From Alphaproteobacteria bacterium (GTDB lineage: Bacteria; Pseudomonadota; Alphaproteobacteria; UBA6615): a stretch of 64,000 nucleotides of DNA. The stretch spans positions 62,001 to 126,000 of the forward strand of contig JAJFIX010000009.1 in the NCBI GenBank assembly GCA_021774575.1, in the 5' to 3' direction. Position numbers and translations under genes: made by a program. A model generated the notes under the pieces. That model was not told where the DNA came from. It did not search any database and saw nothing but the letters and a program-made list of their open reading frames with translations. This document shows positions 1-64,000 of this stretch, in pieces. Position 1 is the stretch's first letter. Each line of letters begins with the position of its first letter.

Positions 1-1
1 C

Positions 2-436
2 ATGCTGAACACCGTGGTCCGCCAAGTTGCCTTTTTCGAGTTTGAACGGCGGGTTCATGATCAGCGTCGGAACAGTGAATTACTGCCCGAAGAACTCGGC
101 GATATCTGGATGGATGTGCAAACCGAAAGCCTTGGCCCGGCAATTCGGTTCGACGATGCCTATCGAAATTTCTGGGCTTATATTCCGCATTTCATCCATT
201 CGCCCTTCTACGTCTACGCCTATGCGTTCGGCGATTGCCTGGTAAATTCGCTCTATGCACTTTACGAGGAGTCCGAAGACGGGTTTGCCGCCCGTTATCT
301 TGACATGCTGCGCGCCGGGGGCACCCTCCGCCACAAAGAGCTGCTGGCCCCCTTTGGCTTAGATGCCTCTGACCCCGGCTTTTGGCAGCACGGCCTCCGC
401 ATGATCGAAGGCATGATTGACGAGCTCGAAGGTTAG
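2..436 (+). CDS. M3 family oligoendopeptidase (PepF-like), C-terminal fragment, truncated by window start
   Basis: Protein RNSELLPEELGDIWMDVQ...WAYIPHFIHSPFYVYAYAFGDCLVNSLY resembles the C-terminal part of M3 oligoendopeptidase F. Confidence 0.8.
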   Translation: MLNTVVRQVAFFEFERRVHDQRRNSELLPEELGDIWMDVQTESLGPAIRFDDAYRNFWAYIPHFIHSPFYVYAYAFGDCLVNSLYALYEESEDGFAARYLDMLRAGGTLRHKELLAPFGLDASDPGFWQHGLRMIEGMIDELEG

Positions 437-482
437 GTCACTGGGCGTGGTTATTGGGGGTTGCCGGTTCCATGGCATAAAA

Positions 483-512
483 AAAGCCCGGCGGGTGGTC
501 CCGCCGGGCTTT
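483..512. terminator. Bidirectional intrinsic terminator between convergent pepF-like gene and amtB
   Basis: Perfect 13-bp stem AAAGCCCGGCGGG-TGGT-CCCGCCGGGCTTT with A and T tracts on either side. Confidence 0.9.
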
Positions 513-531
513 GAGTTAGAGGAACGTTGGA

Positions 532-1851
532 TTAGTGGACGACCTCGCCGTGGAGGTTGATGTCCAGGCCTTCGATTTCGTGCTCTTCGCTGACCCGGAG
601 ACCGATGATCGCGTCGACGATTTTTAAGATGACGAAGGTGGCGAGGGCCGACCAGACGATGGTTGCGCCGATGCCCCAGAGTTGGGTCATCACCTGACCG
701 CCATTGCCTTCGATCAGGCCCGGCGTGCCGCCGATGGCCTCGACGGCAAAGACGCCGGTCAGAATCGCACCGACAATACCGCCAATGCCGTGCACGCCAA
801 AGGCGTCCAGACTATCATCATAGCCGAGCATCCGCTTGAGGCTGGTTGCGCCCCAGAAACAGACGACACCGGCGACAAGCCCAATGATAAGAGCGCCCAT
901 CGGGTCGACGTAACCGGAGGCCGGGGTGATGGCGACCAACCCGGCAACGGCGCCGGAAACGATGCCGAGGACGCTTGGCTTGCCGCGGATGACCCATTCG
1001 GCAAACATCCAGGTGAGGGCCGCAGCGGCAGTGCAAATCTGCGTGACCGCCATCGCCATGCCCGCGGCGCCGTTGGCGCCAACTGCGGATCCGGCGTTAA
1101 AACCGAACCAGCCAACCCAGAGCAATGAGGCGCCGATAACGCTCAAAACCAAATTATGCGGTGCCATATTTTCTCGACCGAAACCCGTTCGCTTGCCTAG
1201 AACCAAGGCGGCAACGAGACCGGCAACACCGGCATTGATGTGAACCACCGTGCCGCCGGCAAAATCAAGCACCCCGGCATCGGCAAGAAAACCGCCGCCC
1301 CACACCCAATGGGTGATCGGCGCATAAACGATCAGGCTCCACATGCCGAGAAACAGCAGCATTGCCGAAAACTTCATGCGGTCGGCAAAGGCACCGGCGA
1401 TCAACGCCGGGGTAATGATGGCAAAGGTCATCTGGAAGGTCATGAAGACCGTTTCAGGTATAGTTCCGCTCATCGCGTCGGGGCCCATACCGGCCAGAAA
1501 TGCCGATGAAAACCCGCCGACATAGGCGTTTAGTCCGCCGCCATCGGTAAAGGCTAGCGAATATCCGACGATCATCCACAAGATGGTCATCAAGCAACAA
1601 ATGGCAAAGCTCTGCATGACCGTGGCCAGCACGTTTTTCTTGCGCACCATGCCGCCGTAAAAAAGCGCCAGCCCGGGGATGGTCATCAAAAGAACCAGCG
1701 CCGTCGACGTCATCATCCAGGCGGTATCACCGGTGTCGAGCTCTTGGGCCAGGGCCGGCAAGGCCGTGGCGGCCAGGGTTGCCAACGCGCCCGCCATAAC
1801 GGCCACGGGGCGCATAGATTTCATAATTAAGTTTCCCATTACGTCCCTCAT
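532..1851 (-). CDS. amtB: Ammonium transporter
   Basis: AmtB/Mep/Rh family sequence (FYGGMVRKKN, THWVWGGGFL, DSLDAFGVHGIGGIVGA); signal-like N-terminus; overlaps glnK by 4 bp. Confidence 0.95.
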   Translation of the reverse strand: MRDVMGNLIMKSMRPVAVMAGALATLAATALPALAQELDTGDTAWMMTSTALVLLMTIPGLALFYGGMVRKKNVLATVMQSFAICCLMTILWMIVGYSLAFTDGGGLNAYVGGFSSAFLAGMGPDAMSGTIPETVFMTFQMTFAIITPALIAGAFADRMKFSAMLLFLGMWSLIVYAPITHWVWGGGFLADAGVLDFAGGTVVHINAGVAGLVAALVLGKRTGFGRENMAPHNLVLSVIGASLLWVGWFGFNAGSAVGANGAAGMAMAVTQICTAAAALTWMFAEWVIRGKPSVLGIVSGAVAGLVAITPASGYVDPMGALIIGLVAGVVCFWGATSLKRMLGYDDSLDAFGVHGIGGIVGAILTGVFAVEAIGGTPGLIEGNGGQVMTQLWGIGATIVWSALATFVILKIVDAIIGLRVSEEHEIEGLDINLHGEVVH

Positions 1852-2186
1852 ATCGCTTGATCGCCGGTTTCACCGGTCCGAATGCGCATTGCTTGGCTGA
1901 GCTCATAGACAAATATTTTGCCGTCGCCGATTTTGTCGGTCTTGGCGGCAGTTGCGATGGCCTCGATGACCTGATCGACTTGTTCGTCGCCCAGCGCGAT
2001 TTCGAGTTTCATCTTGGGTAAAAAACTGACAGCATATTCGGCGCCGCGATATATTTCGGTCTGACCTTTTTGGCGGCCATACCCCTTGACCTCACTCACG
2101 GTTAAGCCCTCAACACCGATCGCGGTGAGGGCTTCGCGCACTTCTTCCAGTTTGAATGGCTTGATAACGGCCATTAGCATTTTCAT
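1848..2186 (-). CDS. glnK: Nitrogen regulatory protein P-II
   Basis: PII sequence MKMLMAVIKPFKLEEVREAL...GRQKGQTEIYRGAEY (T-loop)...KTDKIGDGKIFV. Confidence 0.95.
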   Translation of the reverse strand: MKMLMAVIKPFKLEEVREALTAIGVEGLTVSEVKGYGRQKGQTEIYRGAEYAVSFLPKMKLEIALGDEQVDQVIEAIATAAKTDKIGDGKIFVYELSQAMRIRTGETGDQAI

Positions 2187-2235
2187 TGGACTACACCTGA
2201 TCCTGTTAATTAGACGGCTATTTTGCCTCTAACCA

Positions 2236-2251
2236 TTCAAGATCCGTGCCA
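2236..2251 (-). promoter_or_regulatory. Candidate sigma-54 (-24/-12) promoter of glnK-amtB
   Basis: Minus strand TGGCACGGATCTTGAA against TGGCACGN4TTGCA; perfect -24 box, C to A change in the -12 box; about 50 bp upstream of the glnK ATG. Confidence 0.55.
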
Positions 2252-2311
2252 ACTTGGTTTCGGCTAGGTTTTGGGTGTGAGAGCGCCTTACGGGCGGCTA
2301 CCGAACCATAT

Positions 2312-2362
2312 TTTGCCTAAAATTTTAGCAAAAATAGCATTTTTGTCTATTTTTTAGGCAAA
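2312..2362 (-). terminator. Nested AT-rich stem-loop at the 3' end of the rlmD-like gene
   Basis: Outer arms TTTGCCTAAAA/TTTTAGGCAAA (11 bp perfect), inner arms CAAAAAT/ATTTTTG; right arm encodes the C-terminal PKK codons. Confidence 0.45.
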
Positions 2363-3696
2363 GCTTCAAACAAGGCGACTAATTCGAGGTGGCGGGTATA
2401 AATGAACTGATCGATCGGGATGACCCGGCGCAGGATATATCCGGCGTCAGCCAATTCTTTTGCGCCGACGGCAAAGGTCTCGGGATCGCAACTCACATAG
2501 ACGATCGCGCCGGGCCGGCGGGCCGTGTCCACCGCGCCAAGTTTCATCGGGCCGACCCATTCATGATGAAAAGGGGGGTCGGCGACGAGCACGTCGTAAT
2601 TCGACATTTCCCGGGCCGATAATGGCTGGCTGCCGAGATTGCGTGGTGTGACTTTAATCGCCGCACCGGATTGTTTTGCCGCAGCGGCAAGAGCCTCACT
2701 GGCCGGGCCGTCGATATCGTAGGCGGTGACCTTGGCCCCGGCCCGCGCGATCGGTAGGGAGAGTGTGCCGAGGCCCGAGTAGAGGTCGGCGACGGCTAGG
2801 CCGTCGAGTTGCACTGCGAGTTGCCCCGCCTTGATGCGGCTGCCTTTTTTGCGCTTTGCGACATGTTTTAGACACGCCATGACCGCCCCGGTAATCGCCG
2901 CTTCACCGGTTGCGCTTGCTTGCAGGAAGGATGAGGGTGGAAAGGCAACGTCTACGCCGGACAAACGAACCGTCGGCGTTTCGCGCAAAATGACCGGGAC
3001 AGCGGAGGTGGCGTGATTATTGTCTGCCCGCCACGAGATGCGGGCGATATTATTGGCCGCGGCAAATTCGGCCAACTGCTTGGTTGTGGTTGCGTCGGGT
3101 TGGCGCGTGATGAAACCGCTCACGGCGCGAAGGGTTGCGTCTATCCCATTGCTGCATTCGGTCAGATGAATATCCAGCCGCTGGCCACCGGTCATGATTT
3201 TGTTCAGCAGGGGGGCTAAGTTTGCTAGCACGTCGTTCAGGGCGGGCCGCAAAACAAGACAGGCGCCGATGTTTTCAATCTTTGAACTGCCACGCTGGTG
3301 AAATCCGAGGGTCAATCCCTGCTTGGTCTTTTCTGCGGCGAAATCGGCGCGTCGGCGTTCACCGCCCTTGGTTGTCATGAGGTTGGCGACCAATGACCCG
3401 GCCTTGGTCGCGGTCATTCCGGTCCGCCGAACCAGCGCGTCGGTAATTTTGCTCCGTTTCCATTCGGTATATCTATCCGCCGCCAGCTGTTGGGCGGAAC
3501 ATCCACCGCAGGCGGGGAAATGCGGGCACGGGGGATCTTGGCGATTGGGGCCCGATGTCGCGATTATGGGCGGCGCATTTTCCGACACAGTTACCTGGTC
3601 GCCGGGAGCTGTGCCTGGAACAGTGATTTTTCTCCCGTCGACGATGGCACTGCCGTCGCCGTCTTGCGTAAGGTCGGTAATCGTCACGTTTTTCAT
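2347..3696 (-). CDS. Class I SAM-dependent RNA methyltransferase (TrmA/RlmC/RlmD-type m5U)
   Basis: TRAM-like N-terminus, CPHFPACGGCSAQQL cluster motif, ADLYSGLGTLSLPIA, VSCDPETFA motifs. Confidence 0.88.
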   Translation of the reverse strand: MKNVTITDLTQDGDGSAIVDGRKITVPGTAPGDQVTVSENAPPIIATSGPNRQDPPCPHFPACGGCSAQQLAADRYTEWKRSKITDALVRRTGMTATKAGSLVANLMTTKGGERRRADFAAEKTKQGLTLGFHQRGSSKIENIGACLVLRPALNDVLANLAPLLNKIMTGGQRLDIHLTECSNGIDATLRAVSGFITRQPDATTTKQLAEFAAANNIARISWRADNNHATSAVPVILRETPTVRLSGVDVAFPPSSFLQASATGEAAITGAVMACLKHVAKRKKGSRIKAGQLAVQLDGLAVADLYSGLGTLSLPIARAGAKVTAYDIDGPASEALAAAAKQSGAAIKVTPRNLGSQPLSAREMSNYDVLVADPPFHHEWVGPMKLGAVDTARRPGAIVYVSCDPETFAVGAKELADAGYILRRVIPIDQFIYTRHLELVALFEALPKK

Positions 3697-3702
3697 GAGT
3701 TT

Positions 3703-4446
3703 TCAGGTCTCGCGTCGCGCGGCAATTAAGAATTCGATATTGCCCTTGGGGCCGGTGATCGGGCTTTTGGTGAGGCCGGTGACTTGCCAGTTTTCCATCG
3801 CGTCGAGCCAAGTTCGGATTTTATCGCATGACGCGTCGTGCAGTGCCGGGTCGCGGACGACACCACCTTTGCCGACGTCACTTTTCTCGACTTCAAATTG
3901 GGGTTTAATAAGTGCGATCAAATCGGCCTTGGGCGCGGTCAGTGAGAGCGGTGTAGGCAGGATAGTTTGCAGTCCGATGAAGCTCGCGTCGCAAACAACC
4001 AAGTCGATCAAATCAGGAATTTGTTCAGCAGACAGTCGGCGGGCATTGGTCCGTTCGCGGACGCAAACCCGGTCGTCATTGCGTAAACCCCAATCGAGTT
4101 GCCCGTGGCCTACATCGACCGCGTAAACCCGCGCCGCGCCGTTAGTCAAAAGAACATCAGTAAAGCCGCCGGTAGAGGACCCGATATCGAGACATGTTTT
4201 GCCCCTGGCCGAAATGGCAAAATGGTCGAGCCCATGCGCAAGTTTCATCCCACCGCGCGAGACCCAAGGATGGCGGGGGCCGCGCACCTCCAAAACAGCG
4301 TCGGCGGATATGATCGTACCCGCCTTTTCTACTCGTGTTTCGCCAATGAATATCTGCCCGGCCATGATCATTGCCTGGGCGCGTTCCCTCGTTGCAGCCA
4401 GCCCGGCGGCGACCAAGGCGCGGTCAGCGCTCAATTTCTGGCTCAT
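3703..4446 (-). CDS. tlyA: TlyA family 23S/16S rRNA 2'-O-methyltransferase/hemolysin-like (start moved to MSQKLSADRALV)
   Basis: S4-like N-terminus plus CLDIGSSTGGFTDVLL and ALIKPQFEV; ATG at 4446 overlaps the MATE stop. Confidence 0.88.
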   Translation of the reverse strand: MSQKLSADRALVAAGLAATRERAQAMIMAGQIFIGETRVEKAGTIISADAVLEVRGPRHPWVSRGGMKLAHGLDHFAISARGKTCLDIGSSTGGFTDVLLTNGAARVYAVDVGHGQLDWGLRNDDRVCVRERTNARRLSAEQIPDLIDLVVCDASFIGLQTILPTPLSLTAPKADLIALIKPQFEVEKSDVGKGGVVRDPALHDASCDKIRTWLDAMENWQVTGLTKSPITGPKGNIEFLIAARRET

Positions 4447-5891
4447 GGGGCCCGCCCATACTGATGGATCAAGGACCGGTAGCGCGCCATCATGGCGATG
4501 GCGACAACCCCAAGGCCTGTCAGCAGGCCAACCCATATTCCAATTGCGCCATATCCAAGCGGGAAGGCAAATGTAATGCCGACGGTGGCGCCGATCCCCC
4601 AATAGCCGACGGCTCCGATAATCATCGGCACCGCAGTGTCGCTGAGGCCGCGCAGCGCACCCATGCCGATCACTTGGGCCCCGTCAAAAATTTGGAATAA
4701 GGCGGCGATGCCGAGAAATGATGCCGCCAATGCGATTGTCTCGGCATTGGCAGGATTGGCCTGGTCGACATAGAGCGCGGCAATCGTTTCAGGCAACAAC
4801 CAAAAGAGCAATCCGGTCAAGGTCATGAAACAGACGCCAAGTCCGTAAGCGATCCAGCCGGCACTGGCGACCCCGGCAATGTCACCGCGCCCATAGGCGT
4901 GACCGACCTGGATGGTGGCAACTTGGGAGAGGCCGAGGGGGATCATGAATGTGACGGCAGCGGTTTGGATTGCGATATGGTGGGCGGCGGTTTCTATGGC
5001 GCCAATGCGTCCCATCAAGAAAACTGACCCGACAAAAAAACCGACTTCGAGCACAACCGCAATACCTGAAGGCAATCCAACCCGCATAACCTCAATGAAT
5101 TTGGGCCAATCGGCGCGCCAGAACCGCGCCAAAATAGCATAACGGCGATAGGGCAGTGCGGTTTGGGTGATCGCTAGTAAGGCTAAGAACATCAATATAT
5201 TGACCAAGACCGTGGCAAGCGCCGCGCCGTAAACGCCCCATTCGGGCAGTCCAAATTTGCCGAAAATGAGCCCATAATCGAGCAGCGCGTTTGCGGCGAC
5301 ACCAAATAACGATGTGAAGATAACCGGGTGGGGGCGTCCTATGGCGCCGACAAAAGCGCGTAAACTGCCATACCAAAATCCGGGCAGCAGGGCCCACTTA
5401 ACCGTATCCACGTAGATCGACGCGCTGGCAGCGATTTCAGCTGGCTGTCCGAGGGCGGAAAATAATCGCGCCGACTGGGAGAGTAGCAGCATTATCGGTA
5501 GGGCCAGTACCAAGGCGACCCAAAAACCCTGCCGGACAAAACGCCGGAGGCTGCGTGGGTCGCGGGCCCCATAGGCTTGGGACGCCAGAGCCATGACGCC
5601 ATGGCTAACCCCGATGCCAAAAATAAATACCACAATATATAGCCCGCCGCCGATGGCCATTGCCGCAAGGGAGGTAGGGCCAAGGCGACCGATCATCAGA
5701 CTATCGGTCAAGCCTAGGCTAACCTGCGCCAGCTGGGCGAAAATCAGCGGTAGTGCCAGGGCGAGAGTGGCGCGAACTTGCTGGGCAATAGGCACTCGCG
5801 CTATCCTCGGTTCGGCCAATTTGTTTTGGTTGGGGGTGAACATGGCGTCACCATGCCGCGTCGTGCCTATAATCGCACGTCTATTTTGCAT
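4443..5891 (-). CDS. MATE family efflux transporter
   Basis: Twelve-TM-like MATE/NorM sequence (LPLIFAQLAQVSLGLTDSLMIGRLG); the start may be the internal Met at 5843. Confidence 0.9.
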   Translation of the reverse strand: MQNRRAIIGTTRHGDAMFTPNQNKLAEPRIARVPIAQQVRATLALALPLIFAQLAQVSLGLTDSLMIGRLGPTSLAAMAIGGGLYIVVFIFGIGVSHGVMALASQAYGARDPRSLRRFVRQGFWVALVLALPIMLLLSQSARLFSALGQPAEIAASASIYVDTVKWALLPGFWYGSLRAFVGAIGRPHPVIFTSLFGVAANALLDYGLIFGKFGLPEWGVYGAALATVLVNILMFLALLAITQTALPYRRYAILARFWRADWPKFIEVMRVGLPSGIAVVLEVGFFVGSVFLMGRIGAIETAAHHIAIQTAAVTFMIPLGLSQVATIQVGHAYGRGDIAGVASAGWIAYGLGVCFMTLTGLLFWLLPETIAALYVDQANPANAETIALAASFLGIAALFQIFDGAQVIGMGALRGLSDTAVPMIIGAVGYWGIGATVGITFAFPLGYGAIGIWVGLLTGLGVVAIAMMARYRSLIHQYGRAP

Positions 5892-6173
5892 ATTTTCGAC
5901 AAGACAAGCCGTTTAGCACGGCTTATCTGCTTGCACTGTGGAGTATGGCCTAGCATTGGGGAAGAATGACTATGTTTTGGGGGTTGTCTGTGCTTCGGGT
6001 ATCCTTTAGCGTTGTCACCTCAAGGGTTGAAATCTCCAACATCACATATTGTCTGAACCGCATTTTTGCAGCGGATGATTATTTTGATCGATGTTGGAAT
6101 TTTTGCCGGGCCGTCATCCAAAGAGCCCCCTGTCGCCCAGCTGGGCACAGAGTTAAAGGGCTACGGAGTTAGT

Positions 6174-7469
6174 GTGATTGGTACCAGGACGAGCCGACCG
6201 GAAGTAACCGGTCCCGATAGGTTAACCGACGTCCTTCCGCGTCGTTTTGCTGACGTTCGCCAGGCAAGTATGAGCCTGGGCGCGCGGTTGAGCGACGAGG
6301 ATCAGACCCCCCAATCGATGACCGATGCCAGCCCGGCGAAATGGCATCTTGCCCATACTAGCTGGTTTTTCGAAGTGCTGTTGCTCGAGCAGTTCGTTAC
6401 CGACTATGTGGCGTTCAATGCGCACTATAATTATCTCTTTAATTCCTATTACGAGACTATTGGCGACCGGCATCCTCGCCATGTGCGAGGGTTGTTGACA
6501 CGGCCGTCGGCCGAAGAGGTGCGCGCCTATCGGGCTCATATCGACGCTGCGATGACGGCGTTTATGGCCGCCGCAGTCGACCTTGATAATGCCGATGAGA
6601 TTGCTAATTTGATCACTCTTGGTTTGGCCCATGAAGAGCAACATCAAGAACTCTTACTGACCGATATCCTGCATCTATTTTCCCATAACAGTCTTAGCCC
6701 GGCATTTCAGCCCTATCGGCCGATCCCGGCCGGTAAGGCACCGAATATTGAATGGCTCGAATTTACCGGCGGTGTCGGCGAAATTGGGTTTGACGGTGAC
6801 GGTTTTGCTTTCGATAATGAAGGGCCGCGCCACCAGGTGATGCTGCGTGATTACCGTCTGGCCTCGCGCCTGGTGACGGCCGGTGAGTACCTGGAATTTA
6901 TGCGAGATGGCGGCTATCGGCGCCCGGAATTTTGGATGTCCGACGGCTGGGCGACGGTTCAGGCGCAAGGCTGGTCGGCCCCCCTATATTGGCAGGAACG
7001 CGATGGGGACTGGCATGAAATGGGCCTTTCGGGCCTGCGCGAACTCAATAGCCAGGCCCCGGTCGCCCATGTCAGCTATTATGAGGCCGATGCCTTCGCC
7101 CGCTGGGCGGGCAAGCGCCTACCAACCGAAGCCGAGTGGGAAGTCGCCGGACAAAAGCAGGGCGTTACCGGGAATTTTCAGGATTCAGGATTGTTGCGTC
7201 CACGCCCGACCGAGGCCGGTCCGGGGCTGCAGCAAATGTTCGGCGATGTCTGGGAATGGACGTCGAGCGCCTATTCCGCCTATCCCGGTTTTCGGCCGGT
7301 CACCGGCGCCGTGGGTGAGTATAACGGGAAATTCATGTCCAATCAGATGGTCTTGAAGGGCGGTTCCTGCGTTACCCCCGAGGGGCATATTCGGCCCAGT
7401 TATCGAAATTTCTTTTATCCCCATATGCGTTGGCAGTTCATGGGACTACGCCTGGCCGAAGATAAATAA
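6174..7469 (+). CDS. egtB: Ergothioneine biosynthesis protein EgtB (probable GTG start; ORF open from 6066)
   Basis: DASPAKWHLAHTSWFFE, HEEQHQELLLTDI (iron ligands), FGE-sulfatase domain with VSYYEADAFARWAGKRLPTEAEWE. Confidence 0.9.
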   Translation: MIGTRTSRPEVTGPDRLTDVLPRRFADVRQASMSLGARLSDEDQTPQSMTDASPAKWHLAHTSWFFEVLLLEQFVTDYVAFNAHYNYLFNSYYETIGDRHPRHVRGLLTRPSAEEVRAYRAHIDAAMTAFMAAAVDLDNADEIANLITLGLAHEEQHQELLLTDILHLFSHNSLSPAFQPYRPIPAGKAPNIEWLEFTGGVGEIGFDGDGFAFDNEGPRHQVMLRDYRLASRLVTAGEYLEFMRDGGYRRPEFWMSDGWATVQAQGWSAPLYWQERDGDWHEMGLSGLRELNSQAPVAHVSYYEADAFARWAGKRLPTEAEWEVAGQKQGVTGNFQDSGLLRPRPTEAGPGLQQMFGDVWEWTSSAYSAYPGFRPVTGAVGEYNGKFMSNQMVLKGGSCVTPEGHIRPSYRNFFYPHMRWQFMGLRLAEDK

Positions 7470-7478
7470 AGAGGATCC

Positions 7479-8450
7479 ATGAGCAATAAGGCACATGCGG
7501 CGCTAGGCTTTGACGACTACGGGCATCACAGTGACGAGCTGGAAACAGAAGTGCTGACCGGCCTGGCCAAACCGCAAAAACGTATTTCCAGTAAATATTT
7601 CTACGATGAGCGCGGGTCGAAACTGTTCGAGCAGATTTGCGATCTCGACGAATATTATGTGACCCGAACCGAGCTTACTTTGTTGCGGGCCCATGCCAAG
7701 GATATTGCCGATGCGGTCGGACCCGGCGCGGCGATGATCGAATTTGGCAGTGGTGCCAGCCTTAAAGAACGTATTCTGCTCGATGCCTTGGTGGCACCGG
7801 TGGCCTATATTCCGGTCGATATTTCCAAGGATCATCTGCTGGGTGCAGCGCGCGCGCTGGCTACCGATTATCCCGATTTACCGGTGCATGGCGTTTGCGC
7901 CGACTATACAAGGCATTTCGATTTGCCCGAGATTGCCGCCAAGGGCAATCATTTCGGATTTTTCCCAGGCTCGACCATTGGCAATTTTAGCCGACCGGAA
8001 GCGGCGGAATTTTTGCGTAAAGCGGGCCAGACACTTGGCAAAGGTGCTGGCATGGTCGTCGGTGTCGATCTGAAAAAAGATCCGGCGATCCTGCATGCCG
8101 CCTATAACGATGCGAGCGGCGTTACCGCCGCCTTTAATCTAAACTTGTTGATACGGGTCAATCGGGAACTCGGGGCCGATTTTGATCTCGATGCCTTCAG
8201 CCATATGGCGCGGTATGACGCGTCGGGTGGCTATGTCGAAATGTTGCTGCGATCCGAACGTGAGCAGACCGTAACCATTTCCGGCCAACAATTTGATTTT
8301 ACCGTTGGGGAGACGATCCACACCGAGTTTAGTTGTAAATACGGCGTTGACGAGTTCCGCCAATTGGCCGCTGGTGTCGGCATGACACCCGCCCATTGCT
8401 GGGTCGACGAAAAGGAGCTGTTTTCCATCCATTATTTGGTGGTCGATTAG
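7479..8450 (+). CDS. egtD: L-histidine N(alpha)-methyltransferase EgtD
   Basis: FYDERGSKLFEQICDLDEYYVTRTE, FFPGSTIGNF; directly downstream of egtB. Confidence 0.93.
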   Translation: MSNKAHAALGFDDYGHHSDELETEVLTGLAKPQKRISSKYFYDERGSKLFEQICDLDEYYVTRTELTLLRAHAKDIADAVGPGAAMIEFGSGASLKERILLDALVAPVAYIPVDISKDHLLGAARALATDYPDLPVHGVCADYTRHFDLPEIAAKGNHFGFFPGSTIGNFSRPEAAEFLRKAGQTLGKGAGMVVGVDLKKDPAILHAAYNDASGVTAAFNLNLLIRVNRELGADFDLDAFSHMARYDASGGYVEMLLRSEREQTVTISGQQFDFTVGETIHTEFSCKYGVDEFRQLAAGVGMTPAHCWVDEKELFSIHYLVVD

Positions 8451-8456
8451 GGCGCC

Positions 8457-9548
8457 TTACCGATGGTCGGCACCAATGGCCTCGGCAATACTGGAAAATC
8501 CGTCGGCCGCCAGACGTGCGGCAAGGTCCGCCTTTAACCTGGGTAGTAGGCCCGGTCCTTCATAGACCAGGCCGGTATAGAGCTGCACCAGCGTCGCCCC
8601 GGCGCGAATACGGGCATATGCATCACTGCCACTGCTGATGCCGCCGACCCCGATCAACGGCACCTCCCCCTGGGTTTGGCGATAAACCGAAGCCAGCATT
8701 TGGGTCGCAGGACCCTTCAGGGGCTCCCCCGACAGGCCACCGCGCTCCCGCGCTTGTCGGCTGAGGAGGCTGGCGGGGCGATTTGCGCTGGTGTTTGAAA
8801 CGATGATCCCGTCGATGCCCGCCCCTAGCGCGATGGTCAATATGTCGCCGAGCTGCCCCTGTTCAATGTCGGGGGAGAGTTTTATCAACCGAGGTGTGGG
8901 AACGGTGTCTTGCTTGGTGGCGTCGGTTAGTGCGGCCAGCAGTGCCGCCAGCGGGCCCGGGGACAGGAATTGCTGCCCATCTTTGGTGTTGGGGCAGGAA
9001 ATATCGATGGTCAGGAAATCTACCAATGGCGCCAAGCGGACATAGAGATTTACGAAATCTTCGATCGCATCTTTGCTATCTGTATTGGCGGCGAGGTTTG
9101 CGCCGACCATTTTTTCGGAACCGAACGAAGTGGATTGACGAAAATTCATTATCCGGTGGGCAATGGCCTCCATGCCGTCATTATTGAATCCCATTCGATT
9201 TATCAGAGCGCGGTCTTGCGACAATCGGAATAGGCGCGGGCGCGGATTGCCGGGTTGGGGCAACGGCGTAATGCCGCCGACATCGTGAAACCCAAACCCC
9301 ATATTTAAGACGGGCTCGATGACGGTGCCGCTCTTATCAAATCCGGCGGCCATGCCCACCGGGTTCGAGAGTTGCTGCCCCCAGATTTCAGTTTTCAAAA
9401 TGCCCGGATCCGGTGCCGTCGCCCGAGGCCCGAATTTTTGCACCAAACCCCACAGGGTCAGTTTGTGCGCCGTCTCGGCCGGCAAGAAACGAAGCATCGC
9501 GACTGCAAAGTCGGAAAACTCAAACATCGGCAATTTGCCATCTGCCAT
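8457..9548 (-). CDS. pyrD: Dihydroorotate dehydrogenase (quinone), class 2
   Basis: LSNPVGMAAGFDKSG, DISCPNT, SGEPLKGPAT, GVGGISSGSDAYARIRAGATLVQLYTGLVY. Confidence 0.95.
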   Translation of the reverse strand: MADGKLPMFEFSDFAVAMLRFLPAETAHKLTLWGLVQKFGPRATAPDPGILKTEIWGQQLSNPVGMAAGFDKSGTVIEPVLNMGFGFHDVGGITPLPQPGNPRPRLFRLSQDRALINRMGFNNDGMEAIAHRIMNFRQSTSFGSEKMVGANLAANTDSKDAIEDFVNLYVRLAPLVDFLTIDISCPNTKDGQQFLSPGPLAALLAALTDATKQDTVPTPRLIKLSPDIEQGQLGDILTIALGAGIDGIIVSNTSANRPASLLSRQARERGGLSGEPLKGPATQMLASVYRQTQGEVPLIGVGGISSGSDAYARIRAGATLVQLYTGLVYEGPGLLPRLKADLAARLAADGFSSIAEAIGADHR

Positions 9549-9839
9549 GTGCCGTTCGGGTCGGCGCCGAGTGAAACTGATGCGAATATGAAACAGTCAT
9601 GGCCTACCTGGTGCAGAAATGATGCAATAAATAAAGGGCTAACGTATTTTAACTTGCAGAAAATAAGATTTACACAGGTTTCACAAGAAATTCGTCAGTC
9701 TTCGATTGCCGAGACGGCATTGGTCGTTTACCGTTATTGGCGTCAGCGGTCGGCGAAGCACTGAACGGAGCATGGGGTTCGGGGTTTTTACACTATAATT
9801 TTCTACCTGTCTTAAATTTGACCTGGTTCGAGGTACGAC

Positions 9840-10487
9840 ATGGATGAGTCCACGCCGACGCAGCAGCGTTCGCGCCGACGGCTGTTTGGCCGATCGAAGA
9901 AAATAGCCACACCGCCGCGTGAGCCGCTGATGTCGGCGCCGCCAGTATTGGATCAAATCCCAGGGCTGGACCAAGTGGTGAAGGACCATATAGTTCCCGA
10001 GATAGTTCCCGCGCCCGATTTACCTGGAACGGATCGCGTTGAATTTGCGGCATCGGTGGCACCAGTGGCTGAAATTAATAGGCTCCAAACTAACGCACCC
10101 GATATTGCCGACACGGAAACGGACCCGGCTCCCGATGTGGATGAAGTGACCCCGGCGCCGGCGCCCGATATGGAGCGACGATTGATCGTCGGCCGGGACG
10201 TTCATTTTGCCAGCACGGTGACCGGGTGCGATCTGATCAATATTTTTGGTCATGTTGAGGGAGAATTTGAAGCGGCGCGTCTGATGATTGCCGAAGGCGG
10301 CGTCTTTTCCGGTCGGGCAAAGGTCGAAACGGCGGAAATCAGGGGGCGCGCCGACGGTACGATCAATGTTGCCGGAACGTTGCGGCTTTGCGCCGGGGCG
10401 CGGATCGATGGACGGATCAGCTATGGTAATCTAGAAATTGAGGCTGGCGCGGTGATCGAAGGGGCGGTCGAGCAGAGCGCTTCATAG
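9840..10487 (+). CDS. Bactofilin-like polymer-forming cytoskeletal protein
   Basis: C-terminal beta-helix repeats (VEGEFEAARLMIAEGGVFSGRAKVETAEIRGRADGTINVAGTLRLCAGARIDGRISYGNLEIEAGAVIEG) with a long Pro/Asp-rich N-terminus. Confidence 0.85.
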   Translation: MDESTPTQQRSRRRLFGRSKKIATPPREPLMSAPPVLDQIPGLDQVVKDHIVPEIVPAPDLPGTDRVEFAASVAPVAEINRLQTNAPDIADTETDPAPDVDEVTPAPAPDMERRLIVGRDVHFASTVTGCDLINIFGHVEGEFEAARLMIAEGGVFSGRAKVETAEIRGRADGTINVAGTLRLCAGARIDGRISYGNLEIEAGAVIEGAVEQSAS

Positions 10488-10724
10488 GCTGGAATTGACC
10501 AGCGCTGAGCGTATGCTGCACTGCGACATTTGGACCCTCGGGCGCGGCCATCGCCACCATTGACTTTTCCGCGGCGGCTTCATAAATTCCCGCCACCGAA
10601 TACACATATCAACATTACGTTTTGGGCGCGGGCGGACATGCGTTGGCTCGTCGCGAAGGTGGATGGATCCGGGCGCCCGGATTGGCCCGCCATCACCTCG
10701 ATATTTGACCAAACTGGAGATCAC

Positions 10725-11333
10725 ATGACCGCAACTGAACTTCCTGCCAACCTTCCAATTGCGATCCTTGCCGCTGGCGGTTTTGAAGAGAGCCACCTGA
10801 CCGAAGTGCAAAAAAATCTGTTGAACCTGAATATTACAACCAAAGTCATTTCCCCTGACGGTGGCCTGATCCAGGGTTGGCACGAAGGCGGCTGGGGCCA
10901 TCATTTTATGGCCGACGAAAAAATGTCGGAGACCTTGTCGGTGAATTACGCCGCGTTGATCGTTCCGGCGGGTGTGCGCTCAATCGTCAGCCTCAAACAA
11001 AAACCCCACGCGTTGCGCCTGATCAAGGCCTTCGTTGAAGCAGGCAAGCCGTTGGCTCTGCTGGGTGAGGCCGGTGAATTGCTGGCCGTCGTCGAACAAG
11101 CTAGCGGGCGCAATCTTGCCGCCGAACCGGCAACCTGCGAAACCCTTGAGGCCGCTGGTGCGATTATTTCCGAAGACGCGATTGTCACCGACGGCGCCCT
11201 GATCAGCACCGCCGGTACTGTTCAAATCGGTGCGTTCCTGGACGTCTTTCTGGCCGCCCTGGCTGGTGATGAAGCCGCCAATGAAACAGATGACGTGACA
11301 GAAAATAGCGACCCGGTGGAACAGGCCGCCTGA
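10725..11333 (+). CDS. DJ-1/PfpI family protein, apparently lacking the nucleophile Cys
   Basis: LPIAILAAGGFEESHLTEVQKNL... and GKPLALLGEAGELL at the elbow; ATG at 10725 with upstream GGAGA. Confidence 0.75.
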   Translation: MTATELPANLPIAILAAGGFEESHLTEVQKNLLNLNITTKVISPDGGLIQGWHEGGWGHHFMADEKMSETLSVNYAALIVPAGVRSIVSLKQKPHALRLIKAFVEAGKPLALLGEAGELLAVVEQASGRNLAAEPATCETLEAAGAIISEDAIVTDGALISTAGTVQIGAFLDVFLAALAGDEAANETDDVTENSDPVEQAA

Positions 11334-11349
11334 ACTTAAAACTGCCTAT

Positions 11350-11790
11350 ATGGATGCGCCTGACCTTCCCGCCGCTGAGCTGACCAAGTTGGTCACGGTT
11401 GGACTTGTCCGGGCATTGCGCGATGCAGGCCAGGCTGCCTTAACTGAATTCACCCTGAAGAATAACCGTCGGGCCGACGTCATCGCGCTCGGACCCGACG
11501 GCCAAATCACCATCTACGAAGTGAAGGTAACCACCGCCGATTTTCTCGGCGACCGCAAATGGCCGGAATACGGCGATTTCTGCGACCGGTTCTTTTTCGC
11601 CGTACCAATGGGTTTTCCGCTAGAGCGACTGCCTGCGACCTGCGGCATCATGGTCGCCGACGGCTATGGCGCTGAAGAAGTTCGCCCGGCGCCCCTAAAA
11701 ATGCTACATGCCGGCCGGCGCAAGGCACTGACCCTGCAGTTTGCCCGGACTGCGGCGGAGCGATTAATCCGTTGCTTGGCTCCTGACTAG
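11350..11790 (+). CDS. mmcB: MmcB family DNA repair protein
   Basis: NRRADVIALGPDGQITIYEVKVTTADFLGDRKWPEYGDFCDRFFFAVP, PD-(D/E)XK-like MmcB sequence. Confidence 0.85.
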   Translation: MDAPDLPAAELTKLVTVGLVRALRDAGQAALTEFTLKNNRRADVIALGPDGQITIYEVKVTTADFLGDRKWPEYGDFCDRFFFAVPMGFPLERLPATCGIMVADGYGAEEVRPAPLKMLHAGRRKALTLQFARTAAERLIRCLAPD

Positions 11791-11970
11791 CGAACGTCAA
11801 TAAGCAAATTTCGTAAGAGTTTCGTAAATTATCACGCCGATTATTAATGTTGCATTAATGTTATATTTATCTTGGTTTAAATAAACGCCTAATAAATAGT
11901 TAATAATTATTAATTTTATTTAGGTATGGTTATGTAATTATATTATTTATGTAATAAATGAGTATGTAAA
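11790..11970. other. Strongly AT-rich intergenic tract
   Basis: About 180 bp of TAATAATTATTAATTTTATTTAGG-type sequence in an otherwise GC-rich window. Confidence 0.8.
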
Positions 11971-12237
11971 ATGACGTTTATGGTAAAAATTTGTGCTTTG
12001 TCTGCGCTGGCTCTCTTCTCTTTTTTTGGTGCGTTTTCGATTGTAGCGCCATCGGATGCCGAGGCGGCACAATGTTATAATTCGCGTGACGGAAGGCTGC
12101 GCAGGTGCGTTAGCGTGACCGGGTGGGTCTGTGAGTTTCGACCGCTCTATTCTTCCGCTTCCGCTGTAATTACAAGTGCGTTAAACACGTATCCTGATCA
12201 GGCAGGCGCAAGACCCGGCACGCGCTGTTTTCGCTGA
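11971..12237 (+). CDS. Small secreted cysteine-containing protein of unknown function
   Basis: Signal peptide MTFMVKICALSALALFSFFGAFSIVAPSDAEA then a ~55-aa Arg-rich mature region with 4 Cys. Confidence 0.65.
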   Translation: MTFMVKICALSALALFSFFGAFSIVAPSDAEAAQCYNSRDGRLRRCVSVTGWVCEFRPLYSSASAVITSALNTYPDQAGARPGTRCFR

Positions 12238-12418
12238 CGTGACTCAGAGTCATCCTGCCATTTATGGGCATAGTTTGCCCTGTCGCGGATTGCTCAAATT
12301 TTTGTTGAAGATAATGATATCTGGTGCTGGTCGCTATATGTGATTGGCACCAGGTGTGTTCAGCGTGTTTAAGTTCTCGCACAACGTCTCTCAGCTTACC
12401 TATTGCATTTTCTCAGGC

Positions 12419-13198
12419 TCAAACTTGGCGTGCCACCATCATTCGCTTGATTTCCGAAATCGCTGCTGCTGGGCTCAGACCCTTAGGGCAGGTGCGGGTG
12501 CAGTTCATGATGGTGTGGCAGCGATAGAGGCGGAACGGGTCTTCGAGTTGGTCGAGGCGTTCGCCGGTGGCCTCGTCGCGGCTGTCGGCGAGCCAGCGAT
12601 AGGCTTGCAGCAGCACCGCCGGGCCGAGATAGCGGTCGGCGTTCCACCAATAGCTCGGGCATGCGGTCGAGCAGCAGGAACAGAGGATGCATTCATATAG
12701 CCCGTCGAGCTTTTCGCGCTCCTCGGGCGATTGCAGCCGTTCGCGGGCCGGCGGCGGGGTGTCGACCTTGATCCACGGCTCGATCTGGCGATATTGGGCG
12801 AAAAAGTGGGTTTGGTCGGGGACCAGGTCCTTGACCACTGGTTGGTGGGGCAGGGGATAGATGGCGATCTCGCCCTTTACCTCTTCGTTAAATTTGGTGC
12901 AGGCCAGGGTATTGGTGCCGTCGATATTCATCGCGCAGGATCCACACACCCCTTCACGGCAGGAGCGGCGGAAGGTCAGCGTCGTGTCGATCTCATTCTT
13001 GATCTTGATCAGCGCGTCGAGCACCATCGGCCCGCAGCTATCCATATCGACATCATAGGTGTCGGTGCGCGGATTTTCGCCGCTATCGGGATCGTATCGG
13101 TAAACCTTGAACGACCGAATATTGGTCGCCCCGGCCGGGGCCGGCCAATGTTTGCCTTTGCCGACCTTGGAATTTTTCGGCAGCGTGAATTCAGCCAT
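12419..13198 (-). CDS. sdhB: Succinate dehydrogenase iron-sulfur subunit
   Basis: [50 protein letters not shown]. Confidence 0.97.
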
Positions 13199-13227
13199 CG
13201 CAAACGGTCTCCGTTAAACTCTATGTC

Positions 13228-15018
13228 CTAGTAAACCCGCGCTTTGGGCGGAATTGTCTCAATTTCGTCGGTCAGGGGTTTTAAATGTACCGGCCGGAAA
13301 TCAATGACTGGCGTGCCGGTATCGTCAACCCAGCAGACCGAATGTTGCATGAAGTTTACGTCGTCCCGGTCGGGAAAATCCTCGCGGGCATGGGCGCCAC
13401 GGCTTTCTGTGCGATTGACCGCCGAATTGATCGTTGCCACCGATTGATACATCAGATTGTCATATTCCAAGGTCTCAATCAGATCGGTATTCCAGATCAG
13501 CGACCGGTCGGTGACTTTGATATCATCGCTTGCCGACCATATCTCGGCGATTTTGGCCGCGCCTTCGGCCAAGGTTTCCCCGGTGCGGAAGACAGCGCAG
13601 TTATTTTGCATCGTCCGCTGCATCTGGTCGCGCAGCTCGGCGGTGGTTGTCGAACCTTCCGCATGGCGGGCTTTATCTAAGCGCGCCATGGCCTGGTCGC
13701 CGGCGTCGGCAGGCATCGGCCGTTCAAGCTCGCCCGGTTTGACGATTTCGGCGGCGCGGATGGCTGCGGCCCGGCCGAAGACGACCAAATCCAGCAGCGA
13801 ATTCGAGCCGAGCCGGTTGGCGCCATGAACCGACACGCAGGCGGCTTCGCCGATAGCCATAAGTCCGGGCACAATGGTGTCGGGATTACCGTCTTTTAGA
13901 GTTACCACCTCGCCGCGATAATTGGTCGGTACGCCGCCCATATTATAGTGGCAGGTGGGCAGCACCGGGATCGGTTCGCGTGTCACGTCGATGCCGGCAA
14001 AAATGCGCGATGTCTCGGCGATGCCCGGCAGACGCTGATTGATCAGGTCAGGGTCGAGATGTTCTAGATGCAAATGGATATGGTCACCCTCGCCACCGAC
14101 GCCGCGTCCCTCGCGCATCTCAATGGTCATCGACCGGCTGACGACATCGCGGCTGGCGAGGTCCTTGGCCGTCGGGGCATAACGCTCCATGAAACGCTCG
14201 CCTTCGGAATTGGTTAGATAGCCGCCCTCGCCGCGCACCCCTTCGGTGATCAGGCAACCGGCGCCATAAATGCCCGTCGGGTGAAACTGAACAAATTCCA
14301 TATCCTGCATTGGCAATCCCGCCCGGGCCGCCATGCCATTGCCGTCACCGGTGCAGGTGTGGGCCGAGGTACAGGAGAAATAAGCGCGGCCATAGCCGCC
14401 GGTCGCCAGCACAACGATCTGGGCGTTGAACCGGTGAATGGTGCCGTCTTGCAGCCGCCAGGCCATGATGCCCCGGCAGGCGCCCTCATCATCCATGATC
14501 AGGTCGAGGACGATATATTCAATGAAAAAATCGGCGTCGTGTTTAAGACTTTGCTGATAGAGCGTGTGCAGCATGGCGTGACCGGTGCGGTCGGCGGCGG
14601 CACAGGTGCGCTGGGCCGGCGGGCCTTCGCCAAATTTCGTCGTCATGCCGCCGAACGGGCGCTGATAGATCTTGCCTTCTTCGGTTCGGCTAAACGGCAC
14701 GCCGTAATGTTCGAGCTCGATTACTGCGGGAATTGCCTCGCGGACCATATATTCGATGGCGTCTTGGTCGCCCAGCCAGTCCGATCCTTTGACCGTATCG
14801 TACATATGCCAGCGCCAATTATCCTCGCCCATATTGCCCAGGGCGGCGCTGATACCGCCTTGGGCCGCCACTGTGTGGCTGCGGGTTGGATAAACCTTGG
14901 AGATACAGGCGGTTTTGAGACCCTTTTCGGCCATGCCGAAGGTGGCCCGCAATCCGGCGCCACCGGCCCCAACTACGACGACGTCGTAGCTGTGATCGAT
15001 GATCTCATAATTCGTCAT
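13228..15018 (-). CDS. sdhA: Succinate dehydrogenase flavoprotein subunit
   Basis: [69 protein letters not shown]. Confidence 0.98.
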
Positions 15019-15416
15019 GCTGGGCCTCCAATTGAAATACGCAACACCGCAAGAATGGCCAATGTGGCAAAAAACAGCGCCAGTCCTTTGACGAGAATGA
15101 GTAAAACCAACTTGGATCCGTGGCCGTGAACATAATCTTCAATGACCACTTGCAGGCCGAGTTGGGCGTGGTGAAACAAGGCCCCAAGCATCAGCAGTAT
15201 CAAAACGGCGTTGATCGGATTGCCGATCCAGGCACCGGCCTGCGCGTAGGAGGCACCCAAATGGCTGATCAACCCAAAGACAAACCAGATCGCCAGTGGT
15301 GCCAAGGCAAGGGCGGTCCAACGCTGGGCAATATAATGCCGCGTGCCGCTTCTTGCCGATCCCAGCCCCCGAGCGTGACCCAGGGGTGAGCGCAAACGAC
15401 CTTTATCGTCGGCCAT
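15015..15416 (-). CDS. sdhD: Succinate dehydrogenase membrane anchor subunit (start moved to MADDKGR)
   Basis: [29 protein letters not shown]; position between sdhC and sdhA; 4-bp overlap with sdhA. Confidence 0.93.
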
Positions 15417-15418
15417 TG

Positions 15419-15811
15419 CTAAAATCCTCCGTAGATCGAGGCGGCCAGGACCCAGGTCAGCCCAGTCAGCGCTGCCGCGCCAATGATGACGACCATGCCG
15501 CTGGCAAAAGCGTCTTTCAGCTCCAGCCCCCAACCCGCGTCCCAGGCAAGGTGACGCAAACCATTGAGTAGGTGATAAAACAGCGCAAACGACCAGCCAC
15601 CAAGCAACACTAACCCCGGCAGCGATCCCAAAATGAGTTGGGCGCGCTCGAAACTAGCCGGGCCTGCAGCTAGCGAGACCAGCCATAGGACGAGCAATAT
15701 GGAGCCGATCGCCAGGGCGACGCCGGTCGCCCGATGGACAATCGACATCAGCATCGTCCACTGCCAGCGATATACCTGAATATGTGGAGAAAGCGGTCTT
15801 TTCTCGGCCAT
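15419..15811 (-). CDS. sdhC: Succinate dehydrogenase cytochrome b556 subunit (start moved to MAEKRPLSPH)
   Basis: RPLSPHIQVYRWQWTMLMSIVHRATGVAL and FYHLLNGLRHLAWDAG, SdhC signatures. Confidence 0.95.
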   Translation of the reverse strand: MAEKRPLSPHIQVYRWQWTMLMSIVHRATGVALAIGSILLVLWLVSLAAGPASFERAQLILGSLPGLVLLGGWSFALFYHLLNGLRHLAWDAGWGLELKDAFASGMVVIIGAAALTGLTWVLAASIYGGF

Positions 15812-15982
15812 CACGCGGCCCCGTCCGTGGTGAGTGATAAGGTGACAAAGCATCGCGGGATGCCAAGCTGGGGTTGGTTTAGCCGGGCAGCCCACCCAAG
15901 TCAATGATGGCTCAGAGTCTTCAAATATGCGAAAGCTTTGGACTTTGTGGCGAGCCTGTATGCTGCGCAAAACTGATTTCCC

Positions 15983-16006
15983 AATGAGTCACATAATGAG
16001 TCACAT
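15983..16006. repeat. 12-bp perfect tandem duplication upstream of hyi-like gene
   Basis: AATGAGTCACAT repeated twice head to tail. Confidence 0.95.
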
Positions 16007-16021
16007 AACGAGGACAACGCC

Positions 16022-16798
16022 GTGCCGAGATTTTCCGCCAATATAGCAACTATGTTTACCCAGTCCCCGTTGCTCGATCGCGTTGCTGCGGCGTCGAAAG
16101 CTGGATTTAAAGCCGTCGAATTCCAGTTTGTACACGACTTGGATCCCAAAGATTTGCGGCGAGCAAAAGACGACGCAGGCGTTGCGGTGTCGGTTTTTAA
16201 CTTGCCTCAAGGCGATCTTACGTCCGGCGGACCGGGTTTAAGTGCTATGCCGGGGCGCGAGGTCGATTTTCGCGCCGCCGTAGACTTAGCTCTCGGTTAT
16301 GCCGAGGCACTGGGCACGCGGAACGTCAATATTTTGCCTGGCTGGCCCCCCGCCGATATCGACCGCGCCGCTTGCCGGCAGGCAATGGTGAAAAATGTGG
16401 CCTATGCAGGTAAAGCGTTTGCCGATATTGGCGTTCGCGTGGTCGTCGAAGCACTCAACACCCGCGACCGGCCGGGGTGCTTTTTATCGACAAGCGCGCA
16501 AACCCTGTCGCTGATCGACGAAGCCGGTCACGAAAATCTGTCCCTCGAATATGATCTTTATCACATGCAAATTATGGAAGGCGATTTGATCGCGACCCTG
16601 GAAAAACTCATGCCGCGGATTGGCCATATCCAATTTGCCGACCCGCCCGGCCGTCACGAGCCCGGTACCGGAGAGATCAATTTTCCTGCTGTTTTTGCTG
16701 CAATTGACCGGTTTGGATATGACGGATGGGTTGGGGCGGAATATGTGCCAACTGGACTTACCGAGGACAGTTTGACCTGGATGAATGCCGACCAATAG
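16022..16798 (+). CDS. Hydroxypyruvate isomerase-like TIM barrel protein
   Basis: MPRFSANIATMFTQSPLLDRVAAASKAGFKAVEFQF... VVVEALNTRDRPGCFLSTSAQTL... GHIQFADPPGRHEPGTGEINFPAVF; GTG start. Confidence 0.88.
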   Translation: MPRFSANIATMFTQSPLLDRVAAASKAGFKAVEFQFVHDLDPKDLRRAKDDAGVAVSVFNLPQGDLTSGGPGLSAMPGREVDFRAAVDLALGYAEALGTRNVNILPGWPPADIDRAACRQAMVKNVAYAGKAFADIGVRVVVEALNTRDRPGCFLSTSAQTLSLIDEAGHENLSLEYDLYHMQIMEGDLIATLEKLMPRIGHIQFADPPGRHEPGTGEINFPAVFAAIDRFGYDGWVGAEYVPTGLTEDSLTWMNADQ

Positions 16799-16918
16799 GT
16801 CTACCGGATGGACATATTGAGAGGTTAGCGGCTCTGTGCAACAGTTCCCCATGGCGTCAAAATTATATTCTGATTTTGATTAGTTCAGAGTGTTTGCGCG
16901 TATTTGAAAGTTCGTTTT

Positions 16919-17629
16919 ATGAATAAAATTTCTATTTTTTCGTGGTTTTGTAGTTTGCTGGTTGCCCTGCTTCTTGTCTCCGTTGGTTCATCCGGTTCAG
17001 CGGTGGCGCAGGCCACGAACGATCATGTCTGGCGGTTTGCAATTGTCGTTGGCGATGTGCGGGCCCGGCCGCTGTTCGGCAGTTCACGGCACGACTGGCA
17101 GTCGGTTATCAATGGTGACCGGGTGGGCGCCGGGTCGCGAATAGAGACCGGTGACAGCAGTCATGCATTAATTACCAATGGCCGCGATAGCCTGACCCTT
17201 GACGCAAACACCATGCTGACCTTGCCGGCAATAGGTGAGAATGGCATCGTTGTGATACGCCAGCGTAGCGGGACGGTTTCCTATGACGTGGGGACGCGGA
17301 GCAGGCAATCCTCCAGCAATTTTTTTACTGGAGACCAGCCGCGTCAGGAATTCCAAATTCGCACGCCTTTTCTCGCCACTTTGGTTAAAGGCACACGGTT
17401 TGTCGTCACCGTCGGCGAAAATGAAGAAATATTCGAGGTCAGCGAAGGTGTCGTTGGAATAACCGATTTCGCCACGGCCCGGGTTACCGATATTATTCCC
17501 CGGCAAATCGCCACAAAAACCGCAGGCACCGCACTTGACGTCGATGTTGTCCGTCGCCGCCGGTTGATTAGGGACGAGGTCTTAGGCGTACGGGTAGAGG
17601 CGGATATTCGTTTGCCGCAAGATTATTAG
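16919..17629 (+). CDS. Secreted FecR-domain protein
   Basis: Signal peptide MNKISIFSWFCSLLVALLLVSVGSSGSAVAQA; FecR-like GDRVGAGSRIETGDSSHALITNGRDSLTLDANTMLTLP. Confidence 0.8.
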   Translation: MNKISIFSWFCSLLVALLLVSVGSSGSAVAQATNDHVWRFAIVVGDVRARPLFGSSRHDWQSVINGDRVGAGSRIETGDSSHALITNGRDSLTLDANTMLTLPAIGENGIVVIRQRSGTVSYDVGTRSRQSSSNFFTGDQPRQEFQIRTPFLATLVKGTRFVVTVGENEEIFEVSEGVVGITDFATARVTDIIPRQIATKTAGTALDVDVVRRRRLIRDEVLGVRVEADIRLPQDY

Positions 17630-17660
17630 CATCTCGCAATTTGGGCGGTCGCCCTGCCGT

Positions 17661-17855
17661 TCATTTTTTTACGATTACTGCGTAACCAGTTATGGCGACA
17701 AAAATGATCAAGACCGGCAGTAATATTATGTCCTGCCATCCAATAAATGCCGCCAGCCCAATGGCGCCAAGAAGAATGACCAGGACGGGTGTAAAGCAGC
17801 ACAGCGCGGCGAGGATGGTTCCGATAAGTCCGAGCTTGAACAATCGTGTTTTCAT
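17661..17855 (-). CDS. merF: Small MerF-like mercury transport protein, short C-terminus
   Basis: MKTRLFKLGLIGTILAALCCFTPVLVILLGAIGLAAFIGWQDIILLPVLIIFVAITGYAVIVKK; the CCFTPVLVILLG core is MerF-type. Confidence 0.75.
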   Translation of the reverse strand: MKTRLFKLGLIGTILAALCCFTPVLVILLGAIGLAAFIGWQDIILLPVLIIFVAITGYAVIVKK

Positions 17856-17865
17856 GAAGGCGGTG

Positions 17866-19323
17866 CTATTTCGCCATCCGCGCAATGGCGGCTGTTGTGG
17901 AGTGACCGGGTTCCAGTTCTGCCAGCACGACGGCGCCGCCATAGCTTTCGACAAACGTTGCTCCGACGACGGTTTCAACTGAATAGTCGGCGCCTTTTAT
18001 TAAGGTGTCGGGACGAATGCGCCGGATCAGCGCTTCCGGCGTTTCCTCGCCAAACAGGGTGACGGCATCGACATCGGCCAATGATGCGATCACCCGGGCC
18101 CGGGCGTTTTCGTCCTGAACCGGTCGGCCGGGCCCCTTTAATTTACGCACCGAGGCGTCGGTGTTGAGGGCGACGATTAACCGATCACAGGTCGCCGCCG
18201 CCTGTTCCATCAGCGAGACATGGCCGGGATGAACGACATCAAAACAGCCATTGGTAAATCCGATGCGCAAACCCTGGCGGCGCCACTGGGCGACCTGCCC
18301 ATCTAGGGCCGAATCGGCCTTGACCTTTGTCGATTGGGTACGCGCCGCGACAAGGTTCATTTGTTCGCGCAGTTCATGAATATCGGTTGTCGCGGTGCCG
18401 ACCTTGCCTACGACGACGCCGGCGGCGCTATTGGCAAGTTCTATCGCGCGGGCCAGTGGAAGGCCGCTGGCTAAAGATGCTGCAGTAACTGCAACCACCG
18501 TGTCGCCAGCGCCCGAGACATCGAAGACTTCACGGGCCATCGTGGCGAGGGTTATTGGTTCGCTATCGCCCGGCACCAAGGTCATGCCGTCGGGGCCGCG
18601 GGTCGCGAGCACCGCGCCGATGCCACATCCTTCAATAAGGGCGCGGGCGGCGGCGACAATATCGGCGGTGCCGCCGGTTTTCATGTCCGACGCGTCCTGC
18701 AATTCCTTACGATTTGGCGTAAGCAATGTCGCCCCTTCGTAGCGGCTATAGTCGCGCCCAACCGGGTCGACGAGGACCGGCACGCCCTTTGCCTTTGCGT
18801 GGGCAATGATGTGGGCCAGAACAGATGATGTGAGCACGCCCTTGCCGTAATCTGAGAGAATGACCGCGTCGCACGCATCGATGGCTGCTGTCGCCGCCCG
18901 GCAGACTTTATCCTGTAGTGCAGGCGATAAGGGTGAGCTGTCTTCGGCGTCGGTGCGGAGCAATTGCTGACCACCGGCGACATATCGGCATTTAACCGAG
19001 GTCGGGCGCGCCGTGTCGGTGATCAAATCGATTTGTGCACCGGCCTCACGTTCGGCAAGGCGGGCAATTTCCTCGCCGGGTAAATCTTTGCCGATGACCG
19101 CAACAATATGTGCCCGAGCACCGAGTGAGGCGATATTACGCAATACATTGCCGACACCGCCGAGCATCACCGTCTCGCCGCCGATGCGCAGCACCGGAAT
19201 CGGTGCTTCAGGCGAAATACGTTCGACGGAACCGTGAATGAACCGGTCAAGCATGATGTCGCCAATGCAGGCAACCCGCGCGTGGGTTAATGCGTCGAAA
19301 TGGGTGTCGATGAATTCATCCAT
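17866..19323 (-). CDS. hldE: Bifunctional D-glycero-beta-D-manno-heptose-7-phosphate kinase/heptose-1-phosphate adenylyltransferase
   Basis: PfkB kinase half (VFDVSGAGDTVVA) plus nucleotidyltransferase half (GFTNGCFDVVHPGHVSLMEQA). Confidence 0.95.
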   Translation of the reverse strand: MDEFIDTHFDALTHARVACIGDIMLDRFIHGSVERISPEAPIPVLRIGGETVMLGGVGNVLRNIASLGARAHIVAVIGKDLPGEEIARLAEREAGAQIDLITDTARPTSVKCRYVAGGQQLLRTDAEDSSPLSPALQDKVCRAATAAIDACDAVILSDYGKGVLTSSVLAHIIAHAKAKGVPVLVDPVGRDYSRYEGATLLTPNRKELQDASDMKTGGTADIVAAARALIEGCGIGAVLATRGPDGMTLVPGDSEPITLATMAREVFDVSGAGDTVVAVTAASLASGLPLARAIELANSAAGVVVGKVGTATTDIHELREQMNLVAARTQSTKVKADSALDGQVAQWRRQGLRIGFTNGCFDVVHPGHVSLMEQAAATCDRLIVALNTDASVRKLKGPGRPVQDENARARVIASLADVDAVTLFGEETPEALIRRIRPDTLIKGADYSVETVVGATFVESYGGAVVLAELEPGHSTTAAIARMAK

Positions 19324-19373
19324 TAAATCATCCAGGGGCCAGTTGTTCTCAAGCGGGGTTGGTGCTCGATCTC

Positions 19374-19958
19374 TTACTCTCTGGGCGCATGTTTTGCCAG
19401 GATGCGCTGCAATGTACGCCGGTGCATTTTAAGGCGCCGCGCCGTTTCTGAGACATTGCGATCGCATTGCTCGAACACACGTTGGATATGTTCCCATCGC
19501 ACTCGGTCGGCCGACATTGGCCGTTCCGGCGGTTGGGGTAGCGGCCGACAATGGCTGAGTAACGCCGCTGCCACCGCATCGGCATCGACGGGTTTGGGCA
19601 AATAGTCGATGGCGCCCGCCTTTACTGCCGCGACCGCCGTGGCGATATTGCCATAGCCGGTGAGCAGAATGACCCGCATTTGCGGGCGCAATTCGCGCAG
19701 GCGTTGGACCAGGTCAACGCCGTTGCCGTCACCCAGGCGCAAATCGACCACGGCATAGGCCGGTGGATGGGGCTGGGCCAGGGCGTAGCCTTCGGCAACG
19801 CTTTCGGCCGTGGTCACAATGAAGCCACGCCGCTCCATTGCCTTGGCCAGCTGGTCGCGCAAATTCTTTTCGTCATCGACGATAAGCAGCGTCTTGCCTT
19901 CGGGCTCTTTGTCGTCGCCCGTCGCCGCTTCATTCGTCGTGATCGGGCCGTCGGTCAT
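19374..19958 (-). CDS. regA: RegA/ActR/PrrA-type response regulator
   Basis: Receiver domain (LLIVDDEKNLRDQL...YAVVDLRLGDGNG...LLTGYGNIATAVAAVKAGAIDYLPKP) and Fis-type HTH ETARRLKMHRRTLQRILAK. Confidence 0.92.
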   Translation of the reverse strand: MTDGPITTNEAATGDDKEPEGKTLLIVDDEKNLRDQLAKAMERRGFIVTTAESVAEGYALAQPHPPAYAVVDLRLGDGNGVDLVQRLRELRPQMRVILLTGYGNIATAVAAVKAGAIDYLPKPVDADAVAAALLSHCRPLPQPPERPMSADRVRWEHIQRVFEQCDRNVSETARRLKMHRRTLQRILAKHAPRE

Positions 19959-19994
19959 GGCGCCGGTTTCCCTTTTAATACCAACTTGGCTTCG

Positions 19995-21335
19995 TCAGCT
20001 CTTCATATACTCTAATTGGCGTCGCCGCCAAACCAGTTCGATCCGGGCCCCGCCACTCGGCTGGTTGTCGAATTTTAGCGCCGCACCAGTTTGCTCAAGC
20101 AATGTTTGGGCAATGAATAGGCCTAGCCCCATATGTTCACCGGTTTCTGTGCGGGTTGAAATATAGGGCTCGCCGATGCGATCCAACAATTGCGGTGCAA
20201 ACCCGGGGCCGTCATCCTGGACATTGATCTTGATAGCGGTGTCATTCCAATACAGGTCAATTTTTACCTCCCGCGCGGCAAATTGGGCGGCATTCTTTAT
20301 GATGTTGCCCAGCCCGTGCAGAAATTCAGGACTTCGGATGACTTGCGGCTCGATGCTGTCGGCTTCTCCGCTCGCTTCCAAACGGATCGTCGATAAGGGA
20401 CTATCGTTGCCGATGATCGCGGCATCAATGAGCGCACTAAGTGGCATGACTGAAAAAGGGTCGTCGGCGTCGAAATCTTTGCTGCTGCCGAGATCGGCCA
20501 GAATATCGCGACAACGCTCAATTTCCGCCTGCAGTATATCAATGTCGCCGCCCAATGTTTTCATGACCTCTTCATCCAAGGCGAGTTCTTTTATCGTAAC
20601 CGCGATGGTCGCCAGGGGTGATCCCAGCTCGTGCGCGGCAGCGGCAGCCAGCGCACCAACAGCGGCATTCCGCTGTTCGCGGGTCAGGGCCAAATGTGCC
20701 GCGTCGAGGGCGTCTTGCATGCGCTGACCTTCGAGGGTGATCGATCCGACATAGGCCGAAATGAACAATGTAGAAAGAATAACTGCTGTCCAAATACCCA
20801 AAATATAGATCCGCGGCAGAATGAGCGTTTCCGCCCCCCAGGGTAATGGCCAATGGAATAGGGCAATGACCGACGCCGAGATGACTGCCAACAGGGCCAG
20901 GCCCGATGTCGCCCGGCGCGGCAGCATGGTCGCCGACACAGTAACCGGTGCCAGGACCAACACGGCAAATGGATTGGCCAGACCGCCGGTAAAATAAAGC
21001 AGGGCCGACAGTTGCAATATATCGAAGGCGAGATAGCCGGTGGCCTCGCCATCGCGCAGCCTGCCGGCGCGTGGCCGTCGCGCCATCACCATGATGTTGA
21101 GAAGTACCGACGCCGAGATAACGCCGAGGGTCGGCCAAATCGGCAAGGTGTAACCAAGCAGAAAATAGATCACCAGAAGCGACGAAATTTGCCCGCCGAT
21201 TGCCATCCAACGGATCAAGTATAGGGTGCGATGGGGAACACGCCGGTAACCGCCACGCCGCATTCCCGTTTCCGGATCGATCCAGGGCCATGGCCGCGCC
21301 GGTTTGGGTTTTGTCGAAAGATCTGTGTTGGTCAT
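19995..21335 (-). CDS. regB: RegB/ActS/PrrB-type redox-sensing histidine kinase (start moved to MTNTDLSTK)
   Basis: Six-TM region, FTGGLANPF (GGxxNPF motif), H-box AAAHELGSPLATIAV, ERCRDILADL Cys, HATPase boxes. Confidence 0.92.
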   Translation of the reverse strand: MTNTDLSTKPKPARPWPWIDPETGMRRGGYRRVPHRTLYLIRWMAIGGQISSLLVIYFLLGYTLPIWPTLGVISASVLLNIMVMARRPRAGRLRDGEATGYLAFDILQLSALLYFTGGLANPFAVLVLAPVTVSATMLPRRATSGLALLAVISASVIALFHWPLPWGAETLILPRIYILGIWTAVILSTLFISAYVGSITLEGQRMQDALDAAHLALTREQRNAAVGALAAAAAHELGSPLATIAVTIKELALDEEVMKTLGGDIDILQAEIERCRDILADLGSSKDFDADDPFSVMPLSALIDAAIIGNDSPLSTIRLEASGEADSIEPQVIRSPEFLHGLGNIIKNAAQFAAREVKIDLYWNDTAIKINVQDDGPGFAPQLLDRIGEPYISTRTETGEHMGLGLFIAQTLLEQTGAALKFDNQPSGGARIELVWRRRQLEYMKS

Positions 21336-21343
21336 TGGCCCAT

Positions 21344-21377
21344 CATAACGGTGTTTTTGCCATAACGGTGTTTTTGC
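21344..21377. repeat. 17-bp perfect tandem duplication in the regB/dapD divergent region
   Basis: CATAACGGTGTTTTTGC repeated twice head to tail. Confidence 0.95.
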
Positions 21378-21491
21378 GTCGGCGAAATCGACGACTCGCG
21401 GCGGTGAAGCTGACTGCCTAATTGACAGATCGTGGCGCGGTCGCCATCTTGCGCGAGACTTTCCAATTGGCAACCAGAGATCAAAAACCCC

Positions 21492-22358
21492 ATGTCTGCA
21501 GACACGAACTTGACCCAGCTTCAGTCGATTATCGAAACCGCTTGGCAGGACCGCGACACTATCGGTTCGGCGACCACCGGCGAAATCCGCGATGCGGTGA
21601 CCGAGGCTTTGCGCCTGCTTGACGCCGGAGAGGCGCGGGTGGCGGAAAAACAGAACGGCGAATGGGTGGTCAATCAGTGGCTCAAAATTGCCGTTTTGCT
21701 CTCTTTCCGTCTCAACGACATGGAGATCATGGAAGGTGGGCCAACTATGGGCGGTGCCGCCGCAAATTGGTGGGATAAGGTGCCGTCAAAATTTGCCGGT
21801 TGGGACGCCGCGCGATTTGGCGAGGCGGGGTTTCGTGCCGTACCCAATTGTGTGGTGCGTCATTCAGCCTATATCGCCCCTGGGGTCGTGCTGATGCCGA
21901 GTTTTGTCAATTTGGGCGCCTATGTCGATAGTGGGACGATGGTTGATACCTGGGCGACAGTTGGGTCCTGCGCGCAAATCGGGCGCAACGTTCATATCTC
22001 GGGCGGTGCGGGAATTGGTGGGGTGCTTGAGCCTTTGCAGGCGGGCCCGGTCATCATTGAAGATAATTGTTTCATCGGCGCGCGCTCAGAAGTCGCCGAG
22101 GGTGTGGTGGTCGAAGAGGGCGCCGTCTTGTCGATGGGGGTCTTTCTCGGTGCGTCGACAAAAATTATCGACCGGGCAACCGGTGAAATTCGTGTTGGCC
22201 GAGTACCTGCCTATTCGGTCGTTGTTCCCGGCACCCTACCGGGGCGAGCCATGGAAAACGGCGAACCGGGCCCAGGTCTCTATTGCGCGGTGATCGTCAA
22301 GCGCGTTGACGCGCAAACCCGTTCGAAAACGTCGATCAACGACCTCCTGCGCGACTAA
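21492..22358 (+). CDS. dapD: 2,3,4,5-tetrahydropyridine-2,6-dicarboxylate N-succinyltransferase (start moved to [11 protein letters not shown])
   Basis: Left-handed beta-helix DapD sequence ([65 protein letters not shown]). Confidence 0.96.
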
Positions 22359-23545
22359 TGACAGATCAACTCCCTTTGGACCCTATCGCCCTTTCCCAAG
22401 CGTTGATCCGCTGTCCGAGTGTGACGCCGGTCGAAGGTGGCACCTTGGACGTATTGGTCGGTGCGCTTGAGCCCCTCGGTTTTACCTGCCATCGGTTGAA
22501 ATTTAGTGCCGAGGATACGCCGGATATAGAAAATCTCTACGCAAGAATTGGCAACGGTGAGCCGAATTTTTGCTTTGCCGGTCACGTCGACGTGGTGCCG
22601 GTGGGGTCTGGCGCAGCGTGGACCGTCGACCCCTTCGGCGGTGAGATTAAGCAAGACCGGCTGTTCGGCCGGGGAGCGGCCGATATGAAAAGCGCCGTTG
22701 CCGCTTTTGTCGCCGCCGCCGCCGCTTATCTGGAAAAAAATGGCCCGCCAGCGGGCTCGATCAGTCTGCTGATCACCGGCGATGAGGAAGGGCCAGCGGT
22801 AAACGGCACAAAAAAAATGCTCGAATGGGCTGCCGAGCAGGGTGAGGTATTCGATGCCTGCCTCGTTGGCGAGCCGACATCACCGGAAACACTGGGGGAG
22901 ATGATTAAAATCGGACGGCGGGGCAGTATCATTTGCCGGCTGACGGTAACCGGTATCCAGGGACATACGGCCTACCCCCATCTTGCCGACAATCCAGTTC
23001 ATAAATTAATCGCCGTACTTAACGCCCTAACGACAATCCCGCTCGACCAGGGCACCCAGCATTTTCAACCGTCGTCGATCGCCGTTACCAGCGTTGATGT
23101 GGGAAATGCTGCGACCAATGTGACCCCGGAAAAAGCGACGGCGGTCTTTAATGTCCGCTATAGCGACTTACATACATCGGCCTCACTTAGAGACTGGATA
23201 GAGGGGCATATCCGGGCAGTGTTGGGTGAAAATGCAACCGATGTCGAACTCGAGATTGACCTTACCGGGGAAAGTTTTCTCACCCCACCGGGGCCGTTGA
23301 GCGATCTCATTTCCGGTGCGGTGGAGACGGTGACAGGCCGCACACCGGAACTGGGTACGGCGGGCGGAACGTCGGATGCCCGGTTTATCAAGGATTATTG
23401 CCCGGTCGCGGAATTCGGTTTGGTTGGGCGCACGATGCACAAGGTCGACGAGTTCGTCGATATTGCCGATATCACCGCGCTGACCGAGATTTATCGCCTT
23501 GTTATCGAGCGTTACTTCGCTGTGTCGGAGGCATCGTCGCGATAG
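22358..23545 (+). CDS. dapE: Succinyl-diaminopimelate desuccinylase
   Basis: [59 protein letters not shown]. Confidence 0.96.
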
Positions 23546-24276
23546 CCGACGCCGATAAGGCAGAGGCCTTGGGGCGGTGCCGTGGGACCCCCGGCGGACC
23601 GGCGTTTGGCGGCTAAAGCCGCCGCGAGATCGGCTTTTCGCCATTTTCCTTCGCCGACCAAGCGCAGGCTGCCGGCAATGTTGCGGACTTGGTGATGCAA
23701 GAAAGAACGGGCCCGCACTTCTATATGAATTTCCTCACCGACTGTCGCGACGGTCAACCGGTCGATGGTTTTCATCGGAGATTTTGCACCGCATTGGGTC
23801 GCCCGGAACGTGGTGAAATCATGACTGCCAACCAGCACTTGCGATGCGTCGCGCATGGCCGTCACGTCAAGCGGAACGGCCACCCACCAAACAAAGTCGC
23901 GTTCGAGCGCCGGCGGCGGTCGGCGGTTAAGAATGCGATATAGATAGGACCGTTGCACGGCCGAAAATCGCGCATGAAATTCATCGTCCACTTCTGTGGC
24001 CGATAAAATCGTGATGGGTTCGTTTTTTAGGAAATGATTGAGCGCATCGCGCACGGTGTCGCTAGTGGTTTCGCGCGGGATATCGAAATGGGCAACCTGC
24101 CCCAAGGCATGGACGCCTGAATCAGTGCGGCCGGCACAGTAAAGTTTGAGCTTTTCGCCAGCAAACGATTGGATGGCGGTTTCAATGGCCGCTTGTACCG
24201 TGGGGCCAGAATCCTGGCGCTGCCACCCGACATAGGGCGTGCCGTCATATTCGATGGTTAGCCGAAACCGGGTCAC
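23512..24276 (-). CDS. truA: tRNA pseudouridine(38-40) synthase
   Basis: [49 protein letters not shown]. Confidence 0.96.
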
Positions 24277-25196
24277 GCTAGCACCGTAGCTGGGGTAATC
24301 GGGTGCCCGCGCAGGAACTCGGCGGCGGCCAACGGACCTTTTCCCGGTCGTTGCAGGCGATCTAAAATGAGCACACCATCGCCGCAGGCAATGGTTATTT
24401 TTGGGTCGAGAACGGTGCCCGGGTCGACTTTTGTGTCGGTTTCGGGGCCCAGGTGAGCGGCGAGAATTTTGATCTTCTCGCCCTCATGCTCGAACCATGT
24501 GCCCGGCCATGGAGTGAAGGCACGGATTTTGCGATCCAGTTCGACCGCCGAAACCGTCCAGTCCAACCGCCCTTCGCCGCGATCGAGTTTCGCCGCGTAG
24601 GTCATACCCTCGGCCGATTGGGCCGATGGTGTTAGCCGTTTATCCTCGATATCTGCTAAAGCGCCGACGATCATTTCCGCGCCGAGTACCGCCAGGCTAT
24701 CATGGAGATCACCGGCGGTCGTTGTCGGGCCAATTGGTACTGAGCGCTTAAGAAGCTCTGGGCCGGTATCGAGACCTTCGTCCATGACCATGATGGTGAT
24801 GCCCGTCTGCGTGTCGCCAGCCAGAATAGCGCGTTGGATGGGGGCGGCGCCACGCCAGCGGGGCAGCAGGGAGGCGTGAATGTTCAGGCAGCCGCGTGCC
24901 GGTGCTTCAAGAATGGCGGCGGGCAGAATAAGGCCGTAGGCAACGACGATACCGGCATCGCATTTAAGATCGGCAAACGCGGTTTGCACGGTTTTATCTT
25001 TGAGGCTAGTTGGGGTACGCACATCGAGCCCCCGTCTATGGGCGGCTTGATGTATCGGCGAGAGGCGGAGTTTTTGCCCACGGGCAGCCTTTCGCGGCGG
25101 CTGGGTATAGACGGCGGCGATATCGTGCCCGGCGTCGAGCAGGGCCTCTAGGGCCGGGCAGGAAAAATCCGGTGTGCCAAAGAATGCCAGGCGCAA
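24273..25196 (-). CDS. fmt: Methionyl-tRNA formyltransferase
   Basis: [47 protein letters not shown]. Confidence 0.97.
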
Positions 25197-25235
25197 AATA
25201 TGTCTCCTAGGTGAGCAAGAAGGTCGAATTTGGCG

Positions 25236-25763
25236 TCAAGCGACGGTTTCGGCCTGAAGTTGCCGTTTGGTCTTTTTCATTTTGCGCAGGATCATATTCC
25301 GCTTCAAGGATGTCAAATGATCGACAAAAAGCAGCCCGTCTAGATGATCAATTTCGTGCTGCAAACAGGTCGCCAGCAAGCCTTCGGCCCGCAATTCTCG
25401 CAGAACGCTATGTTCGTCAAGATAGGCAACCCGCACCCATTCGGGTCGCGCGACGTCACTATATTGATCGGGAAAGCTAAGACAGCCTTCTTCATATTTT
25501 ACCGCATTATCGGCGGCTTCGAGAATATACGGGTCAGCCATTTTATAGGGCCGTGGGTCTTCGCCCTCGCGCGCAACATCGGTCACAATGACCCTGATAT
25601 CTGCTCCGACCTGGGGGGCCGATAGGCCGATGCCGGGCGCTGCATACATAGTTTCCAGCATGTCGTCCATCAGCTGCCGGGTTTTTTCCCCAACCGAGTT
25701 GACTGACATGCAAACTCGTTTCAGTCGGGGGTCGGGGGCGAGGATAATTTTAAGTTTGGGCAT
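25236..25763 (-). CDS. def: Peptide deformylase (start moved to MPKLKIILAPDPRL)
   Basis: GIGLSAPQVG, EEGCLSFPDQ, QHEIDHLDGLLFVD. Confidence 0.97.
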   Translation of the reverse strand: MPKLKIILAPDPRLKRVCMSVNSVGEKTRQLMDDMLETMYAAPGIGLSAPQVGADIRVIVTDVAREGEDPRPYKMADPYILEAADNAVKYEEGCLSFPDQYSDVARPEWVRVAYLDEHSVLRELRAEGLLATCLQHEIDHLDGLLFVDHLTSLKRNMILRKMKKTKRQLQAETVA

Positions 25764-25915
25764 AGGGTGCGGTTCGAATTTTATATTGCGGGAAACTCGG
25801 GCCAACTAGGTATGGTCTAACAGCTGCAAGGTCAAGCAGTGGTCGATTATCGACGACAGGCAAAACGCGAAAATGACGGCTGATGATATCAATTGTCTAA
25901 GATGAGGAAATCGAA

Positions 25916-27064
25916 TTGATCGTGACCGTGGTCATCACTGCCTTGGCGGCAGGTTTATGCGGTGCTGGTGTGGTCGCCGGCGTTTTTCTACTGTTGCGTC
26001 GTAATGCAGAGACTGCTGATCGCGATGCCCGTCGCGATGCAGATGTGCGGTCGATGGAACTTGCCAACCTCGTCACTCAATCGGAACAACGATTTCAAGA
26101 TCAGGAGCGGGTGTTAACCAAAATGCTCGACGAGCGGCTGGGCCAGGTCACGCACCGGCTTGGCGAAACCCTCGACCGGAATACCAAAACACAGAAAACG
26201 GTGCTCGATAGTCTGACCGAGCGGCTGGTTAAGATAGATGCGGCGCAGAAAAATCTCGACCAGCTCTCCAGCGAGGTCGTTGGCCTGCAGGATATTCTCT
26301 CAAACAAACAGGCGCGCGGCGCTTTTGGCGAGGTGCAGCTGGCTAATCTGGTGGCTGAGATTCTGCCACCGGGCCATTTTGAGCTCCAAAAAACACTGTG
26401 TAATGGGCGGCGCGTAGATTGCCTTTTGCTCCTGCCAAACCCACCGGGCGATATCTCTATTGATGCCAAATTTCCGCTGGAATCATATCGCGCCATGCTC
26501 GCCGCTCATGATGAGGCGGTCCGTACCCAAGCCAAGCGGCGGTTCGTTGGCGATGTGACTAAGCATATAAAGGATATCGAAGAGCGCTATATCGTGGCTG
26601 GGGAAACTGCGGACGCAGCTTTGATGTTTCTGCCTTCCGAAGCGGTCTATGCAGAATTACATGCCAATTTCGGCGATGTGGTCGAAAAATCTTATCGGTC
26701 GCGGGTGTTCATTGTGTCGCCGACAACTCTTTGGGCGACCCTAAATACCGTCCGGGCGGTGATGCGCGATGTTCATATGAAGGAGGCGGCGGGCGTCATT
26801 CAGACCGAGGTGATGAAAATGCTCGAAGATGTCGCTCGGCTCTCGGGCCGGGTCGGAAAATTGCAAAAGCATTTCGAACAGACGGGCGAGGATCTGCGCC
26901 AAATAAATATCTCCACCGAGAAAGTCATGCGACGCGGCGAGCATATTCAAGAAATTCAAATTGAAGACAAGTCCGGCGACGCCTTAACGACTGAACCTGA
27001 GGGCGAGGCGCAAATACCCAATATTATCACCGGGCCGCGTGTTGTGCGCAGTGTCAACGATTAG
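25916..27064 (+). CDS. rmuC: DNA recombination protein RmuC
   Basis: TM N-terminus plus coiled coil, then KQARGAFGEVQLANLVAEILP, IDAKFPLESYRAM, FLPSEAVYAELH, SPTTLWATLNTVRAVMRD; TTG start. Confidence 0.92.
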   Translation: MIVTVVITALAAGLCGAGVVAGVFLLLRRNAETADRDARRDADVRSMELANLVTQSEQRFQDQERVLTKMLDERLGQVTHRLGETLDRNTKTQKTVLDSLTERLVKIDAAQKNLDQLSSEVVGLQDILSNKQARGAFGEVQLANLVAEILPPGHFELQKTLCNGRRVDCLLLLPNPPGDISIDAKFPLESYRAMLAAHDEAVRTQAKRRFVGDVTKHIKDIEERYIVAGETADAALMFLPSEAVYAELHANFGDVVEKSYRSRVFIVSPTTLWATLNTVRAVMRDVHMKEAAGVIQTEVMKMLEDVARLSGRVGKLQKHFEQTGEDLRQINISTEKVMRRGEHIQEIQIEDKSGDALTTEPEGEAQIPNIITGPRVVRSVND

Positions 27065-27894
27065 TGCCTAAATTCCGGGTCGGCCCGGCCGAACTGCATT
27101 ATCTGGATACGGGGAAGAGCAGCGGAAGTGGCGCGGCGGTTATCTTTTTGCATAGTTCAGCAATGTCGGGCACCCAGTGGCGCGACATCATGGCGGAACT
27201 CGGTTCGGAGTTTCGGCTATTGGCGCCGGATTTTTACGGCTATGGCAAGAGCGATAGTTGGCCGGGCCCGGCGCCGCTAACCCTAGACGCAGAACTTACA
27301 ATTCTTGTTGAGATGATGGCACTCGCTGATGGGGAGGCCCATTTGGTCGCTCATTCATACGGTGCCGCTATTGCATTGCAGGGGATGACTGCGGGCCTTG
27401 GAAATGTGCTCAGCCTTACGGCCTACGAGCCGGTGGCTTTTCATTTACTTGCTAAGGGTAGCCAGGCCGACTTAACTGACTATGAGGAAATTCTGAAAAT
27501 TGCCGAACTTGTTTGGGCAAACGTCGCTGTCGGTGACAATGATCGCGCGATGCAGGTGTTCGTTGATTATTGGAACGGCGCTGGCACCTGGCAGGGGATG
27601 GGGGACGATAGCCGGACGGCGCTGGCCGCCCAGGCGCCCAAGGTCGGGCAGGATTTTACGGCGCTTTTTAGTTTGGCCGATAATTTCGACAATTATGCAG
27701 CTCTTGATCAGCCAACCCTTTTACTCGTGGGGGATCGCACACCGACCCCAACGCGACATTTGACAGATTTGTTGGTAGACGCGCTGCCGAATTCAAAAAA
27801 ACAGATAATAGTCGGTGCCGGACATATGGGGCCGATCACCCATCGACAGCAGGTAAATACCGAAATATTGAGGTTTTTGCGGGCGCAAGTTTGA
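27064..27894 (+). CDS. Alpha/beta fold hydrolase
   Basis: LHSSAMSGTQWRDIMAEL, LLAPDFYGYGKSD, LVAHSYGAAIAL nucleophile elbow, GAGHMGPITH; GTG start overlapping the rmuC stop. Confidence 0.88.
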   Translation: MPKFRVGPAELHYLDTGKSSGSGAAVIFLHSSAMSGTQWRDIMAELGSEFRLLAPDFYGYGKSDSWPGPAPLTLDAELTILVEMMALADGEAHLVAHSYGAAIALQGMTAGLGNVLSLTAYEPVAFHLLAKGSQADLTDYEEILKIAELVWANVAVGDNDRAMQVFVDYWNGAGTWQGMGDDSRTALAAQAPKVGQDFTALFSLADNFDNYAALDQPTLLLVGDRTPTPTRHLTDLLVDALPNSKKQIIVGAGHMGPITHRQQVNTEILRFLRAQV

Positions 27895-27896
27895 AG

Positions 27897-28415
27897 CTAA
27901 TCGCTATCGCCGGGGTCGGCGAAGCGACCGCTATCGGTGTCGATCGGGTCGGACTGGGTTAACTCGCTTTGTTTCACCGGGTCGCCGAAATCGGCGTCGG
28001 ACCCACCGCCGACCGGGTCGCGTTCGGGGCCGGTATCTTCGTCGGTCCCGCCGCCGGTTAAGTCTTGGGTTACGCCGCTATCTAGGTCGGATCCTTCGCC
28101 GGCCGGGTCGCCTTCGTCCTGGTCGGACGGATCGGCAAAGACCGTTTCGTCGGTATCGGTGCCCGACCCGATCTCATCGGATTTTGGACCTTTGTCGATA
28201 TCGCTGCCGCTGCCCGCCGGGTCGCCAGACAATTCGATGTCGGCATCAGCAGCAACTGCAGCCCCTTTGGGGTGCATGAGGCCCGTGGTTCCGACGATGG
28301 CGCCGCCAAGGATTGAGAGCGTCGACCGGCGCCCAACCTTGAACGTAGTCTTAATGTCGGCAAGCGACAGGGAACGCTTTTTGCGTTGATTAGCAGATGT
28401 TTTTTCCTGGCTCAT
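27897..28415 (-). CDS. Tat-type secreted Asp/Gly-rich repeat protein of unknown function
   Basis: GRRSTLSILGGAIVGTTGLMHPKGAAVAA leader; repeated D-x-x-G-x-G-[ST]-D-x-D units; AGGAA upstream of the ATG at 28415. Confidence 0.7.
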   Translation of the reverse strand: MSQEKTSANQRKKRSLSLADIKTTFKVGRRSTLSILGGAIVGTTGLMHPKGAAVAADADIELSGDPAGSGSDIDKGPKSDEIGSGTDTDETVFADPSDQDEGDPAGEGSDLDSGVTQDLTGGGTDEDTGPERDPVGGGSDADFGDPVKQSELTQSDPIDTDSGRFADPGDSD

Positions 28416-28529
28416 AATTAATTCCTGGACTTGGTGAAGCAGGGGGCATCTGGCGGTGATCATAGACTTAAAAGCGACTCATCACATCACCTAGATTAAA
28501 AATGCGTCCAATCCTAAAGGAGAATTTCC

Positions 28530-29357
28530 GTGACCGGTCCGCAGCGCCTAAAAGGCAAGACGATTTTTATCACCGGCGCTTCGCGCGGTATTGGCTTGGC
28601 AATTGCCCTGCGCGCCGCTCGAGATGGCGCCAATATAGCTATTGCCGCTAAGACCGTGGCGTCCCATGCGAAATTGCCTGGGACAATATATACGGCCGCC
28701 GATGAGGTCCGTGCCGCTGGCGGGCAAGCGCTACCCCTGCAGGTCGATATTCGCGATGGCGACCAGATTAAGGCGGCAGTTGACGCGACCGTTGCTGAAT
28801 TTGGTGGCATCGATGTGCTGATCAATAACGCCAGCGCTATTAGCTTAACCGGGACTTTGGAGACGCCGCTCCGGCGCTACGATTTGATGCACCAGGTGAA
28901 TGGGCGCGGTACTTTTGCCGTGTCTCAGGCCTGCATACCTTATCTTAAGCAGGCCTCGGACCCTCACATTTTGATGATGGCGCCCCCCCTAAACATGAAT
29001 CCGCGCTGGTTTGGCCCGCATCTCGCCTACACCATTTCAAAGTATAATATGAGCCTGTGCGTTCTCGGCTTGGCCGAAGAACTCAAGCCGGACGCCATTT
29101 CGGTCAATGCATTATGGCCGCGCAGTGTTATTGCGACCGCAGCGCTAAACTTGATTCCCGGTATTGATACCCAGACCTGCCGAACACCCGAGATCGTCGC
29201 CGATGCCGCCTACGCATTGTTGAGCGGTGCGGCGGGCGTGCAATCGGGCCAGTTCCTGCTTGATGAAGATGTGCTTACCGCGTCGGGGGTCACGGATTTT
29301 TCCGGATATAGCGTGAATGAGGGAAGGGTGCTTACCCCTGATTTGTTTCTCGATTGA
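28530..29357 (+). CDS. Short-chain dehydrogenase/reductase (HSDL2-like)
   Basis: TGASRGIGLAIALRAARDGANIAIAAKT, NNASAISLTGT, MMAPPLNMNPRWFGPHLAYTISKYNMS; GTG start with AAGGAGAA. Confidence 0.88.
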   Translation: MTGPQRLKGKTIFITGASRGIGLAIALRAARDGANIAIAAKTVASHAKLPGTIYTAADEVRAAGGQALPLQVDIRDGDQIKAAVDATVAEFGGIDVLINNASAISLTGTLETPLRRYDLMHQVNGRGTFAVSQACIPYLKQASDPHILMMAPPLNMNPRWFGPHLAYTISKYNMSLCVLGLAEELKPDAISVNALWPRSVIATAALNLIPGIDTQTCRTPEIVADAAYALLSGAAGVQSGQFLLDEDVLTASGVTDFSGYSVNEGRVLTPDLFLD

Positions 29358-29419
29358 GAGTGGAAGAATGGTCGGTTGCAAAGAGCACGCCGATGTCCGC
29401 AATATTTGTCAATTAAATT

Positions 29420-29827
29420 TGTGGAAAACCCCGGTTGCTGGGGAAAAGTAGCCCACATGGAATAAAGGTCAGAGTCTCCAACAGGTTTTTGAATTTCGAA
29501 ACTAAAATTCGAAGCAAAGACAAATGCGCCTATGGAAAAAATGGGGAAAACTAACCAGTTACTAACAGGTTAATTTCTCCGAGTTGAGTTATCCACAGGC
29601 AAAGAGGCCAAATTGCAACACTCAAGGGAGCTTTTATTCACAGGAAAATTGCACTATAGATGTTTGCAGCCGCACGGAACTGGCTGCCGGATGACATGAC
29701 GAACGTCATTTATAATGGCTGTTACATTGAGTTTCCGAAGAATTGAACAGTAAAGTTCGACAGGCTGACCGGGGGCGATCAAGGATCAAATAGGCGCTTG
29801 ACCGTCGAGTCGTTTAGCTGTGGAAAA
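29420..29827. promoter_or_regulatory. Cluster of DnaA-box-like 9-mers
   Basis: TGTGGAAAA 29420-29428, TTATCCACA 29589-29597, TTATTCACA 29634-29642, TGTGGAAAA 29819-29827. Confidence 0.45.
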
Positions 29828-29903
29828 GAAATGGCTTAGCGGTTCAAATTGTGTACAGTTCTGTTTGTGGCGATACCGTTACGCATATTCGGGGAGGGGA
29901 TTA

Positions 29904-31955
29904 ATGAAAATTCGGGCGCTGTCCACAGTGGCAGTCATGCTACTTATGGCAGGTTGTATTCCGCCCGCGACTTCGACTCTTGAACAAAGAGGCGGAGTGC
30001 AGCAGGGGGGATTTCCGGCAAATGGGAGCTTTGCCAATAGTGGCGGCTTCCCGGCAGCGGGGAATTTCGGTACGACCGATCAATTTGGCAATCAAACTGG
30101 TATTACCGCAGCCAATGTAGGCGGGATAAATAATACTGGATTTGACAATGCAGGTTTTGGTACCGGCTTTAATACGTCAGGTGTCGGCGGATTTGCCAAC
30201 ACCCAAGGTGTAGGTCAGTTCGGTGCGACGAATGGTGGCTTTGGCACTGCCGCGCCTGGGTTCGACCCATCAGGGTTTAACGCCAGTGGGTTTAATAATG
30301 GGACCAATACCGGTTTTACGCAGGACTTCAGTGCGGCGGGCGGATTTGGGTCTAATAATTTCAATTCCCAGGGCTTTAATCCAAGCAATTTTAACGCTAC
30401 AGGTTTTGGCCAGAGCATCCCCGATCCGTACTATGCGAATCAGGGTGATTATGCGCCGACCTATCAGGGCCAAAATAATTTTGATCCGAATTACCAGGCT
30501 CAGACTAATTTTGACCCGAATTATCAGGGCCAGAATAATTTTGATCCGAACTATCAGGGCCAGAATAATTTTGATCCAAATTACCAGGCTCAGAATAATT
30601 TTGACCCGAATTATCAGGGCCAGAATAATTTTGACCCGACCGGGTTTGATCGTTGCGTAAATTGTTTTGCCGACAACCACCTTGATACACGTGGACTTGA
30701 CCTTGGGCTTGGCCTCGACTTAGGCCTCGGTCTCGGATTGGGTGAATTGGATCTCGGCCATACAGCGGTTCGCGCGTCGAGCGGCGACACCCAATCGGTG
30801 GCGGTGGTTCAGCAATTGCTGGCGGCAAACGGCCATTTCACCGGTCCTATTGATGGTCAGCTTGGTCCATTAACCACCCAGGCAATCCGGTCTTATCAAC
30901 GGCAAAACTTTCTGCCAATTGATGGCCATATATCGGTTCGTTTGCTGACGGCACTGGCGGCGCAGGCTGCTGACCGTATTCCACCAAACGGGTCGAATGC
31001 CCAGGAATCAGAAGTTGCCCGAGTGGCTCGTGTGCAACGACTGCTTGCCCAGATTGGTCTTGAGCCTGGTCCCGCAGACGGACGGTTCGGTCCCTATACG
31101 GTTCAGGCGATTAAGGACTTCCAGATCCGCAATGGTGTGGCGCCGACTGGCGAGATCACCGATGACTTGATTGCGGCCCTCTCCAGCATGGCGCCGAATG
31201 TGGCAACGAATGCTGCACGAGGCGCGGATGCGGCTGCATTCCCGCAAGGTCAAGACGGGCGTCGACGCGGCATGACCGATGACGTTGCGACGCAACTGGA
31301 TCGGCCGGGGCTGCGGAGTGATCTCAATATTGCGCTGGCTGATTTGTCGAGTGCGGTTTCGAGCGGAACGATGAACCTGCGGTTCGTTGCCAATGGTCGG
31401 ATCGCATCACTTGGGCGTGATAGCGAAGCGGTTCGTTTGAACGGGCTTTTGGTCGGCGAAGAAACTGTCGCCAGCCTCTCGCAATTCAGTTTCGATTCGC
31501 CGATGGTGAACGAAACCGGATCCGAAGTATTTGGGCAATATGACAATATCGCGCTGAGTTGGCGTGGTTTCCTGGCCGCCCGGAATTCCGGCCAGTACGA
31601 CTTTGTCCTGCAAACCGATTTCGCCGACGCCGCGAACGGTAATCACTGTGACATCGCCATGATGTTCCGTGAGGACCGGGAGCTAGTGCCGGTGATTAAG
31701 CGCCGGGTCACAACAATAAGAGCAACCGACCAGGCGAATCTGTTCCTCGAACAAGGGCTGCATGAAGTGAGCATATGGGTCCAGTGTAAGGAGGTCGTTG
31801 GCGTTCGCAGGTTCCGCACGAACCTGTTGATGCGAGGTCCAGGGTTTCAACTGGCCCAACCGATCCCCAATGAGCTGATGTTCGCTGCCACGGATGTTGA
31901 GGAAATTGCGAGCCTTCTGGACGGCAATCAGCCTAGCGTGAGGGAAAGCAACTAA
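29904..31955 (+). CDS. Large lipoprotein: FG/N-rich low-complexity region, 10-aa tandem repeats, GL-rich segment, two peptidoglycan-binding (PG_binding_1) modules and a PA14-like C-terminal domain
   Basis: Lipobox MKIRALSTVAVMLLMAGC with upstream GGGGAGGGGA; VVQQLLAANGHFTGPIDGQLGPLTTQAIRSYQRQN and VQRLLAQIGLEPGPADGRFGPYTVQAIKDFQIRNG; C-terminal LSWRGFLAARNSGQYDFVLQTDF. Confidence 0.8.
   Translation: MKIRALSTVAVMLLMAGCIPPATSTLEQRGGVQQGGFPANGSFANSGGFPAAGNFGTTDQFGNQTGITAANVGGINNTGFDNAGFGTGFNTSGVGGFANTQGVGQFGATNGGFGTAAPGFDPSGFNASGFNNGTNTGFTQDFSAAGGFGSNNFNSQGFNPSNFNATGFGQSIPDPYYANQGDYAPTYQGQNNFDPNYQAQTNFDPNYQGQNNFDPNYQGQNNFDPNYQAQNNFDPNYQGQNNFDPTGFDRCVNCFADNHLDTRGLDLGLGLDLGLGLGLGELDLGHTAVRASSGDTQSVAVVQQLLAANGHFTGPIDGQLGPLTTQAIRSYQRQNFLPIDGHISVRLLTALAAQAADRIPPNGSNAQESEVARVARVQRLLAQIGLEPGPADGRFGPYTVQAIKDFQIRNGVAPTGEITDDLIAALSSMAPNVATNAARGADAAAFPQGQDGRRRGMTDDVATQLDRPGLRSDLNIALADLSSAVSSGTMNLRFVANGRIASLGRDSEAVRLNGLLVGEETVASLSQFSFDSPMVNETGSEVFGQYDNIALSWRGFLAARNSGQYDFVLQTDFADAANGNHCDIAMMFREDRELVPVIKRRVTTIRATDQANLFLEQGLHEVSIWVQCKEVVGVRRFRTNLLMRGPGFQLAQPIPNELMFAATDVEEIASLLDGNQPSVRESN
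30474..30638 (+). repeat. 30-bp in-frame tandem repeats (five units plus a half unit) encoding [NT]NFDPNYQ[GA]Q
   Basis: Near-identical AATAATTTTGAYCCGAAYTAYCAGGSYCAG units, read directly. Confidence 0.95.
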
Positions 31956-32004
31956 TCTAATCCGAGGAAAACTAAGCCTCGTTTTACGGGAACGCCACGG
32001 GGAG

Positions 32005-32041
32005 GGACCGGTGAATAACATTCGCCGGTCCTTCTTTGTTT
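32005..32041 (+). terminator. Intrinsic terminator after the FG-rich lipoprotein gene
   Basis: GGACCGGTGAA-TAACA-TTCGCCGGTCC followed by TTCTTTGTTT. Confidence 0.75.
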
Positions 32042-32111
32042 GGCGCCAACCTGAATTCTGACCAGCCTGAATGCTGAATTTCTACTCGCCAAAAGTTCTT
32101 GAAACAGGGCG

Positions 32112-33239
32112 CTAAAATAATGAGAGTTGCGCTTTGTCGGCGGTACTGTCGCAGCGGCGGGGCGGCGTAAATGCACTTGTGTTCAACTGAGGTGGCACCG
32201 TCGCCAGACCGAGGCGTTTGCAGGCGACTTTAAATCGGTGCCTCAATAAACCGGCCTCGGTTCCCGTGCCGGACATACGTTCATTAAATTTTGCACTATT
32301 GAGTTTGCCTCCCCGCAATCCCTGAAGTCGACGGAGCACGCGGGCGGATTTGTTTGTTTGAACCCCGTCGAGCCATTCGCAGAAGAGATCGGTCACTTCT
32401 CGTGGCAAGCGTAGCAAAATGTAGCCTGCGGCGACTGCGCCCGCCTGGGCCGCTTGCTCCAGGATTGCTTCCATCTCGTGATCGTTGAGACCGGGTATGA
32501 TCGGCGCGACCAAGACGACGGTTGGCACACCGGCGCCGGCGGCCTTGCTGATCGCATCAATTCTTCGGCCCGGAGAGGACGCGCGCGGTTCCATGGATCG
32601 GGCAAGTTTCCGATCGAGGGTGGTTACCGAAAGAGCAACGCCGGCAAGTTTACGTGCCGCCATTGATCCCAAAATATCGAGATCGCGTACAAGTCCGGCA
32701 TTTTTTGTCGTGATTGTAACCGGGTGATGGTGGGCGTCGAGAACGGATAGGATGGAGCGGGTAATTTTTAATTTGCTCTCAACCGGCTGATAGGGGTCGG
32801 TATTGGTGCCCAGGGCAATGGGTTGAGGCCGGTATCCCGGTTTAGCTAATTCCCAGGTCAGATGGCGGGCGGCGTCCGGCTTGACGTAAATTTCGGTTTC
32901 GAAATCGAGGCCGGCGGAATGACCGAGATAGGTATGGGTTGGCCGGGCATAACAATAGACGCATCCATGTTCGCAGCCACGATAGGGGTTTATTGATCGG
33001 TCAAATTTAACATCGGGGGACTTATTATAGGTGATGATGCTCCTGCTTTTATCGTTATGCAGATGGGTGGCTAGCGGTGGCGGGCCACCATCAATGTCTG
33101 CCGATCCGCACTCGCCAATATTATTCAAACCACCGCCATTCCATCCATCATCGAACGCGTGCCGAGTGAAAGCTTCATAACGACCGCTCCGGTTGCTTAA
33201 CACGCCACGGCCACGGGCCCCTTTTTGTTGTTCGACCAT
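32112..33239 (-). CDS. PA0069 family radical SAM protein (SplB-like)
   Basis: NPYRGCEHGCVYCYARPTHTYLGHSAGLDFETEIYVK (CxxxCxxC) and the KGARGRGVLSNRSGRYE N-terminus. Confidence 0.92.
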   Translation of the reverse strand: MVEQQKGARGRGVLSNRSGRYEAFTRHAFDDGWNGGGLNNIGECGSADIDGGPPPLATHLHNDKSRSIITYNKSPDVKFDRSINPYRGCEHGCVYCYARPTHTYLGHSAGLDFETEIYVKPDAARHLTWELAKPGYRPQPIALGTNTDPYQPVESKLKITRSILSVLDAHHHPVTITTKNAGLVRDLDILGSMAARKLAGVALSVTTLDRKLARSMEPRASSPGRRIDAISKAAGAGVPTVVLVAPIIPGLNDHEMEAILEQAAQAGAVAAGYILLRLPREVTDLFCEWLDGVQTNKSARVLRRLQGLRGGKLNSAKFNERMSGTGTEAGLLRHRFKVACKRLGLATVPPQLNTSAFTPPRRCDSTADKAQLSLF

Positions 33240-33263
33240 AATTTAAAGGATACTATCTAAATA

Positions 33264-33278
33264 GAACAAAGCAAGAAC
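33264..33278 (-). promoter_or_regulatory. Candidate alphaproteobacterial LexA (SOS) box
   Basis: GAAC-AAAGCAA-GAAC (minus strand GTTCTTGCTTTGTTC), exact GTTC-N7-GTTC, 25 bp upstream of the radical SAM ATG. Confidence 0.65.
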
Positions 33279-33373
33279 AAATTTGCCGGGGTTGCATGTT
33301 CCTGGTGGTCGTGAAACAACCTTTCTGCGCCAGAATCGGGCATCTACATTCGACTTAAGTGGAGAAATCTGAC

Positions 33374-34723
33374 ATGGGTGATCACACGGACGACGTCGAA
33401 TTATTGTCAAATTTGATTGCCGTCGCACGCCGCAATGGAGCCGATGCCGCAGACGCCGTGTTGGCCAGAGGTATTTCAATATCCCAGACCGTCCGGCTTG
33501 GCGAAACCGAGTTGATGGAACGCGAAGAGGGGCAGGACCTTGGACTGCGCGTGCTGGTTGGCAAAAAACAAGCGATCGTTTCCTCGACCGACCTTGGCGC
33601 CGACGCACTCGCTGAAATTGTCGAACGGGCCGTTGCCATGGCGCGGGCAGTTCCCGAGGACCCTTATTGCGGTTTGGCGGATCCGGCAGATTTGTGCACC
33701 CAATTTGGCGATGTAGATGCCGCCGATCCGCTCGAACCCGAACAGGCCGAACTCGAACGCCAAGCTCAAATTTGTGAAGCGGCGGCGCTGGCGGTTCAGG
33801 GTGTAACAAATTCAGAGGGCGCTTCGGCAAACTGGGACGCCAGTCGAATGAGCTTGGTGGCGTCAAACGGGTTCTCCGGCGAACGTCGATCGACCCGGCG
33901 CGGCATTGGAGTGTCGGTTATCGCCGGTGAAGGCACTGAGATGGAAACCGATTACGACTTCACTTATGCGGTCTATGGTGAGGATCTGGAGGATGCAGCG
34001 GCGGTCGGAACCCGCGCCGGGGACCGCACGGTAAAGCGCCTTAATCCTCGCAAAGTTGAAACGACGCAAGTTCCCGTAATTTTCGATAATCGCGTCTCGG
34101 GCGGTCTGCTTGGCCATCTCGCCGGCGCGATATCGGGGTCGGCGATTGCGCGCGGTACGAGTTTTTTGAAAGATAAGATGGGTGAAAAACTCTTTGCCGA
34201 CGGCATCAGGATCGTCGACGACCCGCATCGCCTAAGAGGCTTGCGCTCACGGCCCTTTGACGGCGAAGGCATTGCACCTCAGCGGCGCAACATTATCGAA
34301 GATGGCGTGCTGACCGGTTGGTTTCTCGATCTGTCGACCGCTCGCCAATTGGGGTTAGAGACGACGGGCAATGCGGTGCGGGGCACCTCCGCCCCTCCGT
34401 CGCCGAGCCCGGCAAATTTTTATATGGAGGCAGGCAATATCTCACCCGAGGCCATGATCGGCGAAATTGACGATGGGTTTTATGTGACCAGCTTGATGGG
34501 CCATGGGGTCAATCCGGTCACCGGAGATTATAGCCGGGGTGCATCGGGTTTTTGGATCGAAAACGGCGTCCTCGCTTATCCTGTGTCAGAACTTACGGTC
34601 GCCGGTAATTTGACCGACATGTACCGCAAATTGACCCCGGCCGATGACCTGACGTTCCGTTATGGCACCGATGCGCCGACCCTGCGGGTCGATGGCTTAA
34701 CCGTTGCCGGGGCCGGCGGTTAA
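33374..34723 (+). CDS. pmbA: TldD/PmbA family metallopeptidase-like protein
   Basis: REEGQDLGLRVLVGKKQAIVSSTDL, GVSVIAGEGTEMETDYDF, LTGWFLDLSTARQLGLETTGNAVRG, LMGHGVNPVTGDYSRGASGFWIENG. Confidence 0.93.
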   Translation: MGDHTDDVELLSNLIAVARRNGADAADAVLARGISISQTVRLGETELMEREEGQDLGLRVLVGKKQAIVSSTDLGADALAEIVERAVAMARAVPEDPYCGLADPADLCTQFGDVDAADPLEPEQAELERQAQICEAAALAVQGVTNSEGASANWDASRMSLVASNGFSGERRSTRRGIGVSVIAGEGTEMETDYDFTYAVYGEDLEDAAAVGTRAGDRTVKRLNPRKVETTQVPVIFDNRVSGGLLGHLAGAISGSAIARGTSFLKDKMGEKLFADGIRIVDDPHRLRGLRSRPFDGEGIAPQRRNIIEDGVLTGWFLDLSTARQLGLETTGNAVRGTSAPPSPSPANFYMEAGNISPEAMIGEIDDGFYVTSLMGHGVNPVTGDYSRGASGFWIENGVLAYPVSELTVAGNLTDMYRKLTPADDLTFRYGTDAPTLRVDGLTVAGAGG

Positions 34724-34795
34724 GGGCGTTGCCCTGGCTCTCATCCTTGGCCCGTGATATAAAATGCCTCTGGCAAAACTACGGATAATTATACT

Positions 34796-36694
34796 TTGAG
34801 TGAGGCAGACCAATTGCGGCCGGCAAAACAAACCGGGACCGATGGGGGAACCCGAATAATTGTCGCCCGCATCCTGCGCGATTGGCTGCGGCCCTATCGG
34901 TATATTATTGGGCTATCGATCCTATTCATGGTTTTAAATGCTGCCGTGAGCAGTACCTATCCATTATTGATCAAGGTTACTTTTGATATTTTGGAGGGGG
35001 TCGGTTCGATTGAGGCCTACCCGAAATTTGCGCAACCGGTTGCCGAGCTCATCGGTGGTGGGTGGGGCGCGTTCATGTTTCTGCCGGCACTGGTTTTGGT
35101 GGTAACCGTGATTACCGGGGTGACCAACTATTTTCAGGCCGTGCTGTCCAATAAATTCTCTCTCAGGACAATTCGCGATTTCCAGGGGGCTATGTTTGGC
35201 CACCTCATGTATGCCGATCTTGCGAGCCTGAGCAAAGACCGGTCCGGTGAGCTGATTTCTCGATTTATTACCGATGTCTATTTGATGCGCGAGGCTCTCG
35301 GCAAGGCCTTGACCGGGATGACCCGCGATTTGCTGAAAATTATTTTCCTGACTTGTGTGATGCTCTATCTCAACTGGCAGCTGACATTGGCGATCGCGGT
35401 AATATTTCCCATCGGTGCGCGGCCGATTATCCGGATCGGAAAACGCATGCGCCGGGCGTCGGGCAATGTGCAGCAAGAAGCCGGAGAATTGACCTCAACC
35501 CTTGAACAGGCATTTACCGGGGCCCGGTTCATAAAAACCTATGGCTTGGAAGATCAGCAAAAGGCCGTCGCGTGGAAAACGTTCCAGCGAATATACGAGT
35601 TGCAACTCAAGATGATCAAAGGTCGGGCGCGGACATTTCCGATCACCGAAGCGTTTGCCGGGGTGGCCTTTGGCGGTGTGCTCGCTATTGCCGGGTTTCA
35701 AATATTGGCCGGTACTGCGACCATTGGCGATTTTTCGGGTTTTCTAATCGCCTTGCCGATGATTTATCAACCAGTGCGCAGCCTCGGAAGTTTAAACACG
35801 GCGCTGCAAGAAGGGTTGGCCGCGGCGACCCGCATTTTTGCCCTGATCGACGATGCGCCGACGATTGCTGATAAGCCGGATGCAAAGGCGCTGATGGTGA
35901 GTGGCGCCGGGACAATAAAATTTTCGAAAGTTGGTTTTTCTTATGCGCCGGGAGCTCCGGCGCTGACCGACGTGGATTTTGAAATTTCGGCGGGCCAGAC
36001 CGTTGCCTTGGTCGGGCCCAGCGGCGCCGGAAAATCAACCATTTTAAACCTTGTGCCGCGCCTCTATGACACCAGCTCGGGTGTCGTGACCATTGATGGT
36101 CAAGATGTCCGCGATGTCACCATCGCCAGCCTGCGCCGTCAAATCGCTGTCGTCAGCCAAGACATTACTTTGTTTAATGATACCATTGAGGCAAATATCC
36201 GGATGGGTCGCCCCGATGCTGGCGATGACGAGGTACGAGACGCGGCAAAGGCCGCCGCCGCCGATGACTTTATCATGCAGACGCCCGATGGGTATCAGTC
36301 GAGCGTCGGTGAGCGCGGCCAAAATCTGAGCGGCGGTGAGCGCCAGCGGATTGCCATTGCGCGCGCCATGCTCAAAGACGCACCGATATTGTTGCTCGAC
36401 GAGGCAACGAGCGCCCTGGACGCATCGTCGGAGCGCCAAGTTCAAAAAGCGTTGGCGCGGCTCTCCAAAGGACGGACGACAATTGTCATTGCCCATCGAT
36501 TGGCGACGGTGATGGAAGCCGATTATATTTTTGTGTTGGATGGTGGAAGGATCGTTGAAGCCGGACGCCACGATGCGCTGCGGGCCCAAGGCGGGTTATA
36601 TGAACGCCTCTGTCAGCTGCAATTTCGCGATGACCTAGCCCAAGATGCAGCCCAGGCACCGTCGACCGGTGATCGGGCTCAGGCAGGGAACTGA
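34796..36694 (+). CDS. ABC transporter, ATP-binding/permease (MsbA-like)
   Basis: Six-TM exporter domain, Walker A GPSGAGKST, signature LSGGERQRIAIARAML, Walker B ILLLDEATSALD; TTG start; upstream of waaA-lpxK-lpxL. Confidence 0.93.
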   Translation: MSEADQLRPAKQTGTDGGTRIIVARILRDWLRPYRYIIGLSILFMVLNAAVSSTYPLLIKVTFDILEGVGSIEAYPKFAQPVAELIGGGWGAFMFLPALVLVVTVITGVTNYFQAVLSNKFSLRTIRDFQGAMFGHLMYADLASLSKDRSGELISRFITDVYLMREALGKALTGMTRDLLKIIFLTCVMLYLNWQLTLAIAVIFPIGARPIIRIGKRMRRASGNVQQEAGELTSTLEQAFTGARFIKTYGLEDQQKAVAWKTFQRIYELQLKMIKGRARTFPITEAFAGVAFGGVLAIAGFQILAGTATIGDFSGFLIALPMIYQPVRSLGSLNTALQEGLAAATRIFALIDDAPTIADKPDAKALMVSGAGTIKFSKVGFSYAPGAPALTDVDFEISAGQTVALVGPSGAGKSTILNLVPRLYDTSSGVVTIDGQDVRDVTIASLRRQIAVVSQDITLFNDTIEANIRMGRPDAGDDEVRDAAKAAAADDFIMQTPDGYQSSVGERGQNLSGGERQRIAIARAMLKDAPILLLDEATSALDASSERQVQKALARLSKGRTTIVIAHRLATVMEADYIFVLDGGRIVEAGRHDALRAQGGLYERLCQLQFRDDLAQDAAQAPSTGDRAQAGN

Positions 36695-36697
36695 TAG

Positions 36698-38023
36698 ATG
36701 GCGGCCCTTACCCTATATCGCGGGCTCACCTCGGCCGGTTTACCGTTCATTCGGCTCATGCTGAAACGACGCATGGCGCGTGGCAAGGAGGATCCGGCTA
36801 GATTTACCGAGCGATTGGGGGTTGCCTCACTTCAACGACCTGAAGGTCGGCTGATTTGGCTGCACGGAGCGAGCGTCGGCGAAGCTCTTTCGATGCTCAG
36901 CTTGATCAATAAATTAATCGCACGGGCGCCGGAGCTTCGTTTTTTGGTGACCACCGGCACCGTAACATCGGCAAATTTGCTGAACGATCGTTTGCCCGAA
37001 GGTGTCATTCATCAATATGTGCCGGTCGATCGCTTGTCCTGGGTTCGTCGATTTCTCGACCATTGGCAGCCCGACGGAGTGCTCTGGATTGAGTCGGAAT
37101 TTTGGCCCAATCTGGTAAGTGAAATCATTCGGCGCGACATTCCGATAGCGCTGGTCAATGGTCGAATGTCAGCGCGCTCCTATAAGGGGTGGCAACGAGC
37201 AAAAGGATTGGTCGGACATTTGCTGGCTGGGTTTCACCCGGTTCTCGCCCAAGATCAGCGTATTGCCGATCGGCTGACCGGCCTGGGCGCAAAAAATGTC
37301 GAAATTACCGGAACTTTGAAATATGCCGCCGCCCCGTTGCCCCATGATCCCGGTGCGCTGGCGGCGCTGATTGAGGAAATCGGTGACCGGCCGTTGTGGG
37401 TGGCGGCCAGCACTCATAATGATGAGGAAGTGTCTGCGGTCGCAGCCCATCGGTTGGCGGTCAGAGTAACCCCCGGCTTGCTCACCATAATTGTGCCCCG
37501 GCATCCGAGCCGTGGAGACCAGCTTGCGGGCGAGATGCAGCGTGGCGGTCTGAACGTTGCACAAAGAAGTTTGGGCGAAAAGATTACCCCTAAAACCCAA
37601 ATTTACCTGGCCGATACGATCGGCGAATTAGGCTTGTTTTTTCGGCTGACTGATCTGGTGTTTGTCGGAGGGTCCTTGGTACCCAAGGGATGCCAAAACT
37701 TGCTTGAACCGGCGCAGCTTGGCTGCGCCGTTTTGCATGGTCCCGACACCTCAAATTTTGAGGTGATGGCGCGTGATTTACACGCGGCCGGCGGCAGTGT
37801 TGAGGTCGCCGACCGGGCCGAATTGTGCCACCAAGTCGCGGTGCTGCTGGCCGATGACCAGCGTCGCCAGGAGATGGTTGCGGGGGGGGCTGAAATGGCT
37901 GTGGCCAAGCAGGGGATCGTTGAAACCGTAATCGACGCGCTGGCACCGATACTTGAGGGCTCCGGCCCAGGTGGCGTGCCCAGCCCAACATCTTCGAAGA
38001 TTGAAACCGATGCACGCGCCTGA
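36698..38023 (+). CDS. waaA: 3-deoxy-D-manno-octulosonic acid (Kdo) transferase
   Basis: IWLHGASVGEALS, VTTGTVTSANLL, WIESEFWPNL, VNGRMSARS, FVGGSLVPKGCQNLLEPAQLG. Confidence 0.95.
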   Translation: MAALTLYRGLTSAGLPFIRLMLKRRMARGKEDPARFTERLGVASLQRPEGRLIWLHGASVGEALSMLSLINKLIARAPELRFLVTTGTVTSANLLNDRLPEGVIHQYVPVDRLSWVRRFLDHWQPDGVLWIESEFWPNLVSEIIRRDIPIALVNGRMSARSYKGWQRAKGLVGHLLAGFHPVLAQDQRIADRLTGLGAKNVEITGTLKYAAAPLPHDPGALAALIEEIGDRPLWVAASTHNDEEVSAVAAHRLAVRVTPGLLTIIVPRHPSRGDQLAGEMQRGGLNVAQRSLGEKITPKTQIYLADTIGELGLFFRLTDLVFVGGSLVPKGCQNLLEPAQLGCAVLHGPDTSNFEVMARDLHAAGGSVEVADRAELCHQVAVLLADDQRRQEMVAGGAEMAVAKQGIVETVIDALAPILEGSGPGGVPSPTSSKIETDARA

Positions 38024-39005
38024 TTTTTGGTATGCCGAAGATCCGTCGATGATGCCGGCACTGCTCGGACCGTTTGCCGCGCTCTATAGTGCGGGGGGCG
38101 TGCTCCGCCATCTATTGATCAAGGCCGAGGCGGCGCCGGTGCCGGTGATTTGTGTTGGCAATCTGGTTGCCGGTGGCGCTGGGAAAACGCCGGTAGCGCT
38201 GAGCATCGCCAAATTGGTGCGGGATAAAGGCTGGGCCCCTGCCTTTGTCAGTCGAGGTTATGGGGGGACCTATCGCGAACAAACCCTGAAGGTCGAACCG
38301 GAACTGCACCGCAGTGTGCAGGTGGGTGACGAGGCCCTGCTTCTTGCTGCCGCCGCGCCGTGTTGGGTCGCCCGTGATCGGCGTTTGGGCGCCCGGGCTG
38401 CTGCGGCGGCGGGGGCGGATCTTGTGATCATGGATGATGGATTTCAAAACCCCGGATTGCGCAAGGATTTGAGCCTGGTCGTCGTTGACGGCGCGGTGGG
38501 TTTCGGCAATGGCAAAATAATGCCGGCGGGACCATTGCGCGAGCCGATTGGGCGCGGCCTGTCGCGGGCCGATGCGGTCATTGTCATGGGCGAGGATAAG
38601 CGTAATGTCGCGCTGGAATTGGGGCCGTCGGTCCCGTTGATTAAAGCGCATCTTGGGCTGCGGGATGGCGCGGTAAATTTTGCCGGTAGGCCGGTAGTTG
38701 CCTTTGCCGGGATTGGTCGCCCGGAAAAATTTTTCGAAACCTTGCAGGCGCTTGGTTGTGAAATTGTTGCCCGCCATTCGTTCGCCGACCATCACAATTA
38801 CAGTCATGACGAGGTTACGCGCATTTGTGCCGAGGCCGAGATCAAGGGCGCTATCCCCGTGACCACGGAAAAAGACGCCGTGCGGCTGGCCTCCGATCAG
38901 CGGGCGCGTGTCCGGGTCTTGCCGGTAATCGTTGAATGGCAGAACGAGGATATCATCGATCGATTGCTTGACCGGCTTGATGAGAAAAAATCGATCAATG
39001 GCTGA
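38010..39005 (+). CDS. lpxK: Tetraacyldisaccharide 4'-kinase (start moved to MHAPDFWY)
   Basis: VICVGNLVAGGAGKTPVAL, FVSRGYGG, VGDEALLLAAAAPCWVARDR, MDDGFQNPGL, ADHHNYS. Confidence 0.96.
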   Translation: MHAPDFWYAEDPSMMPALLGPFAALYSAGGVLRHLLIKAEAAPVPVICVGNLVAGGAGKTPVALSIAKLVRDKGWAPAFVSRGYGGTYREQTLKVEPELHRSVQVGDEALLLAAAAPCWVARDRRLGARAAAAAGADLVIMDDGFQNPGLRKDLSLVVVDGAVGFGNGKIMPAGPLREPIGRGLSRADAVIVMGEDKRNVALELGPSVPLIKAHLGLRDGAVNFAGRPVVAFAGIGRPEKFFETLQALGCEIVARHSFADHHNYSHDEVTRICAEAEIKGAIPVTTEKDAVRLASDQRARVRVLPVIVEWQNEDIIDRLLDRLDEKKSING

Positions 39006-39900
39006 CGGTAAATCCCAATTTATACTAATGAAACGTCTTGTATATTTTCTGCAGGGCCTGCCGATCTTGATTTTATTTAAATTATTCGCGCTCCTGCCGC
39101 CAAAGACGGCATCGGCGATCTGGGGCTGGCTGGGGCGGCGTTTCGGACCCTATCTATCGAAATCTTCTCGGGCGGTTGCCGGGTTGCGCCGCGTTTATCC
39201 CGACTTGCCCGATGACGAAATTCGCCGGATCGTGCGGGCGATGTGGGACAATCTTTTTCGCACGGCTATTGAATTCGTCCACTTGTCGAAAATTCTTGCG
39301 ACCGACGATAATCGATTTGTCGACATTGTTGGCGAAGAGAAGTTCCGAGCCATCTGTGAAACGGGCAAGCCGATATTGCTGATTTCAGGTCATTTCGCGA
39401 ATTGGGAAATTGGTGCGTTGCCAATGCTGCGAGCCGGTGGCCGGGCGGGGATTGTTTATCGCAAATCCAATAACCCAACCGTCGATCGCCTGATAACCGG
39501 CAGTCGCGGCGTGCAAGATTACGACATGTTGCCCAAGGGGCGCGCGGGTGCGGCCGGTATGTTGCGCATCATTAAGGCTGGTGGGCGCATCGCCATGCTG
39601 GTCGATCAAAAATTTAACGAAGGAATTTCGGTGCCGTTTCTCGGTGACGATGCGATGACGTCGACGGCGGCGGCCGAACTTGCCTATAAATATGGTGTTG
39701 TGCTGGTGCCCTGGCGCCCGGAACGGCTCGGCGGTTGTCGTTTTCGCCTGACCCTATTTGACCCGTTGGTCTGCGATCAGTCGGCGAACCGCAAAAATGA
39801 GGTCGAGCGCCTGACCCGGGAAATGAACGATATTCTGGGCGGGTGGATTACCGACCGGCCCGAACAGTGGATGTGGCTGCATCGCCGCTGGCCGAATTAG
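38998..39900 (+). CDS. lpxL: Lysophospholipid/lipid A acyltransferase (LpxL/HtrB-like)
   Basis: LISGHFANWEIGAL (HX4E), GRAGIVYRKSNNP, RPEQWMWLHRRWPN. Confidence 0.92.
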   Translation: MADGKSQFILMKRLVYFLQGLPILILFKLFALLPPKTASAIWGWLGRRFGPYLSKSSRAVAGLRRVYPDLPDDEIRRIVRAMWDNLFRTAIEFVHLSKILATDDNRFVDIVGEEKFRAICETGKPILLISGHFANWEIGALPMLRAGGRAGIVYRKSNNPTVDRLITGSRGVQDYDMLPKGRAGAAGMLRIIKAGGRIAMLVDQKFNEGISVPFLGDDAMTSTAAAELAYKYGVVLVPWRPERLGGCRFRLTLFDPLVCDQSANRKNEVERLTREMNDILGGWITDRPEQWMWLHRRWPN

Positions 39901-41507
39901 AGCAGCGAGCCTTGTCCGGGTTCCGGGGTGGCGCGCCGCTGTTTGGGTGTTTTTTTGGCCGGTGCGCCGGTGCCCTTGATCACAGCGTCGGCGGTACCAT
40001 CATGAAAGACCAATGAAATATCGGTGCCCGGTGCGGCCCCTTTGACCGAGACGATCGGCTCGTTTTTGGAGCCCTTGGCAAGGATAAAGCCGCGTTCCAG
40101 CACCCGCTGATAAGAAAAACTTTCGAGGAGTTCGGTGCGGGCGTTGAGCCGTATTTCGCTTGCCTCGATGACCGCCCCCGTTGCCGCAGATAATCGTCGC
40201 GCCCGATCAGCGACGGTGCTTAAATTATTATCTAGCTGGTCGCCAAAACGGCGCTGGCTGCTGGTGAATTTATTGGTGGCCAGGGCAAGTTGTTGGCCTC
40301 GGCCGGCGGAAAATTGGTTGATCCCCGGGCCCAGCCTGTTTGTGAGTGCCGTCAGGCCAAGCTCGGCCTTTTCGACATGCGCCTTCGGCGTTGGAATTTG
40401 TAGGGCGGCTTCATTGACCGCGCGCTTGCATTCGCCGACGAAACGGTTGAACGCCGGATCAAGCCGTTCCGACCAATCGTCAAAGCGCTGCATTGCTGTT
40501 TCCAGAGCCCGGTGGGGATCGGGCAGGCCGCGGGCCAAACCGGTAACGTCCTGGCGATGGGAGGCCAAGAGCCTGGCCATGGCGGAGATCGTGCGGGCAC
40601 CGTCACTCGCAACTTGGGCGACGAGGTCGGTACGGACCGGGACGGCCATTTCGGCGGCGGCCGTTGGGGTTGGCGCGCGCATGTCGGCACTATGGTCGAT
40701 CAGTGTTGTGTCTGTTTCGTGGCCAACCGCAGAAATGAGCGGTATTGCACTGGCGGCTGCGGCGCGCACGACGATTTCCTCGTTAAAGGCCATCAGATCT
40801 TCCAGGCTGCCGCCGCCACGGGCGACAATAATAAGATCCGGGCGCGGCGGTGACCCGCCCTGTTCGAGATTGTTAAACCCTTCAATGGCAGCCGCTATCT
40901 CGTTAGGGGCTTTGTCGCCTTGCACTGTTACCGGCCAGATCAGTACATGCCGGGGAAATCGGTCGGCGAGCCGGTGTAATATATCGCGAATAACCGCGCC
41001 GGTTGGCGAGGTGACGACACCGATGACTTCGGGCAGGAAAGGAAGTTGCTGTTTGCGCTCTTCGTCAAACAGGCCTTCTTCGGCGAGTTTGCGTCGCCGG
41101 TCTTCAATCATTTTTAGGAGAGCGCCTTCGCCGGCAATCTCCATCCGCTCAATAACGATCTGATAGGTCGACCGTCCGGCATAGGTCGTCAGCCTGCCGG
41201 TGCACACGACCTCAAGCCCTTCTTCCGGGGTAAAGCTGAGCCGCTGCACTGAACCGCGCCAGATCACGCCATCGAGAACGGCGTTTTCATCCTTTAAACG
41301 CAGATAACAATGGCCCGATGCGGCTAAATTTGGCCGTGATATTTCACCGCGTACCCGGACCAGGCCGAAATTTTCTTCGACGGTGCGTTTGAGTTGGCCC
41401 GAAAGCTCAGCAACGCCGAGGATCGGTGGCTGATTATGATCACCGGCTGGATTTGTTTTTTCTGATGGGGCCATGGCGGCGATAATAGGAGGCCCGGCGC
41501 GACTCAC
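39897..41507 (-). CDS. xseA: Exodeoxyribonuclease VII large subunit
   Basis: OB-fold EISRPNLAASGHCYLRLKDENAVLDGVIWRG, IGVVTSPTGAVIRDILHRLADRFP, IIVARGGGSLEDLMAFNEEIVVRA. Confidence 0.96.
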   Translation of the reverse strand: MSRAGPPIIAAMAPSEKTNPAGDHNQPPILGVAELSGQLKRTVEENFGLVRVRGEISRPNLAASGHCYLRLKDENAVLDGVIWRGSVQRLSFTPEEGLEVVCTGRLTTYAGRSTYQIVIERMEIAGEGALLKMIEDRRRKLAEEGLFDEERKQQLPFLPEVIGVVTSPTGAVIRDILHRLADRFPRHVLIWPVTVQGDKAPNEIAAAIEGFNNLEQGGSPPRPDLIIVARGGGSLEDLMAFNEEIVVRAAAASAIPLISAVGHETDTTLIDHSADMRAPTPTAAAEMAVPVRTDLVAQVASDGARTISAMARLLASHRQDVTGLARGLPDPHRALETAMQRFDDWSERLDPAFNRFVGECKRAVNEAALQIPTPKAHVEKAELGLTALTNRLGPGINQFSAGRGQQLALATNKFTSSQRRFGDQLDNNLSTVADRARRLSAATGAVIEASEIRLNARTELLESFSYQRVLERGFILAKGSKNEPIVSVKGAAPGTDISLVFHDGTADAVIKGTGAPAKKTPKQRRATPEPGQGSLL

Positions 41508-41563
41508 GCAAATGAACTATTTTGCCGACCAAGTAACTGAACACGGGAAAAAAGGTGGGGCAA

Positions 41564-42823
41564 ATGCGAATTTTGGTGATTGGCGGCGGAGGTCGGGAAC
41601 ATGCTCTATGCTGGGCAATCGCTAAATCTCCTTTATGTCAGGCTCTCTTCTGCGCTCCGGGAAATGGCGGAATCGCCGAGGTCGCCGAATGCGTGCCGAT
41701 TGCCATTGATGCCACTGACGCGTTGGTCGAATTCGCCATTGCCCGCGAGATCGACTTTGTCGTCGTCGGCCCCGAAGGCCCACTGGTCTCAGGCCTCGTC
41801 GACCGGCTGGAGGCCGCCGGGATTGCCGCCTTTGGGCCCAGTGCCGGGGCCGCGCGGCTGGAAGGATCCAAAGGCTATATGAAGGATATTTGCGCCGCCA
41901 ATAATATCGCGACCGCAGCCTATCGGCGTTTCAGCGACGCCGATTTGGCCTGCGCCTGGATCGACGAGCAGGCAAAACCGATGGTCGTCAAGGCCGACGG
42001 GCTGGCCGCAGGCAAAGGCGTCACCGTGGCAGCCAGTGTCGAGGAAACAAAAGCGGCCGTGCGCGATATATTAGACGCTGGCCGGTTCGGCGCGGCGGGG
42101 GCGGAGGTCGTTGTCGAAGAGCTGATGGAGGGCGAGGAACTTAGTTTCTTCGTTCTGGTTGATGGCACAACAGCCGTACCGCTAACTGGCGCCAAGGATC
42201 ACAAGCGCGCCTTTGATTTTGACCAAGGCCCCAATACCGGTGGCATGGGCGCCTATTCCCCGGCGTCATCATTAACGCCCGAACTCGAAGCGCGGATTAT
42301 GGCTGAAACGATCAACCCAACGGTCGCGGCGATGGCGGCGGTCGGGCATCCCTATAAAGGGGTGCTTTATGCGGGCTTCATGCTGACCACGGAAGGGCCG
42401 AAATTACTTGAATATAACGTGCGCTTCGGCGACCCGGAAACCCAGGCAATACTTATGCGACTTCGTTCCGACTTACTGCCCGCCCTGTTGGCTTCGCGAG
42501 ATGGGACCCTTGCCCAGCTGGACTTGAAATGGCGCGAAGGCGCGGCGGTGACGGTGGTGATGGCGGCTAACGGTTATCCGGGTGATTATGAGAAAGGCAG
42601 CCAGATCAAAGGGCTGGAGATGGCCGGGGCCGACCATCGGGTGGAAATATTTCATGCCGGAACAAACCGAACCGATACCGGTCTCGTTGCCACTGGAGGG
42701 CGGGTGCTCAACATAACGGCCCTCGGGTCGAGCATCGAGGCGGCCCGCGCGCGCGCCTATGACGCGGTGGGCAAGATCAATTGGCCCGCGGGGTTTTGCC
42801 GTAGCGATATCGCTGCTAGGTGA
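41564..42823 (+). CDS. purD: Phosphoribosylamine-glycine ligase
   Basis: MRILVIGGGGREHALCWAIAKSP, VVGPEGPLVSGLVD, KADGLAAGKGVTVA, GAKDHKRAFDFDQGPNTGGMGAYSP. Confidence 0.97.
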   Translation: MRILVIGGGGREHALCWAIAKSPLCQALFCAPGNGGIAEVAECVPIAIDATDALVEFAIAREIDFVVVGPEGPLVSGLVDRLEAAGIAAFGPSAGAARLEGSKGYMKDICAANNIATAAYRRFSDADLACAWIDEQAKPMVVKADGLAAGKGVTVAASVEETKAAVRDILDAGRFGAAGAEVVVEELMEGEELSFFVLVDGTTAVPLTGAKDHKRAFDFDQGPNTGGMGAYSPASSLTPELEARIMAETINPTVAAMAAVGHPYKGVLYAGFMLTTEGPKLLEYNVRFGDPETQAILMRLRSDLLPALLASRDGTLAQLDLKWREGAAVTVVMAANGYPGDYEKGSQIKGLEMAGADHRVEIFHAGTNRTDTGLVATGGRVLNITALGSSIEAARARAYDAVGKINWPAGFCRSDIAAR

Positions 42824-43526
42824 AATCGAACCGGGTTGCAAACGGACCGAGTGCCGCTGTGCGGCGCGACCTCACGTTTGGGTTGGCAACATTCGACAGA
42901 ATAAATTCCTCCAAGCTGGCCTCGTTGCCGATCATGTCGCCGAGCAATGATCGGCAGTGGTTCTGCACGTCTTCTTGGGTCAATCTGCGGGCCGAAGATT
43001 TTGTCGTTTTCCGATCTGCCAACCCCAACAATGTCTCGTTTTGGTGAATGGCCCCGGCGCGCGCGACATAACAATGGGCTCGGTTAATTTGGACGCCGTC
43101 GGCGATCTTGAGTTTCAGTCCGGTGAGCGCCAGATAGTCATAGCGCTCACCCGCAGCCTCGGTTTTATGCATGATGGATAGTTGGGCCGGGGTCAAATAG
43201 GTCACATGGAGCCTGGCCACCGCCCCCGGCATTGGCGCCAAGGTCGCGGGGATTGAGCCATAAGTGGTTAATTGGGCGGCATAAACGATGTCGAAATCGG
43301 CGAGATAGGCTTGGGCCACGGGAATGGGCGCGATGTCGTCGGCAAATTTTCGGGCTAATTGCGCCGGTGCGGCGTTGGACCCGAGGGCCAGAACCGGTGT
43401 CGCGTCGTGTGTGATCGCCGAGTGATCCCATTTCCGCGCCGTGCCGGTGGCTGGATCGAAGATATAGGACCCGACAGGCGTTTCGTAAGGGTAACCAAGG
43501 GCTCTGTTTAGGATTTCCGCCGACAT
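42816..43526 (-). CDS. Hypothetical protein, possibly gamma-glutamylcyclotransferase-like fold
   Basis: Intact ORF; VLALGSNAAPAQLARKF resembles the YGSN-L loop of GGCT-like proteins. Confidence 0.65.
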   Translation of the reverse strand: MSAEILNRALGYPYETPVGSYIFDPATGTARKWDHSAITHDATPVLALGSNAAPAQLARKFADDIAPIPVAQAYLADFDIVYAAQLTTYGSIPATLAPMPGAVARLHVTYLTPAQLSIMHKTEAAGERYDYLALTGLKLKIADGVQINRAHCYVARAGAIHQNETLLGLADRKTTKSSARRLTQEDVQNHCRSLLGDMIGNEASLEEFILSNVANPNVRSRRTAALGPFATRFDFT

Positions 43527-43540
43527 TGTAAATTGTCAGC

Positions 43541-44494
43541 TCAATCTGGCTCTTTGAGCCAGTTTTCAATCAGCCGGCGCGCGATGGAGTCCTTGCGCGG
43601 CAGGCAAAAGGTATCATCCTCGGGTGACGCCAATAATTGGGCGCGGGTATACCATCCCGCACTTTCCAGCTCGGCCGGGTCGGGGTTGAGGTCGAAGGTC
43701 AAGGCGCGAGCGCGGAACCCGACCATCAGTGATGCGGGAAACGGCCAGGGTTGGGAGGATTGATATTCGATATCGGTGACCTCGACGCCGACCTCTTCGC
43801 GTACTTCGCGGGCGACAGTATCTTCCAGACTTTCTCCCGGTTCCAGAAACCCGGCGAGAACCGAATGCATGGCGGGTAAAAACCGGGGAGATCGGGCCAT
43901 AATGATCCGGTCGCCGTCATGAACCAGCATGATGACGGCGGGATCGGTGCGCGGGAATTGTTCCGCCGCGCATGTCTCATTTGTGCATACCCGCCGGTGG
44001 CCACCCGATTTTACTTGGGTGGTGGCGCCACACTCGCCGCAATAGCGGTGGCGGGAATGCCAATAGACGATGCCCCTAGCGTAGGCCAAAAGGGTCGCGT
44101 CTTCTGACGCCATCATCGGGCCGATTTGGCGCAAATCCTCAAATTGGCCAGCCGGTCCATAAGTTGACTTTAGGGCTGGGTGGCTATCGGGCGCTCCTAA
44201 GTGACTGATATCGGTGGTGAAATAGGCGATATCGTCGCGCAAACCGAGAAAAATATGCTCATTTTTCTGCGCGCCATCAGTCTCCGCCTCTTCGCGCCAT
44301 TTTTCGGCGGAAATACCAATCATTTCCGGCGTGCCCGAAACAAGAGAATCGCCCCGAACGTAATTGCGCAGCTGCCAGACAGGCAGGAAAATAGCGGTCC
44401 CGCTGTCTAAATGGGCGTTAAGCCGCGTCTCGTCATCGCGAATTTCCGCCGCACGGTCGAGAGGACCGCCGGAATAAGGGTTTCTATTGGCCAT
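43541..44494 (-). CDS. nudC: NAD(+) diphosphatase / NAD-decapping Nudix hydrolase
   Basis: Zinc ribbon CGECGATTQVKSGGHRRVCTNETC and Nudix box GFLEPGESLEDTVAREVREEVGV. Confidence 0.93.
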   Translation of the reverse strand: MANRNPYSGGPLDRAAEIRDDETRLNAHLDSGTAIFLPVWQLRNYVRGDSLVSGTPEMIGISAEKWREEAETDGAQKNEHIFLGLRDDIAYFTTDISHLGAPDSHPALKSTYGPAGQFEDLRQIGPMMASEDATLLAYARGIVYWHSRHRYCGECGATTQVKSGGHRRVCTNETCAAEQFPRTDPAVIMLVHDGDRIIMARSPRFLPAMHSVLAGFLEPGESLEDTVAREVREEVGVEVTDIEYQSSQPWPFPASLMVGFRARALTFDLNPDPAELESAGWYTRAQLLASPEDDTFCLPRKDSIARRLIENWLKEPD

Positions 44495-44581
44495 AATGGA
44501 TAGTCTTTAACATAGATCATGGCGAGAAACAGTGATGAGAATATGAATGGCTGTGTTTCATGACGAAGAAAGGTAAAACTC

Positions 44582-44872
44582 ATGTGCAAAGAAAATGAAG
44601 GCACGGGAAATGAGTTGAGACGTGACCTTTTGACCTTGATTGGCGGTGTCGGTATTGCCGGTGCCGGACTGATCGGCCTCAGCGCTTGTGTTCCGGCGAG
44701 TCAAGCGATGCCGACCCCAGACGAAAGAGATCAGCTTACCGGGGACGAAATGGTCGGCAAAAAACTGCGTATTGTGCGACCCGGCGTCTTCGTGACCCAG
44801 GAGTTTGATGCTGATCGGGTGACCATAAATTTGGATGAAGGCGACAGGATCGTCGGTGTGCGTTTGGGCTGA
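44582..44872 (+). CDS. Small lipoprotein, peptidase inhibitor I78-like
   Basis: RRDLLTLIGGVGIAGAGLIGLSAC leader; C-terminal KKLRIVRPGVFVTQEFDADRVTINLDEGDRIVGVRLG resembles I78. Confidence 0.7.
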   Translation: MCKENEGTGNELRRDLLTLIGGVGIAGAGLIGLSACVPASQAMPTPDERDQLTGDEMVGKKLRIVRPGVFVTQEFDADRVTINLDEGDRIVGVRLG

Positions 44873-44968
44873 CCCGAAATTTTAGCTTTTGCCGGTTTAT
44901 TTGGGCAAAAAGGCAAAAATTTGTGGTCGATTTGTATACCCAAGGGCGTGATCTGATATAGTGCGCCC

Positions 44969-45066
44969 GGGAGATCGGGGCGGACGCGCCGCTCGCCAAT
45001 CCGGTCAGGTCCGAGAGGAAGCAGCCGTAACGAGATTTGCGTGGGTCGTATTAAACTCGGTCTCCC
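44969..45066 (+). ncRNA. ffs: Signal recognition particle RNA (4.5S-like)
   Basis: Domain IV core GGTCAGGTCCGAGAGGAAGCAGCCGTAACGA, closing arms GGGAGA/TCTCCC, directly upstream of dnaX; ends approximate. Confidence 0.92.
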
Positions 45067-45154
45067 ACTTCGAACGCCACCAGGTTCATGACCAGTAGGT
45101 CCAACCGAATGGCTCCATCTCCAATTAGGGGGCGGACAGCCGCCAGCTACATCC

Positions 45155-47110
45155 ATGTCTGAGCATGATAGCGATCAAGACGGGCAAGATGCCGATATGC
45201 CCCTCGATGAGGACGGAAGTCCGACCGTCGATGATCCCGACCAGGTGAGTTTTCTGGAGGCGGGCGCTCCGACACCAGAGACCGTGTCTCAGCCAGATCC
45301 CAAAATTACCCAGTCGGGGCCAGAAACTGTGCTAAAATCGGGGCCAAAATCAGTAAGTGTGCCCGAGGGCGATAATTATCGTGTTCTGGCCCGCAAATAT
45401 CGGCCGCAAAATTTCGACGATCTATTGGGCCAGGAGGCGATGGTCAGGATGCTGACCAATGCCTTTGCCGCCGGACGCATTGCCCATGCGTTCTTGTTGA
45501 CCGGTGTGCGTGGTGTCGGCAAGACAACGACGGCACGCATCATTGCCAAGGCGTTGAATTGCATTGGCCCGGGAACAGAGAATGGGCCCACGGTGACGCC
45601 CTGCGGTACCTGCGAAAACTGCGTCTCGATCACCCAGGATAGAAATATCGACGTCATCGAAATGGATGCGGCAAGCCGCACCGGTGTTGATGATATCCGA
45701 GAAATATTGGACGGCGTCCGATTTCGTCCGGTTGGGGCACGCTACAAAATCTACATCATCGATGAAATTCACATGTTGTCGCGCCATGCCTTCAATGCGC
45801 TGCTCAAAACCCTCGAAGAACCGCCCGAAAGCGTGAAATTTATTTTTGCGACAACCGATGTCGGCAAGCTGCCGGTGACGGTTCTGTCGCGTTGTCAGCG
45901 TTTTGATTTGCGCCGGGTTGATGCAACGGTGCTAATCGGGCACCTGCATAATATCGCCAAGGCCGAAGGCGCCGAAGTCGACGATGATGGGCTGGCTCTG
46001 TTGGCTCGCGCCGCCGATGGGTCCGTGCGCGACAGTCTTTCATTGCTTGACCAGGCGATTGCCATGCAGTCGGACGCGAGCGGCGCCCTTTCCGTCGCGC
46101 AATTGCGCGATATGTTGGGCCAAGCCGATGGCGGTCAAATTTACGACCTCTTCGAGCAATTGATGGGCGGCGACATTGCGTCGGCATTGGCCAATTTTAA
46201 ATTTATGCACGATGCCGGGGCCGATCCGATCGGGGTGATCCAGACCCTGATGGAATTGGTGCATTGGCTGACCCGCATCAAAGCGGCGGGTGCCGCCGTT
46301 GATATGACTACGGCGACAGAAATCGAACGCGTACGCGGAAAAGAACTTTCCGATCGTCTCGGAATGCCGATCTTAACGCGGGCTTGGCAAATGCTATTGA
46401 AGGGAATTGGCGAAATACAAACTGCGCCATCGGCCTATGCGGCGGCGGAAATGGTGCTCATTCGCCTTGCCTATGTGGCTGATTTGCCGTCACCGGGGGA
46501 TTTGGTGCGGCGCCTGCAGCAGAGCGACGGGGCGAGTGCTCCCCAATCGCGGGAACCGGCAGGATCGGTGAGTGAGGGGCATTCCGGTGGTGGTGGCGAG
46601 AGGCTCCGGGCCGTTGCCGGTGGCGGTGTTGCCCAGAGCGCGCCGATTACCGCTCCCGACCCCAAGTCAACCCCACAAGACGGGCCGAGCTCGTTTGCGG
46701 AAATGGTCGAAAACTTTGGCCAGCGCCGTGAGGTCGATATCAGGGGCCAGCTTTTTCATAATGTTCATCTTGTGACCTTTGAGCCCGGCCGCCTGGAAAT
46801 TCGACTGGCGGAGCTGGCGCCCAAGGACTTGCCCGGGCGTGTGGTGAATCGTTTGCGCGAATGGTATGGCCCCCAATGGAGCGTCGCGGTATCGAGTGTC
46901 GAGGGGGCGCCAACCCTGGCCGAGCAGGCCCGCGCCAGTGAGGCCGCCGATTATGATGCTGCCGCAAAAGACCCTCTGGTCTTAGCGGTGCTGGAAGCCT
47001 TTCCGGGTGCCCGAATTGCCAAAGTGACAAATCGGCAGGAAATGTCCGGTTTTGATCGAGACAGCAGCGACTATGTGGATGATGCAAAGGACGAGGATGA
47101 GCTGACATGA
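45155..47110 (+). CDS. dnaX: DNA polymerase III subunit gamma/tau
   Basis: [46 protein letters not shown], four-Cys zinc module, [26 protein letters not shown]. Confidence 0.97.
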
Positions 47111-47430
47111 AAAATTTGGGCGCCATGATGAAGCAGGCTCAGGCCATGCAAGGCAAAATGGCGGATATGCAAGAACGGCTGGGCGACACCGAAGTCGACG
47201 GGGCGTCCGGGGCCGGGCTGGTAAAGGTGACGCTGAACGGCAAAGGCGAGATGCGACGGCTGACGATTGACCCATCTCTGATCGATCCAAAGGAGCCGGG
47301 CATGTTGGAGGATTTGATTGTCGCCGCCCATAACGACGCGCGGGGCAAGGTCGATCAGTTTAAGGCTGAGGAAATGCAAGCCTTAACCGGCGGGCTGGGA
47401 TTACCGCCTGGCTTTAAGCTACCTTTCTAG
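47107..47430 (+). CDS. YbaB/EbfC family nucleoid-associated protein
   Basis: [25 protein letters not shown]...[22 protein letters not shown]; between dnaX and recR. Confidence 0.95.
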
Positions 47431-47444
47431 GCCGTTGGCTCCTT

Positions 47445-48035
47445 ATGGCTGCGCCGGAAATTGAACATCTGATTAGGTTGCTGACGAGATTGCCCGGTCT
47501 TGGCCCGCGCTCGGCCAGGCGGCTGGCTCTTCATTTGATGCGCCATCGCGCGCAACTTCTCGATCCGTTGGCCGCGGCACTGACCGAGGCGGGACGGGTG
47601 CTCACCGAATGTGGAACCTGCGGCAATATCGATACGCGAAATCCGTGTGTCGTCTGCACCGATCCCGAGCGCGATGCAGGGCTCATTTGCATTGTTGAGG
47701 ATGTCGCCGATCTTTGGGCGATGGAGCGCAGCGGTGCCTATCGCGGGTGCTATCACGTGTTGGGTGGCACGCTTTCAGCTCTCGACGGCAAAGGCCCGGA
47801 AGAGCTAAAAATTCCAATTCTGGTCAGCCGGGCGAGAGAGAGTGCGCGTGAAGTGGTTCTGGCGACCAGTGCCACTGTTGCCGGGCAGACAACCGCTCAC
47901 TATATCACAGAATTACTCGCCAAGGCCCAAGTCACTGTGACCCAAATCGCTCACGGCGTTCCGGTTGGCGGTGAGCTGGACTATCTCGATGACGGAACGC
48001 TGATGGCGGCGATGAAGGCGCGTCACAAGGTCTGA
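47445..48035 (+). CDS. recR: Recombination protein RecR
   Basis: [39 protein letters not shown], Toprim [28 protein letters not shown]. Confidence 0.97.
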
Positions 48036-48448
48036 GGGTCGGCCGCACTTTGCTCCAGCGCGTCCATATCATCATCGGAGAGGCCAAAATGATGGCCGAC
48101 TTCGTGAATGATCACATTCCTGACAATCGCCTCCAGCGTCTCGCCCGACTCCGCCCAAAAATCAAGCAGGGCCCGCCGGTAGAGATATATTCGGTCGACG
48201 TCTTGAACCACGTCATGAAGACTTTTTTGATCCAACGACCGCCCATGATACAGGCCGAGTAACTCAAAAGGGCTGGTGAGACCCATATCGCGCCCGATTT
48301 CTTCGTCACATAGCTCGCGCACGGCAATGACCAGATCGACCGTGTGACGTCGAAGCAGCGGTGGGATCGTATCTAGGGCCGCCTCGGCAATGGTGGCTAT
48401 ATCGTCGAGCGTGGGTGAGGTTTTGTCGCCCGGATAAGGTGGGGTCAT
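48023..48448 (-). CDS. Metallopeptidase family protein (zincin-like, DUF1025 type)
   Basis: [25 protein letters not shown] (HExxH) in a 141-aa protein. Confidence 0.85.
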
Positions 48449-48459
48449 TTCGATCCTGC

Positions 48460-49386
48460 TTACGTCAGTAGTAGTGTGATAATGCCGCCGACCACCATGA
48501 AAATGCCAAAAAACTCCACTAAATTAGACCGCTCGCGGAAAATCAAATAGGAAGCGATAAAGGTAAAGACGAGCTCAATCTGGCCCAAGGCGCGGACATG
48601 GGCCGCACTTTGAATGGTCATGGCGCTAAACCAGCAAATCGAGCCGACCCCGCCAACCAGCCCGACCCAGGCCGCCGGCCGCCAAGCCTGTCCGATAGCG
48701 CGCAGGCTGTCGGGCTCGTTTAGGCGCATATATAGCAGCATTAAAGCCGATTGCAGAAAGGTCACAAAAACCAGTGTATATGCCGCTTGAATGAGGAATC
48801 CCGGCCCGCCGCTCCCATCGGCGAGGGAGAGAGAGGCGGCGCGATAACAAACCGCCGAAACACCGAAAAATGCTCCCGAAGCCATCCCCAGCCGAGCGGC
48901 TTTGCCGACTAATGCGCGGATCAAGCCTGAGACTCCGCCGGCCCCATTGATATCGGCGCGGGCAGTCGAAAGGGCGATGACACCGACCAAGCTGACCGCG
49001 ATGCCGATTGTCGCCCCTAGGGTCAGTCGGTCACCGAGCAGGAAAATTCCAAGGATCGCTGTTTGTGCCGTTTCGGTCTTTGAATATGCGGTCCCTACAG
49101 CAAAATTTCGGTGGGAGAATGTTGCCAATAGGCATGCCGTGGCGAGGATCTGGGCGACACCGCCGATCGCCGCATAAACCGCGAACGTCATATTCGGGGC
49201 CGGAAGGTCGAAGGAGAAGAATAGGTGCAAAACGGCGGCATAGATCAGGGCGACGGGAAACCCATAGCCGAACCGAACGAAGGTCGCGCCGGTATTGGTC
49301 AGGCGGCCTTTCAGCTGTTTTTGCAGGACCGAGCGGACATTTTGCAGGAACGCCGCGGCAAGGGTTATCGGTATCCAAAGTTCCAT
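48460..49386 (-). CDS. DMT/EamA family transporter (start moved to MELWIPITL)
   Basis: Ten-TM EamA-like sequence. Confidence 0.82.
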   Translation of the reverse strand: MELWIPITLAAAFLQNVRSVLQKQLKGRLTNTGATFVRFGYGFPVALIYAAVLHLFFSFDLPAPNMTFAVYAAIGGVAQILATACLLATFSHRNFAVGTAYSKTETAQTAILGIFLLGDRLTLGATIGIAVSLVGVIALSTARADINGAGGVSGLIRALVGKAARLGMASGAFFGVSAVCYRAASLSLADGSGGPGFLIQAAYTLVFVTFLQSALMLLYMRLNEPDSLRAIGQAWRPAAWVGLVGGVGSICWFSAMTIQSAAHVRALGQIELVFTFIASYLIFRERSNLVEFFGIFMVVGGIITLLLT

Positions 49387-49403
49387 CTGTGTTTTAAACC
49401 CGT

Positions 49404-50315
49404 CTATTTTACTTCTAGGGCGCCTTTTTCTGTCACATCTTCGCGTTGGCGCGCCATTTTTGCCTCCCTGCGGCCAATATAAATTGTTGCCCCGGCAATA
49501 ACGCCACCACCGATCCAGGTCCACAATTCCGGAATTTGGCCAAAAAATGTAGCGCCAATAACCGCGATAAAGGGCAGTCGGAGATAATCGAGGGGTACCA
49601 GCGCCGACGCATCGCCATATTTGAATGCGGTGGTCAGCATAAAATGGGCGATAGTGGCGAGGAAGCCTATGATAATGACCAGTGCCATGGTTTCTAGGCT
49701 CGGCGTTTCCCAGACAAAAAATGCCGGAATGGCGATCAACGGCGTCGACAGAACGGCGTTATAGAGGATGATTGTTGCCGTTCCATCGTCGCGACCGGCA
49801 AATTTTATGATATTGAGATTGGCGGCAACAAAGACCGCCGCCACAATTGGCAGGCTGGAAATCCAGGTTATTTCAGTGAAACCTGGACGAAGCACAATAA
49901 GAACGCCGACAAATCCGATGATGGTCGCCGTCCAACGCCGGGCACCGACATATTCACCTAGAAAAATCGCTGCGCCGAAGGTGGTAAAAAGCGGGATAGT
50001 GAAATTCAGGGCGGTCGCTTGGGCCAATGGAAGAATCGATATGGCGTAAAACCAAGCCAGGGTAGCACCGGTGGTCATGACGGCGCGGAATAAATAAAGT
50101 TTGCGGTGGCTGGTGTGCCAGATCTGGGGGCCAATTCGGATGACGAATGGCAGCATGAAAATGGCGCCAAACAGCCAGCGAAAAAATGCCACTTGAAACG
50201 GGTGTATGTCTGTTGCCGCAAGCCTAATTAACCCGTGCATTGAAGCAAAGGTGAGCGTCGCCCCGGTCATCAATAGGATGCCAGCCATGATTTTTGGGCG
50301 ATCAATTTCGGGCAT
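49404..50315 (-). CDS. DMT/EamA family transporter
   Basis: Ten-TM EamA repeats (SMHGLIRLAATDIHPFQVAFFRWLFGAIFMLP; GEYVGARRWTATIIGFVGVLIVLRPG). Confidence 0.88.
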   Translation of the reverse strand: MPEIDRPKIMAGILLMTGATLTFASMHGLIRLAATDIHPFQVAFFRWLFGAIFMLPFVIRIGPQIWHTSHRKLYLFRAVMTTGATLAWFYAISILPLAQATALNFTIPLFTTFGAAIFLGEYVGARRWTATIIGFVGVLIVLRPGFTEITWISSLPIVAAVFVAANLNIIKFAGRDDGTATIILYNAVLSTPLIAIPAFFVWETPSLETMALVIIIGFLATIAHFMLTTAFKYGDASALVPLDYLRLPFIAVIGATFFGQIPELWTWIGGGVIAGATIYIGRREAKMARQREDVTEKGALEVK

Positions 50316-50672
50316 AAAGGTTTTTCTCTGCAATAGGGGTCATGCTGGTCAGCGGACAATTGTTCGCCCGCCCATCCTACTATCGAGGTTGGGGGGAGAT
50401 CGTGTTAGGGCGATGATTAAAGGAACTTTATATTTAGCATATAGGAGCGGCTCAGGAATTGCGTGGATGAATTGCGCAAGTCCTTGGTTTCCCCAATTTT
50501 TTCGTATAATAAGGAGGAAGAGTTTTAGCTGTTCCAGTGCGCTGGTCGAATAATTAAGGCGAATGCGCATGGGCACAAGGATGTGATGGGCCCGGCAAAA
50601 GGCGGGACTAATAGTTGGCACTTGCAATGGCGGACCCAAGTGGCGCGCGCCTAATTTACCGGGAGGGGCCTA

Positions 50673-51299
50673 ATGTCGTTTACTCATTTTTCCAAACTTA
50701 TGGTTGGGGCGATTGCGCTCGCATCTGTGTGGGCATTTTTTGGCGGGACGGGCGTGCCGGTGAATGGCGCACGAGCGCAAAACGCCTTTGTCCTTGCGCC
50801 GGGCGGATCGAGTGGCGGCGCTGATACACAACCTGCAGCAACGCAGTTTGATAGGGTCTTGGCCGTGCAGCGCATGCTCAAGGCAAATGGATTTGCCGTG
50901 GGCGTGATCAACGGTAGCTTGACCAGCGATACAGTCGCGGCCATCCGGTCATTTCAGCGGCAAAATTCGATGCGCATTGATGGTCAAATCAGCGAAAGCC
51001 TGATTACCTTTTTAGCGCTGCATGCGGTCGATAAGATGGAAACCGGCGATCGTGCCGATCTGGCCGAGGCTGGGTCAGGCGACGAAGGAAGTCTCGATTT
51101 GGCATCGCGCTCGGTCAGGGCCTTTGTGCAGCGGGTCTTGGCACGGTCCGGCTTTAACCCCGGCCGGATTGATGGCGTGTTTGTTGCCGAAACAGAGCAG
51201 GCCATTCGCGACTATCAAATTCGGGTTATTGAGGCCGAGGAGATCACCGGCATCGTCGATACCGATTTGCTGTCCAGTCTCGGCTCGGCGCTGGAATAG
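50673..51299 (+). CDS. Secreted protein with two peptidoglycan-binding (PG_binding_1) modules
   Basis: Signal peptide ending in ARA-QN; VLAVQRMLKANGFAVGVINGSLTSDTVAAIRSFQRQN and VQRVLARSGFNPGRIDGVFVAETEQAIRDYQIR. Confidence 0.8.
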   Translation: MSFTHFSKLMVGAIALASVWAFFGGTGVPVNGARAQNAFVLAPGGSSGGADTQPAATQFDRVLAVQRMLKANGFAVGVINGSLTSDTVAAIRSFQRQNSMRIDGQISESLITFLALHAVDKMETGDRADLAEAGSGDEGSLDLASRSVRAFVQRVLARSGFNPGRIDGVFVAETEQAIRDYQIRVIEAEEITGIVDTDLLSSLGSALE

Positions 51300-51317
51300 G
51301 TCTTTCGGTTCCGGCGA

Positions 51318-52871
51318 TTAGCGGCGTGGGTTGATCCGGCGATAGCCGAGCGCCTCGGCAATATGGAATTGCGCGACTTTTGTCGCGCCGGCAAGATCGG
51401 CGAGGGTGCGGGCGACCCTTAGGACGCGGTGGTAACCGCGCGCTGTTAACTGCATCGTTTCTGCAGCTTTGGATAATAGGTCTCGGCCAGCCTGATCGGG
51501 GGCGGCGACCTCTTCCAACAGCACACCATCGGCTTCGGCATTCGTGGTTATTGCGTGGGCGGTATAGCGCGCGCTTTGAACCGCCCTGGCGGCGGCAACC
51601 CGCTGTGCGACTTGCGCGCTGTGTTCACTGGGTGACGGTAGGGAAAGGTCGGAGATGGCCACCGGCGGAACGTCGATATGCAAGTCAATCCGATCAAACA
51701 GCGGCCCGGATATTTTTCCCTGATAATCGGCAGCACACCGGGGTGCGCGGCTGCAAGCTTGACCGGGGTCGTCGAGATATCCGCATCGGCAAGGGTTCAT
51801 TGCCGCGATCAATTGAAAACGGGCCGGATAGCTTGTGTGGACATTTGCTCGCGCAATGATGGCTTGACCGGATTCAATCGGCTGGCGCAGGGCTTCCAAC
51901 GCGGCGCGGGAAAATTCCGGGAGTTCGTCTAAGAATAGGATGCCCCGATGGGCAAGACTGACCTCGCCGGGATTGGCGCGATTGCCGCCTCCGACCAAGG
52001 CGGGCATTGATGCCGAATGGTGGGGGGCGCGGAAGGGCCTCGTGGTGATGAGCCCGCCATAATCGCTATTCCCCGATGTCGGGCCCCCCGATCTCAATCC
52101 AGTGGCGGCGAGTTGCCCGGCAACCGAATGGATCATTGAAACTTCGAGGGCTTCGCGGGTTCCTAATGGAGGCAAGAGCCCCGGTAACCGCTGGGCAAGC
52201 ATCGATTTCCCCGCACCGGGTGGACCGGTCATCAGCAAATTATGCCCACCGGCGGCGGCAATTTCGAGAGCCCGTTTGGCAGTTTCCTGCCCCTTTATGT
52301 CGGCGAGATCGGGGTAGGCGGTGGCGGTGGGTTTAACGGATTTGCGTGGGGGCGAAAGAATTTGGCGGCCATTGAAATGGTTGATCAGGGCGAGCAAATT
52401 TGGTGCGGCGAGGATACCTATTTCACCGGCCCACGCCGCTTCGCCGCCCTGGGCCGCTGGACAAATCAGGCCGAGGTTGCGGGCGGCGGCATCGATGGCG
52501 GCGGGTAGGGCGCCGGCAACAGGGGCCAAAGTTCCGTCGAGACCGAGTTCGCCCAAGGCGAGATAACCGGCGAGCGCATCTCCGTCGAGAATATTCATTG
52601 CGACCAGCAGGCCAAGGGCGATGGGCAGGTCAAAATGACTGCCTTCCTTGGCCATGTCCGCCGGGGCCAGGTTTACCGTGATCCGCTTGGGTGGCAGGGC
52701 GAGGCTGAGCGAGCCCAGAGCGGCACGAACGCGCTCGCGGCTTTCCCCGACGGCCTTGTCGGGCAAACCGACAATGGTAAATGCGGGCAGACCATTGGTC
52801 ATCTGCACCTGGACATCGACCGCCAGCGTATCGATGCCCCGAAAAGCAATGGTCGCAACCCTTGCCGTCAT
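51318..52871 (-). CDS. comM: YifB/ComM family Mg-chelatase-like AAA+ ATPase
   Basis: LPAFTIVGLPDKAVGESRERVRAAL, NLLMTGPPGAGKSMLAQRLPGLLPP, FLDELPEFSRAALEALRQP, AAMNPCRCGYLDDP. Confidence 0.95.
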   Translation of the reverse strand: MTARVATIAFRGIDTLAVDVQVQMTNGLPAFTIVGLPDKAVGESRERVRAALGSLSLALPPKRITVNLAPADMAKEGSHFDLPIALGLLVAMNILDGDALAGYLALGELGLDGTLAPVAGALPAAIDAAARNLGLICPAAQGGEAAWAGEIGILAAPNLLALINHFNGRQILSPPRKSVKPTATAYPDLADIKGQETAKRALEIAAAGGHNLLMTGPPGAGKSMLAQRLPGLLPPLGTREALEVSMIHSVAGQLAATGLRSGGPTSGNSDYGGLITTRPFRAPHHSASMPALVGGGNRANPGEVSLAHRGILFLDELPEFSRAALEALRQPIESGQAIIARANVHTSYPARFQLIAAMNPCRCGYLDDPGQACSRAPRCAADYQGKISGPLFDRIDLHIDVPPVAISDLSLPSPSEHSAQVAQRVAAARAVQSARYTAHAITTNAEADGVLLEEVAAPDQAGRDLLSKAAETMQLTARGYHRVLRVARTLADLAGATKVAQFHIAEALGYRRINPRR

Positions 52872-53072
52872 AGTAAGGCCGCGTCACGCCATGCGCGCAA
52901 TAGGTCGGAATAAATTTGGGCGTTTTCTTGGTGTGCGATCATGGATAGTGATCGTGGATGGCTGCCATCGATAGGGCTCAATTACTGTTAAATTCCAAGA
53001 ATAACTATCGCATAACGGGTGGGGTCGAGCAATGACATCTCGTGACTTCTGGGTATCACATGTGAGCTCCAA

Positions 53073-53107
53073 GAAAAAACAGCGGCCAGTCCGAGGACTG
53101 GCCGCTG
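53073..53107 (-). terminator. Intrinsic terminator of the porin gene
   Basis: CAGCGGCCAGTCC-GA-GGACTGGCCGCTG perfect 13-bp stem, followed on the minus strand by GTTTTTTCTT; the loop is only 2 nt as written. Confidence 0.9.
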
Positions 53108-53144
53108 CCATTTCACAACGTCTTCGCTTTGGTCTTAAGCCAAA

Positions 53145-54284
53145 TTAGAAGCCCATCGTTGTCGCGATAGTGAACGTGGTTGCACTGTTGTCAACCTGGC
53201 TATCACCGCTGTCTTCGATGTCAAAATGCGTGACACCGGCACCGATGCTGAGGCCCGGTGCAAGAGCGTAATTGGTCGTCAGCGAGTAGGCTGTCTGCTC
53301 TTGGTCGCGGTTGAGTGCTGAGCCACCAATATTTACAGAATCATCCTTTTTCGTGTACTGACCGCCAGCCGATACCGACCACGGGCCGGAGCTGAAGGAC
53401 AGGGCAACGTCGTACCAAGCAAGGTCAAGACCGGCGGAGCCGGCTGCCGTGTCCTGCTCGACTTCACCATAACCGAAGGCAAATCCAGCACCCATGCCGG
53501 TCACTTTGGCACCAACGGAGAATGCGGTTGCATCCTGATGGTCATTGGCTGCATTCGAGAGGCCCTTGGCCGCACGGTTGGCTTTTTCATAACCGACATA
53601 AACGACGGTCGTGTAATTGCCATAGCTCGACGTGTACTGACCGGCAATTGAGAGGATATCCTCAAATCCGCTATTACCGTCGCCTGTTGACGTCATGTCA
53701 GCATTGTTGTCGGATTCGTTGGTGTACGAAATCGCAACCGTCAGGCCACCATAGTTAGGCGTCGAATAACGGATCGTGCCGCCGGCAGACCGGAAATCGA
53801 CCATACGACCACCGCCGACGCCGAAATGGAGGTTTTTGCCGCCGCCGTTGGAGTAACCGCCGCGACCGACCATAACGCTCGAACCCGTGACATCAAGGGT
53901 ATCGGTTGCTGTGTCGGTGTCACCGAAGGTCAACCGACCAAAACGGTTCGACAAATGCAATTCGGCGCGATCTTCGTCGACGTCATAGACGAAACCATAG
54001 CTCAGGCCGTTATCGGCCGTCGCGGAACCGTTGATCGCCAGTGCTCTGAAATCATCCATCAGATCAAAGGACTGTCCCATTTCCTTCCGATCTTGGTCGA
54101 TGAAGTTGGCGGAAACACGAACCGTACCGGAAATGCGAACAGCAAAAGCCGGCTGGTTCTGTACGACGGGCGAAGCGCCGTCCTGTGTGTCGTTAGCGGC
54201 CTCTTCAAAGCCCTGAGCGGAAGCACCACTTGCGAAAAGCGATGCGCCGGCCAATGCCGTCGTGGCGAGTAAGAGTTTCTTCAT
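53145..54284 (-). CDS. Outer membrane porin
   Basis: Signal peptide MKKLLLATTALAGASLFASGASA, beta-barrel sequence, terminal Phe (ATTMGF). Confidence 0.9.
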   Translation of the reverse strand: MKKLLLATTALAGASLFASGASAQGFEEAANDTQDGASPVVQNQPAFAVRISGTVRVSANFIDQDRKEMGQSFDLMDDFRALAINGSATADNGLSYGFVYDVDEDRAELHLSNRFGRLTFGDTDTATDTLDVTGSSVMVGRGGYSNGGGKNLHFGVGGGRMVDFRSAGGTIRYSTPNYGGLTVAISYTNESDNNADMTSTGDGNSGFEDILSIAGQYTSSYGNYTTVVYVGYEKANRAAKGLSNAANDHQDATAFSVGAKVTGMGAGFAFGYGEVEQDTAAGSAGLDLAWYDVALSFSSGPWSVSAGGQYTKKDDSVNIGGSALNRDQEQTAYSLTTNYALAPGLSIGAGVTHFDIEDSGDSQVDNSATTFTIATTMGF

Positions 54285-54751
54285 GATCCAAACAACCTCC
54301 GTAGGTGGACATTTTGGCCTTTATCAGCCGTCGCCCATTGTTGACAAAACGGGCCCCCCCATCGGCGTTCGCTCTAACTGAGCGCTGCACCTATTGTTCG
54401 AGCCGCCCAAGCATTGAAATGATATGAGCCCGAACCCGCAAGCGAGGGGCCTGTGGATACTGGGGACAAGCTTGTGGGAAACTTAGATACGCAGGCTTGC
54501 GTGGCAGTTTTATCACGGTTTTGCTGCAGGGTTGGGCGTGCGATGCCGCTGAGACGGCCAAAATTCCGGATATTGGATGGCGGAGAGAGCTTCTTGGCCG
54601 ATATTTAGCCGCAATCGCCGGGAAGTAGATAAAAAATTAAGAAAATTATTAAGTTACAATGAGATAGTCAAAAATTTGGTCCGCATGGAAGGGCGGGCGA
54701 TAGCTGGTATTCCGTTTATTTTGCGCTTTCTTATGGGTTTTTAAGCCGTGC

Positions 54752-55693
54752 TCAACTTATTCGCCGTTCAATTGCGTCCCAAATAAGGCCGCTCAGATTA
54801 AGGTCGTCGAAGCGGTCGATTTCTTGAATGCCGGTGGGGGAAGTGACGTTTATTTCGGTAAGGAAGTCGCCGATAACGTCAATACCGACGAAAATTAGTC
54901 CTTGATCACGGAGGGTGGGGCCAATTGTGGCACATATATCACGATCACGTGTGGTGAGCTGGGCGGCGGCGGCCCGGCCACCAACATGCAAATTCGATCG
55001 CGCCTCGCCATCAGCGGGGATCCTGTTGACCGCTCCCGCAGGTTCGCCATCGACCAGAATAATGCGCTTATCACCCTGGCGCACAGCCGGTAAATAGCGC
55101 TGGACGATGACCGGTTCGGGGCTCATTTCGGTAAAGATCTCGACCAATGAGTTGAGGTTTTCATCTCCGGGCACAAGGTGAAATACGCCGGCACCACCAT
55201 TGCCAAACAGTGGCTTAATAATAATGTCTTCGTATTCGGCGCGGAAATCGGCGATTTCGCGCATGTCGCGTGTGATCAGGGTTGGCGGCATCAAACCGGG
55301 AAAATACGTGGCGAAGAGTTTTTCCGGCGCATTGCGTACCGAGACCGGGTCATTCACCACCAAAGTTTTTGGGTGGATATGCTCCAATATGTGAGTTGCG
55401 GTGATATAGGCCATGTCAAACGGCGGGTCTTGACGCATCAGCACCACGTCGGCCTCAGCTAAATTCCGGGTTTCGGCAGGACCAAGTGTCGTTGGGTTGG
55501 TGGCGTCGCGGCGTACTTCAAGGGCGCGGGCATGGGCGGTGACGTTGCCGTCGCGCAGGCTCAGGTCGCTGACAAGATAATGCAGCAATTGATGTCCACG
55601 CCGCTGTGCCTCCAATGCCAGAGCAAAGGTTGAATCGGCGTTGATATCAATGGTGTCGACCTGATCCATCTGAATGGCGACGGATAAACTCAT
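54752..55693 (-). CDS. gshB: Glutathione synthetase
   Basis: [76 protein letters not shown]. Confidence 0.97.
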
Positions 55694-55733
55694 TCTTACG
55701 TATCCTCTTATATGGGGCGTTTGGCGGGCTTAA

Positions 55734-57116
55734 TTAGCGGGCTTTTGTCGTCTCTTCTAATATCAGGTGACTTATAACCCCCTCCACACCGTCAAGGGAG
55801 GAGGCAATGCTTTCCACCGTGTCCAATTCGCCAGGCGACGTGGCTGTACCGAGGATATAGAGATGGCCATGCTCGGCACTGATCGCGTAATTCTTCGTTT
55901 CGACGGATCGGTTTGCCTGGAGGGCGACGATCATTTCGCTTTCGATCAGCCGGTCTCGGGCAATTTCACTGCGCAAGGGGGCGTCGCCGACCCTGGTTTC
56001 ATTATAGACCTCACGTACACCCGGAACCTGCCAGGCCAAGCGATAGGGAGCGCCGCGCATCTCTTCATCGGTCACGACGCCGGTGATGACGACTCGTTCG
56101 TCTTGCACTAAAAGACCGAGCCGCCGATACATGTTGGGGTCTTCCTCGTACCATAATTCGTTGATTTTAAGGCTTATTTCGGCGTCTCTGGGATTGGTCT
56201 CCGCGCCCAATGCGGCCGCCTCAATAGACCTTGTGGGGCCGGTATCTCCGATATAGGGCGCCCTGGTCAGGGGGATAGGGTCTCCGTTGTCGGACAGCGC
56301 ACTGGTTCGACGCGGATCGCTGGCCCCGTCTCCGGCAAGAGGCTGCAGGGTCGATACCGAAACCCGGCCTTGGGGTGTGACCGGTGTGATCGGGGTCATT
56401 CGAATGGGATTGGGTCGATTTGGATTGAATTGTGGGTCTAAATCCGCATCACTGGGAAAACGCCCGCCATCAACAGTTGAGCCCGCCCTCGCAGCCCTAG
56501 TGGGATTTCCGACCAGGTCAATATGGCCGACGACGTTCCTGACCCCGGAAATATTGTGGGCTAGTGCGAGCACGCGGTCCAGTTCCGTCCGGTCCTGGGC
56601 AATGCCGAGGATATAGACGGTGCCGTCATAGGTGCGCCGATGATAATTAATTGTCCTTATTTCGCGGTCGACAAGCATTTGCGCTTGCAGTTTTTTGGTC
56701 GTGACCTGATCGGTTGCGACGGTCGCGAGGCCGCGCGGCGACGCGATCCGTACTTCGTTGATAATTTCCCCAACACCGCGCGGCTGCCAGGCAAGACTAA
56801 TTGCCCGATCCATGGTCGCTTCGTCATCGACATTGCCGGTCACCAAGACCCGCCCGTCATAGATCATTAAGCCGAGGTCGCCGAGCAAGGTGTGATCCTC
56901 GCGCAGCCACAAATCGGTGATTGCCAACCGGATAGCTGTGTCGTCAACCGCACCGCCGATGCCGCGTTCTTCTTGAAAGGCAACAACGGCCCCGGCGCCC
57001 AGACCAATACCCGTCGCAACACAACCTGATAGGGCTTGGGCTGCCAGTGCGAGCCCAATCACCGAGAGCAATGACGGAAAAGATGCTCGAACGCCGGTTC
57101 GCCGCTCAAAATTCAT
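55734..57116 (-). CDS. BON-domain lipoprotein (DolP/YraP-like) with four apparent BON modules
   Basis: Lipobox AQALSGC; two pairs of BON-like segments separated by a Pro/Asn-rich linker. Confidence 0.82.
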   Translation of the reverse strand: MNFERRTGVRASFPSLLSVIGLALAAQALSGCVATGIGLGAGAVVAFQEERGIGGAVDDTAIRLAITDLWLREDHTLLGDLGLMIYDGRVLVTGNVDDEATMDRAISLAWQPRGVGEIINEVRIASPRGLATVATDQVTTKKLQAQMLVDREIRTINYHRRTYDGTVYILGIAQDRTELDRVLALAHNISGVRNVVGHIDLVGNPTRAARAGSTVDGGRFPSDADLDPQFNPNRPNPIRMTPITPVTPQGRVSVSTLQPLAGDGASDPRRTSALSDNGDPIPLTRAPYIGDTGPTRSIEAAALGAETNPRDAEISLKINELWYEEDPNMYRRLGLLVQDERVVITGVVTDEEMRGAPYRLAWQVPGVREVYNETRVGDAPLRSEIARDRLIESEMIVALQANRSVETKNYAISAEHGHLYILGTATSPGELDTVESIASSLDGVEGVISHLILEETTKAR

Positions 57117-57148
57117 GCAAAGTGCCATTTTCTCGCAAAGTGCCATTA
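57113..57148. repeat. Imperfect 18-bp tandem duplication at the start of the BON gene
   Basis: TCATGCAAAGTGCCATTT / TCTCGCAAAGTGCCATTA. Confidence 0.85.
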
Positions 57149-57338
57149 TATATTTCTCCGGGTATATATTCCAGGTCGACCTATCCGCTTCCCTGTTTGC
57201 AGGGGGTTTTGGTCAATTTTTCGCCGGTCATCGGCAACCGCCAGAAGCCAGGAGCGGCGCATATCGAAGCCATGAAGATACACCGGAATCGACCTGATTC
57301 GCGCGGCATTTTCGCCATTTAAATCTTATGGGAAAACC

Positions 57339-57734
57339 TTATGGCCGCCATGCGTCGTGAATGTGAAGCGGCAATCGACGTGGGCTGACCAACACGGCAT
57401 CGAACCGCCAGTCGCAGTCTCCAAGGTGCTGGTGGCGTTGAACAAAAACCGCCGCTGCAGCGGCAATATGCGACCATTGTCTTGGGGTGATGGCACCGAT
57501 TGCGACGTCTCTGCTCGCTCTGGCTTTGACCTCAATGAAGGCAATAAGGCGGCCTCGCCGGGCGACAATATCGATTTCGGGTGAATGCGGGGGGTGGGCA
57601 CGCCAACCCCGGGCAAGGATCCGGTACCCTTTCAGCAATAGGACAAGAGCGGCCAACGATTCGGCTCTCTTTCCGCGTTTTTCGGCTTTGATCCGGTCTG
57701 CTTTACTGGTCTTCACGTCGGGCCTTGATGGCAA
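57339..57734 (-). CDS. yraN: YraN family (UPF0102) nuclease-fold protein
   Basis: KRGKRAESLAALVLLLKGYRILARGWRAHPPHSPEIDIVARRGRLIAFIEVKAR. Confidence 0.93.
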   Translation of the reverse strand: MPSRPDVKTSKADRIKAEKRGKRAESLAALVLLLKGYRILARGWRAHPPHSPEIDIVARRGRLIAFIEVKARASRDVAIGAITPRQWSHIAAAAAVFVQRHQHLGDCDWRFDAVLVSPRRLPLHIHDAWRP

Positions 57735-58593
57735 TTTGGTATAAATCTCGTCTGTTAACGCCGGTCGCTGCGGCCACCAAATCGGCGGCGTCCCGGACCG
57801 AAAGTGTTTGGGTTAGCGTGTCCATTAATTGCGCCATTGCCGATCCTGCTGGTGTCTCCATGCCATTTTTGATCGCCGAGCTATCGGTGGCGGGCGGTCC
57901 GATAACGATCACGGTTTCACCCTTGGGCGGGCCGGCTTCGTGATAATGAGCGGCGAGTTCGCCAAGAGACCCTCGGCGGACCTCCTCATATAGTTTTGTC
58001 AGTTCCCGAGCGACCGCTGCGGGCCGCTCGCCCAGCGCGGCCGCAAGATCGGTCAATGTCGCGGCGAGGCGTCGTGGCGACTCATAGATAATGAGGCTTG
58101 TCCCAATGGACGAAATTTCTGCAACTGCCGCACGCCGGGCGCCAACCTTGACCGGCAAAAATCCGAGAAAAGTAAACCGGTCACTTGGCACGCCCGCCAG
58201 GGTCAGGGCGGCGAGAGCCGCCGAAGGGCCGGGGGCCGTGGTCACCGTTAACCCGGCGGCAACGGCGTCACGAACCAATTTATAGCCGGGATCGGAGATT
58301 AACGGCGTCCCGGCGTCACTCACTAGGGCAACGGCCGCGCCATTTTGCATCAGGTCGATCAAGTTTGGTCGGGCGCGGGCCGCGTTATGGTCATGATAGG
58401 GCGTCATTTTGGTCGAAATGGCGAAGGATTTTAGCAGTTTTCCTGTGGTTCGGGTATCTTCGCAGGCAATGAAATTTGCTTGTTGGAGCATTTCTAAGGC
58501 TCGAGCGCTGATATCTCCTAAATTACCAATGGGTGTCGCCACGATATAAAGACCGGGGTCAAGCTGTGGCTGAGTGGTTTCAGAGTGCGGCAT
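57703..58593 (-). CDS. rsmI: 16S rRNA (cytidine(1402)-2'-O)-methyltransferase (start moved to MPHSETTQ)
   Basis: LYIVATPIGNLGDISARALEML, CEDTRTTGKLL, SDAGTPLISDPGYKLV. Confidence 0.96.
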   Translation of the reverse strand: MPHSETTQPQLDPGLYIVATPIGNLGDISARALEMLQQANFIACEDTRTTGKLLKSFAISTKMTPYHDHNAARARPNLIDLMQNGAAVALVSDAGTPLISDPGYKLVRDAVAAGLTVTTAPGPSAALAALTLAGVPSDRFTFLGFLPVKVGARRAAVAEISSIGTSLIIYESPRRLAATLTDLAAALGERPAAVARELTKLYEEVRRGSLGELAAHYHEAGPPKGETVIVIGPPATDSSAIKNGMETPAGSAMAQLMDTLTQTLSVRDAADLVAAATGVNRRDLYQIAIKARREDQ

Positions 58594-58632
58594 TGTTGTT
58601 TGGCTGCGTTGGACGGGGTAGTCTGGCAAAAC

Positions 58633-58712
58633 CCGTGATTGCTGTTCTGGCGCAATGAGGCGCAATCACGGTTCTACCATGTGCGGGAATGACCATCACC
58701 GGTTTCGACCGG
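58633..58712. repeat. Intergenic palindromes in the rsmI/lpoA divergent region
   Basis: CCGTGATTGC (58633-58642) / GCAATCACGG (58662-58671), and CCGGT-TTCG-ACCGG (58699-58712). Confidence 0.7.
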
Positions 58713-58725
58713 GGATGAAGGGAGT

Positions 58726-60216
58726 GTGGAAACGGTGCGCAATAGACTGGCAAATATTTCACTCGCAAAACTGTCGTTTATGACGATCGCCGCGATTTGT
58801 CTTGGTGCCTGTACGGCTGCTGGGGATATGTTGCAGAGCCGGGGTGGCGCTGTCCAGCAAAGCAATGAGATTGCCCAAGGTGGCGACGGCGACTATTCCG
58901 CATTTTCAGAATTTCAAGTGCCGTTGAATACCGGAGCTCCGGCAGCGATTCTCAACGTCAATCATGAACGTGGGACACCGGGCGTCGTGCGGGTCGCCCT
59001 GTTGGCGCCGTTAACCGGCGAACGGGCGGCGATCGGGCGCGATTTACTTGATGCGGCTCAAATCTCTTTATTTGAAGTCGCCGGTGATAATCTACAATTA
59101 CTACCTTACGATACGAACGGCACGCCGGGCGGCGCGGCGCGGGCCGCCGAGCAAGCCGTTTCGGAAGGGGCGCAACTTATTCTCGGGCCGTTGCTCTCTG
59201 GGTCGGTGACTGCAGTGGCACCGGTGGCCCGGTCGCGGGGGGTCCCGGTCGTAGCATTTTCCAACGATGTCACGGTTGCGGGCCGCGGGGTCTATACGAT
59301 GGGGTTTGTCCCCCAGGATCAAGTTCGCCGAGTGGTCGATTTTGCCATGAATAGCGGCCTGACAAGATTTGCCGGACTGGTGCCAAATAGTTCCTATGGC
59401 GCGGCGATGGCGGACGCATTGAGCGGCGCTATACCGCGTTTCAATGCCGAACTCGCCGAAATTAAATTCTATAGTTTTGATGCGGACGGTCAGACCAGAG
59501 GGATCACCGGTGCGCCGGTAACCGAAGCAAACAGAGCTGTTCGTGAATTGGCTGACTTTGACCGACGGGTGCGGACACTGGAGGCTAAAAAGGCACAACT
59601 TGAGGCAAATGGGTCCGAGCAGGCGCTGGCCGAACTGGCGCGGCTGCAATTGTTGCAGACCGAAGTCGGGCCGAATTTTGATGCCGTATTGCTGCCCGCG
59701 GGTGGGAACGATGTGCTTCGCCTGGCGCCGTTATTGGCCTTTTATGATGTTGACCCGTCGAATGCGCGGCTCTTGGGAACATGGCTTTGGGATGACCCTC
59801 GTCTAGGCACGGAGCCGACGATGGTTGGGGCATGGTATGCGGCGCCGCCACCACAATCGCGCGAGATTTTCTTGACCAAGTTCCGCGATACCTATGGCAG
59901 GGAGCCGGACCGTCGCGCGACCCTCGCCTTCGACGGATTAGCGATGGCCGCCGTGCTTTCCAATAGGGTGGCCAACGGGCGGCCCTTCAGCCAACGGGAG
60001 ATGACCGCATCCAGTGGCTTTGTCGGCACTGACGGCATTTTTCGCCTCTTGCCTTCGGGTTTGGTGCAACGGGGCCTGGCGGTGCTGCAGATCGAAAATG
60101 ACGGGGTGACCGTGGTCGATCCGGCGCCGCGAAACTTCAACGAACTGCGCGAGAGAGAAAATCGCGGCCGGTCAGATAATCGGCGTCGCGGATTTAGTGA
60201 ACGTTTGATTAGGTAA
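58726..60216 (+). CDS. lpoA: Penicillin-binding protein activator (LpoA/LppC-like)
   Basis: Signal/lipobox region ICLGAC; VRVALLAPLTGERAAIGRDLLDAAQISLFEVAGDNLQLLPYDTNGTPGGAARAAEQAVSEGAQLILGPL; GTG start after AAGGGAG. Confidence 0.9.
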   Translation: METVRNRLANISLAKLSFMTIAAICLGACTAAGDMLQSRGGAVQQSNEIAQGGDGDYSAFSEFQVPLNTGAPAAILNVNHERGTPGVVRVALLAPLTGERAAIGRDLLDAAQISLFEVAGDNLQLLPYDTNGTPGGAARAAEQAVSEGAQLILGPLLSGSVTAVAPVARSRGVPVVAFSNDVTVAGRGVYTMGFVPQDQVRRVVDFAMNSGLTRFAGLVPNSSYGAAMADALSGAIPRFNAELAEIKFYSFDADGQTRGITGAPVTEANRAVRELADFDRRVRTLEAKKAQLEANGSEQALAELARLQLLQTEVGPNFDAVLLPAGGNDVLRLAPLLAFYDVDPSNARLLGTWLWDDPRLGTEPTMVGAWYAAPPPQSREIFLTKFRDTYGREPDRRATLAFDGLAMAAVLSNRVANGRPFSQREMTASSGFVGTDGIFRLLPSGLVQRGLAVLQIENDGVTVVDPAPRNFNELRERENRGRSDNRRRGFSERLIR

Positions 60217-60239
60217 CGCCGGTGATTAGGTAGCGCCGG
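60206..60239. repeat. 17-bp tandem duplication (16/17) spanning the lpoA/phaC-like convergent stops
   Basis: TGATTAGGTAACGCCGG / TGATTAGGTAGCGCCGG. Confidence 0.92.
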
Positions 60240-61566
60240 CGCCTTCCAGCCAACTCGCCAATTTGCTCCATATCTGGGTTTCTGCCCGACGGCTGGTGAC
60301 CATGCCGATATGCCCCAAATCCGGGCGCAGAATTTCGGTATTCCCAAGTTGGGTGACGAGGCCAAGGGCGGACCGGGGGGGGACGATGCGGTCGGCACGC
60401 GGCACGACGAGGAGTGTGGGGGCCTCGATCCGGCTTGGGTCGATGACCTGTCCGTCAATTTTCCAGTTGCCGGTCATTGGCGTGTTCTCCACATACCAGC
60501 CCTGCAAGCATTCCATGGCGACCGGTCCGGCAAGGGGCACACCGTCGTTAATCCAATCTTCCAGCGCGACAAAGTCTTGCGCCTTCGGGCTGTTGGGATC
60601 CAGGGTGGCAAAGGCTTGAAACTTGCGCAGGACCAGGAACGGGTCGAGGGTGGCAAAAAGTGCCTGGAGGATGTCGACAGGCAGTTCCCCAAATAAATCG
60701 ATTAACGGTCGGCAGGCGAGCACCGCTGCCTCAGACATCGTCGATATATCGGAACCGCCGGCGTGAAAATCCCAAGGTGTCGCCAGCAAAGCCAGTTTTG
60801 AGACCTTCGAGGGCTGGCGCTGGGTCAGCGCGACGGCCAGCAAGCCGCCCATGCAATAGCCGACAATGGGGACCGGACCACCAGCAAGCTCGACCGCCCG
60901 GTCGAGGGCCGGCTCCAACCGGTGAACGATATAGTCTGTGAGTGTGTAATCGCGCTCGATCACTCCGGGTGGTCCCCATTCCAGGGCCAATGGCCGCATC
61001 TGTTCGCGCCCGGAATTTGGTTTTGCCAGCCAGCGCAAAAAACTGCGATGGGGTGTCAAATCAAGCACATAACCGCGATTTACCAAAGATGGAATGAATA
61101 ATACCGGGGCGCCTTTCGGCCCGCCATTTTCTTTTCCATCGGCGCCATAGTCGAGGAGCTCCGATGAACCGTTTTGCCAAATCGTTGGTTTCCGGGTCGG
61201 CGGGCGTTGATAAGGGTGGGTGCGATAAGCGTCGATGCCTCGCTGCAGCAAATCGAACCGGCGATGCGCCTCTTTGCCAACAGCGGCCTGGAAATCGGGC
61301 CAGAACGTTGAATTAGGCTGATTTGGGTCGTTTTGCGTTTTTTGCAGGGCGTCGAGCTTTTGTCCCAGTTGCTTTATTTTTCCCTGAAGCTCGGGGCTTG
61401 GCGCGGTTGCCGGATTTTTGCTCTCCAACAGTTTTTTCCAATAGGGCAACACGTGCGGTAACGCGGTCAATGACCCGTTCCAGCTCGTCCAGGCGAGGGT
61501 CAGGTGCAGGGGCAGCGGTACCGGGCCGCGCCGTATCATTGGGTTTTGCGTTTGCCGCTCGGCCAT
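60226..61566 (-). CDS. PhaC-like alpha/beta hydrolase (PHA synthase family)
   Basis: RRGPVPLPLHL N-terminus, VPIVGYCMGGLLAVAL nucleophile, PRADRIVPP Asp, DLGHIGMV His; start position uncertain. Confidence 0.82.
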   Translation of the reverse strand: MAERQTQNPMIRRGPVPLPLHLTLAWTSWNGSLTALPHVLPYWKKLLESKNPATAPSPELQGKIKQLGQKLDALQKTQNDPNQPNSTFWPDFQAAVGKEAHRRFDLLQRGIDAYRTHPYQRPPTRKPTIWQNGSSELLDYGADGKENGGPKGAPVLFIPSLVNRGYVLDLTPHRSFLRWLAKPNSGREQMRPLALEWGPPGVIERDYTLTDYIVHRLEPALDRAVELAGGPVPIVGYCMGGLLAVALTQRQPSKVSKLALLATPWDFHAGGSDISTMSEAAVLACRPLIDLFGELPVDILQALFATLDPFLVLRKFQAFATLDPNSPKAQDFVALEDWINDGVPLAGPVAMECLQGWYVENTPMTGNWKIDGQVIDPSRIEAPTLLVVPRADRIVPPRSALGLVTQLGNTEILRPDLGHIGMVTSRRAETQIWSKLASWLEGAGAT

Positions 61567-61729
61567 CCTGGTTCCCGAATTGTTCCTGGGTCATAGCGTC
61601 CATGATATGGGTCCAATATTGCGACCAATATCGGGTCATGTCTGGATTCTGCGCGTATTCCGAAAATTGTTCTTCCCACAAATCCAAATAGGAGCGGGCA
61701 AGTTCCGCGAGATCGGGTTTCTGAGCCAT
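61313..61729 (-). CDS. Small coiled-coil protein with basic KRA-rich tail (phasin/PhaE-like?), overlapping the phaC-like ORF in another frame
   Basis: MAQKPDLAELARSYLDLWEEQFSEYAQNPDMTRYWSQYWTHIMDAM...DPRLDELERVIDRVTARVALLEKTVGEQ...KARRPAKNAKRPKSA. Confidence 0.65.
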   Translation of the reverse strand: MAQKPDLAELARSYLDLWEEQFSEYAQNPDMTRYWSQYWTHIMDAMTQEQFGNQDGRAANAKPNDTARPGTAAPAPDPRLDELERVIDRVTARVALLEKTVGEQKSGNRAKPRASGKNKATGTKARRPAKNAKRPKSA

Positions 61730-61790
61730 GGGTGACTATAAACGCGGGCAGTGGGGCCGCGCAATCGTTGCAAGAGCGCCAAATTTTGCG

Positions 61791-61834
61791 CTGCACAAAT
61801 AATGCCTCTGATCATTACGCATCTGCACAATAAT
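61791..61834. promoter_or_regulatory. Candidate PhaR operator: two near-identical direct repeats 32 bp apart
   Basis: CTGCACAAATAAT (61791-61803) and CTGCACAATAAT (61823-61834), between divergent phaC-like and phaR genes. Confidence 0.45.
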
Positions 61835-61886
61835 CTGCTAGATTTGCCTTATTGAGTGCGCGCAAATAGTACAGGAACCCATTGGT

Positions 61887-62543
61887 ATGGCCGAGAAATC
61901 CAAGACGTCACGCAAAACCGGTAAATCGACCTCGGCCGAGGGCGGCGGAGCCCAATCCGGTGACGAAAAAATCGTCATCAAGAAATACGCCAACCGACGC
62001 CTCTATGATACGAGGGCCAGCTGCTACGTAACCCTGGACAATCTCGCCTCCATGGTGCGCGACGATGAAGATTTCATTGTCGTCGATGCCAAGACCGGCG
62101 AGGATTTAACTCGTTCGGTTTTGGCACAAATTATTTTTGAGGCCGAGGCCAAAGGCGCCAATATGCTGCCGACGAATTTTCTGCGGCACGTAATCGGGTT
62201 TTATGGTGACAGCCTGCAATCAATGTTGCCGGATTATCTGGAACATTCCATGGCGGCCTTTTCCAACCATCAAAACCAGCTGCGCGATCAAATGAAAAAT
62301 ATGGGCAGTGCCTTGGGCATGTCGCAATATGAGGAAATCGGCCGCCGAAATATGGCGATGTTTGAGCAAGCCGCAGAAATGTTTTCGCCTTTTGGGCCGG
62401 GCTTTGGCGGTGGTGCATCGAAAGAAAACGAAGACGATGCACCGGCGGAGCAGGCCGCACCCGCAGATGATAAGAAATTCGACGCCCTTAAATCTCAGTT
62501 AGACGCGCTCCAGCGTCAGCTAGACGGGCTGTCTTCCAAATAA
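61887..62543 (+). CDS. phaR: Polyhydroxyalkanoate synthesis regulator PhaR
   Basis: KIVIKKYANRRLYDTRASCYVTLDNLASMVRDDEDFIVVDAKTGEDLTRSVLAQIIFE. Confidence 0.95.
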   Translation: MAEKSKTSRKTGKSTSAEGGGAQSGDEKIVIKKYANRRLYDTRASCYVTLDNLASMVRDDEDFIVVDAKTGEDLTRSVLAQIIFEAEAKGANMLPTNFLRHVIGFYGDSLQSMLPDYLEHSMAAFSNHQNQLRDQMKNMGSALGMSQYEEIGRRNMAMFEQAAEMFSPFGPGFGGGASKENEDDAPAEQAAPADDKKFDALKSQLDALQRQLDGLSSK

Positions 62544-62547
62544 TTCT

Positions 62548-64000
62548 CTAGCGCCGGCCGATTTCGGCAAGCAATGAGAGCTGCGATTTTTCTGTTCCGT
62601 CGGCCAGGTCGGTGAGCGAGGTTGGGTATTCGTCGGTAAAGCAGGCATCGCAAAATTGCGGTGAGGCTTTGTCTCGGGCTGCACCGCAGACGGCCTTATA
62701 CAAGCCGTCAACAGAGACAAACGCCAGGCTGTCGGCCCCGACAAGGGCCCGCATGCCTTCGACATCGTGCTGGGCGGCGAGAAGTTCCCGGCGTTCAGGC
62801 GTGTCGATACCGTAAAAACAGGATTGGGTCGTCGGCGGGCTGGAGATGCGTAAATGCACCTCTTTTGCCCCGGCCTGGCGGACCATTTCGACAATTTTTT
62901 TAGCCGTTGTGCCGCGTACAATGCTGTCGTCGACCATCACCACCCGTTTGCCCATCAGCTGTTCGCGATTGGCATTGTGTTTCAATTTTACACCGAGATG
63001 GCGAATTTCGTCCCGTGGCTCGATAAAGGTGCGACCGACATAGTGATTTCGAATAAGCCCGAGTTCGAACGGCAAGCCGACTTCGCCGGCATAACCAATG
63101 GCCGCCGGGACACCGCTATCGGGAACGGGAATGACCATGTCGGCAGCGATATGGGATTCGCGCGCCAATTCAGCGCCAATGCGTTTGCGCACCTCATAAA
63201 CATTCCGGTCTTCGATCAGGCTGTCGGGGCGGGCGAAATAGACATATTCAAAAATACAAAAACGCTGTTTCATTTTCGGCAGCGGTTTTATGCTTTCCAG
63301 CCCGTTATCGTCGATGACGATCACTTCGCCGGGGTCGACGTCCCGGACGAAGTCGGCGCCGATAATGTCGAAGGCGCAGCTCTCGGACGTTACGATCCAG
63401 GAACTGCCCAGGCGGCCGAGGCTCAATGGTCGCACACCCAGCGGGTCACGGGCAGCAATCACCTTGCGCCGAGATAGGGCGACCAGGGAATAAGCCCCTT
63501 CGACCTGAGAAAGCGCATCGGTGAAGCGGTCGATTAATCGCCCCCCGGCAGAGGTGGCGATGAGATGTTGAAAAACTTCCGTATCGCTGGTCGACTGAAA
63601 CAAAGCGCCCCGGCTGACCAATTCTTGGCGCAGGGTCCGGGCGTTGGTTAGGTTTCCGTTGTGTGCCAGGGCCAGTCCGCCGAAGTGAAAATCCGCATAA
63701 AGTGGCTGCACGTTGCGCAAGGCCGGATCGCCGGAAGTCGAATAACGGACATGGCCGATCGCGGCCTCGCCTTTGAGCCGCTCAATGACCGAAGGGTCGC
63801 CAAAAATATCTCCGACCTGACCAAGGTCGCGATGCGGGTGGAAGTGATGCCCGTCGAAGGAAACGATGCCCGCTGCCTCCTGGCCGCGATGTTGCAGCGC
63901 GTGCAAACCCAGCGCGCTGAGGGCGGCGGCGTCTTGATTGCCATGGATAGCGAAGACGCCGCATTCTTCGCGCGGACGACCATTATCTAGCCATGGAATT
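62548..64000 (-). CDS. purF: Amidophosphoribosyltransferase, 5' end beyond the window
   Basis: Minus strand reads IPWLDNGRPREECGVFAIHGNQDAAALSALGLHALQHRGQEAAG (nucleophile Cys) upstream of the ORF-track start; PRTase motif VVMVDDSIVRGTTAKKIVEMVRQAGAKEVHLRISSPP. Confidence 0.96.
   Translation of the reverse strand, partial: IPWLDNGRPREECGVFAIHGNQDAAALSALGLHALQHRGQEAAGIVSFDGHHFHPHRDLGQVGDIFGDPSVIERLKGEAAIGHVRYSTSGDPALRNVQPLYADFHFGGLALAHNGNLTNARTLRQELVSRGALFQSTSDTEVFQHLIATSAGGRLIDRFTDALSQVEGAYSLVALSRRKVIAARDPLGVRPLSLGRLGSSWIVTSESCAFDIIGADFVRDVDPGEVIVIDDNGLESIKPLPKMKQRFCIFEYVYFARPDSLIEDRNVYEVRKRIGAELARESHIAADMVIPVPDSGVPAAIGYAGEVGLPFELGLIRNHYVGRTFIEPRDEIRHLGVKLKHNANREQLMGKRVVMVDDSIVRGTTAKKIVEMVRQAGAKEVHLRISSPPTTQSCFYGIDTPERRELLAAQHDVEGMRALVGADSLAFVSVDGLYKAVCGAARDKASPQFCDACFTDEYPTSLTDLADGTEKSQLSLLAEIGRR

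Follow-up and report, generated by a model that had tools for sequence, protein, structure and literature searches.

A conserved LexA box upstream of a PA0069-family radical SAM gene in Alphaproteobacteria

Short direct repeats in front of a gene can indicate control by LexA, and a motif of only eight fixed bases can also arise anywhere. In the stretch of alphaproteobacterial DNA analyzed here (64,000 nucleotides, in the following called the window), such a repeat precedes a gene for a radical SAM protein of the PA0069 family. This locus raises the question whether the gene belongs to the SOS regulon and, if so, what its product does after DNA damage. An earlier note on this DNA, made from the sequence alone, had placed the gene in the SOS regulon and had suggested a role of the enzyme in reversal of DNA lesions. 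Here, the repeat and its surroundings were compared with those of orthologous genes within and outside the class, and the enzyme was compared with solved structures and with the members of its own family. The features of the locus are as follows.

32112–33239, minus strand: PA0069-family radical SAM gene, 375 aa (NF033668; Pfam Radical_SAM; CxxxCxxC motif; AlphaFold2 model)
33247–33252, minus strand: predicted −10 element TATCCT, with a spacing of 16 bp to the −35 element (TANNNT peak at 16–17 bp in orthologues)
33264–33278, minus strand: LexA box GTTC-TTGCTTT-GTTC, exact match (shared by 190 of 212 upstream regions of orthologues)
33269–33274, minus strand: predicted −35 element TTGCTT, within the LexA box (TTG at spacer positions 1–3 in 134/189 orthologous boxes)
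33374–34723, plus strand: divergent PmbA/TldD-family gene (Pfam PmbA_TldD domains), outside the conserved unit

The box and its predicted promoter

The product of the radical SAM gene scored 461.7 bits against the family model NF033668 (rSAM_PA0069; cut-off 360) and thus is a member of this family. Against NF038135, the Rv2578c family, it reached 208.6 bits and stayed below the cut-off of 430, as a related sequence. By a pattern search of the window, GTTCTTGCTTTGTTC, that is GTTC-TTGCTTT-GTTC, was found as an exact match to the alphaproteobacterial LexA motif GTTC-N7-GTTC at 33264–33278 on the minus strand, just as described before for the region ahead of the radical SAM start codon. The promoter-proximal place of the box also stands, with a small correction of the distance: the gap to the ATG (33239) is 24 nt instead of 25 bp. 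On the other side, the ATG of the divergent pmbA gene (33374) lies 95 bp from the box, in agreement with the approximate value given earlier.

The frequency of the pattern by itself is not significant. It was seen 3 times in the window vs 1.94 ± 1.42 times in shuffled sequences, and 83 times in the whole genome vs 108 times for a reversed control pattern. Since there is no enrichment in the window or in the genome, pattern counts were set aside as evidence. The two other matches in the window were rejected as LexA sites. The match at 19229–19243 lies inside a 485-aa open reading frame and was taken as chance. The match at 61571–61585 on the plus strand (GTTCCCGAATTGTTC) has a spacer that differs from those of the conserved LexA boxes and is probably chance as well; it is intergenic, with a PhaC-like gene on one side and a gene for a PHA-accumulation regulator on the other. 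Elsewhere in the window, 29904–31952 (plus strand) encodes a 683-aa protein with two peptidoglycan-binding domains, preceded by a repeat array (30456–30639) of about six copies of a 30-base unit encoding NYQGQNNFDP-like peptides. Also, 27897–28463 (minus strand) encodes a D/G/S-rich protein of at most 188 aa with repeated DPAGEGSD/GGGSDADFGD-like motifs and no Pfam match.

For the analysis of promoter anatomy, 189 distinct orthologous boxes were used. Counted from the spacer TTG, TANNNT followed at an offset of 16 bp in 40 and of 17 bp in 52 of them, with 0–10 cases at every other offset. Judged from this alignment of boxes, the conserved pattern is a sigma-70-like −35/−10 pair with the predicted −35 element inside the LexA box. 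A scan with a plain sigma-70 consensus did not call a promoter at 33247–33274, and the assignment therefore rests on the comparison of orthologues. With only 7 nt between the predicted −10 element and the ATG, a short transcript that is leaderless or nearly so is expected. Because the predicted −35 element is part of the box, bound LexA would cover the promoter. In the mechanism that we propose, LexA would bind the direct repeat at 33264–33278, overlap the −35 element and block RNA polymerase; upon DNA damage, cleavage of LexA activated by RecA would free the promoter and thereby induce the gene.

Conservation of the box within and outside the class

As a check set beforehand, orthologous promoters were scanned for GTTC-N7-GTTC. 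The box was found in the same orientation in 190 of 212 upstream regions, while other spacings occurred in 1.6% on average and the box in reverse orientation in 9 of the 212. The orthologues came from the family and its relatives, from an even sample of the class (80 further stretches) and from named genomes. By source, the counts were 27/27, 26/27, 70/79 (named genomes, including a few gammaproteobacteria) and 67/79 (remaining loci of the class sample). The additional loci taken from the class included top-ranked as well as lower-ranked entries by score, and for this reason the conservation is not due to a choice of close relatives. A first orthologue set had given the box in 122/132 upstream regions, 1–4 matches for spacings of 3–6 and 8–12, and 0/132 matches in coding stretches of the same orthologues. 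Many loci without a perfect box hold a form with one mismatch, often at the usual place (e.g. GTACTTGCTTTGTTC); no near match was present in the upstream regions of the class loci L207, L232, L249, and L251. By its position and its conservation in these comparisons, the box is far beyond chance. In a survey of 289 genomes of the class, the radical SAM gene was present in 168 and lexA in 254; this co-occurrence alone is no evidence, because reduced genomes lose both genes.

A forward and a reverse box, 40–110 bp apart, were observed upstream of the radical SAM gene in the loci L118, L131, L139, L144, L154, and L155. Loci with such a pair belong mostly to Acetobacteraceae/Rhodospirillales.

Outside the class, 44 orthologues were analyzed, 4 from named loci and 40 from a phylum sample whose genomes may include betaproteobacteria, placed by GTDB in the gamma class. 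None of the 44 has the alphaproteobacterial box, and 28 have a perfect CTGT-N8-ACAG, the LexA box of gamma- and betaproteobacteria, for which other spacings gave 0–2 matches. Among the named gammaproteobacterial loci, CTGT-N8-ACAG is present in L157 (Thiogranum) and L162 (Granulosicoccaceae). Thus, the gene bears the type of box read by the LexA of its host, and without selection for LexA control this is difficult to explain.

The regulators required are encoded in the same genome, i.e. a LexA protein with LexA_DNA_bind and Peptidase_S24 domains and a RecA protein. The recA gene has GTTCTTTTTTTGTTC upstream, between recA and its neighbor, and lexA has GTTCTAAAGATGTTC upstream. Also in this genome, a DsbA-like gene and a mazG gene flank two GTTC-N7-GTTC boxes in opposite orientation (L303:1515–1603), a possible further SOS promoter.

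Two other explanations of the box have to be weighed against LexA control of the radical SAM gene. The box could have arisen by chance in an AT-rich promoter on which LexA has no effect, and its eight-base pattern is indeed common in the genome and below the reversed control there. The occurrence in nearly all orthologues over a low background, the promoter geometry fixed in these orthologues and the change of the motif from class to class speak against this; as a general account, a chance match is already refuted by conservation, and for the present site it is extremely improbable. More serious is the possibility that pmbA is the target of the box, alone or together with the radical SAM gene, since the intergenic region is common to both and pmbA starts close to the box. 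However, among the loci searched, whose flanks differ in length, the present genome is the sole one with pmbA as neighbor of the radical SAM gene, whereas the box remains linked to the latter; its orientation and the predicted −10 element also point towards the radical SAM gene. Because the pmbA neighbor is not conserved, the box is assigned to the radical SAM gene. Control of pmbA in place of, or together with, the radical SAM gene is accordingly very unlikely, although a side effect of the box on pmbA is conceivable. We therefore retain LexA control of the radical SAM gene: box conservation, promoter anatomy and the class-linked change of the motif all support the SOS membership proposed before. 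On comparative grounds, this membership appears close to certain, and the enzyme would very probably be switched on upon DNA damage. Also with the best explanation of the locus taken as a whole, we have high confidence that the gene at 32112–33239 belongs to the SOS regulon under its LexA box.

Fold and putative function of the enzyme

The AlphaFold2 model of the radical SAM protein has a mean pLDDT of 87.6. Using Foldseek, the five best matches among solved structures were spore photoproduct lyases (TM 0.55–0.57, 16% identity, best E value 6.7e-9), and the predicted fold is thus closest to that of spore photoproduct lyase. The relation to SplB named in the earlier note accordingly holds at the level of the fold. 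In sequence searches of the PDB, spore photoproduct lyase was not among the matches listed. In spore photoproduct lyase, Cys140 is the hydrogen donor, and Tyr98 follows the third cluster cysteine; titles of PDB entries of lyase structures name mutants of C140 and Y98. In 252 members of the PA0069 family, C89, C93, and C96 of the CxxxCxxC cluster motif are invariant and are the only conserved cysteines. No conserved cysteine was found outside the cluster in these members, and therefore the family has no conserved counterpart of Cys140. The residue before C96 is tyrosine in all 252 members, and the residue after it is phenylalanine in 185 and tyrosine in 67. Compared with spore photoproduct lyase (PDB 4fhc and mutants), the PA0069 family hence shares the overall fold and the CxxxCxxC site, but differs by low identity, by the lack of a conserved Cys140 counterpart and by mostly phenylalanine at the position of Tyr98. 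The label "spore photoproduct lyase" is not supported, given the lack of this counterpart, and going by the family alignment either this label or that of a photolyase is probably wrong for the enzyme.

If the enzyme were a genuine spore photoproduct lyase, with 5-thyminyl-5,6-dihydrothymine as the lesion repaired, this would agree with the best structural matches and with the invariant tyrosine before the third cluster cysteine. Such an activity is nevertheless improbable in view of the three conserved cysteines, the predominance of phenylalanine after the third one and the PDB sequence searches, which listed no lyase. Less easily dismissed, albeit still rather unlikely, is a simply co-induced enzyme outside DNA repair, with RNA, a protein or a small molecule as the target of modification. 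Radical SAM enzymes are diverse, which leaves room for such a function; yet the nearest fold is that of a DNA-repair enzyme, and the tie to LexA outlived the change of the motif between classes. We slightly favor a radical SAM enzyme acting on damaged nucleic acid, with a lyase-like fold and another substrate or hydrogen donor; of all parts of the proposed explanation, this one is the weakest. For this enzyme, a DNA lesion would be a likely substrate, and the lesion reversal suggested earlier may fairly be inferred from fold and regulation.

Relation to known LexA-regulated radical SAM genes

PA0069 is, as we assume, a member of the LexA regulon of Pseudomonas aeruginosa; PA0069 or Rv2578c together with LexA was not found in the open literature. 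For alpha- and betaproteobacteria, a study of 2012 predicted that LexA controls splB; it covered species with several chromosomes, named the product a photolyase and saw no such control in the gammaproteobacteria studied (PMC3323433). That case and the present one share a COG1533/SplB-type radical SAM gene and a class-specific LexA box. They differ in the gammaproteobacteria, where L157 and L162 carry CTGT-N8-ACAG here, and the assignment of the splB genes of that study to the PA0069 family is putative. In 2021, SplB (COG1533) was called SOS-regulated in several species (PMC8565304). In Streptomyces venezuelae, ChIP-seq identified the radical SAM gene vnz_31145 as a target of LexA, and mitomycin C raised its expression 20-fold (PMC9380542); it resembles the present gene as a radical SAM gene under LexA control, which is experimental there, and its membership in the Rv2578c family is putative. 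In Caulobacter, ccna_01391 and ccna_02355 have the box GTTCttgttatGTTC in common (PMC12700426), and either of them may be the radical SAM gene of that species.

LexA regulation is thus already known in kind, and the gene at 32112–33239 is an added member. What is added here is the class-wide count of the box, its overlap with the predicted promoter, the change of the motif in named gammaproteobacterial loci and the absence of the lyase cysteine. About 90% of the examined alphaproteobacterial loci carry the LexA box, and the regulatory evidence ties the enzyme to DNA damage. Tentatively, and with less than even confidence, the PA0069 family may be a core and ancient SOS enzyme of Proteobacteria that would reverse a lesion other than the spore photoproduct by radical chemistry without a cysteine donor.
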